Source: Chitinophagaceae bacterium
GTDB lineage: Bacteria; Bacteroidota; Bacteroidia; Chitinophagales; Chitinophagaceae
Assembly (NCBI GenBank): GCA_014379345.1
Contig: JACMLY010000052.1
Span: forward strand, 1-64,000
Direction of reading: 5' to 3'
DNA: 64,000 nt
The notes below the pieces were generated by a model. The model had not been told where the DNA came from, made no database searches, and saw nothing but the letters and a program-made list of their open reading frames with translations. The position numbers and the translations under genes are program-made. This document shows, one piece after another, positions 1-64,000 of this stretch; position 1 is the first letter of the stretch, and each line of letters starts with the position of its first letter.

Positions 1-402
1 CCACAGGTGGCGCCGGTGGCTATGCAACAGGCAGATCTGGTAGCAGATAACTTCCGTAAAATGGAAAGAAAAAGCAATCCCGCGCAATTGATGGAGTTTG
101 AATATTACGACAAGGGATCGATGGCCACGGTTGGACGAAATCTGGCAGTGGTTGATGTTCCAAAACCAAAACTGCATTTTAAGGGATTTTTGGCCTGGCT
201 TATTTGGATGGGATTGCATCTACTGCTGATCCTGGGTGTGAAGAATCGTCTTTTTGTTTTCCTGAACTGGATTTACAATTATTTTACCCGCGATCAATCG
301 CTTCGGTTGATCTTTAAAGTATTTTACCGGCCAAAGAATAATAAGGATACCAGGCAAAATGTGCCGGAAAGTAGTCCCGCAGGTAAAAGCATGGCCAGCT
401 GA
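1..402 (+). CDS. Type II NADH dehydrogenase (NDH-2), C-terminal part
   Basis: The reading frame is open at the left edge, so only the last 133 or so residues are present. NDH-2 is a single-subunit, FAD-dependent, membrane-attached enzyme that passes electrons from NADH to quinone without pumping protons. The fragment shows the family's C-terminal landmarks: APVAMQQA (the end of the second nucleotide-binding domain), then DKGSMATVGRN, then a hydrophobic segment, AWLIWMGLHLLLILGVKNR, that anchors the protein to the membrane, and a basic tail. An ORF caller would start it at a GTG at base 7, but the frame continues upstream through Pro-Gln, so that is not the real start. The stop codon directly abuts the stop of the convergent neighbour. 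Confidence 0.85.
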   Translation, partial: PQVAPVAMQQADLVADNFRKMERKSNPAQLMEFEYYDKGSMATVGRNLAVVDVPKPKLHFKGFLAWLIWMGLHLLLILGVKNRLFVFLNWIYNYFTRDQSLRLIFKVFYRPKNNKDTRQNVPESSPAGKSMAS

Positions 403-912
403 TCACGTTCGCTGTAATATTTTTTTGGCCCTGCTTTTAAACGCTGGCGTTTCATGCTGCCATCGCTCTTCAATAATTAATTTCAATTCGGGTCGGATTT
501 CCGGGTAGGCATTCGATAAATTATCCAGTATAGTCAGCGAAAAAGCTTTAACAGCTGCAGGAATGGTTTCGGAAGAAATATATTCGAAACAGATGGTCAT
601 GATTTTTCCGTGATATCGTTTGGGGATTTTTACATTCTGCAATAACCTCGCGATATTTCTGGCGACCGCGTTGTGTACACCCGGTTTCTGCAACATTTCC
701 AATAACTTTTTAAAATAAGGAACAATCAGATCAGGATGTTTCCGCACACTATAGCTCATGGGCCAGGCGGCGCGCTGGGTAACCCGATATTCGCCCTCGA
801 AAAAAGCTTTCATGAGTGCTCCAAATTTCCGTTTATCGGCCCCAATATAATCCACGATCTTTTTACATTGGGCCCTGGAATGTTCTTCCAATAATGCTTT
901 ACCGATATCCAT
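403..912 (-). CDS. HEAT-like repeat protein, function unknown
   Basis: A 169-residue soluble protein predicted to be all alpha-helical. I see no signal peptide or membrane segment. Helical pairs such as VPYFKKLLEMLQKPGVHNAV and IPAAVKAFSLTILDNLSNAY look like HEAT/ARM-type repeats, which usually serve as protein-binding scaffolds. It faces the NDH-2 gene tail to tail with no spacing, and its start is 60 bp from the divergent SAM hydrolase gene, so the two probably share a promoter region. It resembles small adenylosuccinate lyase-annotated or HEAT proteins of Bacteroidota, but I cannot assign a function. Confidence 0.7.
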   Translation of the reverse strand: MDIGKALLEEHSRAQCKKIVDYIGADKRKFGALMKAFFEGEYRVTQRAAWPMSYSVRKHPDLIVPYFKKLLEMLQKPGVHNAVARNIARLLQNVKIPKRYHGKIMTICFEYISSETIPAAVKAFSLTILDNLSNAYPEIRPELKLIIEERWQHETPAFKSRAKKILQRT

Positions 913-972
913 AAATCAGGTGAGAATAATTAAGGGAACAAATGAATACTTTTATTTCTTAAATATATCGGA

Positions 973-1905
973 ATGAAAAATACTCCGTGCAAATTCAATT
1001 GTACAAAGATCCTGCTCCTTTTTTTATCGCTGATCACGATAGGAGCCTGCGAACCAAAAAAACCCGCCATCGTTTTTCAATCGGATTTTGGGTTGAAAGA
1101 TGGGGCCGTGAGCGCCATGAAAGGAGTATCCCTGGAAGTAGATCCGGATCTGTCACTGCACGATCTTACCCACGAAATACCCGCTTACAATATCTGGGAA
1201 GCCGCATACCGGTTGCAACAAACAGCGCTTTACTGGCCAAAAGGAACTGTATTTGTTTCGGTGGTTGATCCGGGAGTTGGGACAGAAAGAAGATCGGTGG
1301 TTTTGAAAACCATTACCGGCCATTATTTTGTGAGCCCCGACAATGGCAGCCTGACATTAGTTTCCGAATTGCTTGGTGTTGAATCGGTAAGACGGATTGA
1401 TGAAGAATTAAATAGAAGGAAAAACTCGGGCGGATCTTATACTTTTCATGGCCGCGATGTGTATGCCTATACCGCGGCGAGACTTGCGTCGGGCATTATC
1501 AGTTTTGAGGAAGTAGGCGAATTATTAGCGTCAGAGCCGGTGAGGTTGAACTATCAAAAGCCTGCTCGGCAGGGAGACTCAATTCTGGGAAATATCCCCA
1601 TACTCGATGTACAATACGGGAATGTCTGGACGAATATCGGAGACACGCTTTTTAATAAACTAAATATAAAGGCTGGGGATAATCTGGAGGTAAGAATCCG
1701 TAAAAATGATTCGCTGATCTATTCCGGCTCTATGCCGTTTGTTGCCACATTCGGTGATGTACCCGAGATGAATTCTCTGGCGTACCTGAATAGCCTCATG
1801 AGTGTGTCGTTTGCCCTTAACATGGGCAGTTTTTCAGATTCGTTACGGGTTCAAAGTGGACCGGAATGGAATGTTACCTTAAAAAAGGCCAAACTGGGGA
1901 ACTAA
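973..1905 (+). CDS. SAM hydroxide adenosyltransferase (DUF62) with a lipoprotein signal
   Basis: This belongs to the SAM-dependent halogenase/hydrolase family (DUF62), whose non-halogenating members split S-adenosylmethionine into adenosine and methionine with water. Visible motifs are SDFGLKDG near residue 37, VVDPGVGT near 98, SPDNGSLT near 118 and FHGRDVYAYTAARL near 155, which carries the conserved catalytic-region His. The length, 310 residues, fits the family plus an export signal. The first 26 residues are a hydrophobic signal ending in ITIGAC, a plausible lipobox, so this copy should be lipid-anchored outside the cytoplasm. That is odd for an enzyme whose substrate is cytoplasmic. The start ATG at 973 is the one that keeps the whole signal. 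Confidence 0.85.
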   Translation: MKNTPCKFNCTKILLLFLSLITIGACEPKKPAIVFQSDFGLKDGAVSAMKGVSLEVDPDLSLHDLTHEIPAYNIWEAAYRLQQTALYWPKGTVFVSVVDPGVGTERRSVVLKTITGHYFVSPDNGSLTLVSELLGVESVRRIDEELNRRKNSGGSYTFHGRDVYAYTAARLASGIISFEEVGELLASEPVRLNYQKPARQGDSILGNIPILDVQYGNVWTNIGDTLFNKLNIKAGDNLEVRIRKNDSLIYSGSMPFVATFGDVPEMNSLAYLNSLMSVSFALNMGSFSDSLRVQSGPEWNVTLKKAKLGN

Positions 1906-2026
1906 TTGTGTAATGAAATCCTCAAACCCCGTAATAGAAATGTTCACATGCATAAATTATCTCTGAGAAGGGTTTTGGCACAAATTTTAGAATAGATAGT
2001 ATAGTTTATTATAGGGTTTAGGGGTT

Positions 2027-2054
2027 GCCTCGCTTCTTAGCGAGGCTTTTTTTT
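2027..2054 (+). terminator. Rho-independent terminator
   Basis: An 8-bp perfect stem, GCCTCGCT/AGCGAGGC, with loop TCTT is followed by eight T. It lies 120 bp past the SAM hydrolase stop, so it may end a longer transcript or a small RNA in the gap. The order on this strand gives the direction. Confidence 0.8.
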
Positions 2055-2476
2055 GCGATTTACCCACAAAACGATACAACGGGTGCGTTTGGATTTCTAA
2101 GATTTTTCCCAGGAAATATGACAGAACGCGACGAGCATTCAGATTCCAAATTCTTGTCTCTTGCTCAGGCACTACCCATCAAAAAAAATTCTTGTCGACT
2201 TAAAAATGAATTGAGCAATATGAAAATTTTTCTACTCGTTTTTTTGCTCATCAATTTTGACTTAGAGAAAGGATAGCGACAACAGCCGATTGTTATAAAA
2301 TACTCACAGATTATTTGGGCTTGAAGGCACAGGCCTGTTTGAGCCTTGTTTTGTTTCTTATAATTAATATTATGTTAAATAGCCACACAGGCTTTCAGTA
2401 CAGAAATTAAAAAAGAAATGGCTTGGCTTCTGTTTAATACAGAATACAAGTACATTAAGTCACTACCTTCCCTGTT
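2055..2476. other. Gap without a supported gene
   Basis: This AT-rich stretch has no ORF I would trust. An 83-codon frame starting at 2025 overlaps the terminator stem and has no recognisable content. From 2319 there is a GC-rich imperfect palindrome around CAGGCCTG followed by a T-rich run, possibly another weak terminator. The left copy of a 13-bp inverted repeat lies at 2372-2384. Confidence 0.5.
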
Positions 2477-2728
2477 ATGAAAGTTTACACTCAGTTTGAA
2501 AGTACAGGCAACGAGGCTAAAGATTTAGTAGCTCGATTATTTGTAGAAAAGTGTAAATACCAAACTATGTGGGCGCTTCGCTCACTTGAAGATGAAATTA
2601 ATTCTGAAGACGGAACAATTATTTTGACTACTCTGATTGGCGAAGGCGGCGCTCAATTTATAGGATTCAGTGATAGCTTAGTAATAAAAATGAAAGAAAT
2701 ATTAAGTAAGGTTAACCTAGAACTTTAA
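2477..2728 (+). CDS. Small hypothetical protein
   Basis: An 83-residue protein without signal peptide or membrane helix. It reads as a mixed alpha/beta fold with an acidic middle (SLEDEINSEDGT) and a GEGGAQF turn. I do not recognise the family. The start ATG has no clear ribosome site, as is usual here. A terminator follows 62 bp after the stop, and the gene sits between two 13-bp inverted repeats. Its codon use is noticeably AT-richer than the housekeeping genes around, which suggests an acquired gene. It is real rather than chance mainly on length, position and the following terminator. Confidence 0.5.
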   Translation: MKVYTQFESTGNEAKDLVARLFVEKCKYQTMWALRSLEDEINSEDGTIILTTLIGEGGAQFIGFSDSLVIKMKEILSKVNLEL

Positions 2729-2790
2729 GAGCTTTTTCTAAACCCTTTTGCAAAGACGGCATAGGGAAAAAAACTTCGTTTTGCCTAATC

Positions 2791-2822
2791 GAAGCCGAAG
2801 GCTTCTCCTTAATTATTTTTTT
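2791..2822 (+). terminator. Probable terminator after the small gene
   Basis: A GAAGCC/GGCTTC stem with a GAA loop at 2791-2805 is followed, after a short spacer, by a run of T (2814-2822). The spacer makes it a weaker example than others in the window. Confidence 0.5.
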
Positions 2823-2871
2823 TCTTACCCACTCCATAAAGTTACGGCTATTTAACATAAAAATTATACTT

Positions 2872-3447
2872 ATGTTCCTCACTCATAAACAGTTCTTTCT
2901 TTTAACTGTAGAAGATTTGCGAACTAGAATAAATAAAAATACAGAGTATGATTTATTAAGGGCATGTGGTTTATGTCGGCAGCTTGTTACCGACAAACCA
3001 ACACTATTTGATTTAGCGAATAAGGAAAAACAATTGCCCAACAACTTCGAAGTTGCGTACAATCCTGTTTTTCAGGCTTTCGATGTAAAAAATAAAAATA
3101 GTAGACCTCAAACCGGATGGGCGACAATTAACCCTGAACATAATAACAGAACGAAGATTATAGATGCAAAGGCGTTCAGAGCGCTTCGCTTGCTAACCTA
3201 CCACCAATTTGAATATACGGTAGAGCGTATTATAAAAATGGCTTCTGCTCTTATGGGCGGTGTTCATTCTAATGAACCACATAGAGAAAACATAAGGTAT
3301 AAAGCGCTTATACATTTATATGAGCATACCAAAGACCATGCAAACGTATCGCTATTCGCAATTAGAGCATTATGTAATGTTGTATTAAAGGGTATGGAGC
3401 CGCTTGAACTGGCAATTAAAGGGCACACCCCTGCGGGTGAGGTTTAA
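2872..3447 (+). CDS. Hypothetical protein of the accessory patch
   Basis: A 191-residue soluble protein, rich in helix in its second half (about residues 100-185). The segment LMGGVHSNEPHRENIRYKAL, around residue 125, followed by two long helices, gives a vague resemblance to HEPN-type or abortive-infection helical proteins. I do not see a firm HEPN RxxxxH motif, so no function is assigned. The start ATG follows an A-rich leader just beyond the right 13-bp inverted repeat. The last codons overlap a GC-rich foldable element (3427-3533). Base composition is AT-rich like the previous gene, which fits joint acquisition. Confidence 0.6.
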   Translation: MFLTHKQFFLLTVEDLRTRINKNTEYDLLRACGLCRQLVTDKPTLFDLANKEKQLPNNFEVAYNPVFQAFDVKNKNSRPQTGWATINPEHNNRTKIIDAKAFRALRLLTYHQFEYTVERIIKMASALMGGVHSNEPHRENIRYKALIHLYEHTKDHANVSLFAIRALCNVVLKGMEPLELAIKGHTPAGEV

Positions 3448-3545
3448 TTCACGGTATTACTGCCTGCCAATCTCTAGCAAATGTTGGTGCTATTAAGCAT
3501 CTGGCGCTTACCCAGACAAGGTCTCGCAGGGGTAAAAAGTTTTTT
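3427..3545 (+). other. Foldable three-way-junction element at the gene's 3' end
   Basis: ACCCCTGCG (3427-3435) pairs exactly with CGCAGGGGT (3525-3533). Inside, GGGTGAG (3435-3441) pairs with CTTACCC (3507-3513) with one G-U. A hairpin GGTGCT-ATTA-AGCATC sits at 3486-3501, and AGAC/GTCT (3514-3524) closes a small third arm. AAAAAGTTTTTT follows. The 5' arm lies inside the end of the upstream coding region. It could be a structured small RNA, a 3'-UTR element or a recombination site. No known RNA family is recognised. The following 3546-3792 bases show nothing I can name. Confidence 0.4.
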
Positions 3546-3870
3546 ATTAGTAGGCCCCTGTGGATCCGATTTCAGTCTCTGCACCCTCATGTAAAGACTC
3601 CAACAATGCGTAATTATTTTCGAAACGTTTTTGTCACGGTCAGAAATTCAACCAAGCGCATATGGCGTAGTCTGACTTGCGTCACTAATTTATCACCGCT
3701 CAGATATTAATTCATTCAGCGTTCTACTCCTCTCTTAGTTAAAATTTGTTTCCTCTTAAGCAGTTTTTAACGACTAACCCGTTGCCGTTCGTATGAATGG
3801 TTATATAACGGTAGCGGGAACCCGAAAACGCTTAATCAGAGTAGGGATAATTAGTAAAACCAATTATAAT

Positions 3871-5652
3871 ATGCAACCGACATTTACAGATGTTGCAATT
3901 TTTCGCAACAATCATCTAACGGACCATCTCTTCGAGCGAAAGGAATTTATTCAAAAGGATATTACTCTTATAGCCCACTGGCTAAGGGCTTGCCGGCTTA
4001 AAGTTTTATTGGTTACAGATGGACCGCTCGGCTTCGGAAGAGACGATTTTGGCCTTTCGGCATTCATTAATTGTTTGCAGCATGACGACAGAACATACGT
4101 AAATTTTGACATCACCCTGGCACATTTGAGAAGTAATACCACAGATGAACAAATGGGTATCACTATACCAGCCATTTCCAGAAGAATCAGGGATTTTCGT
4201 TTTGATGAACCCACCCATTTTACAACAACCATGCACGACCAGGTATGGTTATTCGGGTTTGAAACTTTTTATTATTCCGGAGCTTACAATCATAGAAATA
4301 CCAATCGGGCCAATTATCCTGCAGATCGGCTTTCGAATGCTGAACTTACTATCATCACCCAGTTTATGGAGAACAGTAAAGGCGGCCTGTTTGCTACCGG
4401 CGATCATGGGGCCTTGGGTAGAGCGCTGTGCGGGTCCATTAAAAGAGTAAAATCGATGCGCTTATGGAACAGTACGCCCGGAGATGATGAAGTAGGCATG
4501 ACCGGACCCAGAAGAAACGATACGAATCAGGTAGGTCACGATGCAGGCACCCAGTTTAGTGATCAGTCGGACGACGTGCCACAGACCATTGAACCGAAAT
4601 ACTATCGCAAGAGAGTTGGTTCTCCATTTGAAATCTACCCCCATCCTCTTTTATGCAGCAAATTAGGGGTCATTAACGTACTCCCCGACCATCCGCATGA
4701 AGGTGAATGCAGGGTACCCACTACTGCCGCTGAACTGGCTGAATACCCTGCACTCGGTGGAACAACCATTATTCCGGAGGTCATTGCGAAATCAAGGGTT
4801 ATTTCAGGAAATACAGGTAGAATATTTACCAGTTCTAAATCGGCAACCCAGGCTCAGACCTTTGGTGCTATAAGTGCTTATGATGGCCACCGCGCTGGAA
4901 TTGGCAGGATCGTAACTGATGCAACATGGCATCATTTTGTGAATGTTAATCTAATCGGTCTTGTAGAAGGTGGTGGGTTTGATGATTTAACAGCCGCCCA
5001 TAGTGCAACAAAGCATGATGGATTTCTTTCTACCCTACAGGGTCTGGCTCACCTTGCTAAAATAAAAGAATATTTTGTCAATATTGGAGTTTGGATATCA
5101 CCTCCGGCAATGATCCAATGCTTTAATTCAAAATTTAGGTGGAAGCTGATTTATTCGGACCGAATCATGGAAGCTGCGCTTGTAGATCCAAATGTAGATA
5201 TCAAAAAAATTACACCTAATCTGTTTTTCAGTATCGGCACTCATGCAAGAGATGTGCTGGGCAGAAGCGCCAGTCAATGCCAGACGCTTATATTCATTCT
5301 GGATATTATCAGACTTCATATTCCAAGATTGATCCCTCAAATAGATCCCTGGTTTCAAATACCAAAGCCAATCCCTGAACCGGAGCCTCCTTTACCATGG
5401 TACGACCCTACGCCCATCATAAACATTATGCTTGGTACTATTTTAGTAGCCCTTCGCCAGGAATTTCCTTATCCCCCTAAGGATTTTGATGAAGATTTTG
5501 AAAAAACAGCCGAAAAAATTTCAACGAATGCGGCAAGATTCGGACTGGAGATGGGCTTGAACCATTATGCATCGGAACTGAAAAATTATAACAGCTTGCT
5601 TAATGAGTCATTAAAATCATTGAAAAATGATGATCAGAAGAAAACGGATTAA
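3871..5652 (+). CDS. Large ThuA/class-I amidotransferase-like protein, function unknown
   Basis: About 594 residues from the ATG at 3871. An in-frame ATG at 3793 would add 26 residues that look non-coding, so the later start, preceded by an A-rich leader, is preferred. The first half reads as a flavodoxin-like or GATase1-like alpha/beta domain: KVLLVTDGPLGFGRDDFG, DQVWLFGFE, then GGLFATGDHGALGRALCG, which resembles the ThuA-type turn. A later block contains GRIVTDATWHHFVNVNLIG and VEGGGFDDL. The second half is helical with a proline-rich linker (PEPEPPLPWYDPTP). There is no signal peptide. I infer a ThuA-like fold and claim no substrate. A bidirectional terminator follows at 5697. Confidence 0.6.
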   Translation: MQPTFTDVAIFRNNHLTDHLFERKEFIQKDITLIAHWLRACRLKVLLVTDGPLGFGRDDFGLSAFINCLQHDDRTYVNFDITLAHLRSNTTDEQMGITIPAISRRIRDFRFDEPTHFTTTMHDQVWLFGFETFYYSGAYNHRNTNRANYPADRLSNAELTIITQFMENSKGGLFATGDHGALGRALCGSIKRVKSMRLWNSTPGDDEVGMTGPRRNDTNQVGHDAGTQFSDQSDDVPQTIEPKYYRKRVGSPFEIYPHPLLCSKLGVINVLPDHPHEGECRVPTTAAELAEYPALGGTTIIPEVIAKSRVISGNTGRIFTSSKSATQAQTFGAISAYDGHRAGIGRIVTDATWHHFVNVNLIGLVEGGGFDDLTAAHSATKHDGFLSTLQGLAHLAKIKEYFVNIGVWISPPAMIQCFNSKFRWKLIYSDRIMEAALVDPNVDIKKITPNLFFSIGTHARDVLGRSASQCQTLIFILDIIRLHIPRLIPQIDPWFQIPKPIPEPEPPLPWYDPTPIINIMLGTILVALRQEFPYPPKDFDEDFEKTAEKISTNAARFGLEMGLNHYASELKNYNSLLNESLKSLKNDDQKKTD

Positions 5653-5696
5653 AACAGTTACCAGTGCTTACTGTTACATGCTGTCAACGATTAATT

Positions 5697-5723
5697 AAAA
5701 AAGAGGCCAGAAGCCTCTTTTTT
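5697..5723. terminator. Bidirectional terminator
   Basis: AAAAAAGAGGC and GCCTCTTTTTT form a stem with loop CAGAA. The stem is flanked by A on one side and T on the other, so it can stop the rightward 594-aa gene and the leftward TPR gene that converge here. Confidence 0.85.
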
Positions 5724-5746
5724 AATTTTATCATTATGAAAAACAA

Positions 5747-7045
5747 TTAGTGTTTTTTGTCAACATTATTAAACTTGTCCGTATAGACAGCAGCCTTATC
5801 CGCATTTCCTTTTGTTTCGTAGATGCTGATCAGCAGATCATATGAATCTTTCAGATATCCTTTTTCCTCCATTTTTAATTTGCCCAGGCCACCAAGTAAT
5901 GCATCCACTTTTTCAAAATAAGGAATGGCTTCATCATATTTTTTGTTAACCTGTTGTCTCAGGTCTTCTTTCTTTTTTAATTCCTCCGGCTTCAGTTTTC
6001 CACCCTGTGGCGGACGGATCGCTTTATTTTCCGTAGCGATATCAGCAGCCTGGTTATACAGGATTTGTCCTACCAGCATCTGGGCATTGGCATAATCCGC
6101 TTTCATTGAAATGGCTTTATTAGCCATGTCCATTGATTTTTGGATCAGTTCTTTTGAATTGGCCGGGCGCTTTGTCGCATCGGCGTTATATCCGACAGTG
6201 TACAACTCAACAGCATAATTGAAAGGGAACAGGTGGTTATCGGGGTATTTACCGATGATCTCTTCATATTTCGCAAACAACTGCTCCTTGGTACCTTTTT
6301 CACGAAGCATGTCTAATTCAAATCCTGACCAGAATGCATCCGCTGGATATAATTCCTTTCCAATATCAACAAATTTCTGAGAGGCAACGATATCCCCTTT
6401 TTGTTTGTGGTGATCAGAAAGCCATTTATAAATTTCAATAAAGCCTTCACCGGTTGCTTTTTTCTCCGCGATCTTTCCATAATAAAGAGCAGCTTCATCA
6501 AGCTTGTTGGCTTTTTCTGCAGAAATACCGGCATATAAGGTCGTGGTAGTATCCAGTACTATATTATTCGTCCAGCCCTGGGTCGACATATAATCAAAAA
6601 TGGCCAGGGTATTTTTGAAATTAACCAGGGCATCGTTGTAATTATTCGCATTATAAAAAGAAGCTCCGTCTTTAGAATAACCTGCATACAAGTCTACAAA
6701 TGGCTGCCGGTTATCGATTGTCAATGACATATTCCTTTTTTCTTTTTCCTTTACCGTGCTTTCAAGATCAATGTATTTTTTTAGCGCGTCGAAAGCGACC
6801 TCACGTGAATCGGGCACCGTGGTTTTAAGCGTAGCGTCAGCGGCAATAGCATTGTATACCTTCGCCTTTACATACCAGCCTTCTGAACTCTTTTGATTTT
6901 TTTCAACGGCAAGGAAATTATCAATTTCCGTTTTTGCATCAGCAATTTTATTTGCTTTCAACTGCTCTTTAGCCTTATCGAGTTTTTGTGCAACTACTCC
7001 AAGGCCGGCAATTGCAAGAAATACAGCAAGAATGAGAGATTTCAT
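5747..7045 (-). CDS. Exported tetratricopeptide-repeat protein
   Basis: A 432-residue protein with a Sec signal (MKSLILAVFLAIAGLGVVAQ, cleavage after AQ) followed by several degenerate TPR helices, for example YYGKIAEKKATGEGFIEIYK and IGKYPDNHLFPFNYAVELY. It should be periplasmic and act as a protein-binding scaffold. It begins 29 bp after gyrA on the same strand, so the two are probably one transcript. A TPR gene downstream of gyrA is common in Bacteroidota. No enzymatic motif is visible. Confidence 0.8.
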   Translation of the reverse strand: MKSLILAVFLAIAGLGVVAQKLDKAKEQLKANKIADAKTEIDNFLAVEKNQKSSEGWYVKAKVYNAIAADATLKTTVPDSREVAFDALKKYIDLESTVKEKEKRNMSLTIDNRQPFVDLYAGYSKDGASFYNANNYNDALVNFKNTLAIFDYMSTQGWTNNIVLDTTTTLYAGISAEKANKLDEAALYYGKIAEKKATGEGFIEIYKWLSDHHKQKGDIVASQKFVDIGKELYPADAFWSGFELDMLREKGTKEQLFAKYEEIIGKYPDNHLFPFNYAVELYTVGYNADATKRPANSKELIQKSMDMANKAISMKADYANAQMLVGQILYNQAADIATENKAIRPPQGGKLKPEELKKKEDLRQQVNKKYDEAIPYFEKVDALLGGLGKLKMEEKGYLKDSYDLLISIYETKGNADKAAVYTDKFNNVDKKH

Positions 7046-7074
7046 GTTTTGATTTTTTGATAAAAAAGTTGGAA

Positions 7075-9675
7075 TTATATATTCGTTTCCTGGTTCTCCT
7101 CATCCGAAGATGTTTCTGCAGGGTTATCCGTTGCCTCCTCTTCGATATTTAACAACGGTGCGGATTCAACGACTCCAGAGATTTCGTTTGCCACGTGCTC
7201 ATCCAGCTTTGTAATCGCCGCAATCTCATCACCCCCGTCCAAGCGGATAAGTTTCACTCCCTGTGTAGCCCTTCCCTGTGCGCTGATCTGGTTTACAGGG
7301 GTACGAATTGTTACACCGCTTTTACAGGTGATCATAAGATCTTCTTTTTCCGTAACATCAAGCACACCTACCAACGATCCCGTTTTATCGGTTACACTGA
7401 TTGTCTTTACACCCTTTCCACCGCGATTCGTGATCCTGTATTCTTCGATCAATGTTTTTTTGCCGTATCCTTTTTCGCTTACAACGAGTACTGTCCTTGA
7501 TTTATCTTCCCTGCCGACACATATCATGCCAATCACCTCATCATTTTTATCATCCACTTCTATACCTCCTACTCCGATCGCTCCTCTACCGGTTGGACGA
7601 ACTTTGTCTTCAGGAAAACGGATCGCACGACCGCTTTTAACTGCCATCATGATCTCGCAATTTCCATCGGTCAGTTTTGCTTCGAGCAACTCATCTCCAT
7701 CCAGTATGGTGATCGCGATCACACCAGTCTGGCGTGGCCGGCTGAAATCTTCCAACAGGGTTTTTTTGATGATCCCTTTTTTTGTACACAGAACAATGTT
7801 ATGCGAATTCACGAAATCAGTATCCTGAAGATCTTTTACATCTATAATGGCGCGAACTTTATCGTCCTGCGGGATCTGGATCAGGTTCTGGAGCGCGCGG
7901 CCCTTGCTGGTCTTATCACCTTCGGGTATTTCATAAACATTTAACCAGTAGCACCGCCCTTTTTCGGTAAAAAACAGCATCGTGTGGTGAGTTGACGCTA
8001 CAAATAAATGTTCAATATAATCCTCTTCCCTTGTTTTACCACCGATCGCACCCCGCCCTCCACGGCGTTGCTGGCGGTATTCTGTGGCGGAGGTACGTTT
8101 AATATAACCCAGATGTGATATCGTGATCACAACATCTTCTTCCTTGATGAGGTCTTTGATCCGAACCTCGTCATCCAGGTAAGTAATTTCCGATCTGCGG
8201 GCATCGCCAAATTTATCTTTTACTTCATGAAGCTCTTTTTTTATCACTTCGAATCGCATGCCCTCATCACTGAGTAATTCTTTCAGGTAAGTGATCAGCT
8301 TCATCAGTTCATCATACTCTGCCCTTATCTTGTCGCGCTCCATTCCTGTCAACCGCTGTAAACGAAGTTCGAGTATGGCTTTAGCCTGAATTTCATCAAT
8401 GCCCCACCCGGCCTGCACCAGGTTTTCTTTGGCAATATCCGGTGTTGCGGAAGCCCTGATCAATGCGATTACTTCATCCAAATGATCGAGAGCGATCAGG
8501 AAACCCTGTAAAATATGCGCTTTCTTCTCAGCCTCTTTTAATTCGTACTGCGTTCTGCGGACCACCACCTCATGCCGGAACTCAACAAATTCCGAGATCA
8601 TTTCTTTGATGTTCAGGGTCCGGGGACGGCCTTTTACCAGCGCCACATTGTTGATGCCGTAAGAAGTTTGTAGTTCAGTGTATTTATACAGTTGGTTGAT
8701 GATCACATTCGCAATCGCATCACGTTTGAGGTCGATGACGATGCGCGTACCCTCCTTCTGATTGGATTCGTTATTGACATGCGCTATCCCCTCGATGGCT
8801 TTTTCATTTACCAGTTGCCCGATACGGTCGCAAAGGGCATCTCCATTTACCTGGTATGGCACTTCCGTGATAATGATCTGTTCGCGGCCGCTGGCCTTGG
8901 TGTCTACCTGCAATTTTCCCCGGACCACTACACGCCCACGGCCGAAATGCATGCCCGCCTTTACTCCTTCCATACCATAAATAATGCCTCCTGTTGGAAA
9001 ATCCGGAGCCTTGATATGTTGCATCATCTCCTCAATGGTAATATCCTTGTTTTCGATATAGGCGATGCATCCGTCGATCACCTCGCTCAGGTTATGAGGC
9101 ATGATATTCGTTGCCATCCCCACCGCAATACCACTGGAACCATTGATCAGCAGGTTGGGGATCCGGGTAGGTAAAACACTCGGTTCTTCCAGGGAATCAT
9201 CGAAGTTGAGTTGAAAGTCGACTGTTTCTTTCTCTATATCCTCCAGCATGCTTTCTGCCATTCTGTGCAACCTTGCTTCCGTGTACCGCATCGCCGCCGG
9301 GCCATCCCCATCCTGGCTGCCGTAGTTACCCTGCCCATCGATCAGTGTATAACGCATGCTCCATTGCTGGGCCATCCGAACCATGGAATCATATACGGCT
9401 GTATCCCCATGCGGGTGATATTTGCCAAGCACCTCTCCTACGATACGAGCCGATTTTTTGTGCGGTTTATTGAAATGAATGCCCAGTTCGTTCATAGCGT
9501 GAAGAATACGCCGGTGAACAGGCTTTAAGCCATCGCGGACATCGGGCAGTGCCCGCCCTACGATGACCGACATTGAATAGTCGATATAAGCAGTCTTCAT
9601 CTGCTCTTCAATATTGATCGGAATTATTCTATTAAAATCGTTCGTGGCGTTGGGAGTGAGATTGTTCTCTTCCAT
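7075..9675 (-). CDS. gyrA: DNA gyrase subunit A
   Basis: Breakage-reunion subunit of gyrase, which introduces negative supercoils with GyrB. The 866-residue length is right. [20 protein letters not shown] at 41-60 opens the winged-helix domain, and the catalytic tyrosine is Tyr131 in MRYTEARL. The quinolone-determining region reads [10 protein letters not shown] (87-96): Thr92 takes the place of E. coli Ser83, and Asp96 that of Asp87. The C-terminal DNA-wrapping domain carries a GyrA box, QRRGGRG, near residue 545, which separates it from ParC. The tail is acidic ([19 protein letters not shown]). It is the first gene of a leftward pair with the TPR gene. Confidence 0.98.
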
Positions 9676-10064
9676 GTGAATGAATATCCTTTTTTCTTAA
9701 TTTTTTGAGTTGAAACGAAGGCTTTCAAAGGTTTGCAAATCTATCGCATTTATGCCTCAAAACCTGATGAGACTGAGTGTTTTTAAGAGTATTTTTTCCA
9801 CTTTTGTGGATTGATTTTTTCCGACGCCCTATTATGCGGAATCGGCTAAGGCCGATCAAAACACCGGGTGGTAATCCGCCGGCTATTTTAATTTTTGGTA
9901 AATGAATTTTAACTTGATTTTTTGCTACATTTATCTCCCGGTTTTTGGCACAATATCTGAACTCCAGTATCTTTAATTGAGCCCCGTTTAAATTCCAAGA
10001 TCTTCCCATATCCAATCAATAGCCTCAACGTCTGCTTACTGCTGCATTCTTAATTTAAATTGTT
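9676..10064. other. Divergent promoter region of gyrA and the GYF-domain gene
   Basis: 389 bp between two divergent genes. It contains AT-rich stretches (9776-9830, 9885-9935) suited to promoters and a small CGGC/GCCG hairpin near 9842. A 96-codon minus-strand frame here has no recognisable content and lies in the expected regulatory space. I cannot place a -33/-7 pair with confidence. Confidence 0.5.
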
Positions 10065-11411
10065 ATGAATAAATATTTGCTATTGAGGGATAATAAGCAA
10101 TCTGGTCCCTATTCGGTAAATGAATTGGCTGTTCATGGACTTAAAGCGTATGATCTTGTATGGCTTGAAGGAAGGAGTGCTGCGTGGAGGTATCCCAGTG
10201 AAATCGAAGAATTAAAACCTTTCGCTCCCGTGGTAGAAGAACAACCATTCGACCGCTTCTATAAAAAACCTGAAATTAAATCAACAGAGCCCGCATTAAA
10301 GGATAATACCCGCGTAATTAAAAATACTTTTTCCACCGAAGAAATAAAAAAGCAGGACGCATTCATACCGACGAAAGAATATGCCGGGGCAAAAAACAAT
10401 AGTACTAAAAAGATTCATGTCAGTTTGCCCAATACAAAACCGGTTGAATCTTCTTACAAATCTTTAACTGAACAAAAACAACCGGATCCAACACCCCTGT
10501 TGCCCGTTACGCCGGTGGAAAAAATAAAACCCGTTGCAGAGCCTGTGCTAATGGCAGAGCCAATTTCACCTGTATACGATATCAAAAACGATATTGTTGA
10601 ACCCCACGCGAGTTTTGAAGAAACATATAAAAAAAGCAGGAAAAAAGAATCAACTCTAAATAATGTGGCCGCAAAAGACACTCCTGTAAGTAAATTATTA
10701 TTCCGTTCCGTTGCCGCGGCGTGTTTATTGCTTGGAGGAGCCTTAATTGGACTGGTCATAAATTATAATCAGCAGCAAGAAAAATTCCAACAATTAAATC
10801 AACTTGTACAGGAAATAAAACACCAGGAAAATCCAGGTTCTGCGAAGACTGCGAAGAATGAAAACATCTCAGAGGAGTTACAACCAGACGTTCAGGAGCC
10901 GGTTCCAGCGAAAAACGATGCTGTATATAAAGAAGACATACAAATTCCGCTCACCAAAAAAGATCGACTGGTTAAAAAAACAACTGATCGCGGAGCTATA
11001 AACACTGCTGACACACAATTAATAGAACCTGTAACTGTGCCCGTGGTTGTGAAAGACGAATCTCTTCAAAAAGTGGATAAGCAATCAACTGAACTTGCGC
11101 GAAAAAATTTATGGCAACTGGTAACTGTTGATAATAACACTTACAAGACCGGCGTATTTGGTGGCATTTCAAATCTTTCATTGAAACTATCTAACAAAAG
11201 CCTTTTTCAACTTGAAAAAGTGGAAGTGGAAATTTTATTTTTAAGTCCTGAGAATAAAACCGTACACAAGCAAAAAGTAGTATTCGAAAATGTGTCTCCC
11301 GGAGAACAGATCACCCTCAATGTGCCTAAAAGTAACAGGGGCGTTAAAATCAATCATTCCATCAGAAAAATAAATACGAAAGAATTCGGGCTGGCGCATG
11401 CTGGCATGTAA
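10065..11411 (+). CDS. GYF_2-domain membrane protein
   Basis: 448 residues. The N-terminal 50 or so residues (LLRDNKQSGPYSVNELAVHG, then VWLEGRSAAWRYPSEI) match the GYF_2 (DUF4339) domain, a small module with a GPYS core thought to bind proline-rich or partner peptides. A long, charged, probably disordered stretch follows. A single membrane helix, AAACLLLGGALIGLVINY, lies near residue 225, then a coiled segment, and a C-terminal beta domain from about residue 345 (NLWQLVTVDNN onwards). The GYF domain is therefore likely cytoplasmic and the C-terminal domain periplasmic. Partner unknown. Confidence 0.75.
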   Translation: MNKYLLLRDNKQSGPYSVNELAVHGLKAYDLVWLEGRSAAWRYPSEIEELKPFAPVVEEQPFDRFYKKPEIKSTEPALKDNTRVIKNTFSTEEIKKQDAFIPTKEYAGAKNNSTKKIHVSLPNTKPVESSYKSLTEQKQPDPTPLLPVTPVEKIKPVAEPVLMAEPISPVYDIKNDIVEPHASFEETYKKSRKKESTLNNVAAKDTPVSKLLFRSVAAACLLLGGALIGLVINYNQQQEKFQQLNQLVQEIKHQENPGSAKTAKNENISEELQPDVQEPVPAKNDAVYKEDIQIPLTKKDRLVKKTTDRGAINTADTQLIEPVTVPVVVKDESLQKVDKQSTELARKNLWQLVTVDNNTYKTGVFGGISNLSLKLSNKSLFQLEKVEVEILFLSPENKTVHKQKVVFENVSPGEQITLNVPKSNRGVKINHSIRKINTKEFGLAHAGM

Positions 11412-11563
11412 TCAGAGTGTAGTTTTTTTCCCACATAAAATGCTCAAACAGCAGGTATTCTCTCAAACTTTTACGAAAAAAGGCTCAACCCCTATGGCAT
11501 AAAAGTTGCCGTTGTCTTATTCTGATTCTTTCTATTTATCTCTTTTAATCAGCGGGGCCGGTT

Positions 11564-11878
11564 ATGAAAAAAACGTTATTCACATTATTTGCCACGATAC
11601 TTACAGTTGCTATGTTGCATGCTTTCAGGCTAATGCAAAGCAGCTCAATAAGTGGAAAAATCATCCCCCCGGAAGGATCCGAAATGGTTTGGGCATCCAG
11701 TGGCAGAGATTCATTGAAGACTACCGTGATGAATGGTGCATTTGTATTTACAGCCAAACCCGGCACCTGGAGAATAGTTATAATTGGCAAAGCTCCTTTT
11801 AAAGATGCAATCCTGGAACGGGTAGACGTTAAAGAAGGTCAAAACACCGATCTCGGGGAAATACGGTTACAACAATGA
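11564..11878 (+). CDS. Small exported carboxypeptidase-regulatory-like protein
   Basis: 104 residues. The first 21 or so form a signal peptide. The rest (SSISGKIIPPEG, then FVFTAKPGTWRIVI) has the look of a single CarboxypepD_reg-like beta-sandwich, a fold often found as a stand-alone or accessory domain on exported Bacteroidota proteins. No catalytic residues. The gene is monocistronic, with a strong terminator 18 bp after the stop. Confidence 0.7.
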   Translation: MKKTLFTLFATILTVAMLHAFRLMQSSSISGKIIPPEGSEMVWASSGRDSLKTTVMNGAFVFTAKPGTWRIVIIGKAPFKDAILERVDVKEGQNTDLGEIRLQQ

Positions 11879-11896
11879 GGTATTCGTCATAAAAAG

Positions 11897-11929
11897 ATCA
11901 GCCAGTGAAAATACTGGCTGATTTTTTTT
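11897..11929 (+). terminator. Rho-independent terminator
   Basis: A 10-bp perfect stem, ATCAGCCAGT/ACTGGCTGAT, with loop GAAAAT is followed by eight T. It ends the small exported protein gene. Confidence 0.9.
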
Positions 11930-11972
11930 ATACACCCGTACACCGTTACTTTGTTGATCCTATATAAATACC

Positions 11973-13484
11973 ATGAAAAGAATTTTGATTTTTGGAGCCG
12001 GGAAATCATCCACCTGCCTGATTGAATACCTTGGTAAATTTTTGCAGTCTAATAACTGGCTCCTGACCGTTGCTGATGCAGATCTTGTGCAAGCACAAAC
12101 AAAACTGGGCGGTATAGCGAACACGGAAGCAATAACTGCCGATGTAACAGATAGCATACAAAGAAAGAACCTTATACAATCTGCAGAAATAGTCATCTCC
12201 CTCCTCCCTCCTGCCCTGCATTATTTGGTGGCTATTGAATGTTTGGCCTCTAAAAAAAATCTTTTAACGGCTTCCTATATTGACGATAATATTAAATCAC
12301 TGTCTAAACAAATTGCAGATAGTCAACTTCTTTTTTTGTGTGAAATGGGACTTGACCCGGGTATTGATCACATGAGTGCAGTGAAACTGATCCACCAGAT
12401 CAGGTCGCTGGGAGGATCGATCCATTCTTTTAAATCACATTGCGGTGGCCTGGTATCTCCACAAAGTGATGACAATCCATGGCATTATAAGATCAGTTGG
12501 AACCCCCGAAACATCGTTCTTGCCGGAAAAGCTGGCGCTCATTCTAAAGAGAACGGCCAGATTAAGCATTACCGATATGAAGACTTGTTTGATGCTAACC
12601 GTGTTGTTGAAGTGCCTGAACTAGGGTACCTGGCATGGTATCCCAATCGCGATTCTTTGAGCTATGCCAGATTATATGATACTGAAGACGCACACACATT
12701 CGTTCGCACAACGCTTCGCGATCCGGAGTTTTGCTTTGGGTGGAAGAATATTATTGACCTGAAACTAACTGATGAAACTGTACAATATGATACCGATGGA
12801 ATGACATTGCAGCAGTTCTTTCAGTTGCATTTTAACCAAAACGGTTTTTCAGACTGGATAGAAAAACAATTAACGGCACGGTTCGCTCAAACAAAATCAT
12901 TGCTCGAAAAACTACAGGAACTGCTTGCAGCGGAAGAAGAAGTAGATGAGGCAAAAAAATCGGAACTGCAGGATTTTATGATGGTAGACAATGCCGGTGA
13001 ATTAATGGATATCAACATTGATGAGGTAAAGAATAAAGCAGCGGCAACTGTTGCAGGTCAGATGCACGAAGCCAACCTTTCACTAAAACAATTATTCTTC
13101 CTGGGAATGGATGATGATTCAACATTTATCAACAAGGGGCGGTGCAGTGCTGCAGACGTGTTACAATTTTCACTCGAGCAGAAACTCCGTTTAAAGGCGG
13201 ATGATAAGGATATGATCGTAATGATGCATGAACTCGAATATAGTGTCGATGGCAAATCGCATTTTGTAAATAGTTCATTGATTGTTCAGGGTGAAGATAA
13301 TTTGCGTACGGCAATGGCAAAAACGGTGGGACTTCCCCTGGGCATTGCAACCCGGCTTATTCTTGAAGGAAAAATAAAACTTACAGGTTTACATATTCCT
13401 ATCCTTCCCGAAATATACAATCCCGTTATGAAAGAATTGGAAGAGTACGATATCCGTTTCCAGGAATCAAACGCCATATCATGA
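11973..13484 (+). CDS. Saccharopine dehydrogenase-family oxidoreductase
   Basis: 503 residues with an N-terminal Rossmann fold (ILIFGAGKSSTCLIEYLG, residues 4-21) that binds NAD(P), then the saccharopine-dehydrogenase core with LCEMGLDPGIDHMSA and HCGGLVSPQSDDNPWHYKISW. The family includes saccharopine reductase and dehydrogenase of lysine metabolism and carboxynorspermidine synthase. Bacteroidota homologues are often annotated only as family members, and the true substrate cannot be read here. An insertion-like helical region (about 310-360, rich in Glu and Lys) makes it longer than many. Its stop overlaps the next start (ATGA), so it is translationally coupled to the cupin gene. Confidence 0.8.
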   Translation: MKRILIFGAGKSSTCLIEYLGKFLQSNNWLLTVADADLVQAQTKLGGIANTEAITADVTDSIQRKNLIQSAEIVISLLPPALHYLVAIECLASKKNLLTASYIDDNIKSLSKQIADSQLLFLCEMGLDPGIDHMSAVKLIHQIRSLGGSIHSFKSHCGGLVSPQSDDNPWHYKISWNPRNIVLAGKAGAHSKENGQIKHYRYEDLFDANRVVEVPELGYLAWYPNRDSLSYARLYDTEDAHTFVRTTLRDPEFCFGWKNIIDLKLTDETVQYDTDGMTLQQFFQLHFNQNGFSDWIEKQLTARFAQTKSLLEKLQELLAAEEEVDEAKKSELQDFMMVDNAGELMDINIDEVKNKAAATVAGQMHEANLSLKQLFFLGMDDDSTFINKGRCSAADVLQFSLEQKLRLKADDKDMIVMMHELEYSVDGKSHFVNSSLIVQGEDNLRTAMAKTVGLPLGIATRLILEGKIKLTGLHIPILPEIYNPVMKELEEYDIRFQESNAIS

Positions 13485-13834
13485 CCGATAAAAAAATAAG
13501 TTTACTGGAAGCCATCGAACAATTAAAGAAGAAAGCTGAAAAACCATTCACCGTGATGATGAAACACGGAACAATGTCGGTTGAATATTTTGCACCTCAA
13601 AAAACCGATACCCAATCCCCTCACGAGCAGGATGAGTTGTACGTTATTGCACGAGGTCATGGACAATTCAACAGGAATGGAGAAATGATTGAATTCAAGG
13701 CAGGCGACGTTTTGTTTGTGCCTACAGGCATGGAACACCGATTTGAAAATTTTACAGATGATTTTGCAACCTGGGTGATTTTTTATGGGAAGCAGGGAGG
13801 GGAGGAAAATCTGAAGTTAGAAGTTAGAAGTTAG
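13481..13834 (+). CDS. Cupin-domain protein
   Basis: 117 residues forming one cupin barrel. Metal-site motif 1 reads SPHEQDELYVIARGHGQF (His, Glu) and motif 2 FVPTGMEHRFENF (His), so it probably binds a metal. The start overlaps the saccharopine-family stop by 4 bases, which indicates joint expression and perhaps a related pathway. The C-terminus is unusual: the last residues (LKLEVRS) and the TAG stop are encoded by a GAAGTTA tandem repeat at 13813-13840, so the original end of the protein has probably been replaced. Confidence 0.85.
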   Translation: MTDKKISLLEAIEQLKKKAEKPFTVMMKHGTMSVEYFAPQKTDTQSPHEQDELYVIARGHGQFNRNGEMIEFKAGDVLFVPTGMEHRFENFTDDFATWVIFYGKQGGEENLKLEVRS

Positions 13835-13840
13835 AAGTTA
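13813..13840. repeat. GAAGTTA tandem repeat, four perfect units
   Basis: Four perfect head-to-tail GAAGTTA units. The first three and a base of the fourth lie in the cupin coding region and provide its stop. The same word recurs in the hairpin at 15096-15287. Confidence 0.95.
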
Positions 13841-13890
13841 AAACATCATTACATATCTATCTGGTGTAGTCGATTCTCATTTCTCAATAC

Positions 13891-14394
13891 TTACTTGATC
13901 AAAAGCAGAACTAGTTTTTCTTTTGTTAGTTTTGATAACGCTTCGTCTAATATTTTAATTGCATTTTTCATTATATCCGGGTTAGCGGGTTTCTTTCCTT
14001 CGAAGTCAACTGCAAACTGGTCAAGCTCCTGCTCGGAATAAAAAAGTCCGGTCGGTTTTAATTTCAGTAAATCCTGGTCATTGATTGAAAAAATATAAAT
14101 TCCCAGTTCTGTCTTTGAAGAAAGCTCATTGGCGAAGTCACTGTATTCAAGTGCATCCCAGTCAACATGTAATTTTTCCTTTGAGAAAACGGCGACGATT
14201 GCAAAAGCCAGGCCCGACCACCGGTAATTTATTTTTTCCAGGGTAATGCTCTCCAGCTTTTTTAACAAAGTATCAGGTGTCTTCTTCAATAGGCCCAGCC
14301 AGTTTTTTTTATTGGCCCCCTCAGCTTGCGATTCTTTCTGTAAAAATTCGAGTCCTTTTTTGTCAATTACAAAAAATGTAGCGGTTTGAGACAT
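13891..14394 (-). CDS. Hypothetical protein paired with Sir2
   Basis: A 167-residue soluble protein without signal peptide. The pattern LEKINYRWSGLAFAI and a C-terminal helix pair (IMKNAIKILDEALSKLTKEK) recall the DUF1877/YfbM type only faintly, so I leave it unassigned. It lies 2 bp downstream of the Sir2 gene on the same strand, so the two are one operon and may be functionally linked. It reads towards the cupin gene and a GAAGTTA repeat in the gap. Confidence 0.65.
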   Translation of the reverse strand: MSQTATFFVIDKKGLEFLQKESQAEGANKKNWLGLLKKTPDTLLKKLESITLEKINYRWSGLAFAIVAVFSKEKLHVDWDALEYSDFANELSSKTELGIYIFSINDQDLLKLKPTGLFYSEQELDQFAVDFEGKKPANPDIMKNAIKILDEALSKLTKEKLVLLLIK

Positions 14395-14396
14395 GG

Positions 14397-15086
14397 TTAT
14401 ATTTTATCAAGCATTTCGGTAAGCAGCTTCACCCCTTCCGTTGCAGGTTTTTGAATTGTTGTCAATTTGTATAAGGAAGAAGTATATGGAATATTTTTAT
14501 CAATGATATAAGCAGGTGTATCACGTTTTATATAATTGATCAGTCCTGCCGCAGGATAAACTACCAGTGAGGTGCCTACTACAACGAATATATCGGCGTT
14601 GTTTACAACCGGTATAGCTTCTTCTATTTTTGGAACTGGTTCTTCGAACCAAACAATGGCAGGTCGTAGTTGCGCTCCATCTTCAGCAGTATCACCAAAT
14701 TTTATATCGTTTCGTATCTCATAAGTCAGCTCTTCATTTTTTTCACTTCGCATTTTAAATATTTCACCATGCAGGTGTAACACATTCTTTGAGCCTGCCC
14801 GTTCATGCAGGTCATCTATATTCTGCGTTATGATCTGTACATTGAATTTTTGCTGTAGGGCCGCCAACCCATAGTGTGCAGTATTTGGCTGCGCTTCCGA
14901 TACATTTTTACGGCGACAGTTATAGAACTCAAGAACCAGCTTCGCATTCTTTCTCCACGCTCCGGGAGTCGCTACATCTTCAATATTATAGCCTTCCCAT
15001 AACCCGTCACTATCCCGAAAAGTTTTTAAGCCACTTTCAGCGCTAATACCGGCGCCGGTTAATATGACCAGGTTTTTTTTTGCCAT
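14397..15086 (-). CDS. NAD-dependent protein deacylase, Sir2 family
   Basis: 229 residues, the size of bacterial CobB-type sirtuins that remove acyl groups from lysines using NAD. NAD-site motif GAGISAESGLKTFRDSDGLW is at 11-30, TQNIDDLHERAG at 87-98, and the catalytic His is 106 in LHLHGE. VVGTSLVVYPAAGL closes the fold. Tyr55 and Arg58 (EFYNCRR) match the pair that lets SIRT5/CobB accept succinyl and malonyl lysine. The zinc-ribbon cysteines between HGE and PAIVWFEE are absent, so this is a zinc-free variant. A word-repeat hairpin occupies the region upstream of its start. Confidence 0.92.
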   Translation of the reverse strand: MAKKNLVILTGAGISAESGLKTFRDSDGLWEGYNIEDVATPGAWRKNAKLVLEFYNCRRKNVSEAQPNTAHYGLAALQQKFNVQIITQNIDDLHERAGSKNVLHLHGEIFKMRSEKNEELTYEIRNDIKFGDTAEDGAQLRPAIVWFEEPVPKIEEAIPVVNNADIFVVVGTSLVVYPAAGLINYIKRDTPAYIIDKNIPYTSSLYKLTTIQKPATEGVKLLTEMLDKI

Positions 15087-15095
15087 AAATTAAAA

Positions 15096-15287
15096 GAAGT
15101 TAGAAGCACGAAGTTAGAAGTACGAAGTTGAAAAGTTGTGAAATTTTTTGGAAACATCAGCCCTGTTTGCCAATGTAATGTAATGCAAGAATTCCCCAAA
15201 TCTTCCTTAATACTTCTAACTTCTCACCTTTAACTTCATCTTTCTAACTTCGTACTTCTAACTTCTAACTTCGAATTAACTTCGCAC
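15096..15287. repeat. Long hairpin of GAAGTTA/GAAGTACGAAGTT words
   Basis: The left arm (15096-15135) is built from GAAGTTAGAAG and CGAAGTT words, and the right arm (15209-15287) from their reverse complements. A 20-base block at 15110-15129 is exactly complementary to 15246-15265. The spacer is about 75 bp. It lies between the VWA lipoprotein gene and Sir2, both leftward. Confidence 0.9.
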
Positions 15288-15299
15288 ATACCAAACCGT

Positions 15300-16907
15300 T
15301 TATTTGGCTTTTGCAAGCGTTGCAACGGCTTCAACCAACTTTATAAACTCTTGCCTGTATCCATTGTTGTCAGCTCCTCTTGAGGTTTTTGCCAGGCTCA
15401 GCACCAATTGGTTTGATGATTGTTGTTTGTACGCAGAATTGCGCAATACCATACCAAATGAAGCCACAGCTGCAGAGAACCGGAAGTTATCGGAAGTTGC
15501 TGCTAAAATTTTATTTTCATCCATCACGGATTTCGAGATCAGTTTACTGTTATCCTCCTCAGGAGTCTTATAGCGCAATTTAATAGTCATGATTTCATCC
15601 GGTGAACCACTTATTTTTTTACTATTCGCCTGATATTTGGAGGAATCGATTGTACCGATAAATTCGGTCTTTACTCCAACAGGAATTATTTCGTACAACG
15701 CCGTCACCGTATGCCCGGATCCTATTTCACCGGCATCTTTTTTATCGTCGTTAAAATCCTCGGCTGCCAGTACACGGTTCTCATATCCGATCAATCGGTG
15801 CGCCTGCACTTTTAACGGATTGAATTCTATCTGGAGTTTTACGTCTTTTGCAATCGTAAAAAGGGTACTTCCAAATTCACTCACGAGTACTTTCCTTGCT
15901 TCATTGATATTATCTATATATGAATGATTTCCGTTGCCCTTATCGGCAAGTTGCTGCATTTTATTGTCTTGGTAATTACCAACGCCAAATCCCAATACAC
16001 TTAGGAACACACCGCTTTGTCTTTCCTTTTCGATTAATCGTACCAACTCGTCGTCACTGCTTACACCAACGTTAAAATCTCCGTCTGTTGCAAGAACAAC
16101 CCGGTTGTTTCCATTTGTGATAAAATTTTCTCTTGCAATTTTGTAAGCGAGCTGAATACCTTCGCCACCGGCGGTGGAACCGCCCGCGTCCAGGTTATCA
16201 ATAGCTTCTTTTATCCTGGACTTGTTCATTCCATTTGTTGAGGGTAAAACCAATCCGGCATTCCCAGCATATACCACTACGGCTACTTTATCATTTTCTC
16301 TAAGCTGCCCTACCAATAGATCCAACGATGCTTTTACCAATGGTAGTTTATTAGACTCATCCATGGATCCTGAAACATCGATCAGGAAAACGATATTAGC
16401 AGCCGGTAAATGTTGAATCTGAATTTCCCTTCCCTGAAGACCTATATGGACAAGACGGTGTTGATTATTCCACGGACACTCAGCAATTTCAGTGACTACT
16501 GAAAAAGGCGCATCATTGCCTGGCTTCGGATATTCGTAATCGAAGTAATTGATCATTTCTTCAATACGGACCGCGCCGGCCGGAGGCAGGCTCCCACTTT
16601 GAATATGGCGGCGGATATTACTATAGGAGGCTTCGTCCACATCGATGGAAAAAGTTGATAATGGATTTTGAAAGGTGCCCTGGAATTTATTCTCAACAAT
16701 ATGAGCATAACCCTCTGTATTGAAAGATTTCTCCTTTTCTAACTCTTCATTTCTTACAGCAGCCGGCGGCGCGGGCAAAGAGTTTTTCATTATTAAATTA
16801 TCTGCTTTCAGATCGGCGGCAGCCTCACCCGATTTATGAATCCTTTCGTTACAGCCAATAAATATCATTAGCAGCAATGCTGCAGGCATTAGTGTTGACA
16901 ATTTCAT
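15300..16907 (-). CDS. VWA-domain lipoprotein (YfbK-like, DUF3520)
   Basis: 535 residues. The lipoprotein signal ends in IFIGC near residue 19. A vWF-A N-terminal region (FSIDVDEASYSNIRRHI) precedes a von Willebrand A domain with a complete MIDAS start, FLIDVSGSMDESNK, near residue 175, and VVLATDGDFNVG later. The C-terminal part (from about 380) matches DUF3520, the usual partner domain in YfbK proteins. It should sit on the periplasmic or outer-membrane surface and bind ligands through a divalent metal. Its role in this organism is unknown. Confidence 0.9.
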   Translation of the reverse strand: MKLSTLMPAALLLMIFIGCNERIHKSGEAAADLKADNLIMKNSLPAPPAAVRNEELEKEKSFNTEGYAHIVENKFQGTFQNPLSTFSIDVDEASYSNIRRHIQSGSLPPAGAVRIEEMINYFDYEYPKPGNDAPFSVVTEIAECPWNNQHRLVHIGLQGREIQIQHLPAANIVFLIDVSGSMDESNKLPLVKASLDLLVGQLRENDKVAVVVYAGNAGLVLPSTNGMNKSRIKEAIDNLDAGGSTAGGEGIQLAYKIARENFITNGNNRVVLATDGDFNVGVSSDDELVRLIEKERQSGVFLSVLGFGVGNYQDNKMQQLADKGNGNHSYIDNINEARKVLVSEFGSTLFTIAKDVKLQIEFNPLKVQAHRLIGYENRVLAAEDFNDDKKDAGEIGSGHTVTALYEIIPVGVKTEFIGTIDSSKYQANSKKISGSPDEIMTIKLRYKTPEEDNSKLISKSVMDENKILAATSDNFRFSAAVASFGMVLRNSAYKQQSSNQLVLSLAKTSRGADNNGYRQEFIKLVEAVATLAKAK

Positions 16908-17120
16908 ACAATGATTTTAGAAGTTATAGATGTGGGCAAAGCATCTGAACAGAGATTAGATGCATGGAAATAAAATTTACATAATGCGATGGGAAATTTT
17001 CAGGCGCGCATCCGGAATTTTCATCGTTGATCTTGATTCCGGTAATGGCAAAAATGTAACCTTAGGGGATTGTTAAATAAGAAAATCAAAAAGATCCAAT
17101 GGATCAAATGCTTAACGAAA

Positions 17121-17531
17121 TTATTTTTCACCAGCCAATTCCATGATCACTTTCCATTCTGCATCTGTCACCGGCTGAACGGATAGTCTTCCCAAACGCA
17201 CAAGGGCCATATCGGCTAAGCGTTTATCGGCTTTAATTTTTGTAAGTGGAACGGACTGCTTCAATTTTTTGTGCGGCTTAAGATCAACCACCACCCAGGC
17301 GTCTTCATCGGTTGATGGATCCTGGTATGCTTCTTTCGCTACTTTTGCAATGGCTACAATTTCCAATCCTTCATTACTATGATAAAAAAAGACCTCATCG
17401 TTTTTTTTCATCGCCTTTAGATGATTTCTTGCTGCATAATTTCTAACGCCATCCCATAAAGTAAGCTTGTCCTTTTCTAATTGCTCGTATGAATATGTAG
17501 AGGGTTCCGATTTGACCAGCCAGTATGCCAT
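17121..17531 (-). CDS. EVE-domain protein
   Basis: 136 residues, the full length of the EVE fold (PUA-like), which binds modified bases in DNA or RNA. Diagnostic segments are YWLVKSEPSTYSYEQL at the start, LWDGVRNYAARNHLKAMKKN and DEVFFYHSN, which build the base-binding pocket. No other domain is fused. The gene stands alone on this strand between the VWA lipoprotein and the fasciclin gene. Confidence 0.92.
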   Translation of the reverse strand: MAYWLVKSEPSTYSYEQLEKDKLTLWDGVRNYAARNHLKAMKKNDEVFFYHSNEGLEIVAIAKVAKEAYQDPSTDEDAWVVVDLKPHKKLKQSVPLTKIKADKRLADMALVRLGRLSVQPVTDAEWKVIMELAGEK

Positions 17532-17755
17532 GTTGAAACAGTTTAAGTTTTATTAGTATAATGTGAGTGAACTCTTCCACAAAAATTATAAAATATGAAG
17601 ATAATGAATACTGATACACACACTATCCCGTATATCAGGTCTTTTTTAAAGAAAATAAATCCAATGCGTTTGCGTATCCGTAGATGATGTCGTTAATGGC
17701 CGTTACGTGGTATTACAAGCTATTAAATTAATCATCTCAAAAATCAAAAAAAGTT

Positions 17756-18313
17756 ATGAAATCAGTTAGAAATTTTGCAATGCTTATTGCAACTTCTTTT
17801 TTATTAAATGTTGCCAATGCCCAGGAAAAAACTGTTGAAGTAGGTGGCGCAGCGATGTATCCTTCAAAAAATATTGTTGAAAATGCAGTTAATTCAAAAG
17901 ATCACACAACCCTGGTTGCTGCAGTAAAAGCTGCTGGTCTTGTTGAAACCTTACAAAGCGCTGGTCCTTTTACTGTTTTTGCACCTACCAATGCGGCATT
18001 TGACATGTTGCCTAAAGGAACTGTAGAAACTCTACTGAAACCTGAAAACAAATCGATGCTCACAGGGGTTTTAACCTATCATGTTGTTGCCGGTCGTATC
18101 GATGCAAAAGAACTTGTGAGACTTATTAAAGAAGGAAACGGCAAGGCAGAATTAAATACAGTTGCAGGTGGAAAGCTGTGGGCCTCCATGAAAGGAAACA
18201 AAGTAGTCCTTATGGATGAGAAAGGTGGGGCTGCAACAGTTACAATTAAAGACGTTTACCAGAGTAATGGAGTTATTCATGTGATTGATCATGTGGTGTT
18301 ACCCAAGAGCTAA
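17756..18313 (+). CDS. Exported fasciclin-domain protein
   Basis: 185 residues: a signal peptide (cleavage after NAQ near residue 22) and one FAS1 domain from about 40 to 183. The H1 motif reads FTVFAPTNAAFDMLP and the H2 motif GVIHVIDHVVLP. FAS1 domains mediate adhesion and matrix contacts. The gene is probably monocistronic with a hairpin just after it. Two exported ferritin-like genes follow on the same strand. Confidence 0.93.
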   Translation: MKSVRNFAMLIATSFLLNVANAQEKTVEVGGAAMYPSKNIVENAVNSKDHTTLVAAVKAAGLVETLQSAGPFTVFAPTNAAFDMLPKGTVETLLKPENKSMLTGVLTYHVVAGRIDAKELVRLIKEGNGKAELNTVAGGKLWASMKGNKVVLMDEKGGAATVTIKDVYQSNGVIHVIDHVVLPKS

Positions 18314-18321
18314 GGCTCACC

Positions 18322-18348
18322 GAAGGCTGGCTTCTGCCGGCCTTCTTT
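18322..18348 (+). terminator. Probable terminator of the fasciclin gene
   Basis: A 10-bp stem, GAAGGCTGGC/GCCGGCCTTC (one T-G pair), with loop TTCT. Only three T follow, so it is a weak terminator by sequence. Confidence 0.55.
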
Positions 18349-18600
18349 ACTTAGATTGCTCGATAGATTTCTCTTTTATGAGGACTTATTCTACATTCTT
18401 TAAAATAATTCCAGAGCGCGTTTAATGTTTTTCATATCTATCACCAGTATATTTCAACAGGTGGGATTGTTTACGCAGGCATAATTATTTACTATGGTGA
18501 TAAAATGATTTCTGTACTCAATCCCTCGCTATATATTAAAACTCAACCCCAGCCTGGCATTTACCATACAAATCCATTTTAACACAGCTAAAATTAAATT

Positions 18601-19299
18601 ATGAAACAAAAGCAGTTGGCAGATTCTCCACATGACAAAAGGGGAGACAACATTGTGCGAAACATGCAACGAAGAAAATTCTTTTCACAAGCTGCGGGTC
18701 TTGCTTCTATCGCTGCCTTTGCAGCAGCATGCGACAAGGATGATAATAATAACTCCGGTGGCGTGGATCTGGGCAGCGGTGACTTTGGTATTTTAAATTA
18801 TGCGTATGCTCTTGAACAGTTAGAGGCGGCATTTTATACTCAGGTAGTAGCGACTCCATATTCCGGCATGAGCGCAGTAGAACTTACTTTCATGACGGAT
18901 ATACGCAATCATGAAATTGCCCACCGCGAGTTTTTCAAAGCAGCTTTAGGTGGTATGGCAATACAGGCACTTGAGGTTGATTTTTCCACTATCAACTTTA
19001 CCAACCGCGATAGCGTTTTGGCGACGGCTAAGGCTTTTGAGGACTTAGGCGTTACTGCATATGACGGTGCTGGGTATTTGATAAAAGATGCAAATTACCT
19101 TTTGCTTGCCGGAAAAATCGTTTCGGTTGAAGCCCGGCATGCTGCTCTGATAAGGGAATTGATTGCCGCTAATACCTTTTTGGGCGATCAGGTTGATAGC
19201 AATTCTGTAAATCTGGCCCGTACTCCGGATGAAGTATTAAGTATTGCAGGAACCTACATTAAGACAAAAATCAACGCAAGTAATTTACCAAAAGGCTAA
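18601..19299 (+). CDS. Exported ferritin-like protein 1
   Basis: 232 residues. A twin-arginine-type leader, RRKFFSQAAG, then a hydrophobic stretch ending AAAC, points to Tat export and perhaps lipidation. The mature part is a four-helix ferritin-like domain: ALEQLEAAFYT, IRNHEIAHREFFKAAL and SVEARHAALIREL carry the Glu and ExxH ligands expected for a di-iron centre. The upstream in-frame ATG at 18601 adds a long N-region, and an inner ATG (MQRRKFF) is also possible. It is followed 10 bp later by a paralogue, so they are co-transcribed. The family is often called dessication-related or ferritin_2; the substrate is unknown. Confidence 0.85.
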   Translation: MKQKQLADSPHDKRGDNIVRNMQRRKFFSQAAGLASIAAFAAACDKDDNNNSGGVDLGSGDFGILNYAYALEQLEAAFYTQVVATPYSGMSAVELTFMTDIRNHEIAHREFFKAALGGMAIQALEVDFSTINFTNRDSVLATAKAFEDLGVTAYDGAGYLIKDANYLLLAGKIVSVEARHAALIRELIAANTFLGDQVDSNSVNLARTPDEVLSIAGTYIKTKINASNLPKG

Positions 19300-19309
19300 A
19301 CTTTAAATT

Positions 19310-20155
19310 ATGAACATTATAACCATATTAGAAGATATAGAAAAAGTAGATGGAGAAGTCTATGAGCGCTTAAATCCTCGCAGAAAAGCGATGAAGGAAT
19401 TTTTCAGTTTTGGATCTAAGGCCGCTCTCACTGCCATACCATTTGGACTTGGTGCTATGCTGAACAAAGCATACGGACAATCTGTTCCGGCAGGTGTTAT
19501 TAACGTATTGCAATATGCGCTGACGCTCGAGCATTTTGAATACCGCTTTTATGAAAGAGGCGCCACCCTGGCTCCCATCCCTGCAGGTGCTGAAAAAATG
19601 GCCATTGAAATGATCCGTGACAGCGAAAAAAAGCATGTTGACTTTTTAAAAACGGTGATTACCGCCGCGGGTGCCACACCCGTTGCAGAAAAAGCCGCTT
19701 ATGACTTTACAGCTATGGGAACTTTTCCTACTGTTTTTACCAGCTACGCGACGTTTCTGGCGGTAGCACAGGTGTTAGAAGACACCGGCGTTAGGGCGTA
19801 TAAAGGAAGAGCAGGTGAGTTACTAGGTCAAAAGGTATACCTGACGGCCGCATTAGGCATTCATGCAATTGAAGCGCGGCATGCTGCAAAAATCCGGTAC
19901 ATGCGCAGAGTGAATGGCCAGGCGCCTGATATAAAGCCCTATATAACCGGCGGAAACGACACTGGAATTGCTGCTGTCAACGCCAATTACGGTGGAGCAA
20001 CGCCTGAAAGTAATGTAAACCAGGCTGGAGTCACTATTACAAATCTTGCGGGAGTAGGTGGAAATATCTCTGTAAGTTCTGCAACAGAGGCTTTTGATGA
20101 ACCGTTGACTGCTGCAGAAGTGCTTGCACTTGTTGCTCCTTTTGGAGTATCTTAA
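19310..20155 (+). CDS. Exported ferritin-like protein 2
   Basis: 281 residues. An Arg-Arg leader (NPRRKAMKEFFSFGSKAAL) is followed by a hydrophobic segment ending in KAYGQS, again Tat-like. The ferritin-like helices include ALTLEHFEYRFYERG, IRDSEKKHVDFLKTV and IHAIEARHAAKIRYMR, with the Glu/ExxH pattern of a di-iron site. A Gly/Asn-rich tail follows residue 210. It forms an operon with the previous paralogue (10-bp gap), and a strong terminator ends it at 20179. Folded export through Tat would fit a cofactor loaded in the cytoplasm. Confidence 0.85.
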   Translation: MNIITILEDIEKVDGEVYERLNPRRKAMKEFFSFGSKAALTAIPFGLGAMLNKAYGQSVPAGVINVLQYALTLEHFEYRFYERGATLAPIPAGAEKMAIEMIRDSEKKHVDFLKTVITAAGATPVAEKAAYDFTAMGTFPTVFTSYATFLAVAQVLEDTGVRAYKGRAGELLGQKVYLTAALGIHAIEARHAAKIRYMRRVNGQAPDIKPYITGGNDTGIAAVNANYGGATPESNVNQAGVTITNLAGVGGNISVSSATEAFDEPLTAAEVLALVAPFGVS

Positions 20156-20178
20156 TACATTGCTAAAGATCTATATGA

Positions 20179-20206
20179 CCACCTCAGCATGCTGAGGTGG
20201 TTTTTT
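20179..20206 (+). terminator. Rho-independent terminator
   Basis: CCACCTCAGCATGCTGAGGTGG is a full palindrome followed by six T. It ends the ferritin-like operon. Confidence 0.9.
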
Positions 20207-20406
20207 ATTGTCCTTATTTATTCATTTAAACAGGTGACTTTGCCGAGACGAAGTACCCTTCACCTTTAGTTATTAACTTCTACTTATAGACATACAACCG
20301 ATCAGTGGTCTGCAAGGTAATGCTGGTTTACTTGTTGCGCATAAAGGTATGATTCAAACTAAGGTTCAAAAAATACATCCTTAACCTATTTTTTTAAAAA
20401 GGTGCC

Positions 20407-20870
20407 TCTTCTAGTAGCAGCTCCAGTTCTACGCTTGTAATTTTTTTCATCGCGAGTTCTCTTGCCTTACAAAACACCAAAACTACTGATGAGCCTTTTA
20501 CATTTGAGAGTTATTACAAAGTAAGATGGGGTTATTCGCAGGAATTTATAACCTATGGATGGCCAATCATTATCCTTTACAAAAAAAGGCAATGGAAAAC
20601 GGAGATATAATCAGTATAGTAGCCGAAAAACCAAAAGTACACAGGGAATAGAAACCCGTTGGATTTTAAAGTAACAATTGTTTATAAAATGCAGATCTCA
20701 CTGTAGACCATACCCGTACAGATGCATACAAAAAACAACTCTATCCTGACCTGAATAAACTGGCTAAGATAAACAAAATTGTTTCATCTTATTGCTTGCC
20801 CATTGGGATGCACTTACTGAAAAATCGCACTCAAGTAAGCAGGTATTAGGTCAGCCTGGTTTGAATCACA
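20407..20870 (+). pseudogene. Decayed gene for a small exported protein
   Basis: No single frame is open, but coding-like segments follow one another in different frames: FESYYKVRWGYSQEFI (from about 20500), then after a +1 shift near 20551 MENGDIISIVAEKPKVH, then after a missing base near 20661 a DFKVTIVYK piece, then DAYKKQLYPDLNKLAK, then after another shift LLLAHWDALTEKSHSSKQ. A hydrophobic leader (LVIFFIASSLAL) precedes them and no start ATG is left. At least three frameshifts make this a dead gene. The pattern resembles an unnamed secreted protein family of Bacteroidota of about 150 residues. It fills most of the 800-bp gap before the TonB receptor. Confidence 0.65.
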
Positions 20871-20964
20871 TTATATCAAATTCCGGAAACCTGATAAAAA
20901 AGTCGGCCATATAATTTCGTGAAGCCATTAATGTAAATCAGGGCTTCACAAAGAAACACAAATC

Positions 20965-23241
20965 TTAAAAGAATAATGTAAAACTAGCTCTTGCAAAAAA
21001 AGGAGTACCTGGTGTAAAGTGAATTTCTGAAACAGGTGCTGGTTCATTTTGTAATCTGCTTTCAGTATCAAACTGTGTCTCTTTCCATTTTGTATCAAAC
21101 AAGTTTTGTATAGCTAACCCGGCCTCCCACCTTTTCTTTGTATAGTTAATTGCTGCATCCACAACAAAATAGCCTTCTGCAATTACTGATTTATCCTCGT
21201 TTGCTGGTCTATCATCCATAAACCGGTACCGCAGGCTACCGTTCCATCCGGATTCTTTTCTGTAAGTAAATCCGCCTACACTGGTAAAACGAGGCGCCAA
21301 CGGCAAATAATTTTCTCCTTTAGCAACGTCTATTGCTCTCGGATTGGCGATGCTTATATCTGCATCAGCAAATAAGTTTTTAACCACTTCATATCTTGCA
21401 GAAAGGTCAAATCCGAATCTTCTTGTTTTTCCTCCCGGTTCTACAACACCTTCATCACCCACATACACAAACTCCTGGGAAAGCCATAAATACCATAACG
21501 CTGATTGGAGCACCAGCTTATTACCTACTTTGAAAATACCGCCTAAATCTGTTCCATAAGCGGGTGGTAATACTTTCCTTCGATTCTGTTGTACTGCTAC
21601 TCTTGTATCGTTGCTATGAAAGCCCCTGCCATTGTATAAATACAATTCCACTTTATTGTTTACACGGTAATTAAAATTTAGTTTGGGACTAAGAATCGTT
21701 GAATTTGACTTTGATGTCTGAGAAGCCAGTTTATCGTTATACTGGTTGGTGAAAAAATCAGCCCTCAGGGCGCCGGTAACATCAAGATTTTTTGAAAGAG
21801 ACAATCGCTGTGCCCAATACACACCTGCATTCAATTCCATGATGTCCCCACGCATAATCTCATTTGTGTTTATAACTCTATTCCGCGTACGGGTTAATTC
21901 GATATCCTTAACATCATCATATCTTACCTGGATGCCAGTCTTTGTTTCAGTCAGAATCGTACCTAAAAAAAACTCCTTTTGAAAAGAACCGTTGTACCCC
22001 ACTATATTCCTGTTTTCCTTTTGGCGTATCTGGTCACCGTTTACAGGATCTTCTTTAAAGAAAGTAAAGTTGGAATATAATTCAAATTTGTACTTGCTGT
22101 AATAAATTTGATTACGAAGTATAGCGCCATTAGTAAGATTGCTCAGTAGTTCTATATTTGCATTATACCTTGAAGTTTCGCCGCCTTCTGTATTATCTAT
22201 TGCACCGTAAAAACCCACTGTCCCACTTTCCACAGCCCTATCCGGTATTTGGCCTGAAGCATTCCATTTGCTGGTAAACCCTGTTACTGTTGCAGATAAT
22301 GTGCTTGCATTACTAATACTGCCATGATATTTCAGTATGCCGTTAAAGCGGCTGAAGTCCTGTGGGCTTTCAAAAAATCCTTTGGTGAATGACCCCTCCC
22401 CTGCAAAATACAGACTTTGATCTCTCCTATCACCTTTGGGCTTTATCAGATTCAGGCCCGCAATTCCACGGAAAGTGCTAAATTGCCCGCCCTCAACTTT
22501 TAGAAAATTATTTTCTAAATAATCTTTTGTTTTAAACTCAACAAAACCAGCAGTTGTAAAATTTCCTTTATCAGCAAAATACGGTCCTTTATTGAAGTTC
22601 ACTTTATCTATCAATTCAGGTATCACAAAATGCAAATCTGCATAACCTTGCCCGTGTGCATGGCTTACCATATTAACAGGCATCCCATCAACGGATATAT
22701 TGATATCCGTGCCGTGATCGATGTCAAATCCTCTTAGAAATATTTGTTCTGCTTTACCACCTCCGGCATGTTGACCGATAAATAAGCCAGGAACCATGCG
22801 TAGTACTTCTTGCGAATTATTAATTGGCCGCAAATGTATATCCAAATCACTAATGGTTTTGAACACACCATTGTTTGCCGTTGCCCTGACTGTAACCTCC
22901 TTTAAACTGGACACTTTGGCGTCAAGGTAAATTATAGACGGCTTCTCAGAACCTGATATCATCGCTACTTCTATTATCTTTGGTTCAAATCCAATACGTG
23001 TTAAATACAATTTGTTAATTGACGGTGATAAATTTTTTAAACTGACAAAGCCATTTTCATCGGCAGTCGCATTAAAACTTAAATCTTCACTTTGAATAAA
23101 AGCATCCTGAACAGGTACTTTAGTTTCTGCGTTTACAATATAAATTCCTTTGAGATTATTTTGGGAATAAACAAGGGTTGATGAAAAAAGGAAAAGAAAT
23201 AGCAATAATAAATAGCTCGATTTTTTTGTATACGCACACAT
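20965..23241 (-). CDS. TonB-dependent receptor, probably for a metal or metal chelate
   Basis: 758 residues. Signal peptide (to about residue 26), a carboxypeptidase-regulatory-like beta domain (about 30-110), a plug domain with FLRGFDIDHGTDINISVDG and VSHAHGQGYADLHFVIPEL near 170-215, and a C-terminal 22-strand barrel ending in ARASFTLFF, with the terminal aromatic needed for outer-membrane insertion. Such receptors import substrates using TonB energy. The histidine-rich plug loop and the neighbouring His-rich exported protein and DUF305 gene suggest a metal, possibly copper or zinc. This is inference from context. It is shorter than SusC proteins and has no SusD partner here. Confidence 0.88.
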   Translation of the reverse strand: MCAYTKKSSYLLLLFLFLFSSTLVYSQNNLKGIYIVNAETKVPVQDAFIQSEDLSFNATADENGFVSLKNLSPSINKLYLTRIGFEPKIIEVAMISGSEKPSIIYLDAKVSSLKEVTVRATANNGVFKTISDLDIHLRPINNSQEVLRMVPGLFIGQHAGGGKAEQIFLRGFDIDHGTDINISVDGMPVNMVSHAHGQGYADLHFVIPELIDKVNFNKGPYFADKGNFTTAGFVEFKTKDYLENNFLKVEGGQFSTFRGIAGLNLIKPKGDRRDQSLYFAGEGSFTKGFFESPQDFSRFNGILKYHGSISNASTLSATVTGFTSKWNASGQIPDRAVESGTVGFYGAIDNTEGGETSRYNANIELLSNLTNGAILRNQIYYSKYKFELYSNFTFFKEDPVNGDQIRQKENRNIVGYNGSFQKEFFLGTILTETKTGIQVRYDDVKDIELTRTRNRVINTNEIMRGDIMELNAGVYWAQRLSLSKNLDVTGALRADFFTNQYNDKLASQTSKSNSTILSPKLNFNYRVNNKVELYLYNGRGFHSNDTRVAVQQNRRKVLPPAYGTDLGGIFKVGNKLVLQSALWYLWLSQEFVYVGDEGVVEPGGKTRRFGFDLSARYEVVKNLFADADISIANPRAIDVAKGENYLPLAPRFTSVGGFTYRKESGWNGSLRYRFMDDRPANEDKSVIAEGYFVVDAAINYTKKRWEAGLAIQNLFDTKWKETQFDTESRLQNEPAPVSEIHFTPGTPFFARASFTLFF

Positions 23242-23514
23242 AACAAAAATTTGAAGTAATTATAACCATCTTACTCACTTAGACCTATTTAGAAACTCAC
23301 ATTATTTGGAGAACAAGCGTTATAATAGGTTACTACTATTTTACAATCCCGGCACCAACAATTATAAAACCGGCGCAAAAATGACAAATTGCAGGAAAGT
23401 AAATAGTAGAATACCAGGTCTGACATTCTACTTTTTATTGAGATATGTCACCCGAGGCATACGCCTATTCTATTAAGTCACTTAAATAGTTCAAAGGATT
23501 AAGCATCAGTTTAA

Positions 23515-23880
23515 TCAAGCCAGCTTTGGAGGGGGACAATTAATCGCGAGAAAGGGATTTTGCAAACTACAGAGCTTGAAGAAATAGCTTTTAGCGTTAA
23601 CAAACTGATAGGCAAATTCAAAGTTGTTCTTTGCGAGAATATGTATTGATACCGAGTCGGTTGTTTTAAATGTTTGAGCATTTTTATCTTTGTCACTATC
23701 CTCAGCAAGTTCATTTATTTCAGTGTGCACATGAAGGTTTCCGGCATGATGATGAACAGTAGATAAATGTTCAACTTTCCAAAAGGCATGGGCAAGTGCA
23801 TCCTTCACTATTGGCAAAACAGGCTTGCATATAGCAATCATGTAGATCAAGAGAAGATAATGTGCACAAGCAAGTTTCAC
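23515..23880 (-). CDS. Small exported His-rich protein of the metal module
   Basis: 121 residues: a hydrophobic N-terminal segment (YLLLIYMIAICKPVLPIVKD), then a histidine-rich motif, HLSTVHHHAGNLHVHTE, around residues 38-54, an acidic stretch (LAEDSDKDKN) and a PPP tail. This layout is seen in small Bacteroidota proteins encoded next to metal-linked TonB receptors. I infer a periplasmic metal-binding role. It lies 273 bp upstream of the receptor on the same strand, with an unremarkable AT-rich gap between. Confidence 0.65.
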   Translation of the reverse strand: MKLACAHYLLLIYMIAICKPVLPIVKDALAHAFWKVEHLSTVHHHAGNLHVHTEINELAEDSDKDKNAQTFKTTDSVSIHILAKNNFEFAYQFVNAKSYFFKLCSLQNPFLAINCPPPKLA

Positions 23881-24087
23881 GTGATTACTAATTGTTTGGT
23901 TAATAGCTTAGCAATGAGCATAAATTGTTTACGTAAATTGGCTAAAAACAGATTTTAAACGTGTCGTCATTTTTGAATGAATTTTTATGAAATCAAATCG
24001 CGCGGTGAAATAAAAGACTGATCCTGTTGACTCTGTAAAAATGTCCGAAGCTTCGACGTGTGGAGAATTTATGGAATAAATAAATAA

Positions 24088-24792
24088 TTATTTCTTTAGC
24101 GCAGTTGAAGAAAGCCATTTTTGCAGTTCTGTAATCTCCCTATTGTCATCATCAATCATTTTCTTTGCCATCTTTTTCAATTCAGCATGATGGCCGTGAG
24201 AAAGTTCATTTTCTGATAACTTTACTGCATTTTGGTGATGTGCAATCATTAGCATTGCATAATCCTTGTTTATATCTCCCTGCATTGTAATAGTTTTCAT
24301 TTTATCCATCATAGCATTCATATTTTCTGAAAGTTCATTATGGTTACCTGCATCATGGCTATGATTCGGTTTTTCATCTTTCTTATGTTCTGCAGATGAT
24401 ATATCATGATTATTTAGAAATTTCTTAAGTTCTTCCAGCTCCGATGTATGGTCAGAAACCATGGTTTGAGCTATGGTTTTTATCTGCATATCAGATGCTT
24501 TAGATAAAGCTATTTCGCTTATATCAATTGCGCCCTGGTGATGTTCAATCATTAATGTCGCATAATCAAAATCAAAATCTTCCGTCATTTTCATTCCTTT
24601 CACTTGTTCAATCATTGCAGCTATAGGTACGGCTAACCCATCTTCCATTTTCTTCTCGTCTTTGCTACTATCCACCTTAAACGTGGTTAACGTATCATTT
24701 GTTTCCGGAACCCCAGAAGACTCATCATTGCAGGCAATAGAAATAGAAATAGCGCCCGCCACTGTTATAGCCAGCATTCGTTTTTTGCTCAT
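24088..24792 (-). CDS. DUF305 lipoprotein with two domain copies
   Basis: 234 residues. The signal ends in ISIAC near residue 21, a plausible lipobox. Two DUF305 (ferritin-like four-helix) repeats follow, each marked by a di-histidine motif: MIEHHQGAIDISEIAL near 82 and MIAHHQNAVKLSENEL near 185. A His/Asp-rich linker joins them. DUF305 genes often accompany copper-resistance systems, which together with the neighbours suggests metal handling at the cell surface. Start ATG at 24792. Confidence 0.88.
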   Translation of the reverse strand: MSKKRMLAITVAGAISISIACNDESSGVPETNDTLTTFKVDSSKDEKKMEDGLAVPIAAMIEQVKGMKMTEDFDFDYATLMIEHHQGAIDISEIALSKASDMQIKTIAQTMVSDHTSELEELKKFLNNHDISSAEHKKDEKPNHSHDAGNHNELSENMNAMMDKMKTITMQGDINKDYAMLMIAHHQNAVKLSENELSHGHHAELKKMAKKMIDDDNREITELQKWLSSTALKK

Positions 24793-24882
24793 GATTGTAC
24801 CATTTTTGATTTTAGAAAAATGCAGACAAGAAAGAATGATCCGCTAACATATGAAAATTTTAACTGCCACAGGGTGACTTGC

Positions 24883-24973
24883 CACGGATTACACGGATTA
24901 GCACGGATTATTCGCATTCATTAGCGTCCCCTAATTCGCGTCAATTAGCGTCCCATATTAGCGTCAATGAGCG
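24883..24973. repeat. CACGGATTA and ATTAGCGTC word repeat
   Basis: Three CACGGATTA units (24883-24910) run into about four degenerate ATTAGCGTC units up to 24973. The run ends three bases before the stop of the LutA-like gene. It is a one-sided member of the word-repeat class, without an obvious complementary arm. Confidence 0.85.
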
Positions 24974-24975
24974 TT

Positions 24976-25695
24976 CTACCAGCCGCTTGCCAGTACATCG
25001 GCAAGATGCATGGTCTGGAGTTTTGATCCCTTGTGTTTGATATAGCCGTCGATATGCATCAGGCATGAAAGATCTGTGGAGATAATACATTCAGCCCCGG
25101 TATTTCCAGCATGAACCAATTTCTGATCGGCCATACCTATGGAAATCGGTTCGAACTTCACGGCGAAGGTTCCGCCAAAACCGCAACAGGTTTCCACATC
25201 ATGCATCTCCACCAATTCCAGCCCTTTTACTTTTGAAAGTAATTTTCTTGGCTCCTTCTTAATATTGCATTCCCTGAGGCCTGCGCATGAATCATGGTAG
25301 GTAGCCCTGGTATGCAAGCTGGCGCCTACATCATCAACCTGTAAAACATTTACCAGGAATTCGGAAAATTCGAAAGTTCTCTTCTGGAGATCTTTTACAT
25401 CATTATGGCGTGAAGAATTATCAAACAATTTTGTATAATAGTTTCTTACAAAACCAACACAGGAAGCGCTGGGAGCTACAATGTATTCGGCACCGCTGAA
25501 ATCTTTAATGAATTTTAAACAAACATCCCTTGCATCGTCCCAAAAGCCGGCGTTGAATGCCGGTTGCCCGCAGCAGGTCTGATCAGTATTATACTGAACG
25601 GTACATCCTGCCTTTTCCAACACTTTTACCATGTTAAAAGCAGTTTGCGGGTAAAGCTGGTCGACAAAACAGGGTATAAAAAGTTGTATGTTCAT
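24976..25695 (-). CDS. LutA/YkgE-like iron-sulfur oxidoreductase subunit
   Basis: About 239 residues from the ATG giving MNIQLFIPCF. An ATG three codons upstream is less likely, since the family starts at this beta strand. Two CCG-type cysteine-rich domains are visible: CTVQYNTDQTCCGQPAFNAG near 35 and, further on, YHDSCAGLRECNIKKEPR with DVETCCGFGGTFAVKF near 170. LutA with LutB and LutC oxidises L-lactate to pyruvate. LutB and LutC are not in this window, so the pathway is inferred from the family. It follows ribH closely on the same strand. Confidence 0.85.
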   Translation of the reverse strand: MNIQLFIPCFVDQLYPQTAFNMVKVLEKAGCTVQYNTDQTCCGQPAFNAGFWDDARDVCLKFIKDFSGAEYIVAPSASCVGFVRNYYTKLFDNSSRHNDVKDLQKRTFEFSEFLVNVLQVDDVGASLHTRATYHDSCAGLRECNIKKEPRKLLSKVKGLELVEMHDVETCCGFGGTFAVKFEPISIGMADQKLVHAGNTGAECIISTDLSCLMHIDGYIKHKGSKLQTMHLADVLASGW

Positions 25696-25725
25696 ACTCA
25701 GCAACTCTTTTTACCAAGAGTGAGT

Positions 25726-26226
25726 TTATTTGTTAAATGAATTTTGCAGCGCAATCATTTTTAAGGCTGTGATGGCAGCCTCTTCTCCCTTATGCCCGTG
25801 TGCTCCTCCTATTCGCTCACTGGCCTGTTCCTGTGTATCTACCGTCAATATTCCAAAAATTGTGGGAACCGGCAATAAAAGATTCAATTGAACAATACCA
25901 TCGGTTACGCCTTTGCACACGTATTCAAAATGCGGGGTACCTCCACGCAATACGCATCCAAGTGCAATAAAAGCGAAGGGACGATGATCTTTATATTTAT
26001 TCAGATCCCAATACCTTTTAATGGCAAAGGCAATTTCGAAGGCACCCGGAACCGTAAGAACCCTGATATTTTTTATAGACTGCGATGCCAGGGTGCTTCT
26101 GCAACCTCTTTCCAGTTCATCCACAATGGCAGCATTCCATTCGGTACGTACAATAACGATACAGGCATTCGCGTCGGGAATGCCTGTATCTATCTGTAAT
26201 AATTTGCTATTGCTTACTTCTGCCAT
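25726..26226 (-). CDS. ribH: 6,7-dimethyl-8-ribityllumazine synthase
   Basis: 166 residues, the normal length. It condenses the pyrimidine and the four-carbon phosphate to lumazine, the penultimate step of riboflavin synthesis. RTEWNAAIVDELERG holds the N-terminal substrate site, TVPGAFEIAFAIKR the phosphate-side loop, ALGCVLRGGTPHFEYVC the core with the catalytic His, and FGILTVDTQEQASERIGG the C-terminal site. It follows the TPR anchor gene by 57 bp, and the LutA-like gene follows, so the three may be one transcript. Confidence 0.95.
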   Translation of the reverse strand: MAEVSNSKLLQIDTGIPDANACIVIVRTEWNAAIVDELERGCRSTLASQSIKNIRVLTVPGAFEIAFAIKRYWDLNKYKDHRPFAFIALGCVLRGGTPHFEYVCKGVTDGIVQLNLLLPVPTIFGILTVDTQEQASERIGGAHGHKGEEAAITALKMIALQNSFNK

Positions 26227-26283
26227 AGTTATGAAGGAACTTCAACTCCGTTTTGATCTGTCACCACCACCTGAACGATTGTC

Positions 26284-26982
26284 TTATTTAATTTTCCCCA
26301 GTCGTGCCAGGTATTTATCGATTTCAATTCCGCGTTGAGTGGAAGGATATTTTTGCTTGATAATGGAATACATTTCCGTAGCCTCATTGTTTTTTCCCAT
26401 GGTTTCGTATAGTAAGCCGGCCCGGAATAAATATTCTGGTGAGTTAATGTTATCCGCTTCAAATATTGTCCCTGCTTTTTTATAACTATCCGCAGCATCA
26501 TTCTTTTTTCCCGTTTCAGCGTAAGCATCTCCCAATAATCCAGCAGTTCTGACCTGCAACAATTCATCACCGGTTGAAAACTCCTTCAATTGTTTTATTG
26601 CATTATTAAAATCTCCCATCTTCATATAGCAGGAACCGGCATAAAACCGGGAAAGATTGCCTGCTTTTGTGCCACCATATTTTGAAATGATCTTTAAAAA
26701 GCCCTGGTTGGCACCGCTTCCGTTTAAAGCCAGCCTAACGGAGTCCGCACGATAGAATTCTTCTGCTCTCCACATTGCTTCAGAAGCTTTTTGTTCTTCA
26801 GGACCTTTGAAGTAGTTTTCATACATTATGTAGCCACCGATCAGCAACACAATAGCAGCAAATCCATATACTATGTATTTACTATTCTTGTTCCAGAACT
26901 GCTGGGCCTTTTCTACCCGTGGTTCTGTAGGGGTTGTTGTAGCCGGTGTATTCTCTATTACATTCTTCACTTCTGTCGCCAT
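26284..26982 (-). CDS. Membrane-anchored TPR protein
   Basis: 232 residues. The N-terminal cytoplasmic tail leads into one membrane helix, YIVYGFAAIVLLIGGYIMYE (about 35-54), and then TPR repeats, for example AGSCYMKMGDFNNAIKQLKE and AGLLYETMGKNNEATEMYS. The arrangement matches YfgM/BamD-like scaffold proteins. It heads a leftward group with ribH and the LutA-like gene. Linkage of a TPR protein to ribH is common in Bacteroidota, but the reason is not known to me. Confidence 0.85.
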   Translation of the reverse strand: MATEVKNVIENTPATTTPTEPRVEKAQQFWNKNSKYIVYGFAAIVLLIGGYIMYENYFKGPEEQKASEAMWRAEEFYRADSVRLALNGSGANQGFLKIISKYGGTKAGNLSRFYAGSCYMKMGDFNNAIKQLKEFSTGDELLQVRTAGLLGDAYAETGKKNDAADSYKKAGTIFEADNINSPEYLFRAGLLYETMGKNNEATEMYSIIKQKYPSTQRGIEIDKYLARLGKIK

Positions 26983-26999
26983 ATCAAACTTTTTTTTAC

Positions 27000-27035
27000 A
27001 CGAATTTTCGCGAATTGAGGCTAATTAACGCGAAT
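27000..27035. repeat. Short CGAATT word repeat
   Basis: ACACGAATTTTCGCGAATTG and a following CTAATTAACGCGAAT form a degenerate repeat with partial self-complementarity. The words match the hairpin at 31081-31133. Confidence 0.7.
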
Positions 27036-27080
27036 AATAATTTCTTAGTTATAAAAAGATAGCTATTCACCGTTCACCAC

Positions 27081-28097
27081 CTAATCTACAATAAATGCGT
27101 AATTAGGATCCTGAACAACGTCTTTCAACACTTCATCATCATTAGGCCATGGAGATTCTTCGGCAAATTTCACAGACTCAACAACGGTATCGTTCACCCT
27201 CTTATTGATCGCGTCAATTTCTTCCTGGGTGGCGAATTTGTTTTTGAGAATGGTCGTTAATACCTGCTGAATCGGATCGCGTTGCTTATATTCTTCAACC
27301 TCTTCCTTTGTCCTGTATTTCTGCGGATCCGAAATCGAATGGCCCTTGTAGCGGTATGTTTTTAATTCAAGCAAAGTAGGTCCGCCGCCTTCTCTTGCTC
27401 TTTTTACTGCCCGCGATACGGCTTCATGAACAGATTCCGCACTCATTCCATCGATTGAATCTGCAGGCATTTCATAAGCATCAGCCAACTTGTAGATATC
27501 GACTACATTACTGGTGCGTTCTACCGAAGTACCCATTGCATAATTGTTGTTTTCACAAATAAATATCACTGGTAGTTTCCAGGTCATCGCAATATTGAAT
27601 ACTTCGTGTAACATCCCCTGCCTGGCTGCACCGTCACCGAAAAATGTCAATGATACATTGTCGGTACCTTTGTACTTTTCGGCAAATGCGAGACCCGCCC
27701 CCGTTCCAATCTGTGCCCCTACAATTCCATGGCCTCCGAAAAAAGCCACGTCCTTGCCAAAAAAGTGCATGCTGCCACCCTTTCCTTTTGCACAACCTGT
27801 AGCCTTGCCATACAACTCAGCCATGCAGCTATTGGCGCTGACTCCTTTAGCCAGTGCCAGCCCATGATCACGGTAAGCCGTTATAAAAGGATCCTGGATC
27901 CGGGTAGCCGTCATGCATCCGGCCGCGATCGCTTCCTGCCCGATATAAGCATGGAAGAAGCCACGGATCTTTCCTTCCATTTTATATTTTTCCTCCGCCA
28001 TCAATTCAAACTGCCGGATCATTTGCATTAGCTCGTACCAGTACAGATAAGTTTCTCGGGAGAATTTAGTGGCCACTGTAAAAATTTTGAGCCGCAA
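27081..28097 (-). CDS. pdhA: Pyruvate dehydrogenase E1 component, alpha subunit
   Basis: 338 residues, right for the alpha subunit of the heterotetrameric E1, which decarboxylates pyruvate using thiamine diphosphate. The ThDP motif is GDGAARQGMLHEVFNIAMTW followed by CENNNYAMGTS. Phosphorylation-loop-like sequence YRYKGHSISDPQKYRTKEEV and the opening YIGQEAIAAGC also fit. The first residues (MRLKIFT) may be untranslated: a GTG seven codons on (VATKFSRETY) is an alternative start. The beta subunit is not adjacent. A 196-bp divergent gap separates it from recF. Confidence 0.93.
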   Translation of the reverse strand: MRLKIFTVATKFSRETYLYWYELMQMIRQFELMAEEKYKMEGKIRGFFHAYIGQEAIAAGCMTATRIQDPFITAYRDHGLALAKGVSANSCMAELYGKATGCAKGKGGSMHFFGKDVAFFGGHGIVGAQIGTGAGLAFAEKYKGTDNVSLTFFGDGAARQGMLHEVFNIAMTWKLPVIFICENNNYAMGTSVERTSNVVDIYKLADAYEMPADSIDGMSAESVHEAVSRAVKRAREGGGPTLLELKTYRYKGHSISDPQKYRTKEEVEEYKQRDPIQQVLTTILKNKFATQEEIDAINKRVNDTVVESVKFAEESPWPNDDEVLKDVVQDPNYAFIVD

Positions 28098-28320
28098 AGA
28101 TAAGGGGGAAAATGGAATTTACTCCGGCAGATTTTAGATTTCAGGATTTTGATTATAACCGGTTACCTGCTCAGGAACAAGCATTTAACCTCCGGTAACA
28201 GTCATGCTTTAGAGCGTCGGATCATTCGGGCGTTGGTTCCAGGCGGCACCTGCTTCATCGGGGTGCACGCTCACATGTTATCCATCCCGTATCTTGCAGG
28301 CCTCATTGTGTAACAGGAAT

Positions 28321-29406
28321 TTGCTCCAACTAACCAACATATCACTTGTTCAGTTTAAAAATTACCTGCAAACCTCATTTTCCTTTAATGAACGCATTAT
28401 CGGGATCTGCGGGCCCAATGGAATTGGAAAAACCAATCTTCTCGATGGTATCTATTACCTCTGTTTTACAAAAAGTTATTTTTCGAGATTGGATTCCCAA
28501 AATACACATGCCGGACTGGAGGGTTTCAGGATTGAAGGCAGTTTTCAACTTAATAACCAACAAGAAAAAATAGTTTGCATTTTACGCGAAACCGGTCGCA
28601 AGGAATTTTTTTTAAATGACGATCTCTATGGAAAAGTTTCGCACCATATCGGAAAATTTCCCTGCGTGATCATTGCACCCGATGATGTGGAGATCATTAC
28701 TGAAGGCGGGGAAGCACGACGTCGGTTTCTTGACGCGCTGCTTTCACAACTCGATAGCTCGTACCTGCAAAACCTGATGGATTACAACAAAGTGCTGCAA
28801 CAGCGCAATAGTTATTTGAAATCGATGGCTGAAACACGCGTGCAGGATAAGAATTTATTGGAAGTATATAACCAGCAATTGATAAAGTATGGTGAGTTTA
28901 TTTTCAGGGAGCGAAAGAATTTCTTAAAAGATTTCCTTCCGGAAGTAATCAGGTTTTACCAGCAGATAGCGCAGGTAAAGGAACAAGTGGAATTGGTTTA
29001 TGAAAGTCAGTTGCAACATAGTTCATTTGAAAATTTGCTGCACCAGTTCCGTGATCGTGATCTTTTGTACCAGCGTACCCATGGAGGTGTTCATAAGGAT
29101 GAACTGTCAATGAATTTGAACGGCCAGGCTTTTAAAAGTATCGCATCGCAGGGACAAAGAAAAAGTTTGCTCTTTGCATTGAAGCTGGCAGAATTTGAAA
29201 CATTGAAGTCTGCTAAAAATTTTGCGCCCCTCCTTCTGCTGGATGATGTTTTTGAAAAGCTCGATGAAAAACGCATGCATAATCTCCTCGATTGGGTTTG
29301 TGTACAAAATGGGGGACAGATCTTCATAACAGATACACATTCTGAAAGAATACAGCATCATTTTGGTAATCTGGGTGTTTCTTATCAGTTGATCAGTTTA
29401 CCATAA
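28321..29406 (+). CDS. recF: DNA replication and repair protein RecF
   Basis: About 361 residues. RecF is an SMC-like ATPase that loads RecA at gaps with RecO and RecR. Walker A is CGPNGIGKTNLLDGIYYL, the ABC signature is SQGQRKSLLFALK near 285, and Walker B is LLLLDDVFEKLDEKR near 310. No ATG lies in the right place. I chose the TTG at 28321, giving MLQLTNISLVQFKNY, because the family begins with that strand; TTG at 28294 would add nine residues. The stop abuts a long repeat hairpin, and a DUF721 gene follows, the usual recF neighbour in this phylum. Confidence 0.93.
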   Translation: MLQLTNISLVQFKNYLQTSFSFNERIIGICGPNGIGKTNLLDGIYYLCFTKSYFSRLDSQNTHAGLEGFRIEGSFQLNNQQEKIVCILRETGRKEFFLNDDLYGKVSHHIGKFPCVIIAPDDVEIITEGGEARRRFLDALLSQLDSSYLQNLMDYNKVLQQRNSYLKSMAETRVQDKNLLEVYNQQLIKYGEFIFRERKNFLKDFLPEVIRFYQQIAQVKEQVELVYESQLQHSSFENLLHQFRDRDLLYQRTHGGVHKDELSMNLNGQAFKSIASQGQRKSLLFALKLAEFETLKSAKNFAPLLLLDDVFEKLDEKRMHNLLDWVCVQNGGQIFITDTHSERIQHHFGNLGVSYQLISLP

Positions 29407-29551
29407 AGTTTAAAGTTTAAGGTTTAAAGTTTAAAGTTGTAGGTAGGTAGTAACTTACGTCTCTATTTTAAACCTTAAACCTTAAACCTTAAACCTTAAA
29501 CCTTAAACCTTAAACCTTAAACCTTAAACCTTAAACCTTAAACCTTAAACC
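29404..29551. repeat. Hairpin with twelve perfect TTAAACC units
   Basis: The left arm (29404-29438) consists of TTTAAAG/TTTAAGG words and begins at the recF stop. The right arm has twelve uninterrupted TTAAACC heptamers at 29468-29551. The arms are complementary apart from some G/A changes. It fills the recF to DUF721 gap and ends 11 bp before the DUF721 start. Confidence 0.95.
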
Positions 29552-29562
29552 TTCTTCAAAAG

Positions 29563-29844
29563 ATGGGTACTTATTCATTAAGTGATGCATTGAAACAATT
29601 TCTTCAGAAAAGCCGATTGAAGGGATCTATTCAGGCATTGCAAATAAACGATGTTTGGGAACAGATCATGGGAAAGACGATCTCCAAGTACACCGAAAAA
29701 ATACAGATCCACGGTCATACATTATACATTACTACAACTGTTGCTCCGCTAAAACAGGAACTGCTTTATCAGAAAGAAAAAATAAAACAACGCGTGAATG
29801 AAGCCCTGGGAGAAAATGTTATCAAAGAGGTGGTGATACACTAA
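29563..29844 (+). CDS. DUF721 protein, DciA-like
   Basis: 93 residues. DUF721 includes DciA, the helicase loader of bacteria that lack DnaC. The N-terminal part (LSDALKQFLQKSRLKGSIQA) and NDVWEQIMGKTISKYTEKI match the family, followed by a KH-like beta-alpha core (LYITTTVAPLKQELLYQKEK) and the usual VIKEVVIH end. Being downstream of recF supports a replication role. The twelve-unit TTAAACC array occupies its immediate upstream region and could affect translation. Confidence 0.88.
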   Translation: MGTYSLSDALKQFLQKSRLKGSIQALQINDVWEQIMGKTISKYTEKIQIHGHTLYITTTVAPLKQELLYQKEKIKQRVNEALGENVIKEVVIH

Positions 29845-29951
29845 TGAATACAGAAAACAGAATACAGGAGTTATAATAAATTGGTGTCTCAGCGACTCAT
29901 ATTAATAAGACACTCATCCTCTCATTTCAAACTCAATTCATGGGTTAACAA

Positions 29952-30067
29952 ATTCTATGTTCTTTTTATGTTCCTATGATTCTATGTGGTAAAAAAATCT
30001 TACGCAGTTTTGAAACTGTCCATGTAGAGTCAATTTACCACATAAGAACTTATAAAGAACATAGAAG
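29952..30067. repeat. CTATGT hairpin element, copy A
   Basis: The left arm (about 29952-29992) carries TTCTATGT and CTATGATTCTATGTGGTAAA, and the right arm (30035-30067) carries TTTACCACATAAGAAC and AAGAACATAGAA. The central segment with CAGTTTTGAAACTG and CCATGTA is shared with copy B at 38084-38202. It lies between the convergent DUF721 and SMP-30-like genes. Confidence 0.9.
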
Positions 30068-30106
30068 AAATTATTTTCTGGCGCAGTTCATTTTCACATT
30101 TGCTAA

Positions 30107-31006
30107 TTATCTCCCCGCAACATCTATACGGAACTTTTCCATTCCTTTTCTGTCCTGCAATGTCACAAAACAGGTTTTATAATCTTTCCCACCAAAGGTA
30201 ATATTGCTGACATCCTTTCCCTTTAATTGCACTTCCTGAATTTGTTTTCCATCAGGTGCGTAAATAGCAATCGTTCCCTTCCCGTACCGGGTAACATAGA
30301 GGTTGCCTTTGCTGTCGGTTTTCATCCCATCAAACCCAAAATCATTAACGGTTGCAAAAATGCGTTGACCTGAAAGATTGCCTTTTTCATCCACATCAAA
30401 AGACCAGATCTTTTTTTGAACGCTTTCATTCACGTATAATATTTTCTCATCGGGACTGAGGCAAATCCCGTTCGTAGTTCCCATATTCGCTTTTACAAGG
30501 ATGGCTTTTTTATCCGTTCCTATTTTCCATATCTGTCCGCTTTGTTTTTGCCAGTTGGGATCCGACGCAAATATGATCCCCTTTCTGTTAATGCATAAAT
30601 CATTTGGTTGATTGAAATCAACATTATGGCAGTACACAGAAACCGCTTTTGTTTCGGTATCCACTTCAAGTATATTGTGACCCGTGAAATCGGCTACCAG
30701 CATATTTCCCTCTGCGTTGAATTGAATGCTGTTGCCGATGCTTTTATCAGGTAGTGTTACGAACAACTCCGGTTTTCCATCCGGATGTACCAGCCCGATC
30801 GTTCCATCCTTCAGGTAATTGACAACAAACAATCTTCCATTTTTATCAACCGCAGGACCTTCAATATTCCGTGAAAATAAATTCTCTGCCGTGTGATCGG
30901 CGGCCCTGAATAATGATTTAGAGAATTCTTTTTCGGGATTCAATTTCCTGTTACAGGCATAAAAAATCGCTATTGTCATCACTAAAAACAGGAAATTTTT
31001 TTTCAT
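30107..31006 (-). CDS. SMP-30/gluconolactonase-like beta-propeller lipoprotein
   Basis: 299 residues. The signal ends in AIFYAC near residue 18, so it is probably lipidated. Repeated blades (GPAVDKNGRLFVVNYLKDG, DLCINRKGIIFASDPNW, GICLSPDEKILYVNES, GMKTDSKGNLYVTRYGKG) give a six-bladed propeller like gluconolactonase, with NDL and DSKGN metal-site residues. It may hydrolyse a lactone or ester outside the cytoplasm. Substrate unknown. It converges with the DUF721 gene. Confidence 0.85.
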   Translation of the reverse strand: MKKNFLFLVMTIAIFYACNRKLNPEKEFSKSLFRAADHTAENLFSRNIEGPAVDKNGRLFVVNYLKDGTIGLVHPDGKPELFVTLPDKSIGNSIQFNAEGNMLVADFTGHNILEVDTETKAVSVYCHNVDFNQPNDLCINRKGIIFASDPNWQKQSGQIWKIGTDKKAILVKANMGTTNGICLSPDEKILYVNESVQKKIWSFDVDEKGNLSGQRIFATVNDFGFDGMKTDSKGNLYVTRYGKGTIAIYAPDGKQIQEVQLKGKDVSNITFGGKDYKTCFVTLQDRKGMEKFRIDVAGR

Positions 31007-31080
31007 ATATCTTAATAATTAGTATGATGGCCAAGATACAGGTTTGACCATTGACAACCTGATTTGCGAGAGATTTTTGC

Positions 31081-31133
31081 CACGAATTTCACGAATTGAC
31101 ACGAATTGGAATTCGCGGTAATTCGTGAAATCC
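31081..31133. repeat. CACGAATT word hairpin
   Basis: CACGAATTTCACGAATTGAC on the left and AATTCGCGGTAATTCGTGAAA on the right form an imperfect inverted repeat. It lies 10 bp before the stop of the ABC permease gene and matches the word of 27000-27035. Confidence 0.9.
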
Positions 31134-31143
31134 TGACAAAGAA

Positions 31144-32190
31144 TTATTCTAATCTAATGCGTGGATCTACGAGACCGTATAAGAGATCGGCAATCATATT
31201 TACAGCAATAAAAAAGAAGGAGGATATCAGCACTGAACCCATCACCACGGGAAAATCAAGTTTTTCCAACGCATCTACTGTCACTTTCCCGATACCTTTC
31301 CACCCGAAAATATATTCTACAAAAAAAGCACCTGCAAGAAGTTCTGCAAACCATCCGGTGATAGCTGTGATCACAGGGTTCAAAGCATTTCTCAGCGAAT
31401 GTTTCCAGATCACGGATCTCTTACTAAGACCTTTTGCGTATGCGGTGCGGATATAATCCTGGTTCAATACGTCAAGCATAGAACTCCTGGTTAATTGGGT
31501 GATGATTGCCAATGGCCTTATCCCTAGAGTAATGGCCGGAAGGATCAGGTTTTGCAACTGCAACTGCCTTCCGGCAAAAGGATCCGTATCATACAGGCTG
31601 CCGGTCATGTGTAAACCTGTGTAATCACTCAATACAAAACCAAAAACATAAGCAATCACAATGCCCATGAAAAAAGAAGGCGCTGAAATCCCCAATATGC
31701 TGGTGAAAACGGCGGATGTATCCATCCAGGTGTTTCTTTTTACCGCCGCCAATACGCCCAGTGGAATTCCTATCAGCGTGGCAATCAGGATGGCAGAAAA
31801 TGCAAGCAGTACGGTGCCGGGAAGGGCTTCCATTAAAATATCCCACACATCACGTTTCGATTGATAAGATCGTCTTAAGTAAGGGGTCTTAATAGCCAGT
31901 TTATTTTCTCCACCGATGAAGATGCCCTTTAATTTTTTTGTGTTTATTTCTTCCTTTGAATGAAAAGCAATCGGAGACACGTCATTGATGTATAAAAAAA
32001 ACTGTTTCCACCTGGGTTGGTCAAGGTATAATTCTTTGCGGATATTTTCCTGCGTGGCCGCATCCGCTGTTTGTCCCATGATCAGCCTCGATGGATCCCC
32101 AAATCCCTGGAACAAAAAGAACACAACGATCACCACACCGATCATGACGAGTATGCCATATAAAAAACGTCTGGTGAAATATTTAATCAT
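31144..32190 (-). CDS. ABC transporter permease, OppB/DppB type
   Basis: 348 residues with about six membrane helices. The N-terminal helix, RRFLYGILVMIGVVIVVFFL, is typical for the B permease of peptide or nickel importers, and the cytoplasmic EAA-like loop reads IRTAYAKGLSKRSVIWKHSL. A periplasmic insert (about residues 60-115) is longer than in E. coli OppB. The partner permease C, ATPases and binding protein are not adjacent, so it is either scattered or an orphan. The start lies directly at the arm of a repeat hairpin (32191). Confidence 0.92.
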   Translation of the reverse strand: MIKYFTRRFLYGILVMIGVVIVVFFLFQGFGDPSRLIMGQTADAATQENIRKELYLDQPRWKQFFLYINDVSPIAFHSKEEINTKKLKGIFIGGENKLAIKTPYLRRSYQSKRDVWDILMEALPGTVLLAFSAILIATLIGIPLGVLAAVKRNTWMDTSAVFTSILGISAPSFFMGIVIAYVFGFVLSDYTGLHMTGSLYDTDPFAGRQLQLQNLILPAITLGIRPLAIITQLTRSSMLDVLNQDYIRTAYAKGLSKRSVIWKHSLRNALNPVITAITGWFAELLAGAFFVEYIFGWKGIGKVTVDALEKLDFPVVMGSVLISSFFFIAVNMIADLLYGLVDPRIRLE

Positions 32191-32322
32191 GGTTGTAAGG
32201 TGGACGGTGTGGGATATAGGGTTAAAGGTTGTACAAGAGAATGGGTTGATCTACATAACGATAGAATAGTTTTAGCCTAAACCCTCTACCCTACACCTTA
32301 TACCTTCCCTTATACCTTACAA
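32191..32322. repeat. Imperfect hairpin of GTAAGGT/GGGTT words
   Basis: The left arm (32191-32230) contains TTGTAAGGT, GGTGTGGGATATAGGGTTAA; the right arm (32274-32322) contains CCCTCTACCCTACACC and ACCTTACAAG. The two are complementary with several mismatches. The right end supplies the last Leu codon and TAA stop of the DoxX-like gene (read on the other strand as CTTGTAAGG). Confidence 0.85.
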
Positions 32323-33435
32323 GTTATTCATAAAGCGAATTGCCTGTTCAAAATCGGCATATCCCCATTTTTTTATGATCGTTCCTTTTCTTACAAGGTA
32401 CAAAGTTGGATTGGTCCGCGCTGCCGTTTTAATGGCCGTCGCATCACATCGAAGCGGCGTAAACTCAAGAAATGCTGGTGGCGGATCGTTACGCAATTCA
32501 TCTATCGGAATATTAGTCACTAAAAAACCCGGAATGTTCTTTTGTTCCGCCTGTTTCATAACCATGCTCAATATCTCTGTCCATTCCCGTTCTTTATAAT
32601 CATTTTTCAGAAATAAAAATAACAGATCCCCTTCTTCATTCAGCAGCGCCTGCGTTGTATCGTTCCCGTAAATCGATTGCAATGAAAAATCTTTGATGGA
32701 AGATTCTGCATTTCCTTTCCTGATCAATTTATCATAGCGCCTGATGAATGTGTAGGTTGAATCGTTGAAGTCATTGGGAAATTTATCCGCAGTGAATTCT
32801 ACCTGTTTCCCCCTGGATTCATATACAAAACTGATAACGGTGCTATCGGGGATAGCTCCCGCAGGTATTTTCATCTTTTCAGAAATATTGTTTCCAACTT
32901 TATATGGTAAGCAATCCAAAACCGGCAAATGCTGCAAAACATACCATTGTAAGGAAAATGAAAAAATCGCGGTAAAAAATAAGACGAGCAAACTATTGCG
33001 GATTTGTAACGCCGGTGTTATCCGTTCCCTAAAAATAAATATAAACCCGATCAAAACGAGCAAGAGAAGGTCTTTCAGAAAGGATTGATTTGCCTGCAAA
33101 GGGATGCAATCTCCAAAGCAACCGCATTCTTTGATCTTTCCGGAGAAAAGAGCATAGCCCGTGAGAAAAGTGAAGAAAAGGATGAGCAATAATAATAGCC
33201 AGCTGAACAGGCGCATCCGCCACCCTACCAGAACCGCAACTCCCGCAATAATTTCAAAGGCAATCATGAGCACGGAAAAAGCAAGAGTATAATCGTTCAG
33301 GGTATGCCAGCCCCAGACTTCAAAAAATTCCTGCATTTTGTAGCTGAGACCCAAAGGGTCATTGGCTTTAATAAGACCAGAGAAGATGAACAATATCCCC
33401 ACAATAGCACGGCTTAAAATAAGCAAACCCTTCAT
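32317..33435 (-). CDS. BT_3928-like DoxX/MauE-type membrane protein
   Basis: 372 residues. The first 160 or so hold four membrane helices of the DoxX/MauE type (LLILSRAIVGILFIFSGLIK onwards) with a cysteine-bearing loop, IKECGCFGDCIPL, near 105, often linked to thiol redox work. A periplasmic thioredoxin-like region follows (about 230-372), but no CXXC is seen there: SLQSIYGNDT, LFLFLKNDYKEREW, PTLYLVRKGTIIKKWGY. This matches the Bacteroidota BT_3928 group. It lies next to DUF1599 and folP as usual. Its 3' end is inside a repeat. Confidence 0.85.
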   Translation of the reverse strand: MKGLLILSRAIVGILFIFSGLIKANDPLGLSYKMQEFFEVWGWHTLNDYTLAFSVLMIAFEIIAGVAVLVGWRMRLFSWLLLLLILFFTFLTGYALFSGKIKECGCFGDCIPLQANQSFLKDLLLLVLIGFIFIFRERITPALQIRNSLLVLFFTAIFSFSLQWYVLQHLPVLDCLPYKVGNNISEKMKIPAGAIPDSTVISFVYESRGKQVEFTADKFPNDFNDSTYTFIRRYDKLIRKGNAESSIKDFSLQSIYGNDTTQALLNEEGDLLFLFLKNDYKEREWTEILSMVMKQAEQKNIPGFLVTNIPIDELRNDPPPAFLEFTPLRCDATAIKTAARTNPTLYLVRKGTIIKKWGYADFEQAIRFMNNL

Positions 33436-33712
33436 GAAAAATTTTTAATTATCAATATAAGTATCCTGTTATAAAACTATCTATGCTGTTGCTTTCTTCA
33501 TCGATGATCAACTGCCTTACTAAATTTAGGTACAGTTTCTTTTGTTCGTTTGACACATAGGTTCTGGTGAAAAGTCTTGTCGTTGAGAATACCAATACGT
33601 TGAATACGCTGCGTAGCCAACAATTCTTGCATATTTGACGTCCAAAATAAGTGCCTTCATAATTTAGCGTTCTGAATATCCTATTGATGTTCTTATAAAT
33701 TTATGCGTACAG
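33436..33712. other. Gap without a supported gene
   Basis: About 280 bp upstream of the DoxX-like gene and downstream of DUF1599. It has no convincing ORF. A TTTATG/CATAAA-like AT-rich stretch near 33690 could be promoter sequence, but I cannot place boxes. Confidence 0.4.
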
Positions 33713-33741
33713 CAAGGTCAGACTGGAACGGTCAGACCTTG
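33713..33741. repeat. GGTCAGAC palindromic element, copy A
   Basis: CAAGGTC (33713-33719) and GACCTTG (33735-33741) are the ends of a palindrome that also holds GGTCAGAC twice. Read on the minus strand it supplies the final Val codon (GTC) and TGA stop of the DUF1599 gene. A second copy ends the glycosyltransferase gene at 52855-52877, with 19 of 23 bases identical. Confidence 0.9.
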
Positions 33742-34283
33742 TGGACGCCTTCTTCTATCAATATCAACGCGAATAGTGAATAATTAATTATATCTATAAA
33801 GTTTGCATCGATGCCTTCGCTGATCAGTGTTTTTCCTTCATTGAGCAATATCTGCCTAATACGCAAAAGCTTCATCAGAATCAGGTCTGTAAAACTTTGC
33901 TGGCTCATTTCACGCCAGGCTTCGCCGTAATCATGATTCTTGGCGAGCATGGTATTCTTTGCATCCTGCATTTTCAATTCATATAACCTGCTAACCTCTT
34001 CCACGGAAAGGTCTTCAATTTTATCATTTGAAAAATCCAATTGTATCAAACCGATTATTCCGTAATTCACTATTCCCCTGAATTCACTGGCAATGTCATC
34101 CCCTACCCTTTGTTCACCTTTTTCCTGGATGGTACGGATCCGCTGGGCCTTGATGAAGATCTGGTCGACCACCGAAATTGGCCGGAGAACCCGCCAGGAA
34201 GTACCATAGTCACGGGTTTTATTAACAAATATCTCTTTGCATGATCGGATGGTGTTTTCATACTGATGCTCGGTGTTCGTCAT
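33732..34283 (-). CDS. DUF1599 protein
   Basis: 183 residues made of two similar halves. Each half contains a DYG motif: NKTRDYGTSWRVLRP near 22 and AKNHDYGEAWREMSQQSF near 115, with helical regions VDQIFIKAQRIRTIQEKG and TDLILMKLLRIRQILLNEGK. This is the internal duplication of DUF1599, perhaps distantly related to MazG-like all-helical nucleotide hydrolases, but the activity is not known to me. It is divergent from folP with only a 45-bp gap. The last codon and stop fall in a palindromic repeat. Confidence 0.88.
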   Translation of the reverse strand: MTNTEHQYENTIRSCKEIFVNKTRDYGTSWRVLRPISVVDQIFIKAQRIRTIQEKGEQRVGDDIASEFRGIVNYGIIGLIQLDFSNDKIEDLSVEEVSRLYELKMQDAKNTMLAKNHDYGEAWREMSQQSFTDLILMKLLRIRQILLNEGKTLISEGIDANFIDIINYSLFALILIEEGVHKV

Positions 34284-34328
34284 ACTGGCCGCTACTTTTA
34301 ATATACTTTTGATTGGAATAATTTAATA

Positions 34329-35183
34329 ATGGCCAAAAATAACTCAAACCATAGAATCTTCACATTGAATTGTAAAGGCAGATTGATTGTCATTGACAGT
34401 CCCCTGGTCATGGGTATTATTAATATCACACCGGATTCGTTCTACAAAGGCAGCCGGTTCAGCCATCAGACATTGATACTGAAACAAGTTGAAAAAATGC
34501 TTCGCGATGGTGCCGATATGATTGATATTGGCGGACAAAGCACCAGACCCGGAAGCGAAAGAGTTGAGGTTGATCAGGAACTTTTAAGAGTGATGCCGGC
34601 TATGGAATCAGTAATACAAGAATTTCCGAATGCTATTTTCTCGATCGATACTTTTTACTCCAGGGTTGCTTCAGAAGCGGTGGCTGCAGGAGCCTCAATA
34701 GTAAATGATACCAGTGGTGGCGGTATCGATCGGGATATGTTACAGGTTGTGGCAGCACTGGAAACACCTTATATATGCATGCACGCGCAGGGAACTCCCG
34801 ATACCATGCAACAGAAACCATTCTATGAAAACCTGACCGGGGAGATACTTGATTTTTTTATTCAAAAAACAGAAGCCTGCCGGCTGGCCGGCATTAAAGA
34901 TATCATCATCGACCCTGGATTCGGATTTGGTAAAACAATCCGTCACAATTTCGAATTATTACAAACCCTGGCTGTTTTTAAAATGCTTGACAAACCCCTC
35001 CTGATAGGTATATCGAGGAAATCTACTATTTATAAAACGTTAAACATTACTTCTGATGAAGCACTAAATGGCACCACTGTACTCAATACAATTGGCCTTT
35101 TAAATGGGGCGGATATCCTTAGAGTACATGATGTTAAAGAAGCCAGGGAAACTATTTTACTGTACCGGGAATACATCCGGTAG
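34329..35183 (+). CDS. folP: Dihydropteroate synthase
   Basis: 284 residues. It joins p-aminobenzoate to the pterin diphosphate in folate synthesis and is the sulfonamide target. Motifs in order: VMGIINITPDSFYKGSR near 27, DIGGQSTRPGSERV near 68, SIDTFYSRVASEA near 105, IVNDTSGG near 124, DPGFGFGKTIRHN near 200 and GISRKSTIYK near 232, all intact. Start ATG at 34329. The 3' side has a hairpin that belongs to the opposite gene. Its head-to-head partner is DUF1599. Confidence 0.97.
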   Translation: MAKNNSNHRIFTLNCKGRLIVIDSPLVMGIINITPDSFYKGSRFSHQTLILKQVEKMLRDGADMIDIGGQSTRPGSERVEVDQELLRVMPAMESVIQEFPNAIFSIDTFYSRVASEAVAAGASIVNDTSGGGIDRDMLQVVAALETPYICMHAQGTPDTMQQKPFYENLTGEILDFFIQKTEACRLAGIKDIIIDPGFGFGKTIRHNFELLQTLAVFKMLDKPLLIGISRKSTIYKTLNITSDEALNGTTVLNTIGLLNGADILRVHDVKEARETILLYREYIR

Positions 35184-35301
35184 TTCCCCCGCCTTGTTAG
35201 TTTCAATTTTGCAGAAATATAATCGCATTCGTTTTCATAATAACACGAAAGTGAATGGGAAAATGCGTAGATAAGTGATCCATTCAAAATCCTGCACAAA
35301 T

Positions 35302-35346
35302 AAAAAACGCAGGGCTGCTTGCTTAAAACACATGCTGCCCTGCGTT
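35302..35346 (-). terminator. Terminator of the FKBP gene
   Basis: AACGCAGGGC and GCCCTGCGTT (35306-35346) form a 10-bp stem with a long loop. On the minus strand a run of T follows (35302-35307), so it terminates the leftward FKBP gene. Confidence 0.75.
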
Positions 35347-35376
35347 GAAATATTGTGTCAAGAATGAGGAGTATAC

Positions 35377-36339
35377 TTAACGCTGCTGCGGTGGCTGCGG
35401 CATTGGCATTTGAGGCATGCCTTGCTGCGGTGGAGCGTCCTTAACACTTGTCACCTCGATCTCAAAAAACAGGTTTTGATAAGGTTTAATAACAGGCGGT
35501 GATCCCTGACCACCATAACCCAATACGGAAGGAATAAAGATCCTTCCTTTACCACCTTCTTTGAAAACGGTTACCCCTTCAAGCATTCCGGGAATTGCGC
35601 CTTGCACTCCGGCCATAAACTCAAATGGAGTCAGTGGATGTTTCTCGAGTTGTTTGTTGCTGTCAACGTTGGAATCAAAGAATTTTCCATCCATTAAATA
35701 ACCTGTATAGTTAATAGAAACAATTTTTCCTGAATCGGCCTGCGGTCCTGTGCCGGGATTCTGTATTTCGTAAAACACTCCGCTTTTAGTTTGCTGGGCT
35801 TTTATATTATTTTTTGAAAGGTATTCTTCGATCTCCTTTATTTCTCCAACTTTTCTGGACTCGTCTTTTTGTTTTTGTTTAGCCATTTCTTCCATCTGGT
35901 CTTGCTGAACAGCTTCCCTGCTTGGCAATATTTCAAGCACACGAATGGTCAATACCATTTTGTCTTTTGCTTTGAAAGACGGAGGTAACTGGCCCGGATT
36001 TCTTTTCATCAGGGTATCTATTTCAAGAATGATCACGGCACTATCGCCCTTCCGCAACAGTGAAAATATTTCTGCCGGGTTATAATCCGGCCCTACGCTA
36101 TCAACTTGTGCGTAAGTGGGCATCGATCCATATGTTGTTCCCAATACTGAATCGCGCACCTTATTGGAAAAATGGATCTTTATCAGTTCGCCTTTTTTCA
36201 CCAATGGTCCTTTACCATCGGAAATGATCTTATAGGAAAGTCCGCTCCGCGTTTTCTTGAAACCGCCTTTTTCAGAGCAACCAACCATTAAAACCATCAG
36301 TAAAGTAGCAAGAAGAATTGTTGTTGTTTTTTTCATCAC
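35377..36339 (-). CDS. FKBP-type peptidyl-prolyl isomerase lipoprotein
   Basis: 320 residues. The signal ends in MVLMVGC near residue 21, a lipobox. An N-terminal FKBP-like half (GELIKIHFSNKVRDS, near 50) is degenerate, and the C-terminal FKBP domain (about 205-305) is complete, with VSINYTGYLMDGKFFDSNVD, FEFMAGVQGAIPGMLEGV and FIPSVLGYGGQG. It should fold or chaperone proteins in the periplasm. The end is a Pro/Met/Gln tail (PQMPMPQPPQQR). It is read after the DHH phosphoesterase gene with a 36-bp gap, so they are probably one operon. Confidence 0.93.
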   Translation of the reverse strand: MMKKTTTILLATLLMVLMVGCSEKGGFKKTRSGLSYKIISDGKGPLVKKGELIKIHFSNKVRDSVLGTTYGSMPTYAQVDSVGPDYNPAEIFSLLRKGDSAVIILEIDTLMKRNPGQLPPSFKAKDKMVLTIRVLEILPSREAVQQDQMEEMAKQKQKDESRKVGEIKEIEEYLSKNNIKAQQTKSGVFYEIQNPGTGPQADSGKIVSINYTGYLMDGKFFDSNVDSNKQLEKHPLTPFEFMAGVQGAIPGMLEGVTVFKEGGKGRIFIPSVLGYGGQGSPPVIKPYQNLFFEIEVTSVKDAPPQQGMPQMPMPQPPQQR

Positions 36340-36375
36340 TGAATTTTTAATTTTTATGCGAGCATTAGATAGTCA

Positions 36376-37383
36376 TTATTGCAGCAACGAAGCGTTTTCT
36401 TTCATTGCGATGATAAACTGTTGTATTGTTTTATCGAGCGAATCACTGCTCCGGCCTCCGGATGCATTGTAGTGCCCGCCACCCTGGAAATATTTACGTG
36501 CAAAATTGTTTGTATCAAAATCACCTTTGCTGCGAAAACTCCATTTGCGCTCTTCATCCCTGTCGATCACAAGTGCCGCTAATTTTATTCCCTGGATGCT
36601 AAGCGGATAGTTTACCAATCCTTCGGTATCACCCGTTTTTACCTGGTATCTCAACAGATCTTTTTTAGAGATCGCGATCAGTGCTGTATTATATTCATAA
36701 TATACTTCCATGCGGTGCATAAGAACATGCCCGATAAATCGCAGCCGGTTCTCCAAAAAATTGTCATAGATATTCTCATGTACTTTGGTATGACGCAGAC
36801 CCTTGTCTTTGAGATCGGCTACCATCCTGTGTACCGAGGCACCGGCTGCAGGAAAGCGGAATGAGCCCGTATCGGCCATCACACCGGCATAAAGACATTC
36901 TGCTATCTCATTATTGACCCGCTCCCGATTTCCTGATTCAACGATAAAATCATACACCATCTCGCAGGTGGAGCTTTTGGCCGTATTGCTGATGCCGTAA
37001 TCAAAATTAGGTGTATCGGGTTGCTGATGATGATCAATAAGCAGCCGGGTACATGTTAATTGTTGAAGTTTGGAGGCAAGATTTTTTGTTCTGGAAAAAA
37101 TATTAAAGTCAAGGCAAAATACCCAATCAGCATCATCAAGTATCACATCAGATTTGTCACGTTGAAGTTCATAGTCAAGTATCCGATCTGCGCCCGGCAT
37201 CCAGTTCAGCCAGCTGGCCCAGTTGGTTGGCGAGATCACGGTAACCTGGTGACCTTTCTGAATTAAGAAATGGTACAGGCCCAGCGACGATCCCATGGCA
37301 TCAGGATCGGGTTTCTGGTGCGTTGTAATAACTACCTTACGCGGCTGTTCCAGTAAAGAAAATATTTCCTGAATAGGTTTCAT
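36376..37383 (-). CDS. DHH/DHHA1 phosphoesterase, NrnA-like
   Basis: About 335 residues from MKPIQEIFSLLEQPRK. The longer frame, starting at 37425, runs into a repeat region and is unlikely. NrnA degrades short oligoribonucleotides and removes the 3' phosphate from pAp. The metal motifs are THQKPDPDAMGSSLG near 21, FCLDFN near 86, LLIDHHQQPDTPNF near 113 (the DHH signature) and GVMADTGSFRFP near 165. The DHHA1 RNA-binding end is YFQGGGHYNASGGRSS. The divergent ndk gene lies beyond a 200-bp word-repeat region. Confidence 0.92.
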   Translation of the reverse strand: MKPIQEIFSLLEQPRKVVITTHQKPDPDAMGSSLGLYHFLIQKGHQVTVISPTNWASWLNWMPGADRILDYELQRDKSDVILDDADWVFCLDFNIFSRTKNLASKLQQLTCTRLLIDHHQQPDTPNFDYGISNTAKSSTCEMVYDFIVESGNRERVNNEIAECLYAGVMADTGSFRFPAAGASVHRMVADLKDKGLRHTKVHENIYDNFLENRLRFIGHVLMHRMEVYYEYNTALIAISKKDLLRYQVKTGDTEGLVNYPLSIQGIKLAALVIDRDEERKWSFRSKGDFDTNNFARKYFQGGGHYNASGGRSSDSLDKTIQQFIIAMKENASLLQ

Positions 37384-37411
37384 CAAAATGGCAGCAAAAG
37401 TAGGTGTATTT

Positions 37412-37610
37412 GGATAATTGGCCAACTGGCTGATTAGCCGATTAGCAGATTAGCAAATTAGCCGACTAGCAGTCTTGTTAACAATAAATGTGATACTGGT
37501 CGTTGATGAGGGGATTCGGTCATTAGCGGATTAGCCGATTAGACATCTTTATCCAACGAACGAGATCCCATCGGCTAATCAGCTAATTGGCTAATTGGCT
37601 AATTGGCATT
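37412..37610. repeat. GATTAGCC/AATTGGC word repeat between divergent genes
   Basis: The left part (37412-37470) consists of GATTAGC, CAAATTAGCC words and the right part (37569-37606) of CGGCTAATCAGCTAATTGGC words, with a middle patch, CGGATTAGCCGATTAGAC. Left and right are reverse complements in part. It fills the promoter space of nrnA and ndk. A TTG-started ndk extension would be made of it. Confidence 0.9.
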
Positions 37611-37639
37611 ACCTTGCGCCAAAAAAAACCGACAGGTTT

Positions 37640-38056
37640 ATGAGCAATAGAACATTTACAATGATTAAACCGGATGCAATGAGAAACGGGCATGCCGGGG
37701 CCATTCTAGACAAAATCATCAAAGAGGGGTTTCGTGTAATGGCCATGAAAATGACAAAATTGAGTACCGAAAAAGCCGGTGAATTTTATGCGATCCATAA
37801 AGAGAGACCTTTTTATGGGGAACTGGTGGATTTCATGAGCAGTGGTCCGATCGTAGTAGCTATCCTGGAGAAAGAAAATGCTGTGACGGCTTTCCGAAAA
37901 CTGATCGGCGCTACAGATCCTGCAAAAGCAGATGAAGGTACTATCCGCAAATTATTCGCGGCCTCTGTTGGTGAAAATGCTGTTCACGGAAGCGACAGTG
38001 ATGAAAACGCCAAAATAGAAGGAGATTTCTTTTTTAGTGGTTTGGAAAGATTTTAA
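37640..38056 (+). CDS. ndk: Nucleoside diphosphate kinase
   Basis: 138 residues from the ATG giving [22 protein letters not shown]-led extension to 37595 is translated repeat sequence and should be rejected. The enzyme balances nucleoside triphosphates through a phospho-histidine. The catalytic His is in [15 protein letters not shown] near residue 116, and [11 protein letters not shown] and [14 protein letters not shown] mark the nucleotide site. Length and motifs are normal. Confidence 0.97.
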
Positions 38057-38083
38057 TCCAAATCCAATTCAGTGTAAGAAAAA

Positions 38084-38202
38084 TCTATGTTCCTTCTATG
38101 TACCTATGATTCTATGTGGTAAAAGATCTTGCACAGTTTTGAAGCTACCCATGTGTAGGCAATTTACCACATAGAATCATAGGTACATAGAAGGAACATA
38201 GA
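38084..38202. repeat. CTATGT hairpin element, copy B (40-bp perfect arms)
   Basis: Bases 38084-38123 are the exact reverse complement of 38163-38202, 40 of 40. The arms contain CTATGTTCC, CTATGTACC and CTATGATTCTATGTGG, a degenerate CTATG word repeat. The 39-bp loop holds CAGTTTTGAAGC and CCATGTG, as in copy A at 29952-30067. It lies between the convergent ndk and TraB/GumN genes. Confidence 0.97.
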
Positions 38203-38290
38203 AAAACTATTTTCTGAACATGTCATTTTACACACCTTAGTTGTCTTCATACATCGTACATCGTACTTCGCACATCTAACTTCCCACATT

Positions 38291-39226
38291 CTAATTGCTA
38301 TTCTCAACCGGTCTAACCGTATATCCATTCCTGAGCAATAATTTGATTACCCCCTGATCTCCGGGCAGATGCCCTGCGCCGACAGCAAATAAGAACGAGC
38401 CTTCCTGCATGATCGATGGCATGAGCTTCACCCAACGACGGTTGCGATTGTACAATAAAAGATCCATATACGATTCCATACCGGGATCACTTTTCTTCAT
38501 CAACGCGTCCATACGTTCAAGATCCTGATCGCGGTATACATCTATCATTTCATGAGTGATCTGGCGATAGTTGTCAATGCTGTCAATATAAGCCAGCAGA
38601 TCCTTTGCTTGTTTATTATAAGGAATGCTATCGAATATGCTTGCCTGGAATTCGGTGGTTTCGAGCCCCTTAATTGGCTTTTCATATTGCTTGCTTTCAC
38701 GCATAATCAATTCTTCCATCCCGTTTTTCTTTTCACACGTCATCATCTTCTCTCCTATCAGGCTTGAAACAAAATAAGGCTTAAACCGGTTCATCATGGA
38801 GAAAGGCAGTATTGCTTTATTTTTTTCGAAATAGTCCTTCACCCGTTCATACTCCGCTGATGTCAGGAGGTCTGATATTTTCACGCCATCGTTCATGCGT
38901 AGATATTTCATGGCTCCCATTAACTCGGCCATATTATCCATATCAATTTCGAAGTATATCTCTTTTGAATCTTTAATAATACTCTTTAAATTACTGCTTA
39001 ACCTTGCATCGTCAGCGCATAAAATATGCATTGTTCCAAAAAGGTATGATGGGTGCTTCAGGCCATTGCCGGATATCTCCCACAGTAAGGTTTTACCCCT
39101 ATAAGTAGCAGTTATATCTCCCTTTCTGGTATGTATCGTTTCAGTTTTCACCGGGCTTTTCTTATTTTGCGAATGACCCAAACCGGCAAGCAATATAAAG
39201 GACAACAAACCCGTTATTTTTTTCAT
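38291..39226 (-). CDS. TraB/GumN-family protein, exported
   Basis: About 311 residues from the ATG starting MKKITGLLSFILLAGLGHSQ, a normal signal peptide. An upstream frame to 39352 would put 42 odd residues before it. The family fold (erythromycin-esterase-like/Tiki-like putative metalloprotease) is marked by YLFGTMHILCADDARLSS near 60 with a GTMH motif, and FLFAVGAGHLPGDQGVIKLL near 280 with a GxGH motif. Bacterial TraB/GumN proteins have no well-defined substrate. It is divergent from the DUF3857 cluster. Confidence 0.88.
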   Translation of the reverse strand: MKKITGLLSFILLAGLGHSQNKKSPVKTETIHTRKGDITATYRGKTLLWEISGNGLKHPSYLFGTMHILCADDARLSSNLKSIIKDSKEIYFEIDMDNMAELMGAMKYLRMNDGVKISDLLTSAEYERVKDYFEKNKAILPFSMMNRFKPYFVSSLIGEKMMTCEKKNGMEELIMRESKQYEKPIKGLETTEFQASIFDSIPYNKQAKDLLAYIDSIDNYRQITHEMIDVYRDQDLERMDALMKKSDPGMESYMDLLLYNRNRRWVKLMPSIMQEGSFLFAVGAGHLPGDQGVIKLLLRNGYTVRPVENSN

Positions 39227-39294
39227 ACGAAATAGCATTTCTGGTTGTTCAATATAGTGCAAAATTGTTTGCAATTTAACCCCAAAACCTGAAG

Positions 39295-41226
39295 ATGAGA
39301 AAAACCTTCTCCCTGGCAATATTGTTTTTGCTATCCTTAACATTATTTGCACAAAAAGCTAAAGACATTCCCGCATTTGGCAAGGTCGAAAAAACCGACC
39401 TTGAGATGAAGGAATGCGATTTCGATAAAAAAGCAGAGGCACTTGTGTTGTTCGATGTGGCTGAGCTGTCCTGCACGTTTGTAGGCGAAGAGGCATATAT
39501 TGAACTGGACCGGCATATCCGGATCAAAATTCTAAGAGACAAGGGGCTCGACCAGGCAAACATTCACATTCGCTATCTGACTACTCAAAGACAAAACATC
39601 AGAAACCTGACGGCTCAAACTTTTAATCTTGATGCAGCCGGTAATATTGTTGTGTCCAAACTGGAAAAGAAACTCGTCTATGAAAAAAAGATCAATAAGC
39701 ACTGGTCTGAAGAAGTATTCACGTTTCCGGAAGTAAAACCAGGCAGCGTCATTGAATACAAATACAGTATGACTGGGGCCGGGCTCGAAGAATGGTACTT
39801 TCAGCGATCAATTCCGGTAAGACTAAGCCGATATACGATTGATTTTCCAACAGAGTTTGATATTTACTGCCAGCCTGTCTCTTCCCTGCGTGTAGAAACC
39901 AGCAAGGAAACAAGGAATCAGAGTTACATCAATAAATACACAATGAGGAACATACCTGCCTTAAGGGATGAACCATACATCAGTTGTGAAAATGATTACC
40001 TGCAAAGGTTAGAACCGAGACTGATTGCAATCAATACTCCACTGCGCCGAATTAATCTGGTACCATCCTGGCCCCAGGTCATTAAAAATCTCATGGAAGA
40101 TGAAGATTTCGGCGTACAGTTAAAGAAAGAGATTCCGCGCACAGCCGATCTGGATGAGCAATTAAAAAAAATTGCACATCCATTCGAAAAAATGACCACT
40201 ATTTATAATTATGTACGTAAAAATATGGAGTGGGACGGCATCAGCAGTATATGGGCTATGAACGGGGTAAAAGCTGCATGGAAAGATAAAAAAGGTACTG
40301 ACGGTGAGATTAACCTGATATTGGTAAATCTTTTGAAAGATGCCGGACTGATCGCACATCCCATCCTGCTAAGCAGCAGGGAAAACGGAAGGATCATGTC
40401 TAATATTCCCGGTATTTCGCAATTTGACAAGGTGATGGCGCAGGTTAAAATCAACAATAAAACTTATATACTGGACGGAACCGAAAAATACACGCCCTCT
40501 ACGTTGATCCCGGAGAAAGTGATGTTTTCAGAAGGCCTTGTCATTGAAAAATTAGATACATATCAATGGGGTTGGACCGAATTGTGGGATGACAAACAAT
40601 TACATAAAAACGTTACTGTACTGAGTGCATCTATATCCGCTGATGGTAAAATGTCGGGTGAGGCTTCGATATACAGCTATGACTATGCCCGACTGAGCCG
40701 GGTGAGTGCCATAAAAAAAGACAAAGAAAAATACATTGAAGAATATTTTACTTCAAAAAACCAGGGACTCACCATAGACAGCATACTTATCGAAAACGAG
40801 GACCAGGATAGCGTTCCATTACTCCACAAAATAATATTCAATCAACCGGTAACGGCATCGGGTGAATACCAGTATTTTTCCTTGAACATGTTTTCCGGCC
40901 TTGAACAAAATCCTTTTGTGGCAGATACAAGGTTCTCGGATGTATTTTTTGGTACCAACCAGCAGTACAGTATTATAGGCACATTTATAATACCAGAAGG
41001 ATATTCTTTCGAAACGCTTCCGAAAAACCTGCGGATGATCATGCCTGATACAAGCATCTCCATAACCCGGCAAATGGCTGCCAGAGAAAATACTTTGTCA
41101 GTACGCATCAACCTTGATTTCAAAAGACCTTTCTACAGTGTGGGAGAATATGCAGAATTCAGGGAGTTTTATAAACAGCTATTTGCATTGCTAAGTGAAC
41201 AAATTGTTTTTCGGAAAAAAGCATAA
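39295..41226 (+). CDS. DUF3857 protein 1, inactive transglutaminase-like
   Basis: 643 residues. Signal peptide (to LFAQ, near residue 20), an N-terminal DUF3857 domain (about 50-240; SVIEYKYSMTGAGLEEWYFQ) and a transglutaminase-like core (about 290-400; MTTIYNYVRKNMEWDG). Where active relatives have YGDCKG, this one has GTDGEIN, so the catalytic Cys is missing; the His position reads FDKV. It is therefore probably a non-enzymatic, exported structural or binding protein. It is first of three tandem paralogues (32-bp and 2-bp gaps), clearly one operon. Confidence 0.88.
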   Translation: MRKTFSLAILFLLSLTLFAQKAKDIPAFGKVEKTDLEMKECDFDKKAEALVLFDVAELSCTFVGEEAYIELDRHIRIKILRDKGLDQANIHIRYLTTQRQNIRNLTAQTFNLDAAGNIVVSKLEKKLVYEKKINKHWSEEVFTFPEVKPGSVIEYKYSMTGAGLEEWYFQRSIPVRLSRYTIDFPTEFDIYCQPVSSLRVETSKETRNQSYINKYTMRNIPALRDEPYISCENDYLQRLEPRLIAINTPLRRINLVPSWPQVIKNLMEDEDFGVQLKKEIPRTADLDEQLKKIAHPFEKMTTIYNYVRKNMEWDGISSIWAMNGVKAAWKDKKGTDGEINLILVNLLKDAGLIAHPILLSSRENGRIMSNIPGISQFDKVMAQVKINNKTYILDGTEKYTPSTLIPEKVMFSEGLVIEKLDTYQWGWTELWDDKQLHKNVTVLSASISADGKMSGEASIYSYDYARLSRVSAIKKDKEKYIEEYFTSKNQGLTIDSILIENEDQDSVPLLHKIIFNQPVTASGEYQYFSLNMFSGLEQNPFVADTRFSDVFFGTNQQYSIIGTFIIPEGYSFETLPKNLRMIMPDTSISITRQMAARENTLSVRINLDFKRPFYSVGEYAEFREFYKQLFALLSEQIVFRKKA

Positions 41227-41258
41227 TCCAAAAAAATAATTTTAAAAATATCTGAATC

Positions 41259-43187
41259 ATGAATAGATATGCTGTTTTGTTTATCATCTTCTTAATGTCT
41301 GCTTTATTTTGCTATGCGCAGGAATTTCCTTCTTATGGCAAGGTTACCAGTGATGAGTTAAAGTTGAAGGAATGCTCCTTTGATAAAGAGGCCACCGCGG
41401 TAGTGATGCTTGATGAAGCAGTTTCCAATTATAATGATCAAAACAATCTGATCACGAATCGTCATGTACGGATAAAGATACTCAAGGATAAGGGCATCGA
41501 TTACGCTAATATTTCCATTCCCTTCTACCGTGCGAATGAATTTGAATTTATAAATAATGTAGAAGGCTTGACTATAAACACAGATAATAATGGAAATGCC
41601 GTAATACAAACTCTTGAAAAGAAATCCATATTTACAAAAAATACTTCTGAAAGGATCGGAGAAGTTCGCTTTACATTTCCTTCAGTAAAAGCCGGAAGTA
41701 TCATTGAATACCGGTATCAAAGCACCATGAAACATTATGGTGGCCTGGAGGACTGGAGTTTCCAAAAAGATATACCGGTTGTACAAAGTAAATACGTACT
41801 CTATATTCTTCCGAGTTACGAATTTACTTACCAGGTTTTCAAAAATAATTCATTTGATATAAAAATTGAGCCTGATACGCGTGATGGCCGTGTCCTTTTT
41901 GAAATGAAGAACATTCCAGGCCTCGAGGATGAGCCTTATATGGATGCACGCCGTGATTATATTCAACGTGTTGCCTTTCAGTTGTCCGGATATGGTACGG
42001 GTAATTTCGATAAGAAAAAATATATGACATCCTGGGATGAATTAACCAAAGAACTTTTGAATTCTTCAAATTTGGGAGTACAACTCAGTAAGGACTTAAC
42101 GGGCACAGATGATTTTCTGAAGCTGGCTAAACTGAATACTTCCCAAATTGAAAAAATGACATTGATATATAATTACGTCAGGAGCAATATGGTTTGGAAC
42201 GGTTATAACAGCAAGTATTCGACAGATGGTGTTAAAGCTGCCTGGAACAAGAAGAAAGGCACAAGTGGCGATCTGAACCTGATACTGATAAATCTTTTAA
42301 AGGAAGCTGATCTGGAGACTTATCCCATGCTAGTGAGCGAAAGGTATCATGGCAAAGTAAATACACAATACCCTTTTGTTGACCAATTCAATACCGTCTA
42401 TGCGGCGGTCTTTATCGATGGCAAAAAATACTATCTTGATGCCACAGATAAATTTACACCTTCTCATATTATTCCATATAATATCCTCAATACAACCGCA
42501 TTAATCCTGAATAAAAAAGTGGGTGGTCTTGTAAATATTACCGACGAATCACTTCAATACAGGGATATTATTACGGTAATAGCAATGATAACTCCCGATG
42601 AAACGATTAAGGGAAATGTTTTTGTAAATAGCATGGATTATGCAAGGATCCGAAGGCTCGAGCGTTATTCGAATAACAGTTCAAAGTACATTGATGAGGT
42701 ATTCAAACAATCCAGAACCTCTGTAAATATTGATAGTTTTAACGTACTGAATGAAGAAAACGATTCCCTTTCGCTCCAGCACAAGTTCATTTTTGTTACA
42801 CCACTGGATGGCACCGGCGATTATAAATTTATTCCCCTGAATTTATTTTCAGGATTTGAACGCAATCCTTTTATTTCTGACAAAAGATTTAGTGATATCA
42901 ATTTTGGTTATAAAAGAACAATAAGTGTAAATACTTTTATAAGTCTGCCACCTGGTTACCTGATAGATGCACTTCCCAAGTCCATACAATTGGTAAATCC
43001 CGATAAGAGCGTGGTATTTTCAAGGGAAATATTTAGAGACGATGCATCCAACAAAATAATGTGCAGGATAAAAATGGATTTCAAAAAAAGCCATTACACT
43101 GCGGATGAGTACGATGATATAAAAGAATTTTATAAAAAGATGTTCGAAATGTTGAATGAACAAATCGTATTGAAGAAAAAGACCTAA
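41259..43187 (+). CDS. DUF3857 protein 2, inactive transglutaminase-like
   Basis: 642 residues, colinear with the previous gene throughout, so it arose by tandem duplication. Signal peptide to CYAQ near residue 21. DUF3857 domain with SIIEYRYQSTMKHYGGLEDW, then a transglutaminase-like core with MTLIYNYVRSNMVWNGYNSK. The Cys-site reads GTSGDLN and the His site FNTV, so two of the three triad residues are gone. The LDATDKFTPSHIIPY segment retains the Asp. The stop is followed 2 bp later by the third paralogue. Confidence 0.88.
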   Translation: MNRYAVLFIIFLMSALFCYAQEFPSYGKVTSDELKLKECSFDKEATAVVMLDEAVSNYNDQNNLITNRHVRIKILKDKGIDYANISIPFYRANEFEFINNVEGLTINTDNNGNAVIQTLEKKSIFTKNTSERIGEVRFTFPSVKAGSIIEYRYQSTMKHYGGLEDWSFQKDIPVVQSKYVLYILPSYEFTYQVFKNNSFDIKIEPDTRDGRVLFEMKNIPGLEDEPYMDARRDYIQRVAFQLSGYGTGNFDKKKYMTSWDELTKELLNSSNLGVQLSKDLTGTDDFLKLAKLNTSQIEKMTLIYNYVRSNMVWNGYNSKYSTDGVKAAWNKKKGTSGDLNLILINLLKEADLETYPMLVSERYHGKVNTQYPFVDQFNTVYAAVFIDGKKYYLDATDKFTPSHIIPYNILNTTALILNKKVGGLVNITDESLQYRDIITVIAMITPDETIKGNVFVNSMDYARIRRLERYSNNSSKYIDEVFKQSRTSVNIDSFNVLNEENDSLSLQHKFIFVTPLDGTGDYKFIPLNLFSGFERNPFISDKRFSDINFGYKRTISVNTFISLPPGYLIDALPKSIQLVNPDKSVVFSREIFRDDASNKIMCRIKMDFKKSHYTADEYDDIKEFYKKMFEMLNEQIVLKKKT

Positions 43188-43189
43188 AC

Positions 43190-45100
43190 ATGAAAAAAAT
43201 ATTATCAATTTTTATTTTATTTCCATTTTGCCTGTTCGGCCAATCAAAGAAAAGTGGGCTCGATTTTAATTCTACTTTGGTACAAATCCCGCTGGATTTA
43301 AAAAAAAATGCACATACCGTATTTCGGCTGGATGAAGGAATAGTAGATGTTGCAGCGCCAGGCAGGTATACGTTTAAAGTTCACCAGATTCTTACAATTC
43401 TTAATAAGGATGGCGCCCATCACCTTCATCAGGCACATGGAATAGATAAGTTCAATAAAATCGAAGACATTGAAATAAAAGTCTTCCACCAGCTTGGAAA
43501 TGAAATCGAAAAATACAGGAAAAAGGATTTTTCAGTTTCAGCAGCATACGATGGTATGTCATTGATTACCGACAATAAAGTGATGCAGCTTGTAATTCCA
43601 GTTACAGAATATCCGGTCACCCTCGAAATAAGTTATACAGAAGAAGTATCCTCGCATACTAACTTGCAACCATGGTATTTTCAAGGTTATGGAGTAGCAG
43701 TAGAACTTAGCAGGTTCATTGTAAAAATACCTGTAGAGATGGATATACGCTATAGCATAAAGAATATCAGTATTAATCCGGTTATTACAACTGTGGGTTC
43801 AAAAAAAAATTATCTGTGGGAAGTTAAAAATCTGGCTGCAAAAAAGTTTGAAGAAGGCGCTGGTGAATATGCCAGAAGCCCCAAATTACTTATAGGAGCA
43901 AATCAATTTGAATATGACGGATATCGTGGAAACATGTCGGACTGGAAAGGTTTAGGAACATGGTATACTGATCTCGTTAAGCAAACTAATCAATTATCAG
44001 GCAAATACAAAGCTGAGATCCAAAATCTTGTGACAGGCACGTTAAATGATATCGAAAAAATAAGAATTTTATACGCATATCTTCAGAATAATTTTCGCTA
44101 TGTAAACATTTCTTTAGGCATTGGCGGATTCAAGCCATTTCCGGCCGATTTTGTTCACGAGAAAAAGTATGGTGACTGCAAGGGCCTTAGCAATTATATG
44201 CAGGCATGTCTCAATGCCGTAAATATTAAAAGCTATTCGGCCCTGATCAACGCTGGTGAAGAAGAGGCTCCAGTCGATCCTGATTTTCCTTATAATGGAT
44301 TTAATCATGTTATACTATGCGTACCGATGAATAAGGATACAGTCTGGCTGGAATGCACGAGCAAAACTGTAGATTTCGCACACCTCAGTAATTTCACGGA
44401 AAACAGAAATGCCCTTTTAGTAACAGAGAATGGTGGTGTTCTCGTTGCCACACCAAGAAGCAGGTCGCATCAGAATGATTTTACCATAATTACAACCGTG
44501 GATTTGAATGAAAATGGTTCAGGAAAAATTGAAAGCAGAATGAAAACGACCGGGAAGTATAAATACGAGCAACTTTCTTATAGTCAGGAAAAGGATGATA
44601 TTAAAAAAAAATACTTTGTAAATGAGCTGGGATTTCCCGACCCCGATGAATTTGATATTTCTTTTGGAGAAAAAAACATCCAGCCTCTTACTACAATATT
44701 CCGATTGAAATTGGATAAAATAAATGACTTTTCGGCAGGCAGCAAAATGTTTTTTAAACCACGCTTTCATAGAATATGGCCTGCTAAACTGCCGGCAACA
44801 GAACCGCGCACAGAAGATTTTTTATTTGAATGTCCGTTGCAAAAAACCGATACAACGATTTTAAAATTACCTCAGGGCTACGTTGTAGATGCTTTGCCAA
44901 AAACCAAAGATCTGAAATGCGATTTTGCGACTTATCGAACCAGTTATTGGTTCGATGAAACTCAAAAAGCTATTTATTCAACTGCAAAACTGGAATTGAA
45001 CCAACATCTCATTCCTGCAGAAAAATACGCTTCGGTGAAATCGTTTTTTGATGAGGTTGTCCAGGACGGTGCGCAGCGTATCGTGATTAAAAAGGAATAG
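43190..45100 (+). CDS. DUF3857 protein 3 with an intact transglutaminase-like Cys/His
   Basis: 636 residues. Signal peptide to LFGQ near residue 18, DUF3857 domain (about 40-240) and transglutaminase-like core (about 280-400). Unlike its two neighbours it keeps YGDCKGLSNYMQAC near 325, with Cys, and FNHVILCV near 368, with His. The third position is WLECTSKT, Glu instead of the more usual Asp. It may be an active cysteine protease or transglutaminase in the periplasm. Its stop directly abuts the stop of the convergent UbiD gene. Confidence 0.88.
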   Translation: MKKILSIFILFPFCLFGQSKKSGLDFNSTLVQIPLDLKKNAHTVFRLDEGIVDVAAPGRYTFKVHQILTILNKDGAHHLHQAHGIDKFNKIEDIEIKVFHQLGNEIEKYRKKDFSVSAAYDGMSLITDNKVMQLVIPVTEYPVTLEISYTEEVSSHTNLQPWYFQGYGVAVELSRFIVKIPVEMDIRYSIKNISINPVITTVGSKKNYLWEVKNLAAKKFEEGAGEYARSPKLLIGANQFEYDGYRGNMSDWKGLGTWYTDLVKQTNQLSGKYKAEIQNLVTGTLNDIEKIRILYAYLQNNFRYVNISLGIGGFKPFPADFVHEKKYGDCKGLSNYMQACLNAVNIKSYSALINAGEEEAPVDPDFPYNGFNHVILCVPMNKDTVWLECTSKTVDFAHLSNFTENRNALLVTENGGVLVATPRSRSHQNDFTIITTVDLNENGSGKIESRMKTTGKYKYEQLSYSQEKDDIKKKYFVNELGFPDPDEFDISFGEKNIQPLTTIFRLKLDKINDFSAGSKMFFKPRFHRIWPAKLPATEPRTEDFLFECPLQKTDTTILKLPQGYVVDALPKTKDLKCDFATYRTSYWFDETQKAIYSTAKLELNQHLIPAEKYASVKSFFDEVVQDGAQRIVIKKE

Positions 45101-47074
45101 TTATTGCGCCACCGCTTCCGCTCCATACATCTGCCCTTTAAACTTTAAAGACGGTGAGGAAATCAAAGCACCCAATCCGAGTTCATTCCATTTTTTGTCA
45201 ATGCTGTCAATCGTTTCATCAGCAGCTACAATAATATTGGGCCAGTCGCGCTGAAAGTTGTCAATCGCTTTGGTTTTAATGGTTCCATCAAAACCCATGC
45301 ATGACCATGTTTTATCCTGATCGCTTGAGGACGCTCTCTGGAAAAGTGTATGATCTCTTTTAGGATCGAGGTTGTTACAGAACCGCCACAAGGCGGTGGT
45401 CAGGTCATTTGCATTCACTGTATGTTCTACATACAATATCATTTTGAGACCTTCTGCTTGCGGTAATTCACAAATACGCTCATGCAATTCGCGGATATGT
45501 CCCTTTCTATTTTTTTGTACAGACACCACCATACAGGGTATCTCTTTTTGAAGCAACGCAATATTTACCCCCTTCACTTCTTCAAATCTATTTTTTATCA
45601 TTTCTTCGTATAATTGTCCCTCCAACTTTCGCTCAGGACCGGATTGAGACTGCCAGCTTTCTTCCCTTTCTTCCTCAAATTTATAAGTGCCGTCAATGCA
45701 CATTTTTCCCCCGAAACCCAATTTGCTGCAGCTATGATCCAGTACATCCATAGGTCCTTGTGAAAAATGAATATCAGTAGCAGGATTCAGGTTTTTAAAA
45801 ACATCCTGTGCCAGCTGCAGGTAATCATTAATCGGGAAATCCTTTATCGACTCCTCCCCAACGGACAGACCGGGGGAGGCGGCCGTTAACACCAGAATCT
45901 TATTAAACATCATCTGCCCGGCGCCCCACATGGCATTCATCACTTTTAAACCCTGCCCCGCATATTCTTTTTTGATCTTGGTGATAACCAAATTGTGAAA
46001 CACGCCCTCAACTGGCATGTCCATATCAATAATTTCAGGAACCATTGTCATTTTAATCGGCGCCAGGAATATCCGTTCTGTCGCTTTTCCCAGCCATGCA
46101 TCTTCCTGTGGCGGAATTCCGACGATCGTTGCAGGGTATACGGCATTTTTTTTATGCGTAATGGCCGTGATATGAAAACGCGGATACCAATCGGGTAATG
46201 AATAATATCCGGTGTGATCACCAAATGGTCCTTCCCATATCAGTTCGTCGTTCGGATCAACGTACCCTTCAATTACAAAGTCGGCATCTGCCGGTACTTC
46301 GATATCAGGTTGGGTAATACATTTTACCAGCTCTACTTTCTTCTTGCGTAAAAAACCTGCCAGCATATATTCATCTACGTTTTCGGGTAGCGGTGCTGTT
46401 GCTGAATAGGCATATACCGGGTCGCCGCCCAAGGCTACTGCCACAGGCATTCGCTTTCCTGTTTTTTTATATTCATTAAAATGTTTTGCGCTTACTTTAT
46501 GTTTATGCCAATGCATGCCGGTAAGTGTTGGGCCATATACCTGCATCCGGTACATGCCAACATTTCTTGAATTTGTGTTCGGATCCTTTGTATGAATAAC
46601 AGGGAGGGTAACAAAGGGACCACCATCCTTCGGCCAGCAGGTGATCACAGGAAGTTTTGTAATGTCGGGTTGCGGCATAATCACTTCCTGGCATTCACCG
46701 CGTCCATTTTTTACCTTGGGCATCCAGGATGCAAATTGTCCTAGTTTAGGTAGTAATTTTAGTTTATCCAGTATATTTTCTTTGGGTGCCGAAAGTAAAT
46801 GGAAAAGATTCTCGATCTCCGTTGTTATATCATTGAGCTGTTGAACGCCGAGTGCAATACACATTCGTTTTTCACTTCCATAGGCATTCATCAATACGGG
46901 AAAAGGATAACCTGTATTCTCAAATAAGAGAGCTTTACCACCACCAGCAGTTTTGCTGACACGATCCGTGATTTCGGCAATCTCCAGTTTCGGATCAACA
47001 TACGTTTTAATACGAACAAGTTCCCCGGCCTTTTCTAAAACATCGATGAAGTGCTGTTGATTTCTATATGCCAT
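45101..47074 (-). CDS. UbiD-family (prenylated-FMN) decarboxylase with an in-frame palindrome
   Basis: 657 residues. UbiD enzymes decarboxylate aromatic or alpha,beta-unsaturated acids with prenylated FMN; in Bacteroidota a UbiD homologue is expected in menaquinone synthesis. Landmarks: NVGMYRMQVYGPTLTGMHWH, EGPFGDHTGYYS and ATDIHFSQGPMDVLDHSCSK. Between KILVLT and NDYLQLAQ there is a stretch (AASPGLSVGEESIKDFP) about 12-14 residues longer than I expect from the family. It is encoded by a palindrome at 45853-45879. If real, the insert has not broken the frame. Confidence 0.92.
   Translation of the reverse strand: MAYRNQQHFIDVLEKAGELVRIKTYVDPKLEIAEITDRVSKTAGGGKALLFENTGYPFPVLMNAYGSEKRMCIALGVQQLNDITTEIENLFHLLSAPKENILDKLKLLPKLGQFASWMPKVKNGRGECQEVIMPQPDITKLPVITCWPKDGGPFVTLPVIHTKDPNTNSRNVGMYRMQVYGPTLTGMHWHKHKVSAKHFNEYKKTGKRMPVAVALGGDPVYAYSATAPLPENVDEYMLAGFLRKKKVELVKCITQPDIEVPADADFVIEGYVDPNDELIWEGPFGDHTGYYSLPDWYPRFHITAITHKKNAVYPATIVGIPPQEDAWLGKATERIFLAPIKMTMVPEIIDMDMPVEGVFHNLVITKIKKEYAGQGLKVMNAMWGAGQMMFNKILVLTAASPGLSVGEESIKDFPINDYLQLAQDVFKNLNPATDIHFSQGPMDVLDHSCSKLGFGGKMCIDGTYKFEEEREESWQSQSGPERKLEGQLYEEMIKNRFEEVKGVNIALLQKEIPCMVVSVQKNRKGHIRELHERICELPQAEGLKMILYVEHTVNANDLTTALWRFCNNLDPKRDHTLFQRASSSDQDKTWSCMGFDGTIKTKAIDNFQRDWPNIIVAADETIDSIDKKWNELGLGALISSPSLKFKGQMYGAEAVAQ
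45853..45879. repeat. CCTCCCC/GGGGAGG palindrome inside the UbiD gene
   Basis: CCTCCCC (45853-45859) pairs with GGGGAGG (45873-45879), and an inner CGG/CCG pair closes the loop. It is in frame and encodes part of the extra residues of the UbiD protein. Confidence 0.8.
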
Positions 47075-47081
47075 TCTGCAA

Positions 47082-47124
47082 AAGTAAGTACGAAGTATGA
47101 AGTACGAAATACGAAGTGTGAAAT
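47082..47124. repeat. AAGTACGAAGTATG word repeat
   Basis: Degenerate AAGTACG/GAAGTATG/GAAATACG units directly upstream of the UbiD start. A short GACTTCGTT patch downstream (47136) could pair with it. The words resemble those at 15096-15287. Confidence 0.85.
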
Positions 47125-47145
47125 AACGGGGAAAGACTTCGTTAA

Positions 47146-47173
47146 AACGGTCGACGGCCGACCGTCAACCGTT
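47146..47173. repeat. GACGG-type palindrome
   Basis: AACGGTCGACGG and CCGTCAACCGTT form a 12-position stem with one mismatch around a CCGA loop. A similar TCGACGG/CCGTCGA stem is found at 59438-59457. Confidence 0.8.
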
Positions 47174-47177
47174 CACG

Positions 47178-47218
47178 CACATACAAATGGAGCGAGATTG
47201 TCGCTCCATTTGTATGTG
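47178..47218. terminator. 18-bp perfect hairpin after the barrel gene
   Basis: CACATACAAATGGAGCGA and TCGCTCCATTTGTATGTG are exactly complementary with a 5-base loop, GATTG. It lies 22 bp past the stop of the leftward barrel gene. The T run is poor on both strands, so its role may be RNA stability. Confidence 0.65.
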
Positions 47219-47239
47219 TTATCATGATATTTAAAATGC

Positions 47240-48097
47240 TTATAGCACTTTCGGGCAATCGGTTCTTCCTTTACGATTTCCATTCCCGAAAAAAGATCTG
47301 TTTCCGGTATTGATAGACACTGCAAGGGTGATCCCTGTAAAATAATACCAATCCTTGAATTTTGATCCTCCGCGGATTGTTCCGTCTGCGGGATACGCGG
47401 TATTCCCCGTTTTCAATTCGCCCCCGCGATAACTCATTTCAACGGCTTTGGGTCCTTTTTCAAGCACCAGTATAGCTGCATCAACATACGTTGTGCTCAG
47501 GTCATCCAGATAATCGAAAAATGTTTTCCGGAATCCAAATTCATAACCCAACACTGCATTTTCATTTATCCTTAACTTGATGCCCCCGCCAAATGGTATC
47601 GCAAACTGGGTAAGTTTATACGGCTTACGGTCGGGGTAAGCAGCCAGGCCCTGCCCTTCAGTTGAAAGTGGATGAAGAAAAATCTTATTTCCCAAAGTAT
47701 CACGTGTATAAGGATTAAAATGAAAAACAGCAATCCCTCCAAATACATAGGGCGAAAACCGGTTCTGATCCAGGTCCAAAAAAGTATACTCGCCCAGCAG
47801 GTGACCCTCCAGGATTTTGGATTGAAAACTTAAATTTCGAGCCTGGAGGATTGGCTTATTCAGTTTATCATCGCCCTTCACTCTTCCATAATTAAAACCG
47901 CTACGGATAGAAATATGTGAAGTAAGATCATATTTTACTCCCGCACCAAATGCTCCGTTGGATTGATCAAGTGTAAAGGTCTTGTCCTGAAGGTCGCCCT
48001 GGTAATTCGAAAAACCTCCAAATAGGGTAACGTGCAAACGTTGCTGGGCCGACATTACAAAAGGGAACAACAGGCATAATAAAAAAAGTTTCCGCAT
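47240..48097 (-). CDS. DUF6089-like outer-membrane beta-barrel protein
   Basis: About 285 residues from MRKLFLLCLLFPFVMSAQQ. The frame is open 30 codons further up (48187), but the signal peptide start is convincing. After the signal, alternating strands (VTLFGGFSNYQGDLQDK, ISIRSGFNYGRVKGDD, SPYVFGGIAVFHFNP, YKLTQFAIPFGGGIKLR, VLGYEFGFRKTFFDY) form a small porin-like barrel, as in DUF6089/OmpA-like beta-barrel proteins of gliding-motility and secretion neighbourhoods. No such partners are nearby. Function unknown. Confidence 0.8.
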   Translation of the reverse strand: MRKLFLLCLLFPFVMSAQQRLHVTLFGGFSNYQGDLQDKTFTLDQSNGAFGAGVKYDLTSHISIRSGFNYGRVKGDDKLNKPILQARNLSFQSKILEGHLLGEYTFLDLDQNRFSPYVFGGIAVFHFNPYTRDTLGNKIFLHPLSTEGQGLAAYPDRKPYKLTQFAIPFGGGIKLRINENAVLGYEFGFRKTFFDYLDDLSTTYVDAAILVLEKGPKAVEMSYRGGELKTGNTAYPADGTIRGGSKFKDWYYFTGITLAVSINTGNRSFFGNGNRKGRTDCPKVL

Positions 48098-48322
48098 ACG
48101 AACAGTTTTGATAAATAATAAGTTGCGGCTTTCAGGAAGGACTGGTCTTTGGTAGATATTGGAGGAATTAATCTGATGATCACGCATTAACGCAAGTATT
48201 GCGCCAATTATTTGTTAATGAAACCCTATAAACTTTTTCCCTTTTTTCATTTCCGTTTTCCGAAAGAGTAATCTCCATTTTAGAAAATACATATTTTAGT
48301 TTAGACTTGCAAGCCTCTTGTT

Positions 48323-48402
48323 AGAGAAGTGGCGCATCCCGGTAGCGCACTTGTATGGGGCCCCGCCGTCGGCGGGGGGTTCAAATCCTGGCTACATCTC
48401 CA
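48323..48402 (+). pseudogene. Degenerate tRNA-Pro copy
   Basis: The D arm and the anticodon 5' half match the intact tRNA downstream, but after ATGGGG the sequence CCCCGCCGTCGGCGGGG, a 7-bp hairpin, replaces the 3' anticodon stem and variable loop. The T loop GGTTCAAATCC is kept. The acceptor stem pairs only 5 of 7. It is likely not aminoacylated. Confidence 0.65.
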
Positions 48403-48426
48403 TTTTAATAAATACATATTTTAGTT

Positions 48427-48434
48427 TAGATTTG
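48427..48434 (+). promoter_or_regulatory. Bacteroidota-type -7 box of the tRNA-Pro
   Basis: TAGATTTG fits the TAnnTTTG -7 consensus of the phylum and lies 14 bp before the tRNA. The duplicated upstream copy has TAGACTTG (one change). Confidence 0.6.
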
Positions 48435-48448
48435 CAACCCTTTTTGTT

Positions 48449-48522
48449 CGGGAAGTGGCGCAGCCCGGTAGCGCACTTGTATGGGGTGCAAGGGGTCGCA
48501 GGTTCAAATCCTGTCTTCCCGA
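48449..48522 (+). tRNA. tRNA-Pro (anticodon GGG)
   Basis: A complete cloverleaf: acceptor CGGGAAG/CTTCCCG with discriminator A, D stem GCGC/GCGC around AGCCCGGTA, anticodon stem CTTGT/GCAAG with loop ATGGGGT, so the anticodon is GGG and reads CCC/CCU, and T stem GCAGG/CCTGT with loop TTCAAAT. CCA is not encoded. A terminator follows at 48530. Confidence 0.93.
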
Positions 48523-48529
48523 CTTTTAC

Positions 48530-48559
48530 AAAGCCTTGGTGATTTCATCAAGGCTTTTT
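48530..48559 (+). terminator. tRNA terminator
   Basis: AAAGCCTTG and CAAGGCTTT form a 9-bp stem with a T run at the end, 8 bp after the tRNA. Confidence 0.9.
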
Positions 48560-48616
48560 GTGTTTTAGCACGTTCTTTTTATTTTATAGCCTGCTAATTT
48601 CATTTTAAAAAAGGTT

Positions 48617-48758
48617 GTGTCCTATTACGTTTATATTCTTCAAAACCTCAAAGAAAGCAAATATTATATTGGCTCCACCCCAAAGTGCCGCTTTAAAACG
48701 TGAAAGAGAAATTAAAGCGTACAAAGGTGCACAAGCCTTCAAAAAGTTGCTCATTTCT
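48617..48758 (+). pseudogene. GIY-YIG nuclease remnant
   Basis: From a GTG at 48617 the frame reads SYYVYILQNLKESKYYIGST, the start of a GIY-YIG domain. It breaks near 48680, and a second frame continues SAALKREREIKAYKGAQAF and KKLL, the family's C-terminal end. About 40 residues of the middle and the frame are lost. The intact family is about 85-95 residues. It sits just after the tRNA terminator, a common place for small invaders. Confidence 0.7.
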
Positions 48759-48878
48759 TCCAATCTAACTCCTAACTATTTACGTGACTTTTTAATACCA
48801 AGTTGGGTGTTAATGCATAAACCGTGATTTGCAATCCATTTTCATAACAAACCTTATCTTCGCTCAACTTTTTCCGCA

Positions 48879-50144
48879 ATGAAGGTTCTTCTACAACAAG
48901 CTCACATAATTGACCCGTCATCACCTTATCACCGAACAACAAACGATATTTTTATCGATGCAGGCATTATTACAAAAATTGACGCATCTATCGACCAGGA
49001 GGCCGACGAGGTTGTATCGGATGAAAACCTGCATGTTTCACCCGGTTGGCTGGATGTGTTTGCCAATTTTGGTGATCCCGGTTATGAATTTAAAGAAACG
49101 CTTGAGACCGGCGCCGCAGCCGCTGCAGCAGGAGGCTTTACAGATGTCTTTGTTATTCCGAATACAAAACCTGTCATCGATACCAAATCGCAGGTAGAAT
49201 ATATCCGTCGTAAATCAGCTTCTTTACCTGTAAACATTTACCCAATTGGTGCTGTGTCGAAAAATGCAGAAGGCAAGGATCTTGCCGAGATGTATGATAT
49301 GCTTGCAAGCGGCGCTATCGCTTTCAGTGATGGTTTGTATCCCGTACAATCTGCCGGTATCTTGCTGAAAGCACTTCAGTACGTTAGGGCGTTTAATGGA
49401 GTGATCATCCAGATCCCGGATGATAAGAGTATCGGTACAAACGGATTGATGCATGAAGGCATTGTGTCTACCCGCCTGGGATTGCCCGGAAAGCCCATGA
49501 TGGCTGAAGAATTACTGGTGGCCAGGGATATAAAGCTGGCGCGATATGCAGATTCCAAATTGCATTTTACCGGGGTTACCTCTCCTAAATCATTGGAATA
49601 TATTAAGCGTGCAAAAGATTCCGGTATCCGCGTCACCTGTTCTGTAACTCCGTACCATTTGTATTTTTCAGACGAAGACCTGCTGAATTATGATACCAAT
49701 TTAAAAGTATACCCTCCTCTGCGGACAAAACAGGATACAGTTGCTTTATGCAAAGCGGTGGCAGATGGGACCGTTGATTGTATTGCTACTCACCACATGC
49801 CGCATGAATATGACAGTAAGGTTCTTGAATTTGAGTATGCTAAAAACGGTATGATCGGGTTGCAAACCTGTTATGCCGTATTAAGAACGATTATGCCGGA
49901 GATTCCGGAGACCAAATGGGTAGAGTTGCTCAGCATCAATCCCCGGAAAGTATTCGGCCTGCCTCAACCAATGATAACGATCGGTGAGGAGGCAATAATA
50001 ACGATGTATAAACCGGCTTCTCCTTACACGGTGTCAGTTGGCGATTTCCGTTCCAAATCAAAAAATTCTGCATTTATAGGAAAGAAGCTTGAAGGGAATA
50101 TTAGAGGAATTATTCGCAAAGACAATTTATTTTTGAACCCTTAA
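48879..50144 (+). CDS. Dihydroorotase-like protein lacking the HxH metal motif
   Basis: 421 residues with the amidohydrolase (TIM-barrel) layout of dihydroorotase, which closes the pyrimidine ring. At the metal site, where active enzymes have HxH before RDPGYE, this one reads [18 protein letters not shown] (about 57-74), without the two His. Later, [14 protein letters not shown] keeps some of the usual ATDHAPH region. The protein is probably an inactive relative (as the PyrC-like partner of some aspartate transcarbamoylases) or has another job, and a second, true PyrC is expected elsewhere. It leads into a DUF4199 gene after 9 bp. Confidence 0.85.
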
Positions 50145-50153
50145 ATTTTTACA

Positions 50154-50693
50154 ATGGAAACCACGAAGAAAAATAACAGTATAGGTTTAACATATGGTCT
50201 CATTACCGGGTTGATCATTTGCCTGATTGCCTTGGTGCAGTACCTGGGCGGGCTTAAAACCTATATGAGCCCGCTAGGCTACCTGGTTTATGTAGTTCTT
50301 ATTGTAATGGCTGTGCTGGCAGGGCAAAAGCAAAAAAATTTAAATGGCGGCCATCTTGACTTCGGTGAAGCATTGAAAGTCACTTTTAGCGTATTTGCTT
50401 CAGCCTTATTGTTACAAACTTTATTCACCTATGTTCTGTTCAATTTTATCGATCCTTCATTCAAAGAAGCGCTGGCGCAGGAAATATTAAATAAAACGGA
50501 AGAATTTATGCGCAAATTCGGAGCTTCTGACAGCACGATCGATGAAGCATTGGAGAGCGAGCGTGGAAAAGATCCGTTTTCGTTAAGCAGGATGTTACTC
50601 GGTTATGGTATCACGTGTATTGTATGTTTTATTATTTGTTTGATCATCTCGGCAATTATAAAGAAAAATAAACCAGTATTTCCAACCATCTAA
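50154..50693 (+). CDS. DUF4199 membrane protein
   Basis: 179 residues with four membrane helices (LTYGLITGLIICLIALVQYL, YLVYVVLIVMAVLAGQK, FSVFASALLLQTLFTYVLF, LLGYGITCIVCFIICLIIS), typical of DUF4199. The motif HLDFGEALKV sits between helices 2 and 3. Function unknown. It is placed between the dihydroorotase-like gene and a glycosyltransferase, with gaps of about 10 bp on both sides, so all belong to one operon. Confidence 0.85.
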   Translation: METTKKNNSIGLTYGLITGLIICLIALVQYLGGLKTYMSPLGYLVYVVLIVMAVLAGQKQKNLNGGHLDFGEALKVTFSVFASALLLQTLFTYVLFNFIDPSFKEALAQEILNKTEEFMRKFGASDSTIDEALESERGKDPFSLSRMLLGYGITCIVCFIICLIISAIIKKNKPVFPTI

Positions 50694-50703
50694 CTTTAAA
50701 TGA

Positions 50704-51645
50704 ATGGACGTATCCATTGTTGTGCCATTGTTTAATGAAGAAGAATCATTACCGGAACTTTGTAGCTGGATTGAAAGAGTATGCACAGACAACCACCTAA
50801 GCTATGAAATAGTGCTGATCGATGATGGAAGTACGGATGCTTCCTGGAATATTGTTGAATCACTTTCCGCCGGCAATCCTCATATTAAGGGAATTCGTTT
50901 CCAAAGAAATTATGGTAAATCGGCGGCTTTGAATGAAGGATTTAAATTGGTGCAGGGTGATGTTGTGATCACTATGGATGCAGATATGCAGGATAGCCCG
51001 GATGAGATACCGGAACTCAGGAAAATGATCATTAAAGATGGGTACGACCTGGTAAGCGGATGGAAACAAAGAAGGCACGATCCTATCAGCAAAACAATTC
51101 CCTCTAAATTTTTTAACGGGGTAACAGCCAGGGTGTCAAAAATCAAATTACACGATTTTAACTGCGGGCTTAAGGCTTACAAATTAAAAGTTGTAAAAAC
51201 CATCGAGGTTTACGGTGAAATGCACCGCTATATTCCATTGATCGCAAAATGGGCGGGCTATAGAAAGATCGGTGAAAAAGTAGTGGAGCACCGGGCAAGG
51301 AAATACGGTAAATCGAAATTTGGCCTTGAGCGCTTCGTAAATGGATTTCTCGATCTGGCCTCCATTATGTTTGTCGGAAAATTCGGTAAACGTCCCATGC
51401 ATTTTTTTGGTACCTGGGGAACGATTTGTTTCCTGTTTGGATTTCTCGTCTTTACCTATCTCACGATCTCCAAATTTTTTCTTGAGAAAACAGGAATGAC
51501 GCAAAGACCGTTGTTTTTCTTTGCGCTGTTGGCAATGATCATCGGTACACAGTTATTTCTCACAGGATTCATTGCCGAATTGATTACAAGAAATGCATCC
51601 GGAAGGAATTTTTATCTGATCGAAAAGAAAATCGGATTTGAGTAA
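50704..51645 (+). CDS. Family 2 glycosyltransferase with two membrane helices
   Basis: 313 residues. GT2 domain: VSIVVPLFNEEESLPELC at the start, IDDGSTDASWNIV near 40, and the DxD-type VITMDADMQDSPDEIPEL near 90, which binds the nucleotide sugar through a metal. The C-terminal two helices (WGTICFLFGFLVFTYLTI and FFALLAMIIGTQLFLTGFIA) match the DPM1/ArnC/GtrB group that loads sugars onto undecaprenyl phosphate. It overlaps the next gene by 8 bases. Confidence 0.93.
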   Translation: MDVSIVVPLFNEEESLPELCSWIERVCTDNHLSYEIVLIDDGSTDASWNIVESLSAGNPHIKGIRFQRNYGKSAALNEGFKLVQGDVVITMDADMQDSPDEIPELRKMIIKDGYDLVSGWKQRRHDPISKTIPSKFFNGVTARVSKIKLHDFNCGLKAYKLKVVKTIEVYGEMHRYIPLIAKWAGYRKIGEKVVEHRARKYGKSKFGLERFVNGFLDLASIMFVGKFGKRPMHFFGTWGTICFLFGFLVFTYLTISKFFLEKTGMTQRPLFFFALLAMIIGTQLFLTGFIAELITRNASGRNFYLIEKKIGFE

Positions 51646-52861
51646 GATAGTCATTATAGGGCCGGCATATCCTCTCCGGGGAGGGCTGGCAACCTTTAAT
51701 CAACGCCTGGCAAAACAGTTTTCAGATGAGGGCCATGAATGCAGCATCTATTCTTTTTCATTGCAGTATCCATCCTTTCTGTTTCCCGGTACAACGCAGT
51801 ATTCGATTGACCCGCCTCCTGCAGATCTGAAAATCTTTACAGCCATTAATTCCATCAATCCCTTCAATTGGATAAAAATTGGAAATAAGCTAAAAAAAAA
51901 TCGACCCGATATTATTGTTGTGCGTTACTGGTTGCCATTTATGGGACCTGCATTAGGAACGATCCTGAGAAGGGTAAAAAAAAACAGGCACACAAAGATC
52001 ATTGCCATTACCGATAATATTTTACCACATGAAAAAAGAACCGGCGATGTTCCGTTCACAAAATATTTTCTCAAGAGCTGCGATGGTTTTATTACCATGA
52101 GCGAAAAAGTAATGAATGATCTGCGAAGGTTTGAAAAGGGTAAGCCGGCGAAACAGGTATTGCATCCCCTGTATGATAATTTTGGTTTCCCGGTTCAAAA
52201 AGAAGAAGCCCGCAGATACTTAAAAATTGCGCAAGATGATTTTATCCTGCTTTTTTTCGGTTTCATTCGCAAATACAAAGGCTTGGATTTATTACTGGAC
52301 GCGATGGCAATACTTAAAAAAAAATCATTGCTACCCACGCCTATTAAAGAACCTGATGCCGTACAGACTGGCCTGCCTACCGGACAGGTAGATCCGCCGC
52401 TCACCACTCACCATTCACCACTCACCATTCACCTTCTCGTAGCCGGCGAGTTTTATGAAGACAGTGAGCCCTACCTGCAACAAATACGAAATCTGGGAAT
52501 AGAAGACGATCTGATACTCAAAACCAATTTCATACCTGACAATGAAGTAAAATATTATTTCAGTGCGGCCGATGCAGTTATTCAACCTTACCGAAATGCT
52601 ACGCAAAGCGGGGTTACGCCACTCTCCTATCATTTTGAGAAACCGATGATCGTTACCAATGTCGGAAGTTTACCCGCCTTGGTGCCGCATGAACAGGTTG
52701 GAATTGTATGTGAACCAAACGCCGCTTCTATTGCGATGGCTATACAACGGTATATCGAATTAGGCGAAAATTATTTTTTGCCGCATCTTCGCAATGAAAA
52801 ACTAAAGTATTCATGGAGTACGCTTACCAAAACTGTTTTCGAATTATCAAACATGGTCTGA
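51638..52861 (+). CDS. Family 4 glycosyltransferase with an in-frame repeat insertion
   Basis: 407 residues from a TTG that overlaps the previous stop. The start, MSKIVIIGPAYPLRGGLATF, is a GT4 donor-binding glycine loop. GFIRKYKGLDLLLDAMAILK (near 205) and then GVTPLSYHFEKPMIVTNVG (about 330-350) form the C-terminal Rossmann domain. Between the helix after KGLD and the LLVAGEFYEDSEPY strand there is an unexpected stretch, LLPTPIKEPDAVQTGLPTGQ and then PPLTTHHSPLTIH, coded by repeats. The last codons are Met-Val-stop, from a GGTCTGAC repeat. It is likely still a working sugar transferase of the surface glycan cluster. Confidence 0.9.
   Translation: MSKIVIIGPAYPLRGGLATFNQRLAKQFSDEGHECSIYSFSLQYPSFLFPGTTQYSIDPPPADLKIFTAINSINPFNWIKIGNKLKKNRPDIIVVRYWLPFMGPALGTILRRVKKNRHTKIIAITDNILPHEKRTGDVPFTKYFLKSCDGFITMSEKVMNDLRRFEKGKPAKQVLHPLYDNFGFPVQKEEARRYLKIAQDDFILLFFGFIRKYKGLDLLLDAMAILKKKSLLPTPIKEPDAVQTGLPTGQVDPPLTTHHSPLTIHLLVAGEFYEDSEPYLQQIRNLGIEDDLILKTNFIPDNEVKYYFSAADAVIQPYRNATQSGVTPLSYHFEKPMIVTNVGSLPALVPHEQVGIVCEPNAASIAMAIQRYIELGENYFLPHLRNEKLKYSWSTLTKTVFELSNMV
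52376..52433. repeat. CTCACCATTCACC repeat inside the glycosyltransferase gene
   Basis: A CTACC/GGTAG palindrome (about 52376-52390) is followed by alternating CTCACCA and TTCACCA units at about 52400-52433. All are in frame. The words are of the same kind as the intergenic ones elsewhere in the window. Confidence 0.85.
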
Positions 52862-52877
52862 CGGTCGCCGTCTGACC
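52855..52877. repeat. GGTCTGAC palindromic element, copy B
   Basis: GGTCTGAC opens and GTCTGACC closes a 23-bp near palindrome. The GTC TGA within it is the last codon and stop of the glycosyltransferase. It matches copy A (33713-33741, read on the minus strand) at 19 of 23 positions. Confidence 0.9.
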
Positions 52878-52898
52878 AGATCAAACCTTAGTAAAAAT

Positions 52899-53004
52899 TT
52901 CGTTGTGTTCTTCGAGTCTTCCTTTGTGTCCTTTGTGAACCTTATGATTGTACAGGCAAGGGTTCACTAAGGACACAAAGGAAGACACAGAGAACACGAA
53001 GAAG
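52899..53004. repeat. CTTTGTGTCC word hairpin
   Basis: The left arm (52899-52943) holds GTGTTCTTCG, TCTTCCTTTGTGTCCTTTG and TGAACC, the right arm (52958-53004) GGTTCACTAAGGACACAAAG and GAAGACACAGAGAACACGAA. They are complementary over about 40 bp with few mismatches. It lies between the glycosyltransferase and hddA. Confidence 0.95.
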
Positions 53005-53035
53005 AATCTGGTAAAGTCCGGCATATAATACAACT

Positions 53036-54058
53036 ATGATCTATCGCAGCAAAGCTCCTTTACGGATTGGATTGGCAGGAGGCGGCACAGATGTTAGCCC
53101 TTATTGTGATCTGTATGGCGGGGCCATTTTAAATGCTACAGTTTCATTATATGCATATGCCAATATTGAACCCATAGCCGAAAATGCAATTATCCTTCAT
53201 GCCATAGACAGGAAAGAAGAACAGCGATTTGAATGGAATGCTGCATTGAGTATTGATGGCAAACTGGATTTGTTGAAGGGAGCTTATAACCACATTCAGC
53301 GTGTATTTGCATTGCCGTTAACCGGTTTTAAATTATCGACCTTTGTGGATGCGCCTGCCGGTTCGGGGCTTGGCACCTCTTCTACCCTGGTGGTAGCGAT
53401 CATTGGCGCCTTCGCCGAAATGTTGCGTTTACCATTGGGTGAATATGATGTGGCCCAGATGGCGTATATCATTGAACGAAGCGACTTAAAAATGGCTGGT
53501 GGAAGACAGGATCAGTATGCTGCCGCTTTCGGTGGGGTCAACTATATGGAATTTTTTGCAGAGGATAAAGTGATCGTAAACCCGTTGCGCATCAAACAAC
53601 AATATTTGTTTGAACTGGAAAATAACCTGGTGTTGTATTATACCGCTACGAGTCGCGAGTCAGCAAAAATTATAGAAGTACAAAGCAAAAATGTAACTGA
53701 CAAGAAAAACAAGCCGATAGAAGCGATGCACCAGTTGAAATTGCAGGCCCAGATGATGAAGGAAGCCCTGTTAAAAGGGCGTGTTCATGAAATAGGAGAA
53801 ATACTTGACTTTGGTTTCCGGCAAAAAAAGCAAATGGCAGAAGGCATTTCCAACACGCTCATGGAAGAAATTTATGAGGCGGCGAAAAAAGCCGGCGCAA
53901 CCGGTGGTAAAATTTCAGGTGCCGGCGGCGGTGGTTTCATGATTTTTTATTGCCCGGATAATACCAAATTCAAAGTGATGGATGCACTGTCAAATTTTGG
54001 AGGCATATGCAAAAATTACCAGTTTGTTGATCATGGTATGACTTCATGGACCATATAG
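53036..54058 (+). CDS. hddA: D-glycero-alpha-D-manno-heptose 7-phosphate kinase
   Basis: 340 residues, a GHMP-family kinase that phosphorylates heptose 7-phosphate at carbon 1 in the GDP-heptose route. Motifs: APLRIGLAGGGTDVSPYCD near residue 6 (motif 1), DAPAGSGLGTSSTLVVAIIG near 105 (the ATP loop) and GKISGAGGGGFMIFYC near 295 (motif 3). ATG at 53036 follows a repeat hairpin. The other three enzymes of the route follow (gmhA, hddC, gmhB), so the assignment is strong from context and sequence. Confidence 0.93.
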   Translation: MIYRSKAPLRIGLAGGGTDVSPYCDLYGGAILNATVSLYAYANIEPIAENAIILHAIDRKEEQRFEWNAALSIDGKLDLLKGAYNHIQRVFALPLTGFKLSTFVDAPAGSGLGTSSTLVVAIIGAFAEMLRLPLGEYDVAQMAYIIERSDLKMAGGRQDQYAAAFGGVNYMEFFAEDKVIVNPLRIKQQYLFELENNLVLYYTATSRESAKIIEVQSKNVTDKKNKPIEAMHQLKLQAQMMKEALLKGRVHEIGEILDFGFRQKKQMAEGISNTLMEEIYEAAKKAGATGGKISGAGGGGFMIFYCPDNTKFKVMDALSNFGGICKNYQFVDHGMTSWTI

Positions 54059-54073
54059 ACCGGGATAATGATG

Positions 54074-54144
54074 TTTAAGGTTTAAAGTTTAAAGTTAACA
54101 CCCCACAATTCTAAACCTTACACCTTACACCTTAAACCTTAAAA
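54074..54144. repeat. TTTAAGG/CCTTAAA word hairpin
   Basis: The left arm TTTAAGGTTTAAAGTTTAAA (from 54074) pairs with the right arm CCTTACACC, CCTTAAACCTTAAA (54113-54144). The same words form the hairpin after recF. It lies between hddA and gmhA inside the operon, ending three bases before the gmhA start. Confidence 0.92.
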
Positions 54145-54146
54145 AC

Positions 54147-54722
54147 ATGCAAGATAAAATCAGGAACATCATTAGTGAGTCGGTAGCCGTGAAAAACCAG
54201 CTATTACAAAACGACGCATTGCTGAAAACGGTTGAAGACGTAGCCTCCCTGATGGTAAGGGCCTTGAAGAACGGCAATCGTATTTATTTCTGTGGCAATG
54301 GTGGCAGCGCAGCAGATGCCCAGCATCTGGCGGCAGAATTTTCAGGCAGATTTTATATCGACAGGGATGCATTGCCGGCAGAAGCACTGCATTGTAACAC
54401 TTCCTACATAACAGCCGTAGGTAACGACTATGGGTACGACCTGGTGTATGCAAGACTCATAAAAGGCATCGGGAATAAAGGAGATTTCCTGGTAGGCTTG
54501 TCAACTTCGGGCAATTCGCCCAATATTATAAAGGCGTTGGAGGTGGCCAGGGAAAAAGGAATAGTTACGGTAGGATTTACAGGAGAAACGGGCGGCAAAA
54601 TGAAGGAGCTGTGCGATCACCTGCTGAATATCCCCTCAACCAATACTCCACGGATACAGGAATCCCATATCATGCTCGGACATATTGTTTGCCAATTGGT
54701 AGAAGAACAATATTTTGGATAA
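54147..54722 (+). CDS. gmhA: Sedoheptulose 7-phosphate isomerase
   Basis: 191 residues, a SIS-domain enzyme that makes D-glycero-D-manno-heptose 7-phosphate, the first step of heptose nucleotide synthesis. Motifs: YFCGNGGSAADAQHLAAEFS near 49, LHCNTSYITAVGNDYGYDLV near 84, FLVGLSTSGNSPNIIKALEV near 113 and IQESHIMLGHIVCQLVE near the end. Length and start are normal. The downstream hddC begins 1 bp later, so it is in one operon. Confidence 0.96.
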   Translation: MQDKIRNIISESVAVKNQLLQNDALLKTVEDVASLMVRALKNGNRIYFCGNGGSAADAQHLAAEFSGRFYIDRDALPAEALHCNTSYITAVGNDYGYDLVYARLIKGIGNKGDFLVGLSTSGNSPNIIKALEVAREKGIVTVGFTGETGGKMKELCDHLLNIPSTNTPRIQESHIMLGHIVCQLVEEQYFG

Positions 54723-54723
54723 C

Positions 54724-55434
54724 ATGAAAATCAGAGAGGCCATTGTACTTGCAGGGGGATTGGGCACCAGGCTGCGCAGCGTTGTTCCCGACCTTCCGAA
54801 ATGTATGGCAGCTGTTGCCGGCAAACCTTTTCTATATTATGTGATTGTTTATTTCCAGAAACAGGGAATTGAAAAATTCATTTTGTCGTTGGGTTACAAA
54901 CATGAGATCATCGAGGAATACATTGCAAAGGAGTTTGGAAATAAAAATTTTATTTTTTCGGTAGAGAACGAACCCCTTGGTACCGGAGGTGCGATTAGAA
55001 CCGGCTGTAATCATTCTACTGAAAAAACAGTGCTGGTACTGAACGGTGATACATTTTTCAAAGTGAACCTGGATAAACTTGCACCTTTTCACCAGATCTG
55101 TGGCGCGCATTGTACTTTATCACTTAAGCCGATGAAGAGTTTTGAACGGTATGGCGTTGTGCAATTGAATAAGGATTATTCCATTCAAGATTTCCAGGAA
55201 AAAAAATATTATGACGAAGGTCTGATCAACGGTGGCGTGTATGCACTAGACGTTCTGAAATTCCAGCAGGAAAATCTTCCCGAAAAATTTTCTTTCGAAA
55301 AAGATTATCTGGAATCCTTGTACACCCAACGCCGGATATTCGGTGTGATACAGGATGAATATTTTATTGATATCGGGATACCGGAAGATTATGAAAGAGC
55401 GCAGCGGGAGTTGATTGGCCGATGTGAAAATTAG
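54724..55434 (+). CDS. hddC: Heptose 1-phosphate guanylyltransferase
   Basis: 236 residues from the ATG giving MKIREAIVLAGGLGTRLR. A TTG nine bases earlier is possible but less likely. The nucleotidyltransferase start, LAGGLGTRLRSVVPDLPKCM, matches HddC, which forms GDP-D-glycero-alpha-D-manno-heptose; ENEPLGTGGAIRTG and VLNGDTFFKVN are the other nucleotide and metal motifs. It follows gmhA after one base. The last residues (IGRCEN) and the TAG are encoded by the start of a word repeat. Confidence 0.9.
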   Translation: MKIREAIVLAGGLGTRLRSVVPDLPKCMAAVAGKPFLYYVIVYFQKQGIEKFILSLGYKHEIIEEYIAKEFGNKNFIFSVENEPLGTGGAIRTGCNHSTEKTVLVLNGDTFFKVNLDKLAPFHQICGAHCTLSLKPMKSFERYGVVQLNKDYSIQDFQEKKYYDEGLINGGVYALDVLKFQQENLPEKFSFEKDYLESLYTQRRIFGVIQDEYFIDIGIPEDYERAQRELIGRCEN

Positions 55435-55637
55435 CCAATTAGCCGATGTGATGGCAAATTGGCCGATGTGATGATTGGCAAATTAGCCGATGTGAATATG
55501 AAGGATTGCCTATAGCTGTATTTTAGTTTGATCGGATTTATAATTCTGATCAGTATGTTCTGTATTATCTATTCTATTTTCACATTTGCTAATTTGCACA
55601 TTGGCCAATTGGCTAATTACCACATCGGCTAATTCAC
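55413..55637. repeat. AATTAGCCGATGTG word hairpin
   Basis: The left arm (55413-55500) consists of ATTGGCCGATGTG, AATTAGCCGATGTG and GGCAAATT units, and the right arm (55579-55637) of TTCACATTTGCTAATTTGC, CACATTGGCCAATTGG and CACATCGGCTAATTCAC. The arms are complementary in long stretches. The arm begins inside the hddC coding region, and the right arm ends one base before the gmhB start. Confidence 0.93.
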
Positions 55638-55638
55638 T

Positions 55639-56214
55639 ATGCTTGATTTAAAAAACGTAGATCCCAGCTGGACATTGTTTCTCGATCGTGATGGCGTGAT
55701 CAATCATGAAAAAAAAATGGATTACGTGTATCACTACAATGAGTTTGTTTTTTATGACCGTGTTCAGGAGGCTCTGAAGATCTTCTCTAAATACGTTGGC
55801 AAGATGATCATTGTCACTAACCAGCGTGGCGTTGGCAGGGGTTTGATGTCGGAAAATGATTTATTGCAAATACATGTTCAAATGATTGAAGACATCCGGA
55901 ATTCGGGGGGAAGAATCGATGAAATTTTTTACTGTATTTCCACCGATAATGAACACCCGGATCGGAAACCAAATCCGGGTATGGCATACCTGGCGCAAAA
56001 AAAATTCCCACTGATCGATTTAAAAAAATCAATCATGGTGGGAAATAATTTAAGTGATATGCAATTCGGCCGCAATGCGGGTATGTTCACCGTTCATGTA
56101 CGAACCACGCATCCTGATATCAAATTGCCTCACGAATTAATCGATATGTCATTCGCAAATCTTTTTGATTTCGCAACAGCCTTACAAACTGCTAAGGAAA
56201 ATTCGAAATATTAG
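55639..56214 (+). CDS. gmhB: Heptose 1,7-bisphosphate phosphatase-like HAD protein
   Basis: 191 residues. HAD motif I is FLDRDGVINHEKKMDY, motif II MIIVTNQRGVGRG, and motifs III and IV PDRKPNPGMAYLAQ and KSIMVGNNLSDMQFGRNAG. It removes the 7-phosphate of heptose 1,7-bisphosphate. The classic GmhB zinc loop (two Cys-x-Cys/His pairs) is only partial: YCISTDNEHPDRKPNPG, so the zinc site may be missing. The operon position with gmhA, hddA and hddC supports the name. Its end overlaps the convergent SRPBCC gene by 23 bases. Confidence 0.85.
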   Translation: MLDLKNVDPSWTLFLDRDGVINHEKKMDYVYHYNEFVFYDRVQEALKIFSKYVGKMIIVTNQRGVGRGLMSENDLLQIHVQMIEDIRNSGGRIDEIFYCISTDNEHPDRKPNPGMAYLAQKKFPLIDLKKSIMVGNNLSDMQFGRNAGMFTVHVRTTHPDIKLPHELIDMSFANLFDFATALQTAKENSKY

Positions 56215-56956
56215 TGCTTCGTTCAGGTTCGTTCACTGCTATGCTTTCCTTCAGCTCAATAAATTGTTTAAAGTTGGTTATATCCTCCTTTACCATTTTT
56301 TCGAATAATGGATTGAACAACCGGGCTATCTGATTACCGATATTTCCAGCCGGAGGTCTGTACGTGATCATGATCCTCAATTCGGTTCCACGATCTCCCA
56401 GCGCATCCCTGAATTCCACTTTACCTGCATTTTCTATGGTGGCGCCCGGTAAAGATTGCCACGAAAGCAAACTGTCTTTTTCTTCCTTCACGATTTCGGC
56501 TTCCCATTTTACGGTAAGCATATTGTTGGGGATCTTTGCTTCCCAATGCGATCTTTTGCTATCAAGTTCTTTTACCGTTTCAAGATGACGCATAAACAAT
56601 GGGAGATTTTCAAGTTTTCTCCAAAATGCGTATACTTCATGGCGCGGCTTATTGACAATAAAAGTATTGCGAATATTTACAGAGGTGGTCTTGTTTCCGT
56701 CGATATCAAAACGATTATACAACGGGCAATACCCGCTAATCCCGCGCGCCATCAATCCCGCCCCGGTTGAAGCCTTGATAAGATTGGTTATGGGCGATTT
56801 AGGAAATTTTTTAAGGCCACGGTATAACATCCATAACCCGATGGCAACGGATAATCCTCTTTCAAAGTTGCTGACGTTAACAGTTCGATCTTCATCAGGA
56901 GACAATGACGGATCCAGGGTATCCTCCCATTGCAAGAATTGGTTTTGCGATAACAT
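56192..56956 (-). CDS. SRPBCC/START-like protein with an N-terminal membrane region
   Basis: 254 residues. A YgaP/DUF2892-like hydrophobic region (FERGLSVAIGLWMLYRGLKK and ASTGAGLMARGISGYCPLYN, about 32-85) is followed by a polyketide cyclase/dehydrase (SRPBCC) domain from about 92: NTFIVNKPRHEVYAFWRKLE, NLPLFMRHLETVKEL and TELRIMITYRPPAGNIG. SRPBCC domains bind lipids or large hydrophobic ligands. Partner unknown. It ends convergently, overlapping gmhB. Confidence 0.87.
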   Translation of the reverse strand: MLSQNQFLQWEDTLDPSLSPDEDRTVNVSNFERGLSVAIGLWMLYRGLKKFPKSPITNLIKASTGAGLMARGISGYCPLYNRFDIDGNKTTSVNIRNTFIVNKPRHEVYAFWRKLENLPLFMRHLETVKELDSKRSHWEAKIPNNMLTVKWEAEIVKEEKDSLLSWQSLPGATIENAGKVEFRDALGDRGTELRIMITYRPPAGNIGNQIARLFNPLFEKMVKEDITNFKQFIELKESIAVNEPERSTNISNFP

Positions 56957-57232
56957 AGTAGTTGTTTTACTGGTATACTAAAAAAACCTTGCTCAACCTC
57001 AGCCCTTATTGTCAGTTGGGTTAATTATTTGATTGTCAATGCATGGATGCGCCATTTGGCAGATCTAGCGAGCGTATTCCGGCAAAAAATGATTTTTTTG
57101 AGTATTAATATACCCATCATAAATACGGTATACGTGCAACAAGCTGTTAATTTTAGAAATTTGTATGTATGCCTTTCAAATTTTGCGTCTTAGTTCCCGT
57201 TAGCCTTTAGTTACATTCCATAACTTTATATC

Positions 57233-58267
57233 ATGTTCATGCGCAGTTTAAAATCCACTGGTTTCCTGTTTCTTTTACTATCATTTCTTTTTCAAAGCTC
57301 TGCTCAATCCTTATCGGCGGCTGATAAAAAACAGTTTTCAAAAAAAGAAGATTCCCTGCGGCTGTTCGCCGACAGTATGATCAATTCCGAGTCTCCGGCC
57401 ATCCGTTTCCGGGCAGATAGTAATTTTGTCCGCGGTCTTGTCCGAGCCCTTAAGATCCGGAATTCTTTTAGCTATCCGTTTGATTCTTTACAAACTGTTT
57501 CAAGGCTGTATTCACCCGATAGCCTGTTTCGGATCTTTACCTGGCAAATGAAAAAAGATGAGTACGTGTTATTGCAAAAAGGAGCTATTCAGATGAAAAC
57601 TTCTGATGGATCATTAAAATTGTTTCCCCTCTTCGATGCATCGATGTTTACTGGAAATCCCCAGGATTCGGTTCGCACCCGGAACAATTGGATAGGCGCT
57701 ATTTATTACCGGATGATCATGAAGGAGCACAATGGTAAAAAATATTACACGCTTTTGGGTTTCGATGATTTCAGCGTGAGCAGCAATAAAAAATGGATGG
57801 AAGTACTTTCTTTTAATGCCAATGGCGAACCGGTATTTGGAGGCCCATTCATCTCATTCAAAGATGATTCGGCAAAAAAGCCCGTGCAGACACGTTTTAA
57901 TATTGAATACAAGAAAGAAGCCGGTACGGTATTGAATTACAATCCTGAGTTGGATATGATCATTTTCGACCACCTCATCTCTGAGACAGATGAGCCGGAA
58001 AAAAAAGATACCTATATTCCCGATGGGGATTTTGAAGGATTCAAGTGGATAAGCGGGCAATGGGTGCACGTGAATAAGATATTCGATTTTAAACTCGAGG
58101 ACGGAGCTTTTCCAAAGGATGCAACCATTCTCGACGATGCCGGCAATATCGATGAGAAACAGCTGGAAGAGGCTTCTCAAAGAAATATAGACAGAAAAAA
58201 CCCGCCCAAAAAAGAGCCCGCCAAAAAGAAACCAACCCCGGTTAAAAAAATGGGTTCACGCAATTAA
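57233..58267 (+). CDS. Hypothetical exported protein
   Basis: 344 residues. The signal peptide is LKSTGFLFLLLSFLFQSSAQ (about residues 6-25); an inner ATG two codons on could also start it. The mature part is a mixed alpha/beta protein with IYYRMIMKEHNGKKYYTLLG and DMIIFDHLISETDEPEKKDT, and a low-complexity Lys/Pro tail (PPKKEPAKKKPTPVKKMG) like a secretion or flexible anchor region. I do not recognise the family. It is followed by ychF after 55 bp. Confidence 0.7.
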   Translation: MFMRSLKSTGFLFLLLSFLFQSSAQSLSAADKKQFSKKEDSLRLFADSMINSESPAIRFRADSNFVRGLVRALKIRNSFSYPFDSLQTVSRLYSPDSLFRIFTWQMKKDEYVLLQKGAIQMKTSDGSLKLFPLFDASMFTGNPQDSVRTRNNWIGAIYYRMIMKEHNGKKYYTLLGFDDFSVSSNKKWMEVLSFNANGEPVFGGPFISFKDDSAKKPVQTRFNIEYKKEAGTVLNYNPELDMIIFDHLISETDEPEKKDTYIPDGDFEGFKWISGQWVHVNKIFDFKLEDGAFPKDATILDDAGNIDEKQLEEASQRNIDRKNPPKKEPAKKKPTPVKKMGSRN

Positions 58268-58322
58268 TACGAATCCCTCCTGATAACATTTTCCGACTAT
58301 CTTTGCCGCTCAAAAAAATAGT

Positions 58323-59423
58323 ATGGCTTTACAAGCAGGAATTGTCGGGTTGCCGAATGTTGGAAAATCTACCTTATTTAACGCGGTCAGCAACAGTGCC
58401 AAGGCGCAGGCAAGTAATTATCGTTTTTGTACCATTGAACCCAATATAGGACTGGTAGACGTACCGGATGCACGTTTAGAAAAACTGGCGGAACTGGTAA
58501 AGCCAAATCGCATTGTTCCCACTCAAATTGAAATTGTTGACATAGCAGGATTGGTAAGAGGTGCAAGTAAAGGTGAGGGATTGGGTAACAAATTTCTGGC
58601 TAACATTCGCGAAGTAGATGCCATTATACATGTGATCCGGTGTTTTGAAGATGAGAATATCCTTCGCGACGAAGGAGCCATCAACCCCATCAGCGATAAG
58701 GAGATCATCGACACAGAACTCCAATTAAAAGATCTCGATAGCGTTGAAAAAAAGATCAGCCGGGTAGAAAAACAGATCAGAACGGGTGATGCAAAGATAA
58801 AGGCCGAACATGAAGTATTGTTACGCTGCAAAGAACATCTTGAAAAAGGAAAAAATATCAGGGAACTGGTCCTTGCCAAAGAAGACCGATCCGCCATTGC
58901 AGATATTTTTTTGTTATCAGAGAAACCTGTGTTATATGTTGCAAATGTCGATGAGCCTTCTATGCATACAGGCAATAAATTTTCTGATGCATTAATGGAA
59001 TCTGTGAAAAATGAAAATGCACAGGTAATTATCATGAACAATTCCATTGAAGCCCAGATCGCTGAAATGGAAGATGCAGCCGATCGGCAATTGTTCATGG
59101 AAGAATACAAAATGCAGGAGCCGGCTTTAAATCGTTTAATACGCTCGGCATATAAACTGCTAAATCTTTACACTTATTTCACTGCCGGCGTGCAGGAAGT
59201 GCGTGCGTGGACCATTCAGGAAGGCTGGAAAGCGCCTCAGGCTGCCAGCGTGATTCATACGGATTTTGAAAAAGGGTTTATTAAAGCCGAAGTTATTTCC
59301 TACGACGATTTTATTCAATACGGCTCAGAAGCCGTCTGCCGCGAAAATGGACGGTTAAGAATTGAGGGAAAGGAATACATCGTCAAAGATGGCGATGTGA
59401 TGCACTTCAGGTTTAATGTGTAG
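58323..59423 (+). CDS. ychF: Redox-regulated ATPase/GTPase YchF
   Basis: 366 residues, the family length of this ribosome-associated ATPase of the OBG group. P-loop LPNVGKSTLFNAVS near 9, switch region DIAGLVRGASKGEGLGNKFL near 75, and nucleotide motif NVDE near 205. The C-terminal TGS domain holds YTYFTAGVQEVRAWTIQ and ends in GDVMHFRFNV. All parts are intact, and the start gives MALQAGIVGLPNVGKST. Confidence 0.97.
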   Translation: MALQAGIVGLPNVGKSTLFNAVSNSAKAQASNYRFCTIEPNIGLVDVPDARLEKLAELVKPNRIVPTQIEIVDIAGLVRGASKGEGLGNKFLANIREVDAIIHVIRCFEDENILRDEGAINPISDKEIIDTELQLKDLDSVEKKISRVEKQIRTGDAKIKAEHEVLLRCKEHLEKGKNIRELVLAKEDRSAIADIFLLSEKPVLYVANVDEPSMHTGNKFSDALMESVKNENAQVIIMNNSIEAQIAEMEDAADRQLFMEEYKMQEPALNRLIRSAYKLLNLYTYFTAGVQEVRAWTIQEGWKAPQAASVIHTDFEKGFIKAEVISYDDFIQYGSEAVCRENGRLRIEGKEYIVKDGDVMHFRFNV

Positions 59424-59437
59424 GCAGTTTATCGTTG

Positions 59438-59457
59438 TCGACGGTCGACCCCGTCGA
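59438..59457. repeat. TCGACGG palindrome
   Basis: TCGACGG and CCGTCGA pair around TCGACC between ychF and the AsmA gene. The GACGG core resembles the palindrome at 47146-47173. Confidence 0.8.
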
Positions 59458-59484
59458 TCGAAGACACTAAGCCAATGGTTTTAT

Positions 59485-62214
59485 TCAGCCGCTTGTCTTT
59501 GTTGTATCAACAGCTTTTTTCTTTTTCTTAAAAGGATTAAACCCTTCGATTAATCCTTTACCGGTTTCCTCAATTTTTGTCTTTGAATCTTTGGAAGTAG
59601 AACCTGTAGTATCCTTTTCGCCCGTTAACCTTTTTCTAAGCTCTTCTTTTGCAACATCAGCGGCCTGCTTCTTTACTGAAGCGATTGTATCTTTTACTGC
59701 CGTAGTGACCGCAGTTTTTGTACTATCGATTTTTTGTTTCGCAAAGTCGGTGACCTGCTGTTTAAGATCAGCGGCCAGGCTGGACGCAGATTGCTTCAGA
59801 TCAGTTTTAAAAACAGGATTGCTGATAGTACCTCCTAGCAACACATGCAGATTGATTACTTCGGCAATCTTAACCGGCACCCCTTTATCATTGACCTGCG
59901 TTACCAGGCTATTTACAAACTGATTGCCTTTACCTCCCATTACTGACCTGGGTAGCTTCAGGTTTATAATGTAGTCAAGAGACTGATCTAATCCATGCAT
60001 CCCTCCTATTTCAATACCTATTTCTTTTGCCTTTATGGTGAATGGCTTCACCAATACCTTTCCATTCGTGAACTGAATATAATTCTTTACATCTTTGAGG
60101 CTGATGGTTTCGAGCTCTTTAATGCTTAAAGTTTGTGCAAGTTTGTCAACAGGACCAAATTTTTTAAGAAATCCCTCTATCAGCAACAGATTTCCCTGGC
60201 CTGTTAATGAATTCAGGTCGGGCATCATATTGTCACCCAATAATCCGGTGAAACTGAGTTGAGATGAGAGCTTTCCCGCAATAAACTTTCCAATTGGCAT
60301 CAATTTCTGAAGCGTGTTGAATGCATAGAATGTTTTTTGCACGTCGAGACCTTTCACATCATAGGTAAGACTGATAGCCGGTTTTAATTTATTATCTTTT
60401 GTAGAATATTTTCCATTTATGACCATGGTACCATCGAGTGCATTTGCTTTCACATTATTCAGCTGAACAGTTTCATCTGCCATCTCCAAACTGCCTGAAA
60501 GATTATGGAGATCGATCTTATCATAATGCACCTTATCTACCGTTGTATTTACAACAAACTGAATGTTTGAGGGAACCAAAAATGGCTTGCTCTCTTCTGC
60601 TGAAGCAGTAGTGGTATCAGTTGAAACACCCATCCACTCATCGAGGTTAATATGATCGGCTTTTACATTGAGAACACCATCCAGCGACTGATCTTTTAAC
60701 ACATATCCCAGCAGGTTATTAATTGTACCATTTCCTGAAAAATGTGTTTTCATGTATTGTCCCTGCACATCGGAAAGGGTTACATTTTTAGGATTAAATG
60801 CCATCGCCAGGTAATTGAGAGAAACTCCATCCGGATAATCTGTTGAAGCGTATAAAAAATCTTTAAGCAGAATGTTTCCTGTTGCACGGAACTCGTCATA
60901 TCGCTGTTGTTCGATCGCCGACATATTTCCATTAATGGCAACATCCGCATTCATGACGCCTTTCAATTTAGTACCTGGTTCAAGCTTTACAAACTGGGAT
61001 ACCTTGGAAAGATTAAGTTTTCCTTTTATGGCTGCATCAATGAACAGATCACTCATGGGCGTTTTCATAAATAGCCGAAAGTCAAAGGGCTCATTATCCA
61101 GCTCGATATGAGCCTGGGGTATATTTACTATTGTATGATCTGTAATCCCATCAGGATTGTTTACGTTCATGGTGAGGTTGATATTTTTGACCGGTAGTGG
61201 CAAATCGGGATATTGAAAGAAACCATTCTCAACAGCAAGATTTAAGTTATACGCGGGCATTTGTTTAGCACTGTAAGTACCTTTTACAAATCCATTGAAC
61301 ACTGCCTTGCCGCTGGTCTTTACTTTATCAAAATCAGCTTTGTAAACTGCAGGCACCAGTGAAAGTATATTCTTAAAATCTGTTGAAGCCGCGTTGAACT
61401 GGATGTCCATATTGTAGGTACTGTCATTCACCAATTGAAAAAATCCGTCGGTGGCCAGTATCAATTCGTTCAATTTGACAGCTCCTTTTTTAAAACTATA
61501 CTTCCCGGTTTTATTATCCACTTCAATATCTGCATCCATGATCGTTTTTGTTTTCGAGAGGTATGGAATTCCACCGTACACAAAGCTTACAGCATCGGCC
61601 GAAGTTTTTGTAACAAGGGTAAAAAGATCGGCAGTAAAATCTCCATTTCCTTCATGATTCAGATTAATGATCTCCGAACTCATATTGCTACTTGCATCAT
61701 CATAGTGGATATATCCATTATTAATGGCGTAATGTTGAAGATTAAGTGAATAGGGTTTTTCTTCTGTATTAGCTGTGGTTGCAGGCTCGGTTTCTTTTGC
61801 TATGTCCCAGTTGGCACGGCCATCCTTTAATACGATCGCATGAATGCGTGGTTCATCGATGGTTATAGAATATAATTTATAATCAGCGCCTTTGATCACG
61901 GTCATGATGTCCAGGGAAGTGTTGATTTCCTTTGCAGCAATCAATGTATCGTCTGCGAATTCATTATGACCGATTATCCGGAAGTCTTGAAGTGACACGG
62001 AAACCTTCGGAAAACTTTTGAAAAAGGAAATATCTACATCTTTAAAATCAGCTTTTGCATTGATGTTTTTATTAATTTCTTTTTTTGCAAGCTCAATGAT
62101 CTTGCCTTTAAAAAGATACGGTGCGGCAAAAGCAAAACCTATCAGTAGAATGAGGAAGATAAAGAAGATCTTAAAAAACTTCTTAAAAATAGAGACAGGA
62201 CGGTTTTTTTTCAT
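59485..62214 (-). CDS. AsmA-family protein
   Basis: About 909 residues from MKKNRPVSIFKKFFKIFFIF, which leads into a membrane anchor (LILLIGFAFAAPYLF, near residue 20-38). A 17-codon extension upstream is unlikely. The N-terminal AsmA part (KADFKDVDISFFKSFPKVSV) and AsmA_2-like C-terminal domain (GKLSSQLSFTGLLGDNMMPD, FVNSLVTQVNDKGVPVKIAE) suggest an inner-membrane, periplasm-spanning lipid-transport protein, as for YhdP/TamB relatives. A Lys/Ala-rich coiled tail (about 820-909) is an extra. Confidence 0.9.
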   Translation of the reverse strand: MKKNRPVSIFKKFFKIFFIFLILLIGFAFAAPYLFKGKIIELAKKEINKNINAKADFKDVDISFFKSFPKVSVSLQDFRIIGHNEFADDTLIAAKEINTSLDIMTVIKGADYKLYSITIDEPRIHAIVLKDGRANWDIAKETEPATTANTEEKPYSLNLQHYAINNGYIHYDDASSNMSSEIINLNHEGNGDFTADLFTLVTKTSADAVSFVYGGIPYLSKTKTIMDADIEVDNKTGKYSFKKGAVKLNELILATDGFFQLVNDSTYNMDIQFNAASTDFKNILSLVPAVYKADFDKVKTSGKAVFNGFVKGTYSAKQMPAYNLNLAVENGFFQYPDLPLPVKNINLTMNVNNPDGITDHTIVNIPQAHIELDNEPFDFRLFMKTPMSDLFIDAAIKGKLNLSKVSQFVKLEPGTKLKGVMNADVAINGNMSAIEQQRYDEFRATGNILLKDFLYASTDYPDGVSLNYLAMAFNPKNVTLSDVQGQYMKTHFSGNGTINNLLGYVLKDQSLDGVLNVKADHINLDEWMGVSTDTTTASAEESKPFLVPSNIQFVVNTTVDKVHYDKIDLHNLSGSLEMADETVQLNNVKANALDGTMVINGKYSTKDNKLKPAISLTYDVKGLDVQKTFYAFNTLQKLMPIGKFIAGKLSSQLSFTGLLGDNMMPDLNSLTGQGNLLLIEGFLKKFGPVDKLAQTLSIKELETISLKDVKNYIQFTNGKVLVKPFTIKAKEIGIEIGGMHGLDQSLDYIINLKLPRSVMGGKGNQFVNSLVTQVNDKGVPVKIAEVINLHVLLGGTISNPVFKTDLKQSASSLAADLKQQVTDFAKQKIDSTKTAVTTAVKDTIASVKKQAADVAKEELRKRLTGEKDTTGSTSKDSKTKIEETGKGLIEGFNPFKKKKKAVDTTKTSG

Positions 62215-62261
62215 GACTATTGGATATTGGATGCCTAAAAATAGGCAGCTTATCCCGTATT

Positions 62262-62579
62262 TCAAATAGGTGTTATTAAGTGGTTAAACGGGCCTGAATA
62301 GCTACCAAAACAACATTTTTGATGGAATATAGAGGTATTTAAGTTTTTGAGATGATTTTGAACGTTCGGAATGAAGGCCAGGGCCTCGCGGGCCCAACGT
62401 TCTTTTTGGTCCAAATCTACTTCTGCCCACGACAACTCGATCAGCCGCTTTACCCGGGTGCTGTCCTGTTGGCGATGTAATTTTAATTCCAGTCTCAGTT
62501 GTTCAGCCAGTTTTTTATCCTGTGCAAAAAGCAGGGAAACCATTAAGGACAGCAGCGGTAAACATAGAATCTTTTTCAT
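62262..62579 (-). CDS. Truncated exported protein, N-terminal piece of a TPR-type protein
   Basis: About 105 residues from MKKILCLPLLSLMVSLLFAQ (signal peptide). The following helical region (KLAEQLRLELKLHRQQDSTR and VKRLIELSWAEVDLDQKERW) resembles the start of TPR-containing sensor kinases and regulators of Bacteroidota, in which tens of further TPR helices are expected. Here the frame ends after an unrelated tail (FHQKCCFGSYSGPFNHLITP) and no continuation is seen before the AsmA gene. Most likely a remnant left by deletion. Confidence 0.55.
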   Translation of the reverse strand: MKKILCLPLLSLMVSLLFAQDKKLAEQLRLELKLHRQQDSTRVKRLIELSWAEVDLDQKERWAREALAFIPNVQNHLKNLNTSIFHQKCCFGSYSGPFNHLITPI

Positions 62580-63021
62580 GCCTGGCTTGACCATCTGTAA
62601 ACAAAAAAATTGATTGGGTAATTTAGTTGATCAAAAGGAAGCAAATACGCATCACTGACGGTAAACACGGAATATGAATATCCGATTTATTTTTTAAAGT
62701 GGTGTAACCCGAAGAAATCACCAGCATTGCTATTCCCGAAATTATTTCTTTCTTTTCCGCGTCACAGCGTCTTTTTCATATCGATACGACAGCCATTAAA
62801 AAATTTAGTTATTCAAATTTCGGCTACCCGGTCGCCGGTTTTTTCCGCATCGGAAAGATCTTCCTTTTTTGAAAGTATATTTATTAGCGTAACAGACAAT
62901 TTTTTCGTGTTCTCGTTATCACGTGACCATTTGCATGGTTGATTTAACCGTACAACAGAATTAATAATTTAAACGGGTTTTAAATTTATTCGTTCACTGA
63001 CCCGCAGGAAATAATTTGGTG
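62580..63021. other. Gap without a supported gene
   Basis: About 440 bp between the truncated gene and DUF1801. It is AT-rich, with no ORF that I can connect to a family. A 71-codon frame at 62727-62942 is not convincing. Confidence 0.4.
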
Positions 63022-63444
63022 TTATGTTGAAGGATACTTCTTTTTCATAAACTCAACGGATTGTTTTATCAGCTTTTCCAGTATATCCATATCCACATCG
63101 TCCAGTTTCTTAAGATAAAGACAGCCTTTCCCTGTTTTGTGCTTTCCCAGTTTTTTCAGCAGGTCTGTGTGATCTGCTAAGCCGCCCATGAGGTATAAGG
63201 TTATATTTTGTTTTCGTGGAGAAAATCCTGTTATACAGGAATCGCCTTCATGACCGCTGTCATATTTATAATGGTATTTGCCAAAGCCCACGATGCTCGG
63301 TCCCCACATTTTAGGCGGCGTGCCGGTGATTTTCTTCATTAACCTGATAAGGACGGAACAATCGTCCCTCACTGTTTCGTCGGTGATCTTATCCAAAAAA
63401 CTTTCGACAGATTGTTCCGTGGGTTTTGTTTTTTGTTCAGCCAT
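63022..63444 (-). CDS. DUF1801 protein (YdhG-like)
   Basis: 140 residues. DUF1801 is marked by VESFLDKITDETVRDDCSVL near 13, IRLMKKITGTPPKMWGPSIVGFG near 34-56 and FSPRKQNITLYLMGG near 75, ending in YLKKLDDVDMDILEKLIKQS. No enzymatic activity is established that I can cite. The protein is cytoplasmic, with a complete domain and normal length. It is transcribed away from the TonB receptor start at the right edge. Confidence 0.93.
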   Translation of the reverse strand: MAEQKTKPTEQSVESFLDKITDETVRDDCSVLIRLMKKITGTPPKMWGPSIVGFGKYHYKYDSGHEGDSCITGFSPRKQNITLYLMGGLADHTDLLKKLGKHKTGKGCLYLKKLDDVDMDILEKLIKQSVEFMKKKYPST

Positions 63445-63783
63445 AAAAATGAAATTGAATGTGAAATAGGCTCAGTTGAAATGCATTGCTTCCTTATTCA
63501 AGATATTTTATTTTTCTTTTTGATAAATATTTTGCTGCTTTTATTTATTCCTTCGCCTGAAAAAATAGAGACTGAACGAATCAAATCCATTGTTTTATTA
63601 CGAGGCCGTATGCAGCATTCTGATTTTTTTTGCGGTCATTAAGATCGGGTGTTGAAAATTAAAAATTTAATATACCATAAATATGAATTGTATATGAATA
63701 AAGATTAATTTAATGATATCTTTTAAACGACTGCCTCCTTTTCCCGCCATCTGAGAATTTTTCTAACTGAAACCAAATTTATT
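63445..63783. other. Upstream region of the TonB receptor gene
   Basis: 339 bp divergent gap, strongly AT-rich near 63640-63720, where the receptor promoter is expected. No terminator, RNA gene or clear -33/-7 pair was found. Confidence 0.4.
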
Positions 63784-64000
63784 ATGAGAAAAATAACTCT
63801 GCACAAAAACAATTTTTTTTTGACGATCATTTTCCTCGTCTCGTTTTCGCCTATGGTTGCCCAGGTTACCACGGCTACAATAAGTGGTATTGTAAAGGAT
63901 GCTTCAGGCGCCCCGCTGTCTGCAGCCACTGTCATTATAGAATTTCCTGATGCGGGTGTGAAACAGACATTAACCACCAAAGGCGACGGAAGATTCACAC
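63784..64000 (+). CDS. TonB-dependent receptor, SusC/RagA type, N-terminal part
   Basis: Runs off the right edge; 72 residues are present. The signal peptide (MRKITLHKNNFFLTIIFLVS to VAQ) is followed by the start of a carboxypeptidase-regulatory-like domain, ATISGIVKDASGAPLSAATV, typical for the N-terminus of SusC/RagA outer-membrane receptors. The plug and barrel lie beyond the window, so the substrate cannot be judged. Confidence 0.75.
   Translation, partial: MRKITLHKNNFFLTIIFLVSFSPMVAQVTTATISGIVKDASGAPLSAATVIIEFPDAGVKQTLTTKGDGRFT

Follow-up and report, generated by a model that had tools for sequence, protein, structure and literature searches.

How can DNA repeats that lie mostly between genes come to be translated as part of a conserved enzyme without breaking its reading frame? 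The question is raised by a GT4-like glycosyltransferase gene on contig C66 of a draft genome (G000; 5.14 Mb in 173 contigs), which was the source of the 64,000-nucleotide stretch analyzed here and called the window.

A repeat-built insert in a GT4-like enzyme

The gene (51638 to 52861, forward strand) encodes 407 amino acids from a TTG start, and its reading frame is open across the segment under study. The product matched the Pfam families Glycos_transf_1 (4.8e-16) and Glyco_transf_4 (4.4e-10); no NCBIfam model scored above its cut-off. An AlphaFold model (mcbe0224e8171; 49 sequences, mean pLDDT 91, pTM 0.86) found its fold matches in the PDB among enzymes of the MshA/BshA type, with MshA and BshA themselves leading, and the Pfam domains together with the predicted GT-B fold assign the protein, by model, to GT4.

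The initial annotation had proposed that an extra 30-35 residues lie between two conserved segments and that alignment with homologues would define their edges. The left flank, FFGFIRKYKGLDLLLDAMAILKKKS (52253 to 52327, forward strand), comprises a strand end, the invariant residues R211 and K214, and helix 216-230, and the right flank, HLLVAGEFYED (52430 to 52462, forward strand), lies inside and after strand 264-269. When the protein of a congener (G003) was used as the query, the homologous stretches in G000 stopped at 52327 and restarted at 52430, with 8 query residues skipped. The variable segment between these breaks (52328 to 52429, forward strand) has 34 codons compared with 8 in G003, and places the peptide SLLPTPIKEPDAVQTGLPTGQVDPPLTTHHSPLTIH between YKGLDLLLDAMAILKKK and LLVAGEFY. 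Measured from YKG to GEFY, the loop has 61 amino acids here, 35 in congeners G002 and G003, and 30 in G001. The congeners thus lack the insert; the insertion itself stands, but its size is smaller than first supposed, the net gain being 26 amino acids relative to G002 and G003 and 31 relative to G001, a multiple of three nucleotides. The edges carry an uncertainty of a few codons, and the first codons of the right flank overlap the end of a heptamer array.

The insert is composed as the initial annotation described it, of a palindrome and alternating CTCACCA and TTCACCA units. The 21-nt palindrome copy (52372 to 52392) differs from the consensus CCTGCCTGCCGGACAGGCAGG at three positions and includes the 15-mer CTACCGGACAGGTAG (52377 to 52391); the heptamer array (52400 to 52433, forward strand) spans 34 nt, for which TRF reported a period of 7 in 4.9 copies and also a 14-mer in 2.4 perfect copies. 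No target-site duplication was seen by eye at the insert, and a search of 51600 to 53100 returned no Rfam match at the gathering threshold. Because the predicted RNA fold of 52325 to 52435 was no better than that of shuffled sequences (z 0.41) and the 15-mer, with up to three mismatches allowed, had no match in the window but itself (2 strand matches against 0.45 expected, equalled in 6 of 100 shuffles), the palindrome is unremarkable when taken alone.

In the AlphaFold model, residues 231-263 form a predicted coil, preceded by helix 216-230 and followed by strand 264-269, and the coil blocks from 231 to 260 have pLDDT values of 53-59, which is low confidence. The active site of Rossmann domains is located at the C-terminal ends of the strands, and for this reason the loop, which leads from the first helix of the C-terminal Rossmann domain to the following strand, should point away from the active-site cleft. 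This orientation is a reading of topology.

The genes beside this one (53036 to 56214) include, by Pfam matches and open reading frames, a GHMP kinase, a SIS-domain protein and a nucleotidyltransferase, together with an ORF that we take to be HAD-type phosphatase-like; they may belong to a heptose-nucleotide pathway for surface glycans. Between the GT4-like and kinase genes (52890 to 53015), a long inverted repeat, TTCGAGTCTTCCTTTGTGTCC ... GGACACAAAGGAAGACACAGAG, was noticed by eye and represents another type of intergenic hairpin.

Repeat families of the genome and their copies in other genes

The claim that the words of the insert match an intergenic class holds at genome scale, but not within the window, where YTCACCAYTCACCA gave 15 matches with up to three mismatches against 14.7 expected, which is no excess. 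In the whole genome TCACYAYTCACYA had 118 matches against 48 for the reversed pattern, which makes an unclean control, being itself a rotation of the repeat. With three mismatches at most allowed, the consensus of the palindrome, CCTGCCTGCCGGACAGGCAGG, gave 15 and 14 matches on the two strands against 0 and 0 for its control; some places are counted on both strands, and the GT4 copy is among those with three mismatches. This family of many-copy elements of 20-40 bp is sparse in the congeners G001, G002 and G003 (0, 1 and 3 strand matches, respectively), whose GT4 genes have no copy of it. Only 5 of the 16 palindrome places shown have at least two heptamer words within 40 nt, and at those 5 the palindrome adjoins YTCACC or CAAACCA heptamers.

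A 464-kb sample of the genome held 31 places with a strong repeat at lag 7, 9 at lag 8, and none at lags 4-6 or 9-13. At a looser cut, 44 of 50 lag-7 places lay outside genes as called by a home-made gene caller, which called 86% of the sample coding; of the remaining six, four coincided with the end of an ORF or a likely false start, and the other two, in the GT4 and BioA genes, were truly inside genes. Lag 7 showed no clear excess inside the genes of this sample (6 genes; lag 15 likewise gave 6, and lags 18 and 23 gave 5 apiece), which argues that arrays within genes are rare events. The tandem 7-nt units thus exceed chance and are dispersed and mostly intergenic, as heptanucleotide repeats are. 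By eye, the intergenic arrays of the sample are often inverted pairs. Two examples from the window are GTTTAAA / TAAACCT (54068 to 54146), which ends just before an ATG at 54147, and TTTAAAG / TTAAACC (29400 to 29558), the longest heptamer block of the window, located outside called genes. A second class of arrays, with a period of 8, 16 or 24 and the words ATTAGC and GGCTAAT, occupies window positions 37432-37607 and 55414-55634; lag 8, with its 9 places, is the second commonest basic period of the sample.

Four exact copies of CTRCCGGACAGGYAG exist in the genome, each with at least two heptamer words within 40 nt. Three are in frame, in the GT4 gene, in BioA and in the linker of OdhB/SucB, and one lies just before the ATG of a gene that we take to be murC-like. 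At this murC-like gene (C163:135804), palindrome and heptamers form a composite that runs right up to the ATG and would therefore lie in the 5' leader. Palindrome and heptamers also stand side by side inside bioA, odhB/sucB and an rsmF-like gene, the first two of which were identified by the bioA and sucB models of NCBIfam. BioA has FSKGVTHYMPAGQEGSSPACRTGRLTIHP where its congeners have a shorter, unrelated stretch, as well as a second heptamer stretch, and its 447 residues compare with 418 positions covered by the model. Among 30 BioA loci in the genome and its relatives, none of the 28 scored at the first site had lag 7 (two were too short), and at the second site the one positive locus was that of G000 itself. 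The OdhB linker is variable in all relatives read and is not longer in G000, so the repeat there is a replacement and not a net gain; lag 7 was found in 4 of 30 linkers and lags 15, 18 and 21 in 5, 4 and 4, which means that the lag-7 signal at this place is not specific.

The first 100 of the 118 matches resolved into 57 distinct TCACYA arrays, 4 of them inside long ORFs: those of GT4, an RsmF-like methyltransferase and TrpG, and one antisense to a DapA-like ORF. TrpG is the cleanest further case. Its residues 130-156 (27 residues) stand against a single residue in the best PDB chain, 6qur (with the next chain, 8rp0, the two stretches leave a difference of about 20), and the DNA of this insert is an in-frame inverted pair of heptamer arrays. 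LipB and the RsmF-like protein also hold repeat words, with edges left unfixed by the PDB alignments, and LipB is suggestive only. The array antisense to the DapA-like ORF and one in a flavoprotein-like ORF we took to be native, and they are not counted as insertions. Together, the breaks against congeners and the dispersed repeat classes confirm that the in-frame GT4 insert is real.

Recurrence in one loop and the origin of the insert

To view the loop across relatives, GT4 matches were collected from 52 of 59 genomes (G000 included), and 30 loci were read without regard to the loop; in this first set, the G000 loop had 61 amino acids and the 29 others had 27-37. A wider family search matched 279 of 294 genomes, and 20 further loci were chosen among the matches listed, 14 of them by eye for a span at least 12 nt beyond the query and the remainder taken from its upper entries. 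Among those matches, G000 was the only two-match genome with both on one contig, the two lying on different contigs in G100, G162, G178, G256 and G274. One of the 50 loci (L073) was left out of the count because its loop motifs were not found; the 19 additional loops had at most 51 amino acids, and the G000 loop is the longest of all 49. None of these 49 loops presented what the initial annotation had named as counting against an insertion, a repeat-free homologue with the same segment.

A 7-nt period, defined without any word list as at least 11 of 14 matches at lag 7, was found in 13 of the 49 loops, in 11 genera, the set being enriched for long loops. Codon-shuffled loops gave a mean of 0.17 and a maximum of 2 of 49 at lag 7 in 500 rounds. 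Lag 14, a harmonic of 7, was found in 11 loops and lag 21 in 10, and lags 4-6, 8-13 and 15-20 together in one. Loci taken regardless of the loop had lag 7 in 3 of 30, so 13 of 49 is no population rate. The rest of these GT4 genes, 53.6 kb in all, yielded 7 genes at lag 7, compared with 13 in the 2.7 kb of loops, and there lag 7 was not special (12 genes at lag 9 and 9 at lag 18). The words, read by eye, vary: AATTCCC occurs in the loops of G272, G015 and G010, GCATAAC in G260, AACAAAC in G233 and G276, a CAGGCAG-like word in G299, and TCTGAAG/TCGGAGG as an inverted pair in G199. The palindrome CCCGATAGCTATCGGG is present in the G154 loop, with near-copies twice in that of G064, and most heptamer loops of relatives are without the 21-nt palindrome.

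One could envisage that the loop is selected as a flexible or functional linker and that the DNA period is a by-product of repeats at the protein level. Loop length does vary widely, and flexible linkers matter in proteins such as OdhB. However, since 7 is not a multiple of 3, the period does not arise from short protein repeats; these would predict lags of 6, 9, 12, 15 and 18, which total one of 49 loops against 13 at lag 7, and the loop peptides differ between genera. We consider this explanation improbable. Still less credible, to the point of being nearly negligible, is an artefact of assembly or sequencing, which a draft in 173 contigs might invite: the frame is open, the net gain can be divided by three, further genes of G000 are affected alike, and heptamer loops were also found in G260 and G110, where the GT4 genes lie on contigs of 4.7 and 8.4 Mb.

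Does the loop reflect the repeat load of its genome? In 1.59 Mb sampled from 40 relatives, 62 places were found at lag 7, 14 at lag 8, and at most 4 at any other lag below 14. At least one lag-7 place occurred in the samples of 12 of 13 genomes with a heptamer loop and 11 of 28 others (Fisher p 0.0014; 0.0024 without G000), a yes/no split made after the data had been seen, and heptamer density also differed between the loop classes (Mann-Whitney p 0.021). The comparison ignores kinship, uses about 40 kb per relative and 400 kb of G000, and leaves out 8 of the 49 loop genomes (G002, G008, G019, G022, G026, G028, G033 and G038). Loop length did not correlate with density in this sample (Spearman 0.11, p 0.49), and the two highest densities, 42.5 and 22.5 per 100 kb, belong to G012 and G006, whose loops have no heptamers. 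The sampled loci of these two (L284-L285 in G012 and L272-L273 in G006) mark them as good genomes for a full survey of arrays within genes.

The palindromes have counterparts in dispersed families of the genomes that carry them, and the heptamer words only in part. A test of word copying in 28 genomes was favorable for two palindromes, weak for AATTCCC, which is thinly spread in G015 and G272, and negative for GCATAAC, which occurs nowhere else in G260 as a tandem 14-mer. Copying from a local intergenic family is therefore weak or fails in these cases, and local generation is assumed there. Carrying a palindrome family does not predict an insert either: the 21-mer has 9-22 strand matches in G064, G031, G272, G030 and G010, and CCCGATAGCTATCGGG has 55 copies in G015, yet the loops of these six genomes are without these palindromes, with the exception of CCCGATAGCTATCGGG in G064.

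Dispersal of the 21-nt palindrome, and its position beside YTCACC or CAAACCA heptamers at the 5 places mentioned above, would also fit a small mobile palindromic element (REP- or MITE-like) that was moved in trans by a transposase such as RAYT and brought heptamers along; a Y1 transposase match was present in 24 of 28 genomes searched. We regard such an element as unlikely. Neither palindrome lies in any of 31 Y1 loci examined among 59 listed (30 with flanks of about 1.5 kb or less and one 20-kb stretch, both matches of G000 included), and the sole strong Y1 gene of G000 is flanked, by eye, by a different palindrome. G015, which is without a Y1 match in a genome only 72% complete, has the most copies of CCCGATAGCTATCGGG, and genera differ in their heptamer words, contrary to what a single element would lead us to expect. 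A Y1 transposase gene of G000 (C134:54938-55282) lies amid many other palindromes of the AATCCCGTCAGGGATT and ATCCCTACGGGATG types, seen by eye, and looks like a REP system of its own.

That the period stays constant while the words change speaks for a local generating process more than for the copying of one element. We favor, with a probability of roughly 0.78, the reading that the heptamers come from a process acting on DNA and blind to genes, and that selection retains in-frame, stop-free copies in permissive loops; the lack of a general lag-7 excess inside genes and the small number of palindrome places adjoining heptamers (5 of 16) lower this probability slightly. Such a process, most likely replication slippage and template switching, would keep producing runs with a 7-nt period, and small palindromes often adjoining them, at many places in the genome. 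A copy would be lost if it shifted the frame, introduced a stop or hit the protein core, and one with a net length divisible by three and no stop in the frame used would survive in permissive surface connections, such as the helix-to-strand link that carries the GT4 insert. The initial annotation was right that the process enters coding DNA, but had the process itself preserve the frame; with only 2 of 50 lag-7 places truly inside genes in a sample called 86% coding, a survival filter explains the frame better. We infer that purifying selection is this filter, that the protein is expressed and that the insert is dispensable; it is probably tolerated and functionally near neutral.

A more specific variant, to which we give a small but appreciable chance, is that the generator is active and adds new sequence at every place open to it; it would possibly be a polymerase or a templating activity that moves in 7-nt steps, and not passive slippage, and permissive protein loops would act as its sinks. 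It is favored by a period that is conserved while words change and by the G260 loop word, unique in its genome as a tandem 14-mer, and, if true, it would mean that repeat-born peptide makes up a measurable part of the evolution of loops in this family. The locus offers a natural experiment, in which one loop of one enzyme has been hit repeatedly by non-coding repeats and congeners without the insert are at hand. It makes testable how intergenic repeats turn into protein, which positions tolerate nearly random peptide, and whether the bacterial heptamer excess reflects slippage or something more specific.

Comparison with known repeat systems

In-frame palindromes have been described from Rickettsia, Opitutus and several Proteobacteria, according to the available text of PMC3733652 and PMC10969869. 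To these the present case contributes a lineage of Bacteroidota and also tandem heptamers, in which the unit length is not divisible by three. What is new is that heptamer arrays, often with other words, recur in the same loop across genera of a family; among open-licence works at the level of title and abstract, we found none that describes heptamer arrays returning in a single enzyme loop in different genera of Bacteroidota.

Rickettsia palindromic elements (RPEs; Ogata et al. 2000, 2002), to which the insert had been likened, are about 150 bp long and each has a conserved peptide, as given in the accessible part of PMC10969869; the shorter RPE-4 and RPE-6 are counted as REPs in that of PMC3733652. 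The likeness extends to palindromic repeat DNA lying in frame inside unrelated conserved genes (GT4 and BioA, and TrpG with heptamers only). It ends there, since the GT4, BioA and OdhB copies have in common, by eye, only a core of about 21 nt and neighboring heptamer words, with no consensus of about 150 bp, and no peptide is conserved, since the frame in which the core is read varies and heptamer arrays are mixed in. One frame gives GLPTGQVD in GT4, DLPAGQAG in OdhB and HLPAGQTG in the RsmF-like protein; ACRTGRLT in BioA and ACLSGGQA in another ORF (L201), which had no match in NCBIfam and which we take to be DUF4256, are not in that frame. Without a conserved element of about 150 bp or a conserved peptide, the GT4 insert was rejected as an RPE.

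REPs tagged with GTAG or CGTC are mostly intergenic, with some inside ORFs, and two Xanthomonas recB genes carry different REPs at about the same site, as reported in the portion of PMC3733652 available. The palindromes described here are likewise short, dispersed and mostly intergenic, with some in ORFs. Unlike those REPs, the 21-nt consensus has no GTAG or CGTC tag; by eye, the other three exact copies end in GCAG, and the GT4 copy has its GTAG through a substitution. Nor do the copies resemble REPs with a RAYT, none having been found beside a Y1/RAYT gene in the 31 loci examined of the 59 Y1_Tnp matches listed. Repeated hits at one site are mainly heptamer arrays here, whereas they are REPs in Xanthomonas recB.

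The heptamers have closer counterparts in the TAACTGA repeats, which are dispersed and mainly intergenic, with cases in ORFs mostly at protein ends (PMC4679880, from the text accessible), and in GGGNATC, another heptamer repeat studied as a single word (PMC4692102, likewise). Slippage favored at 7 nt has been proposed to account for the heptanucleotide excess of bacteria (Mrazek et al. 2007, as cited in the available parts of both works). As far as these texts describe them, the two systems and ours have in common dispersed tandem arrays of 7 nt that are mainly intergenic, sometimes inverted and in a few instances in ORFs. In contrast to the single word treated in each of those accounts, the arrays described here use several words with one period, lie inside conserved enzymes and occur in one loop in 11 genera.
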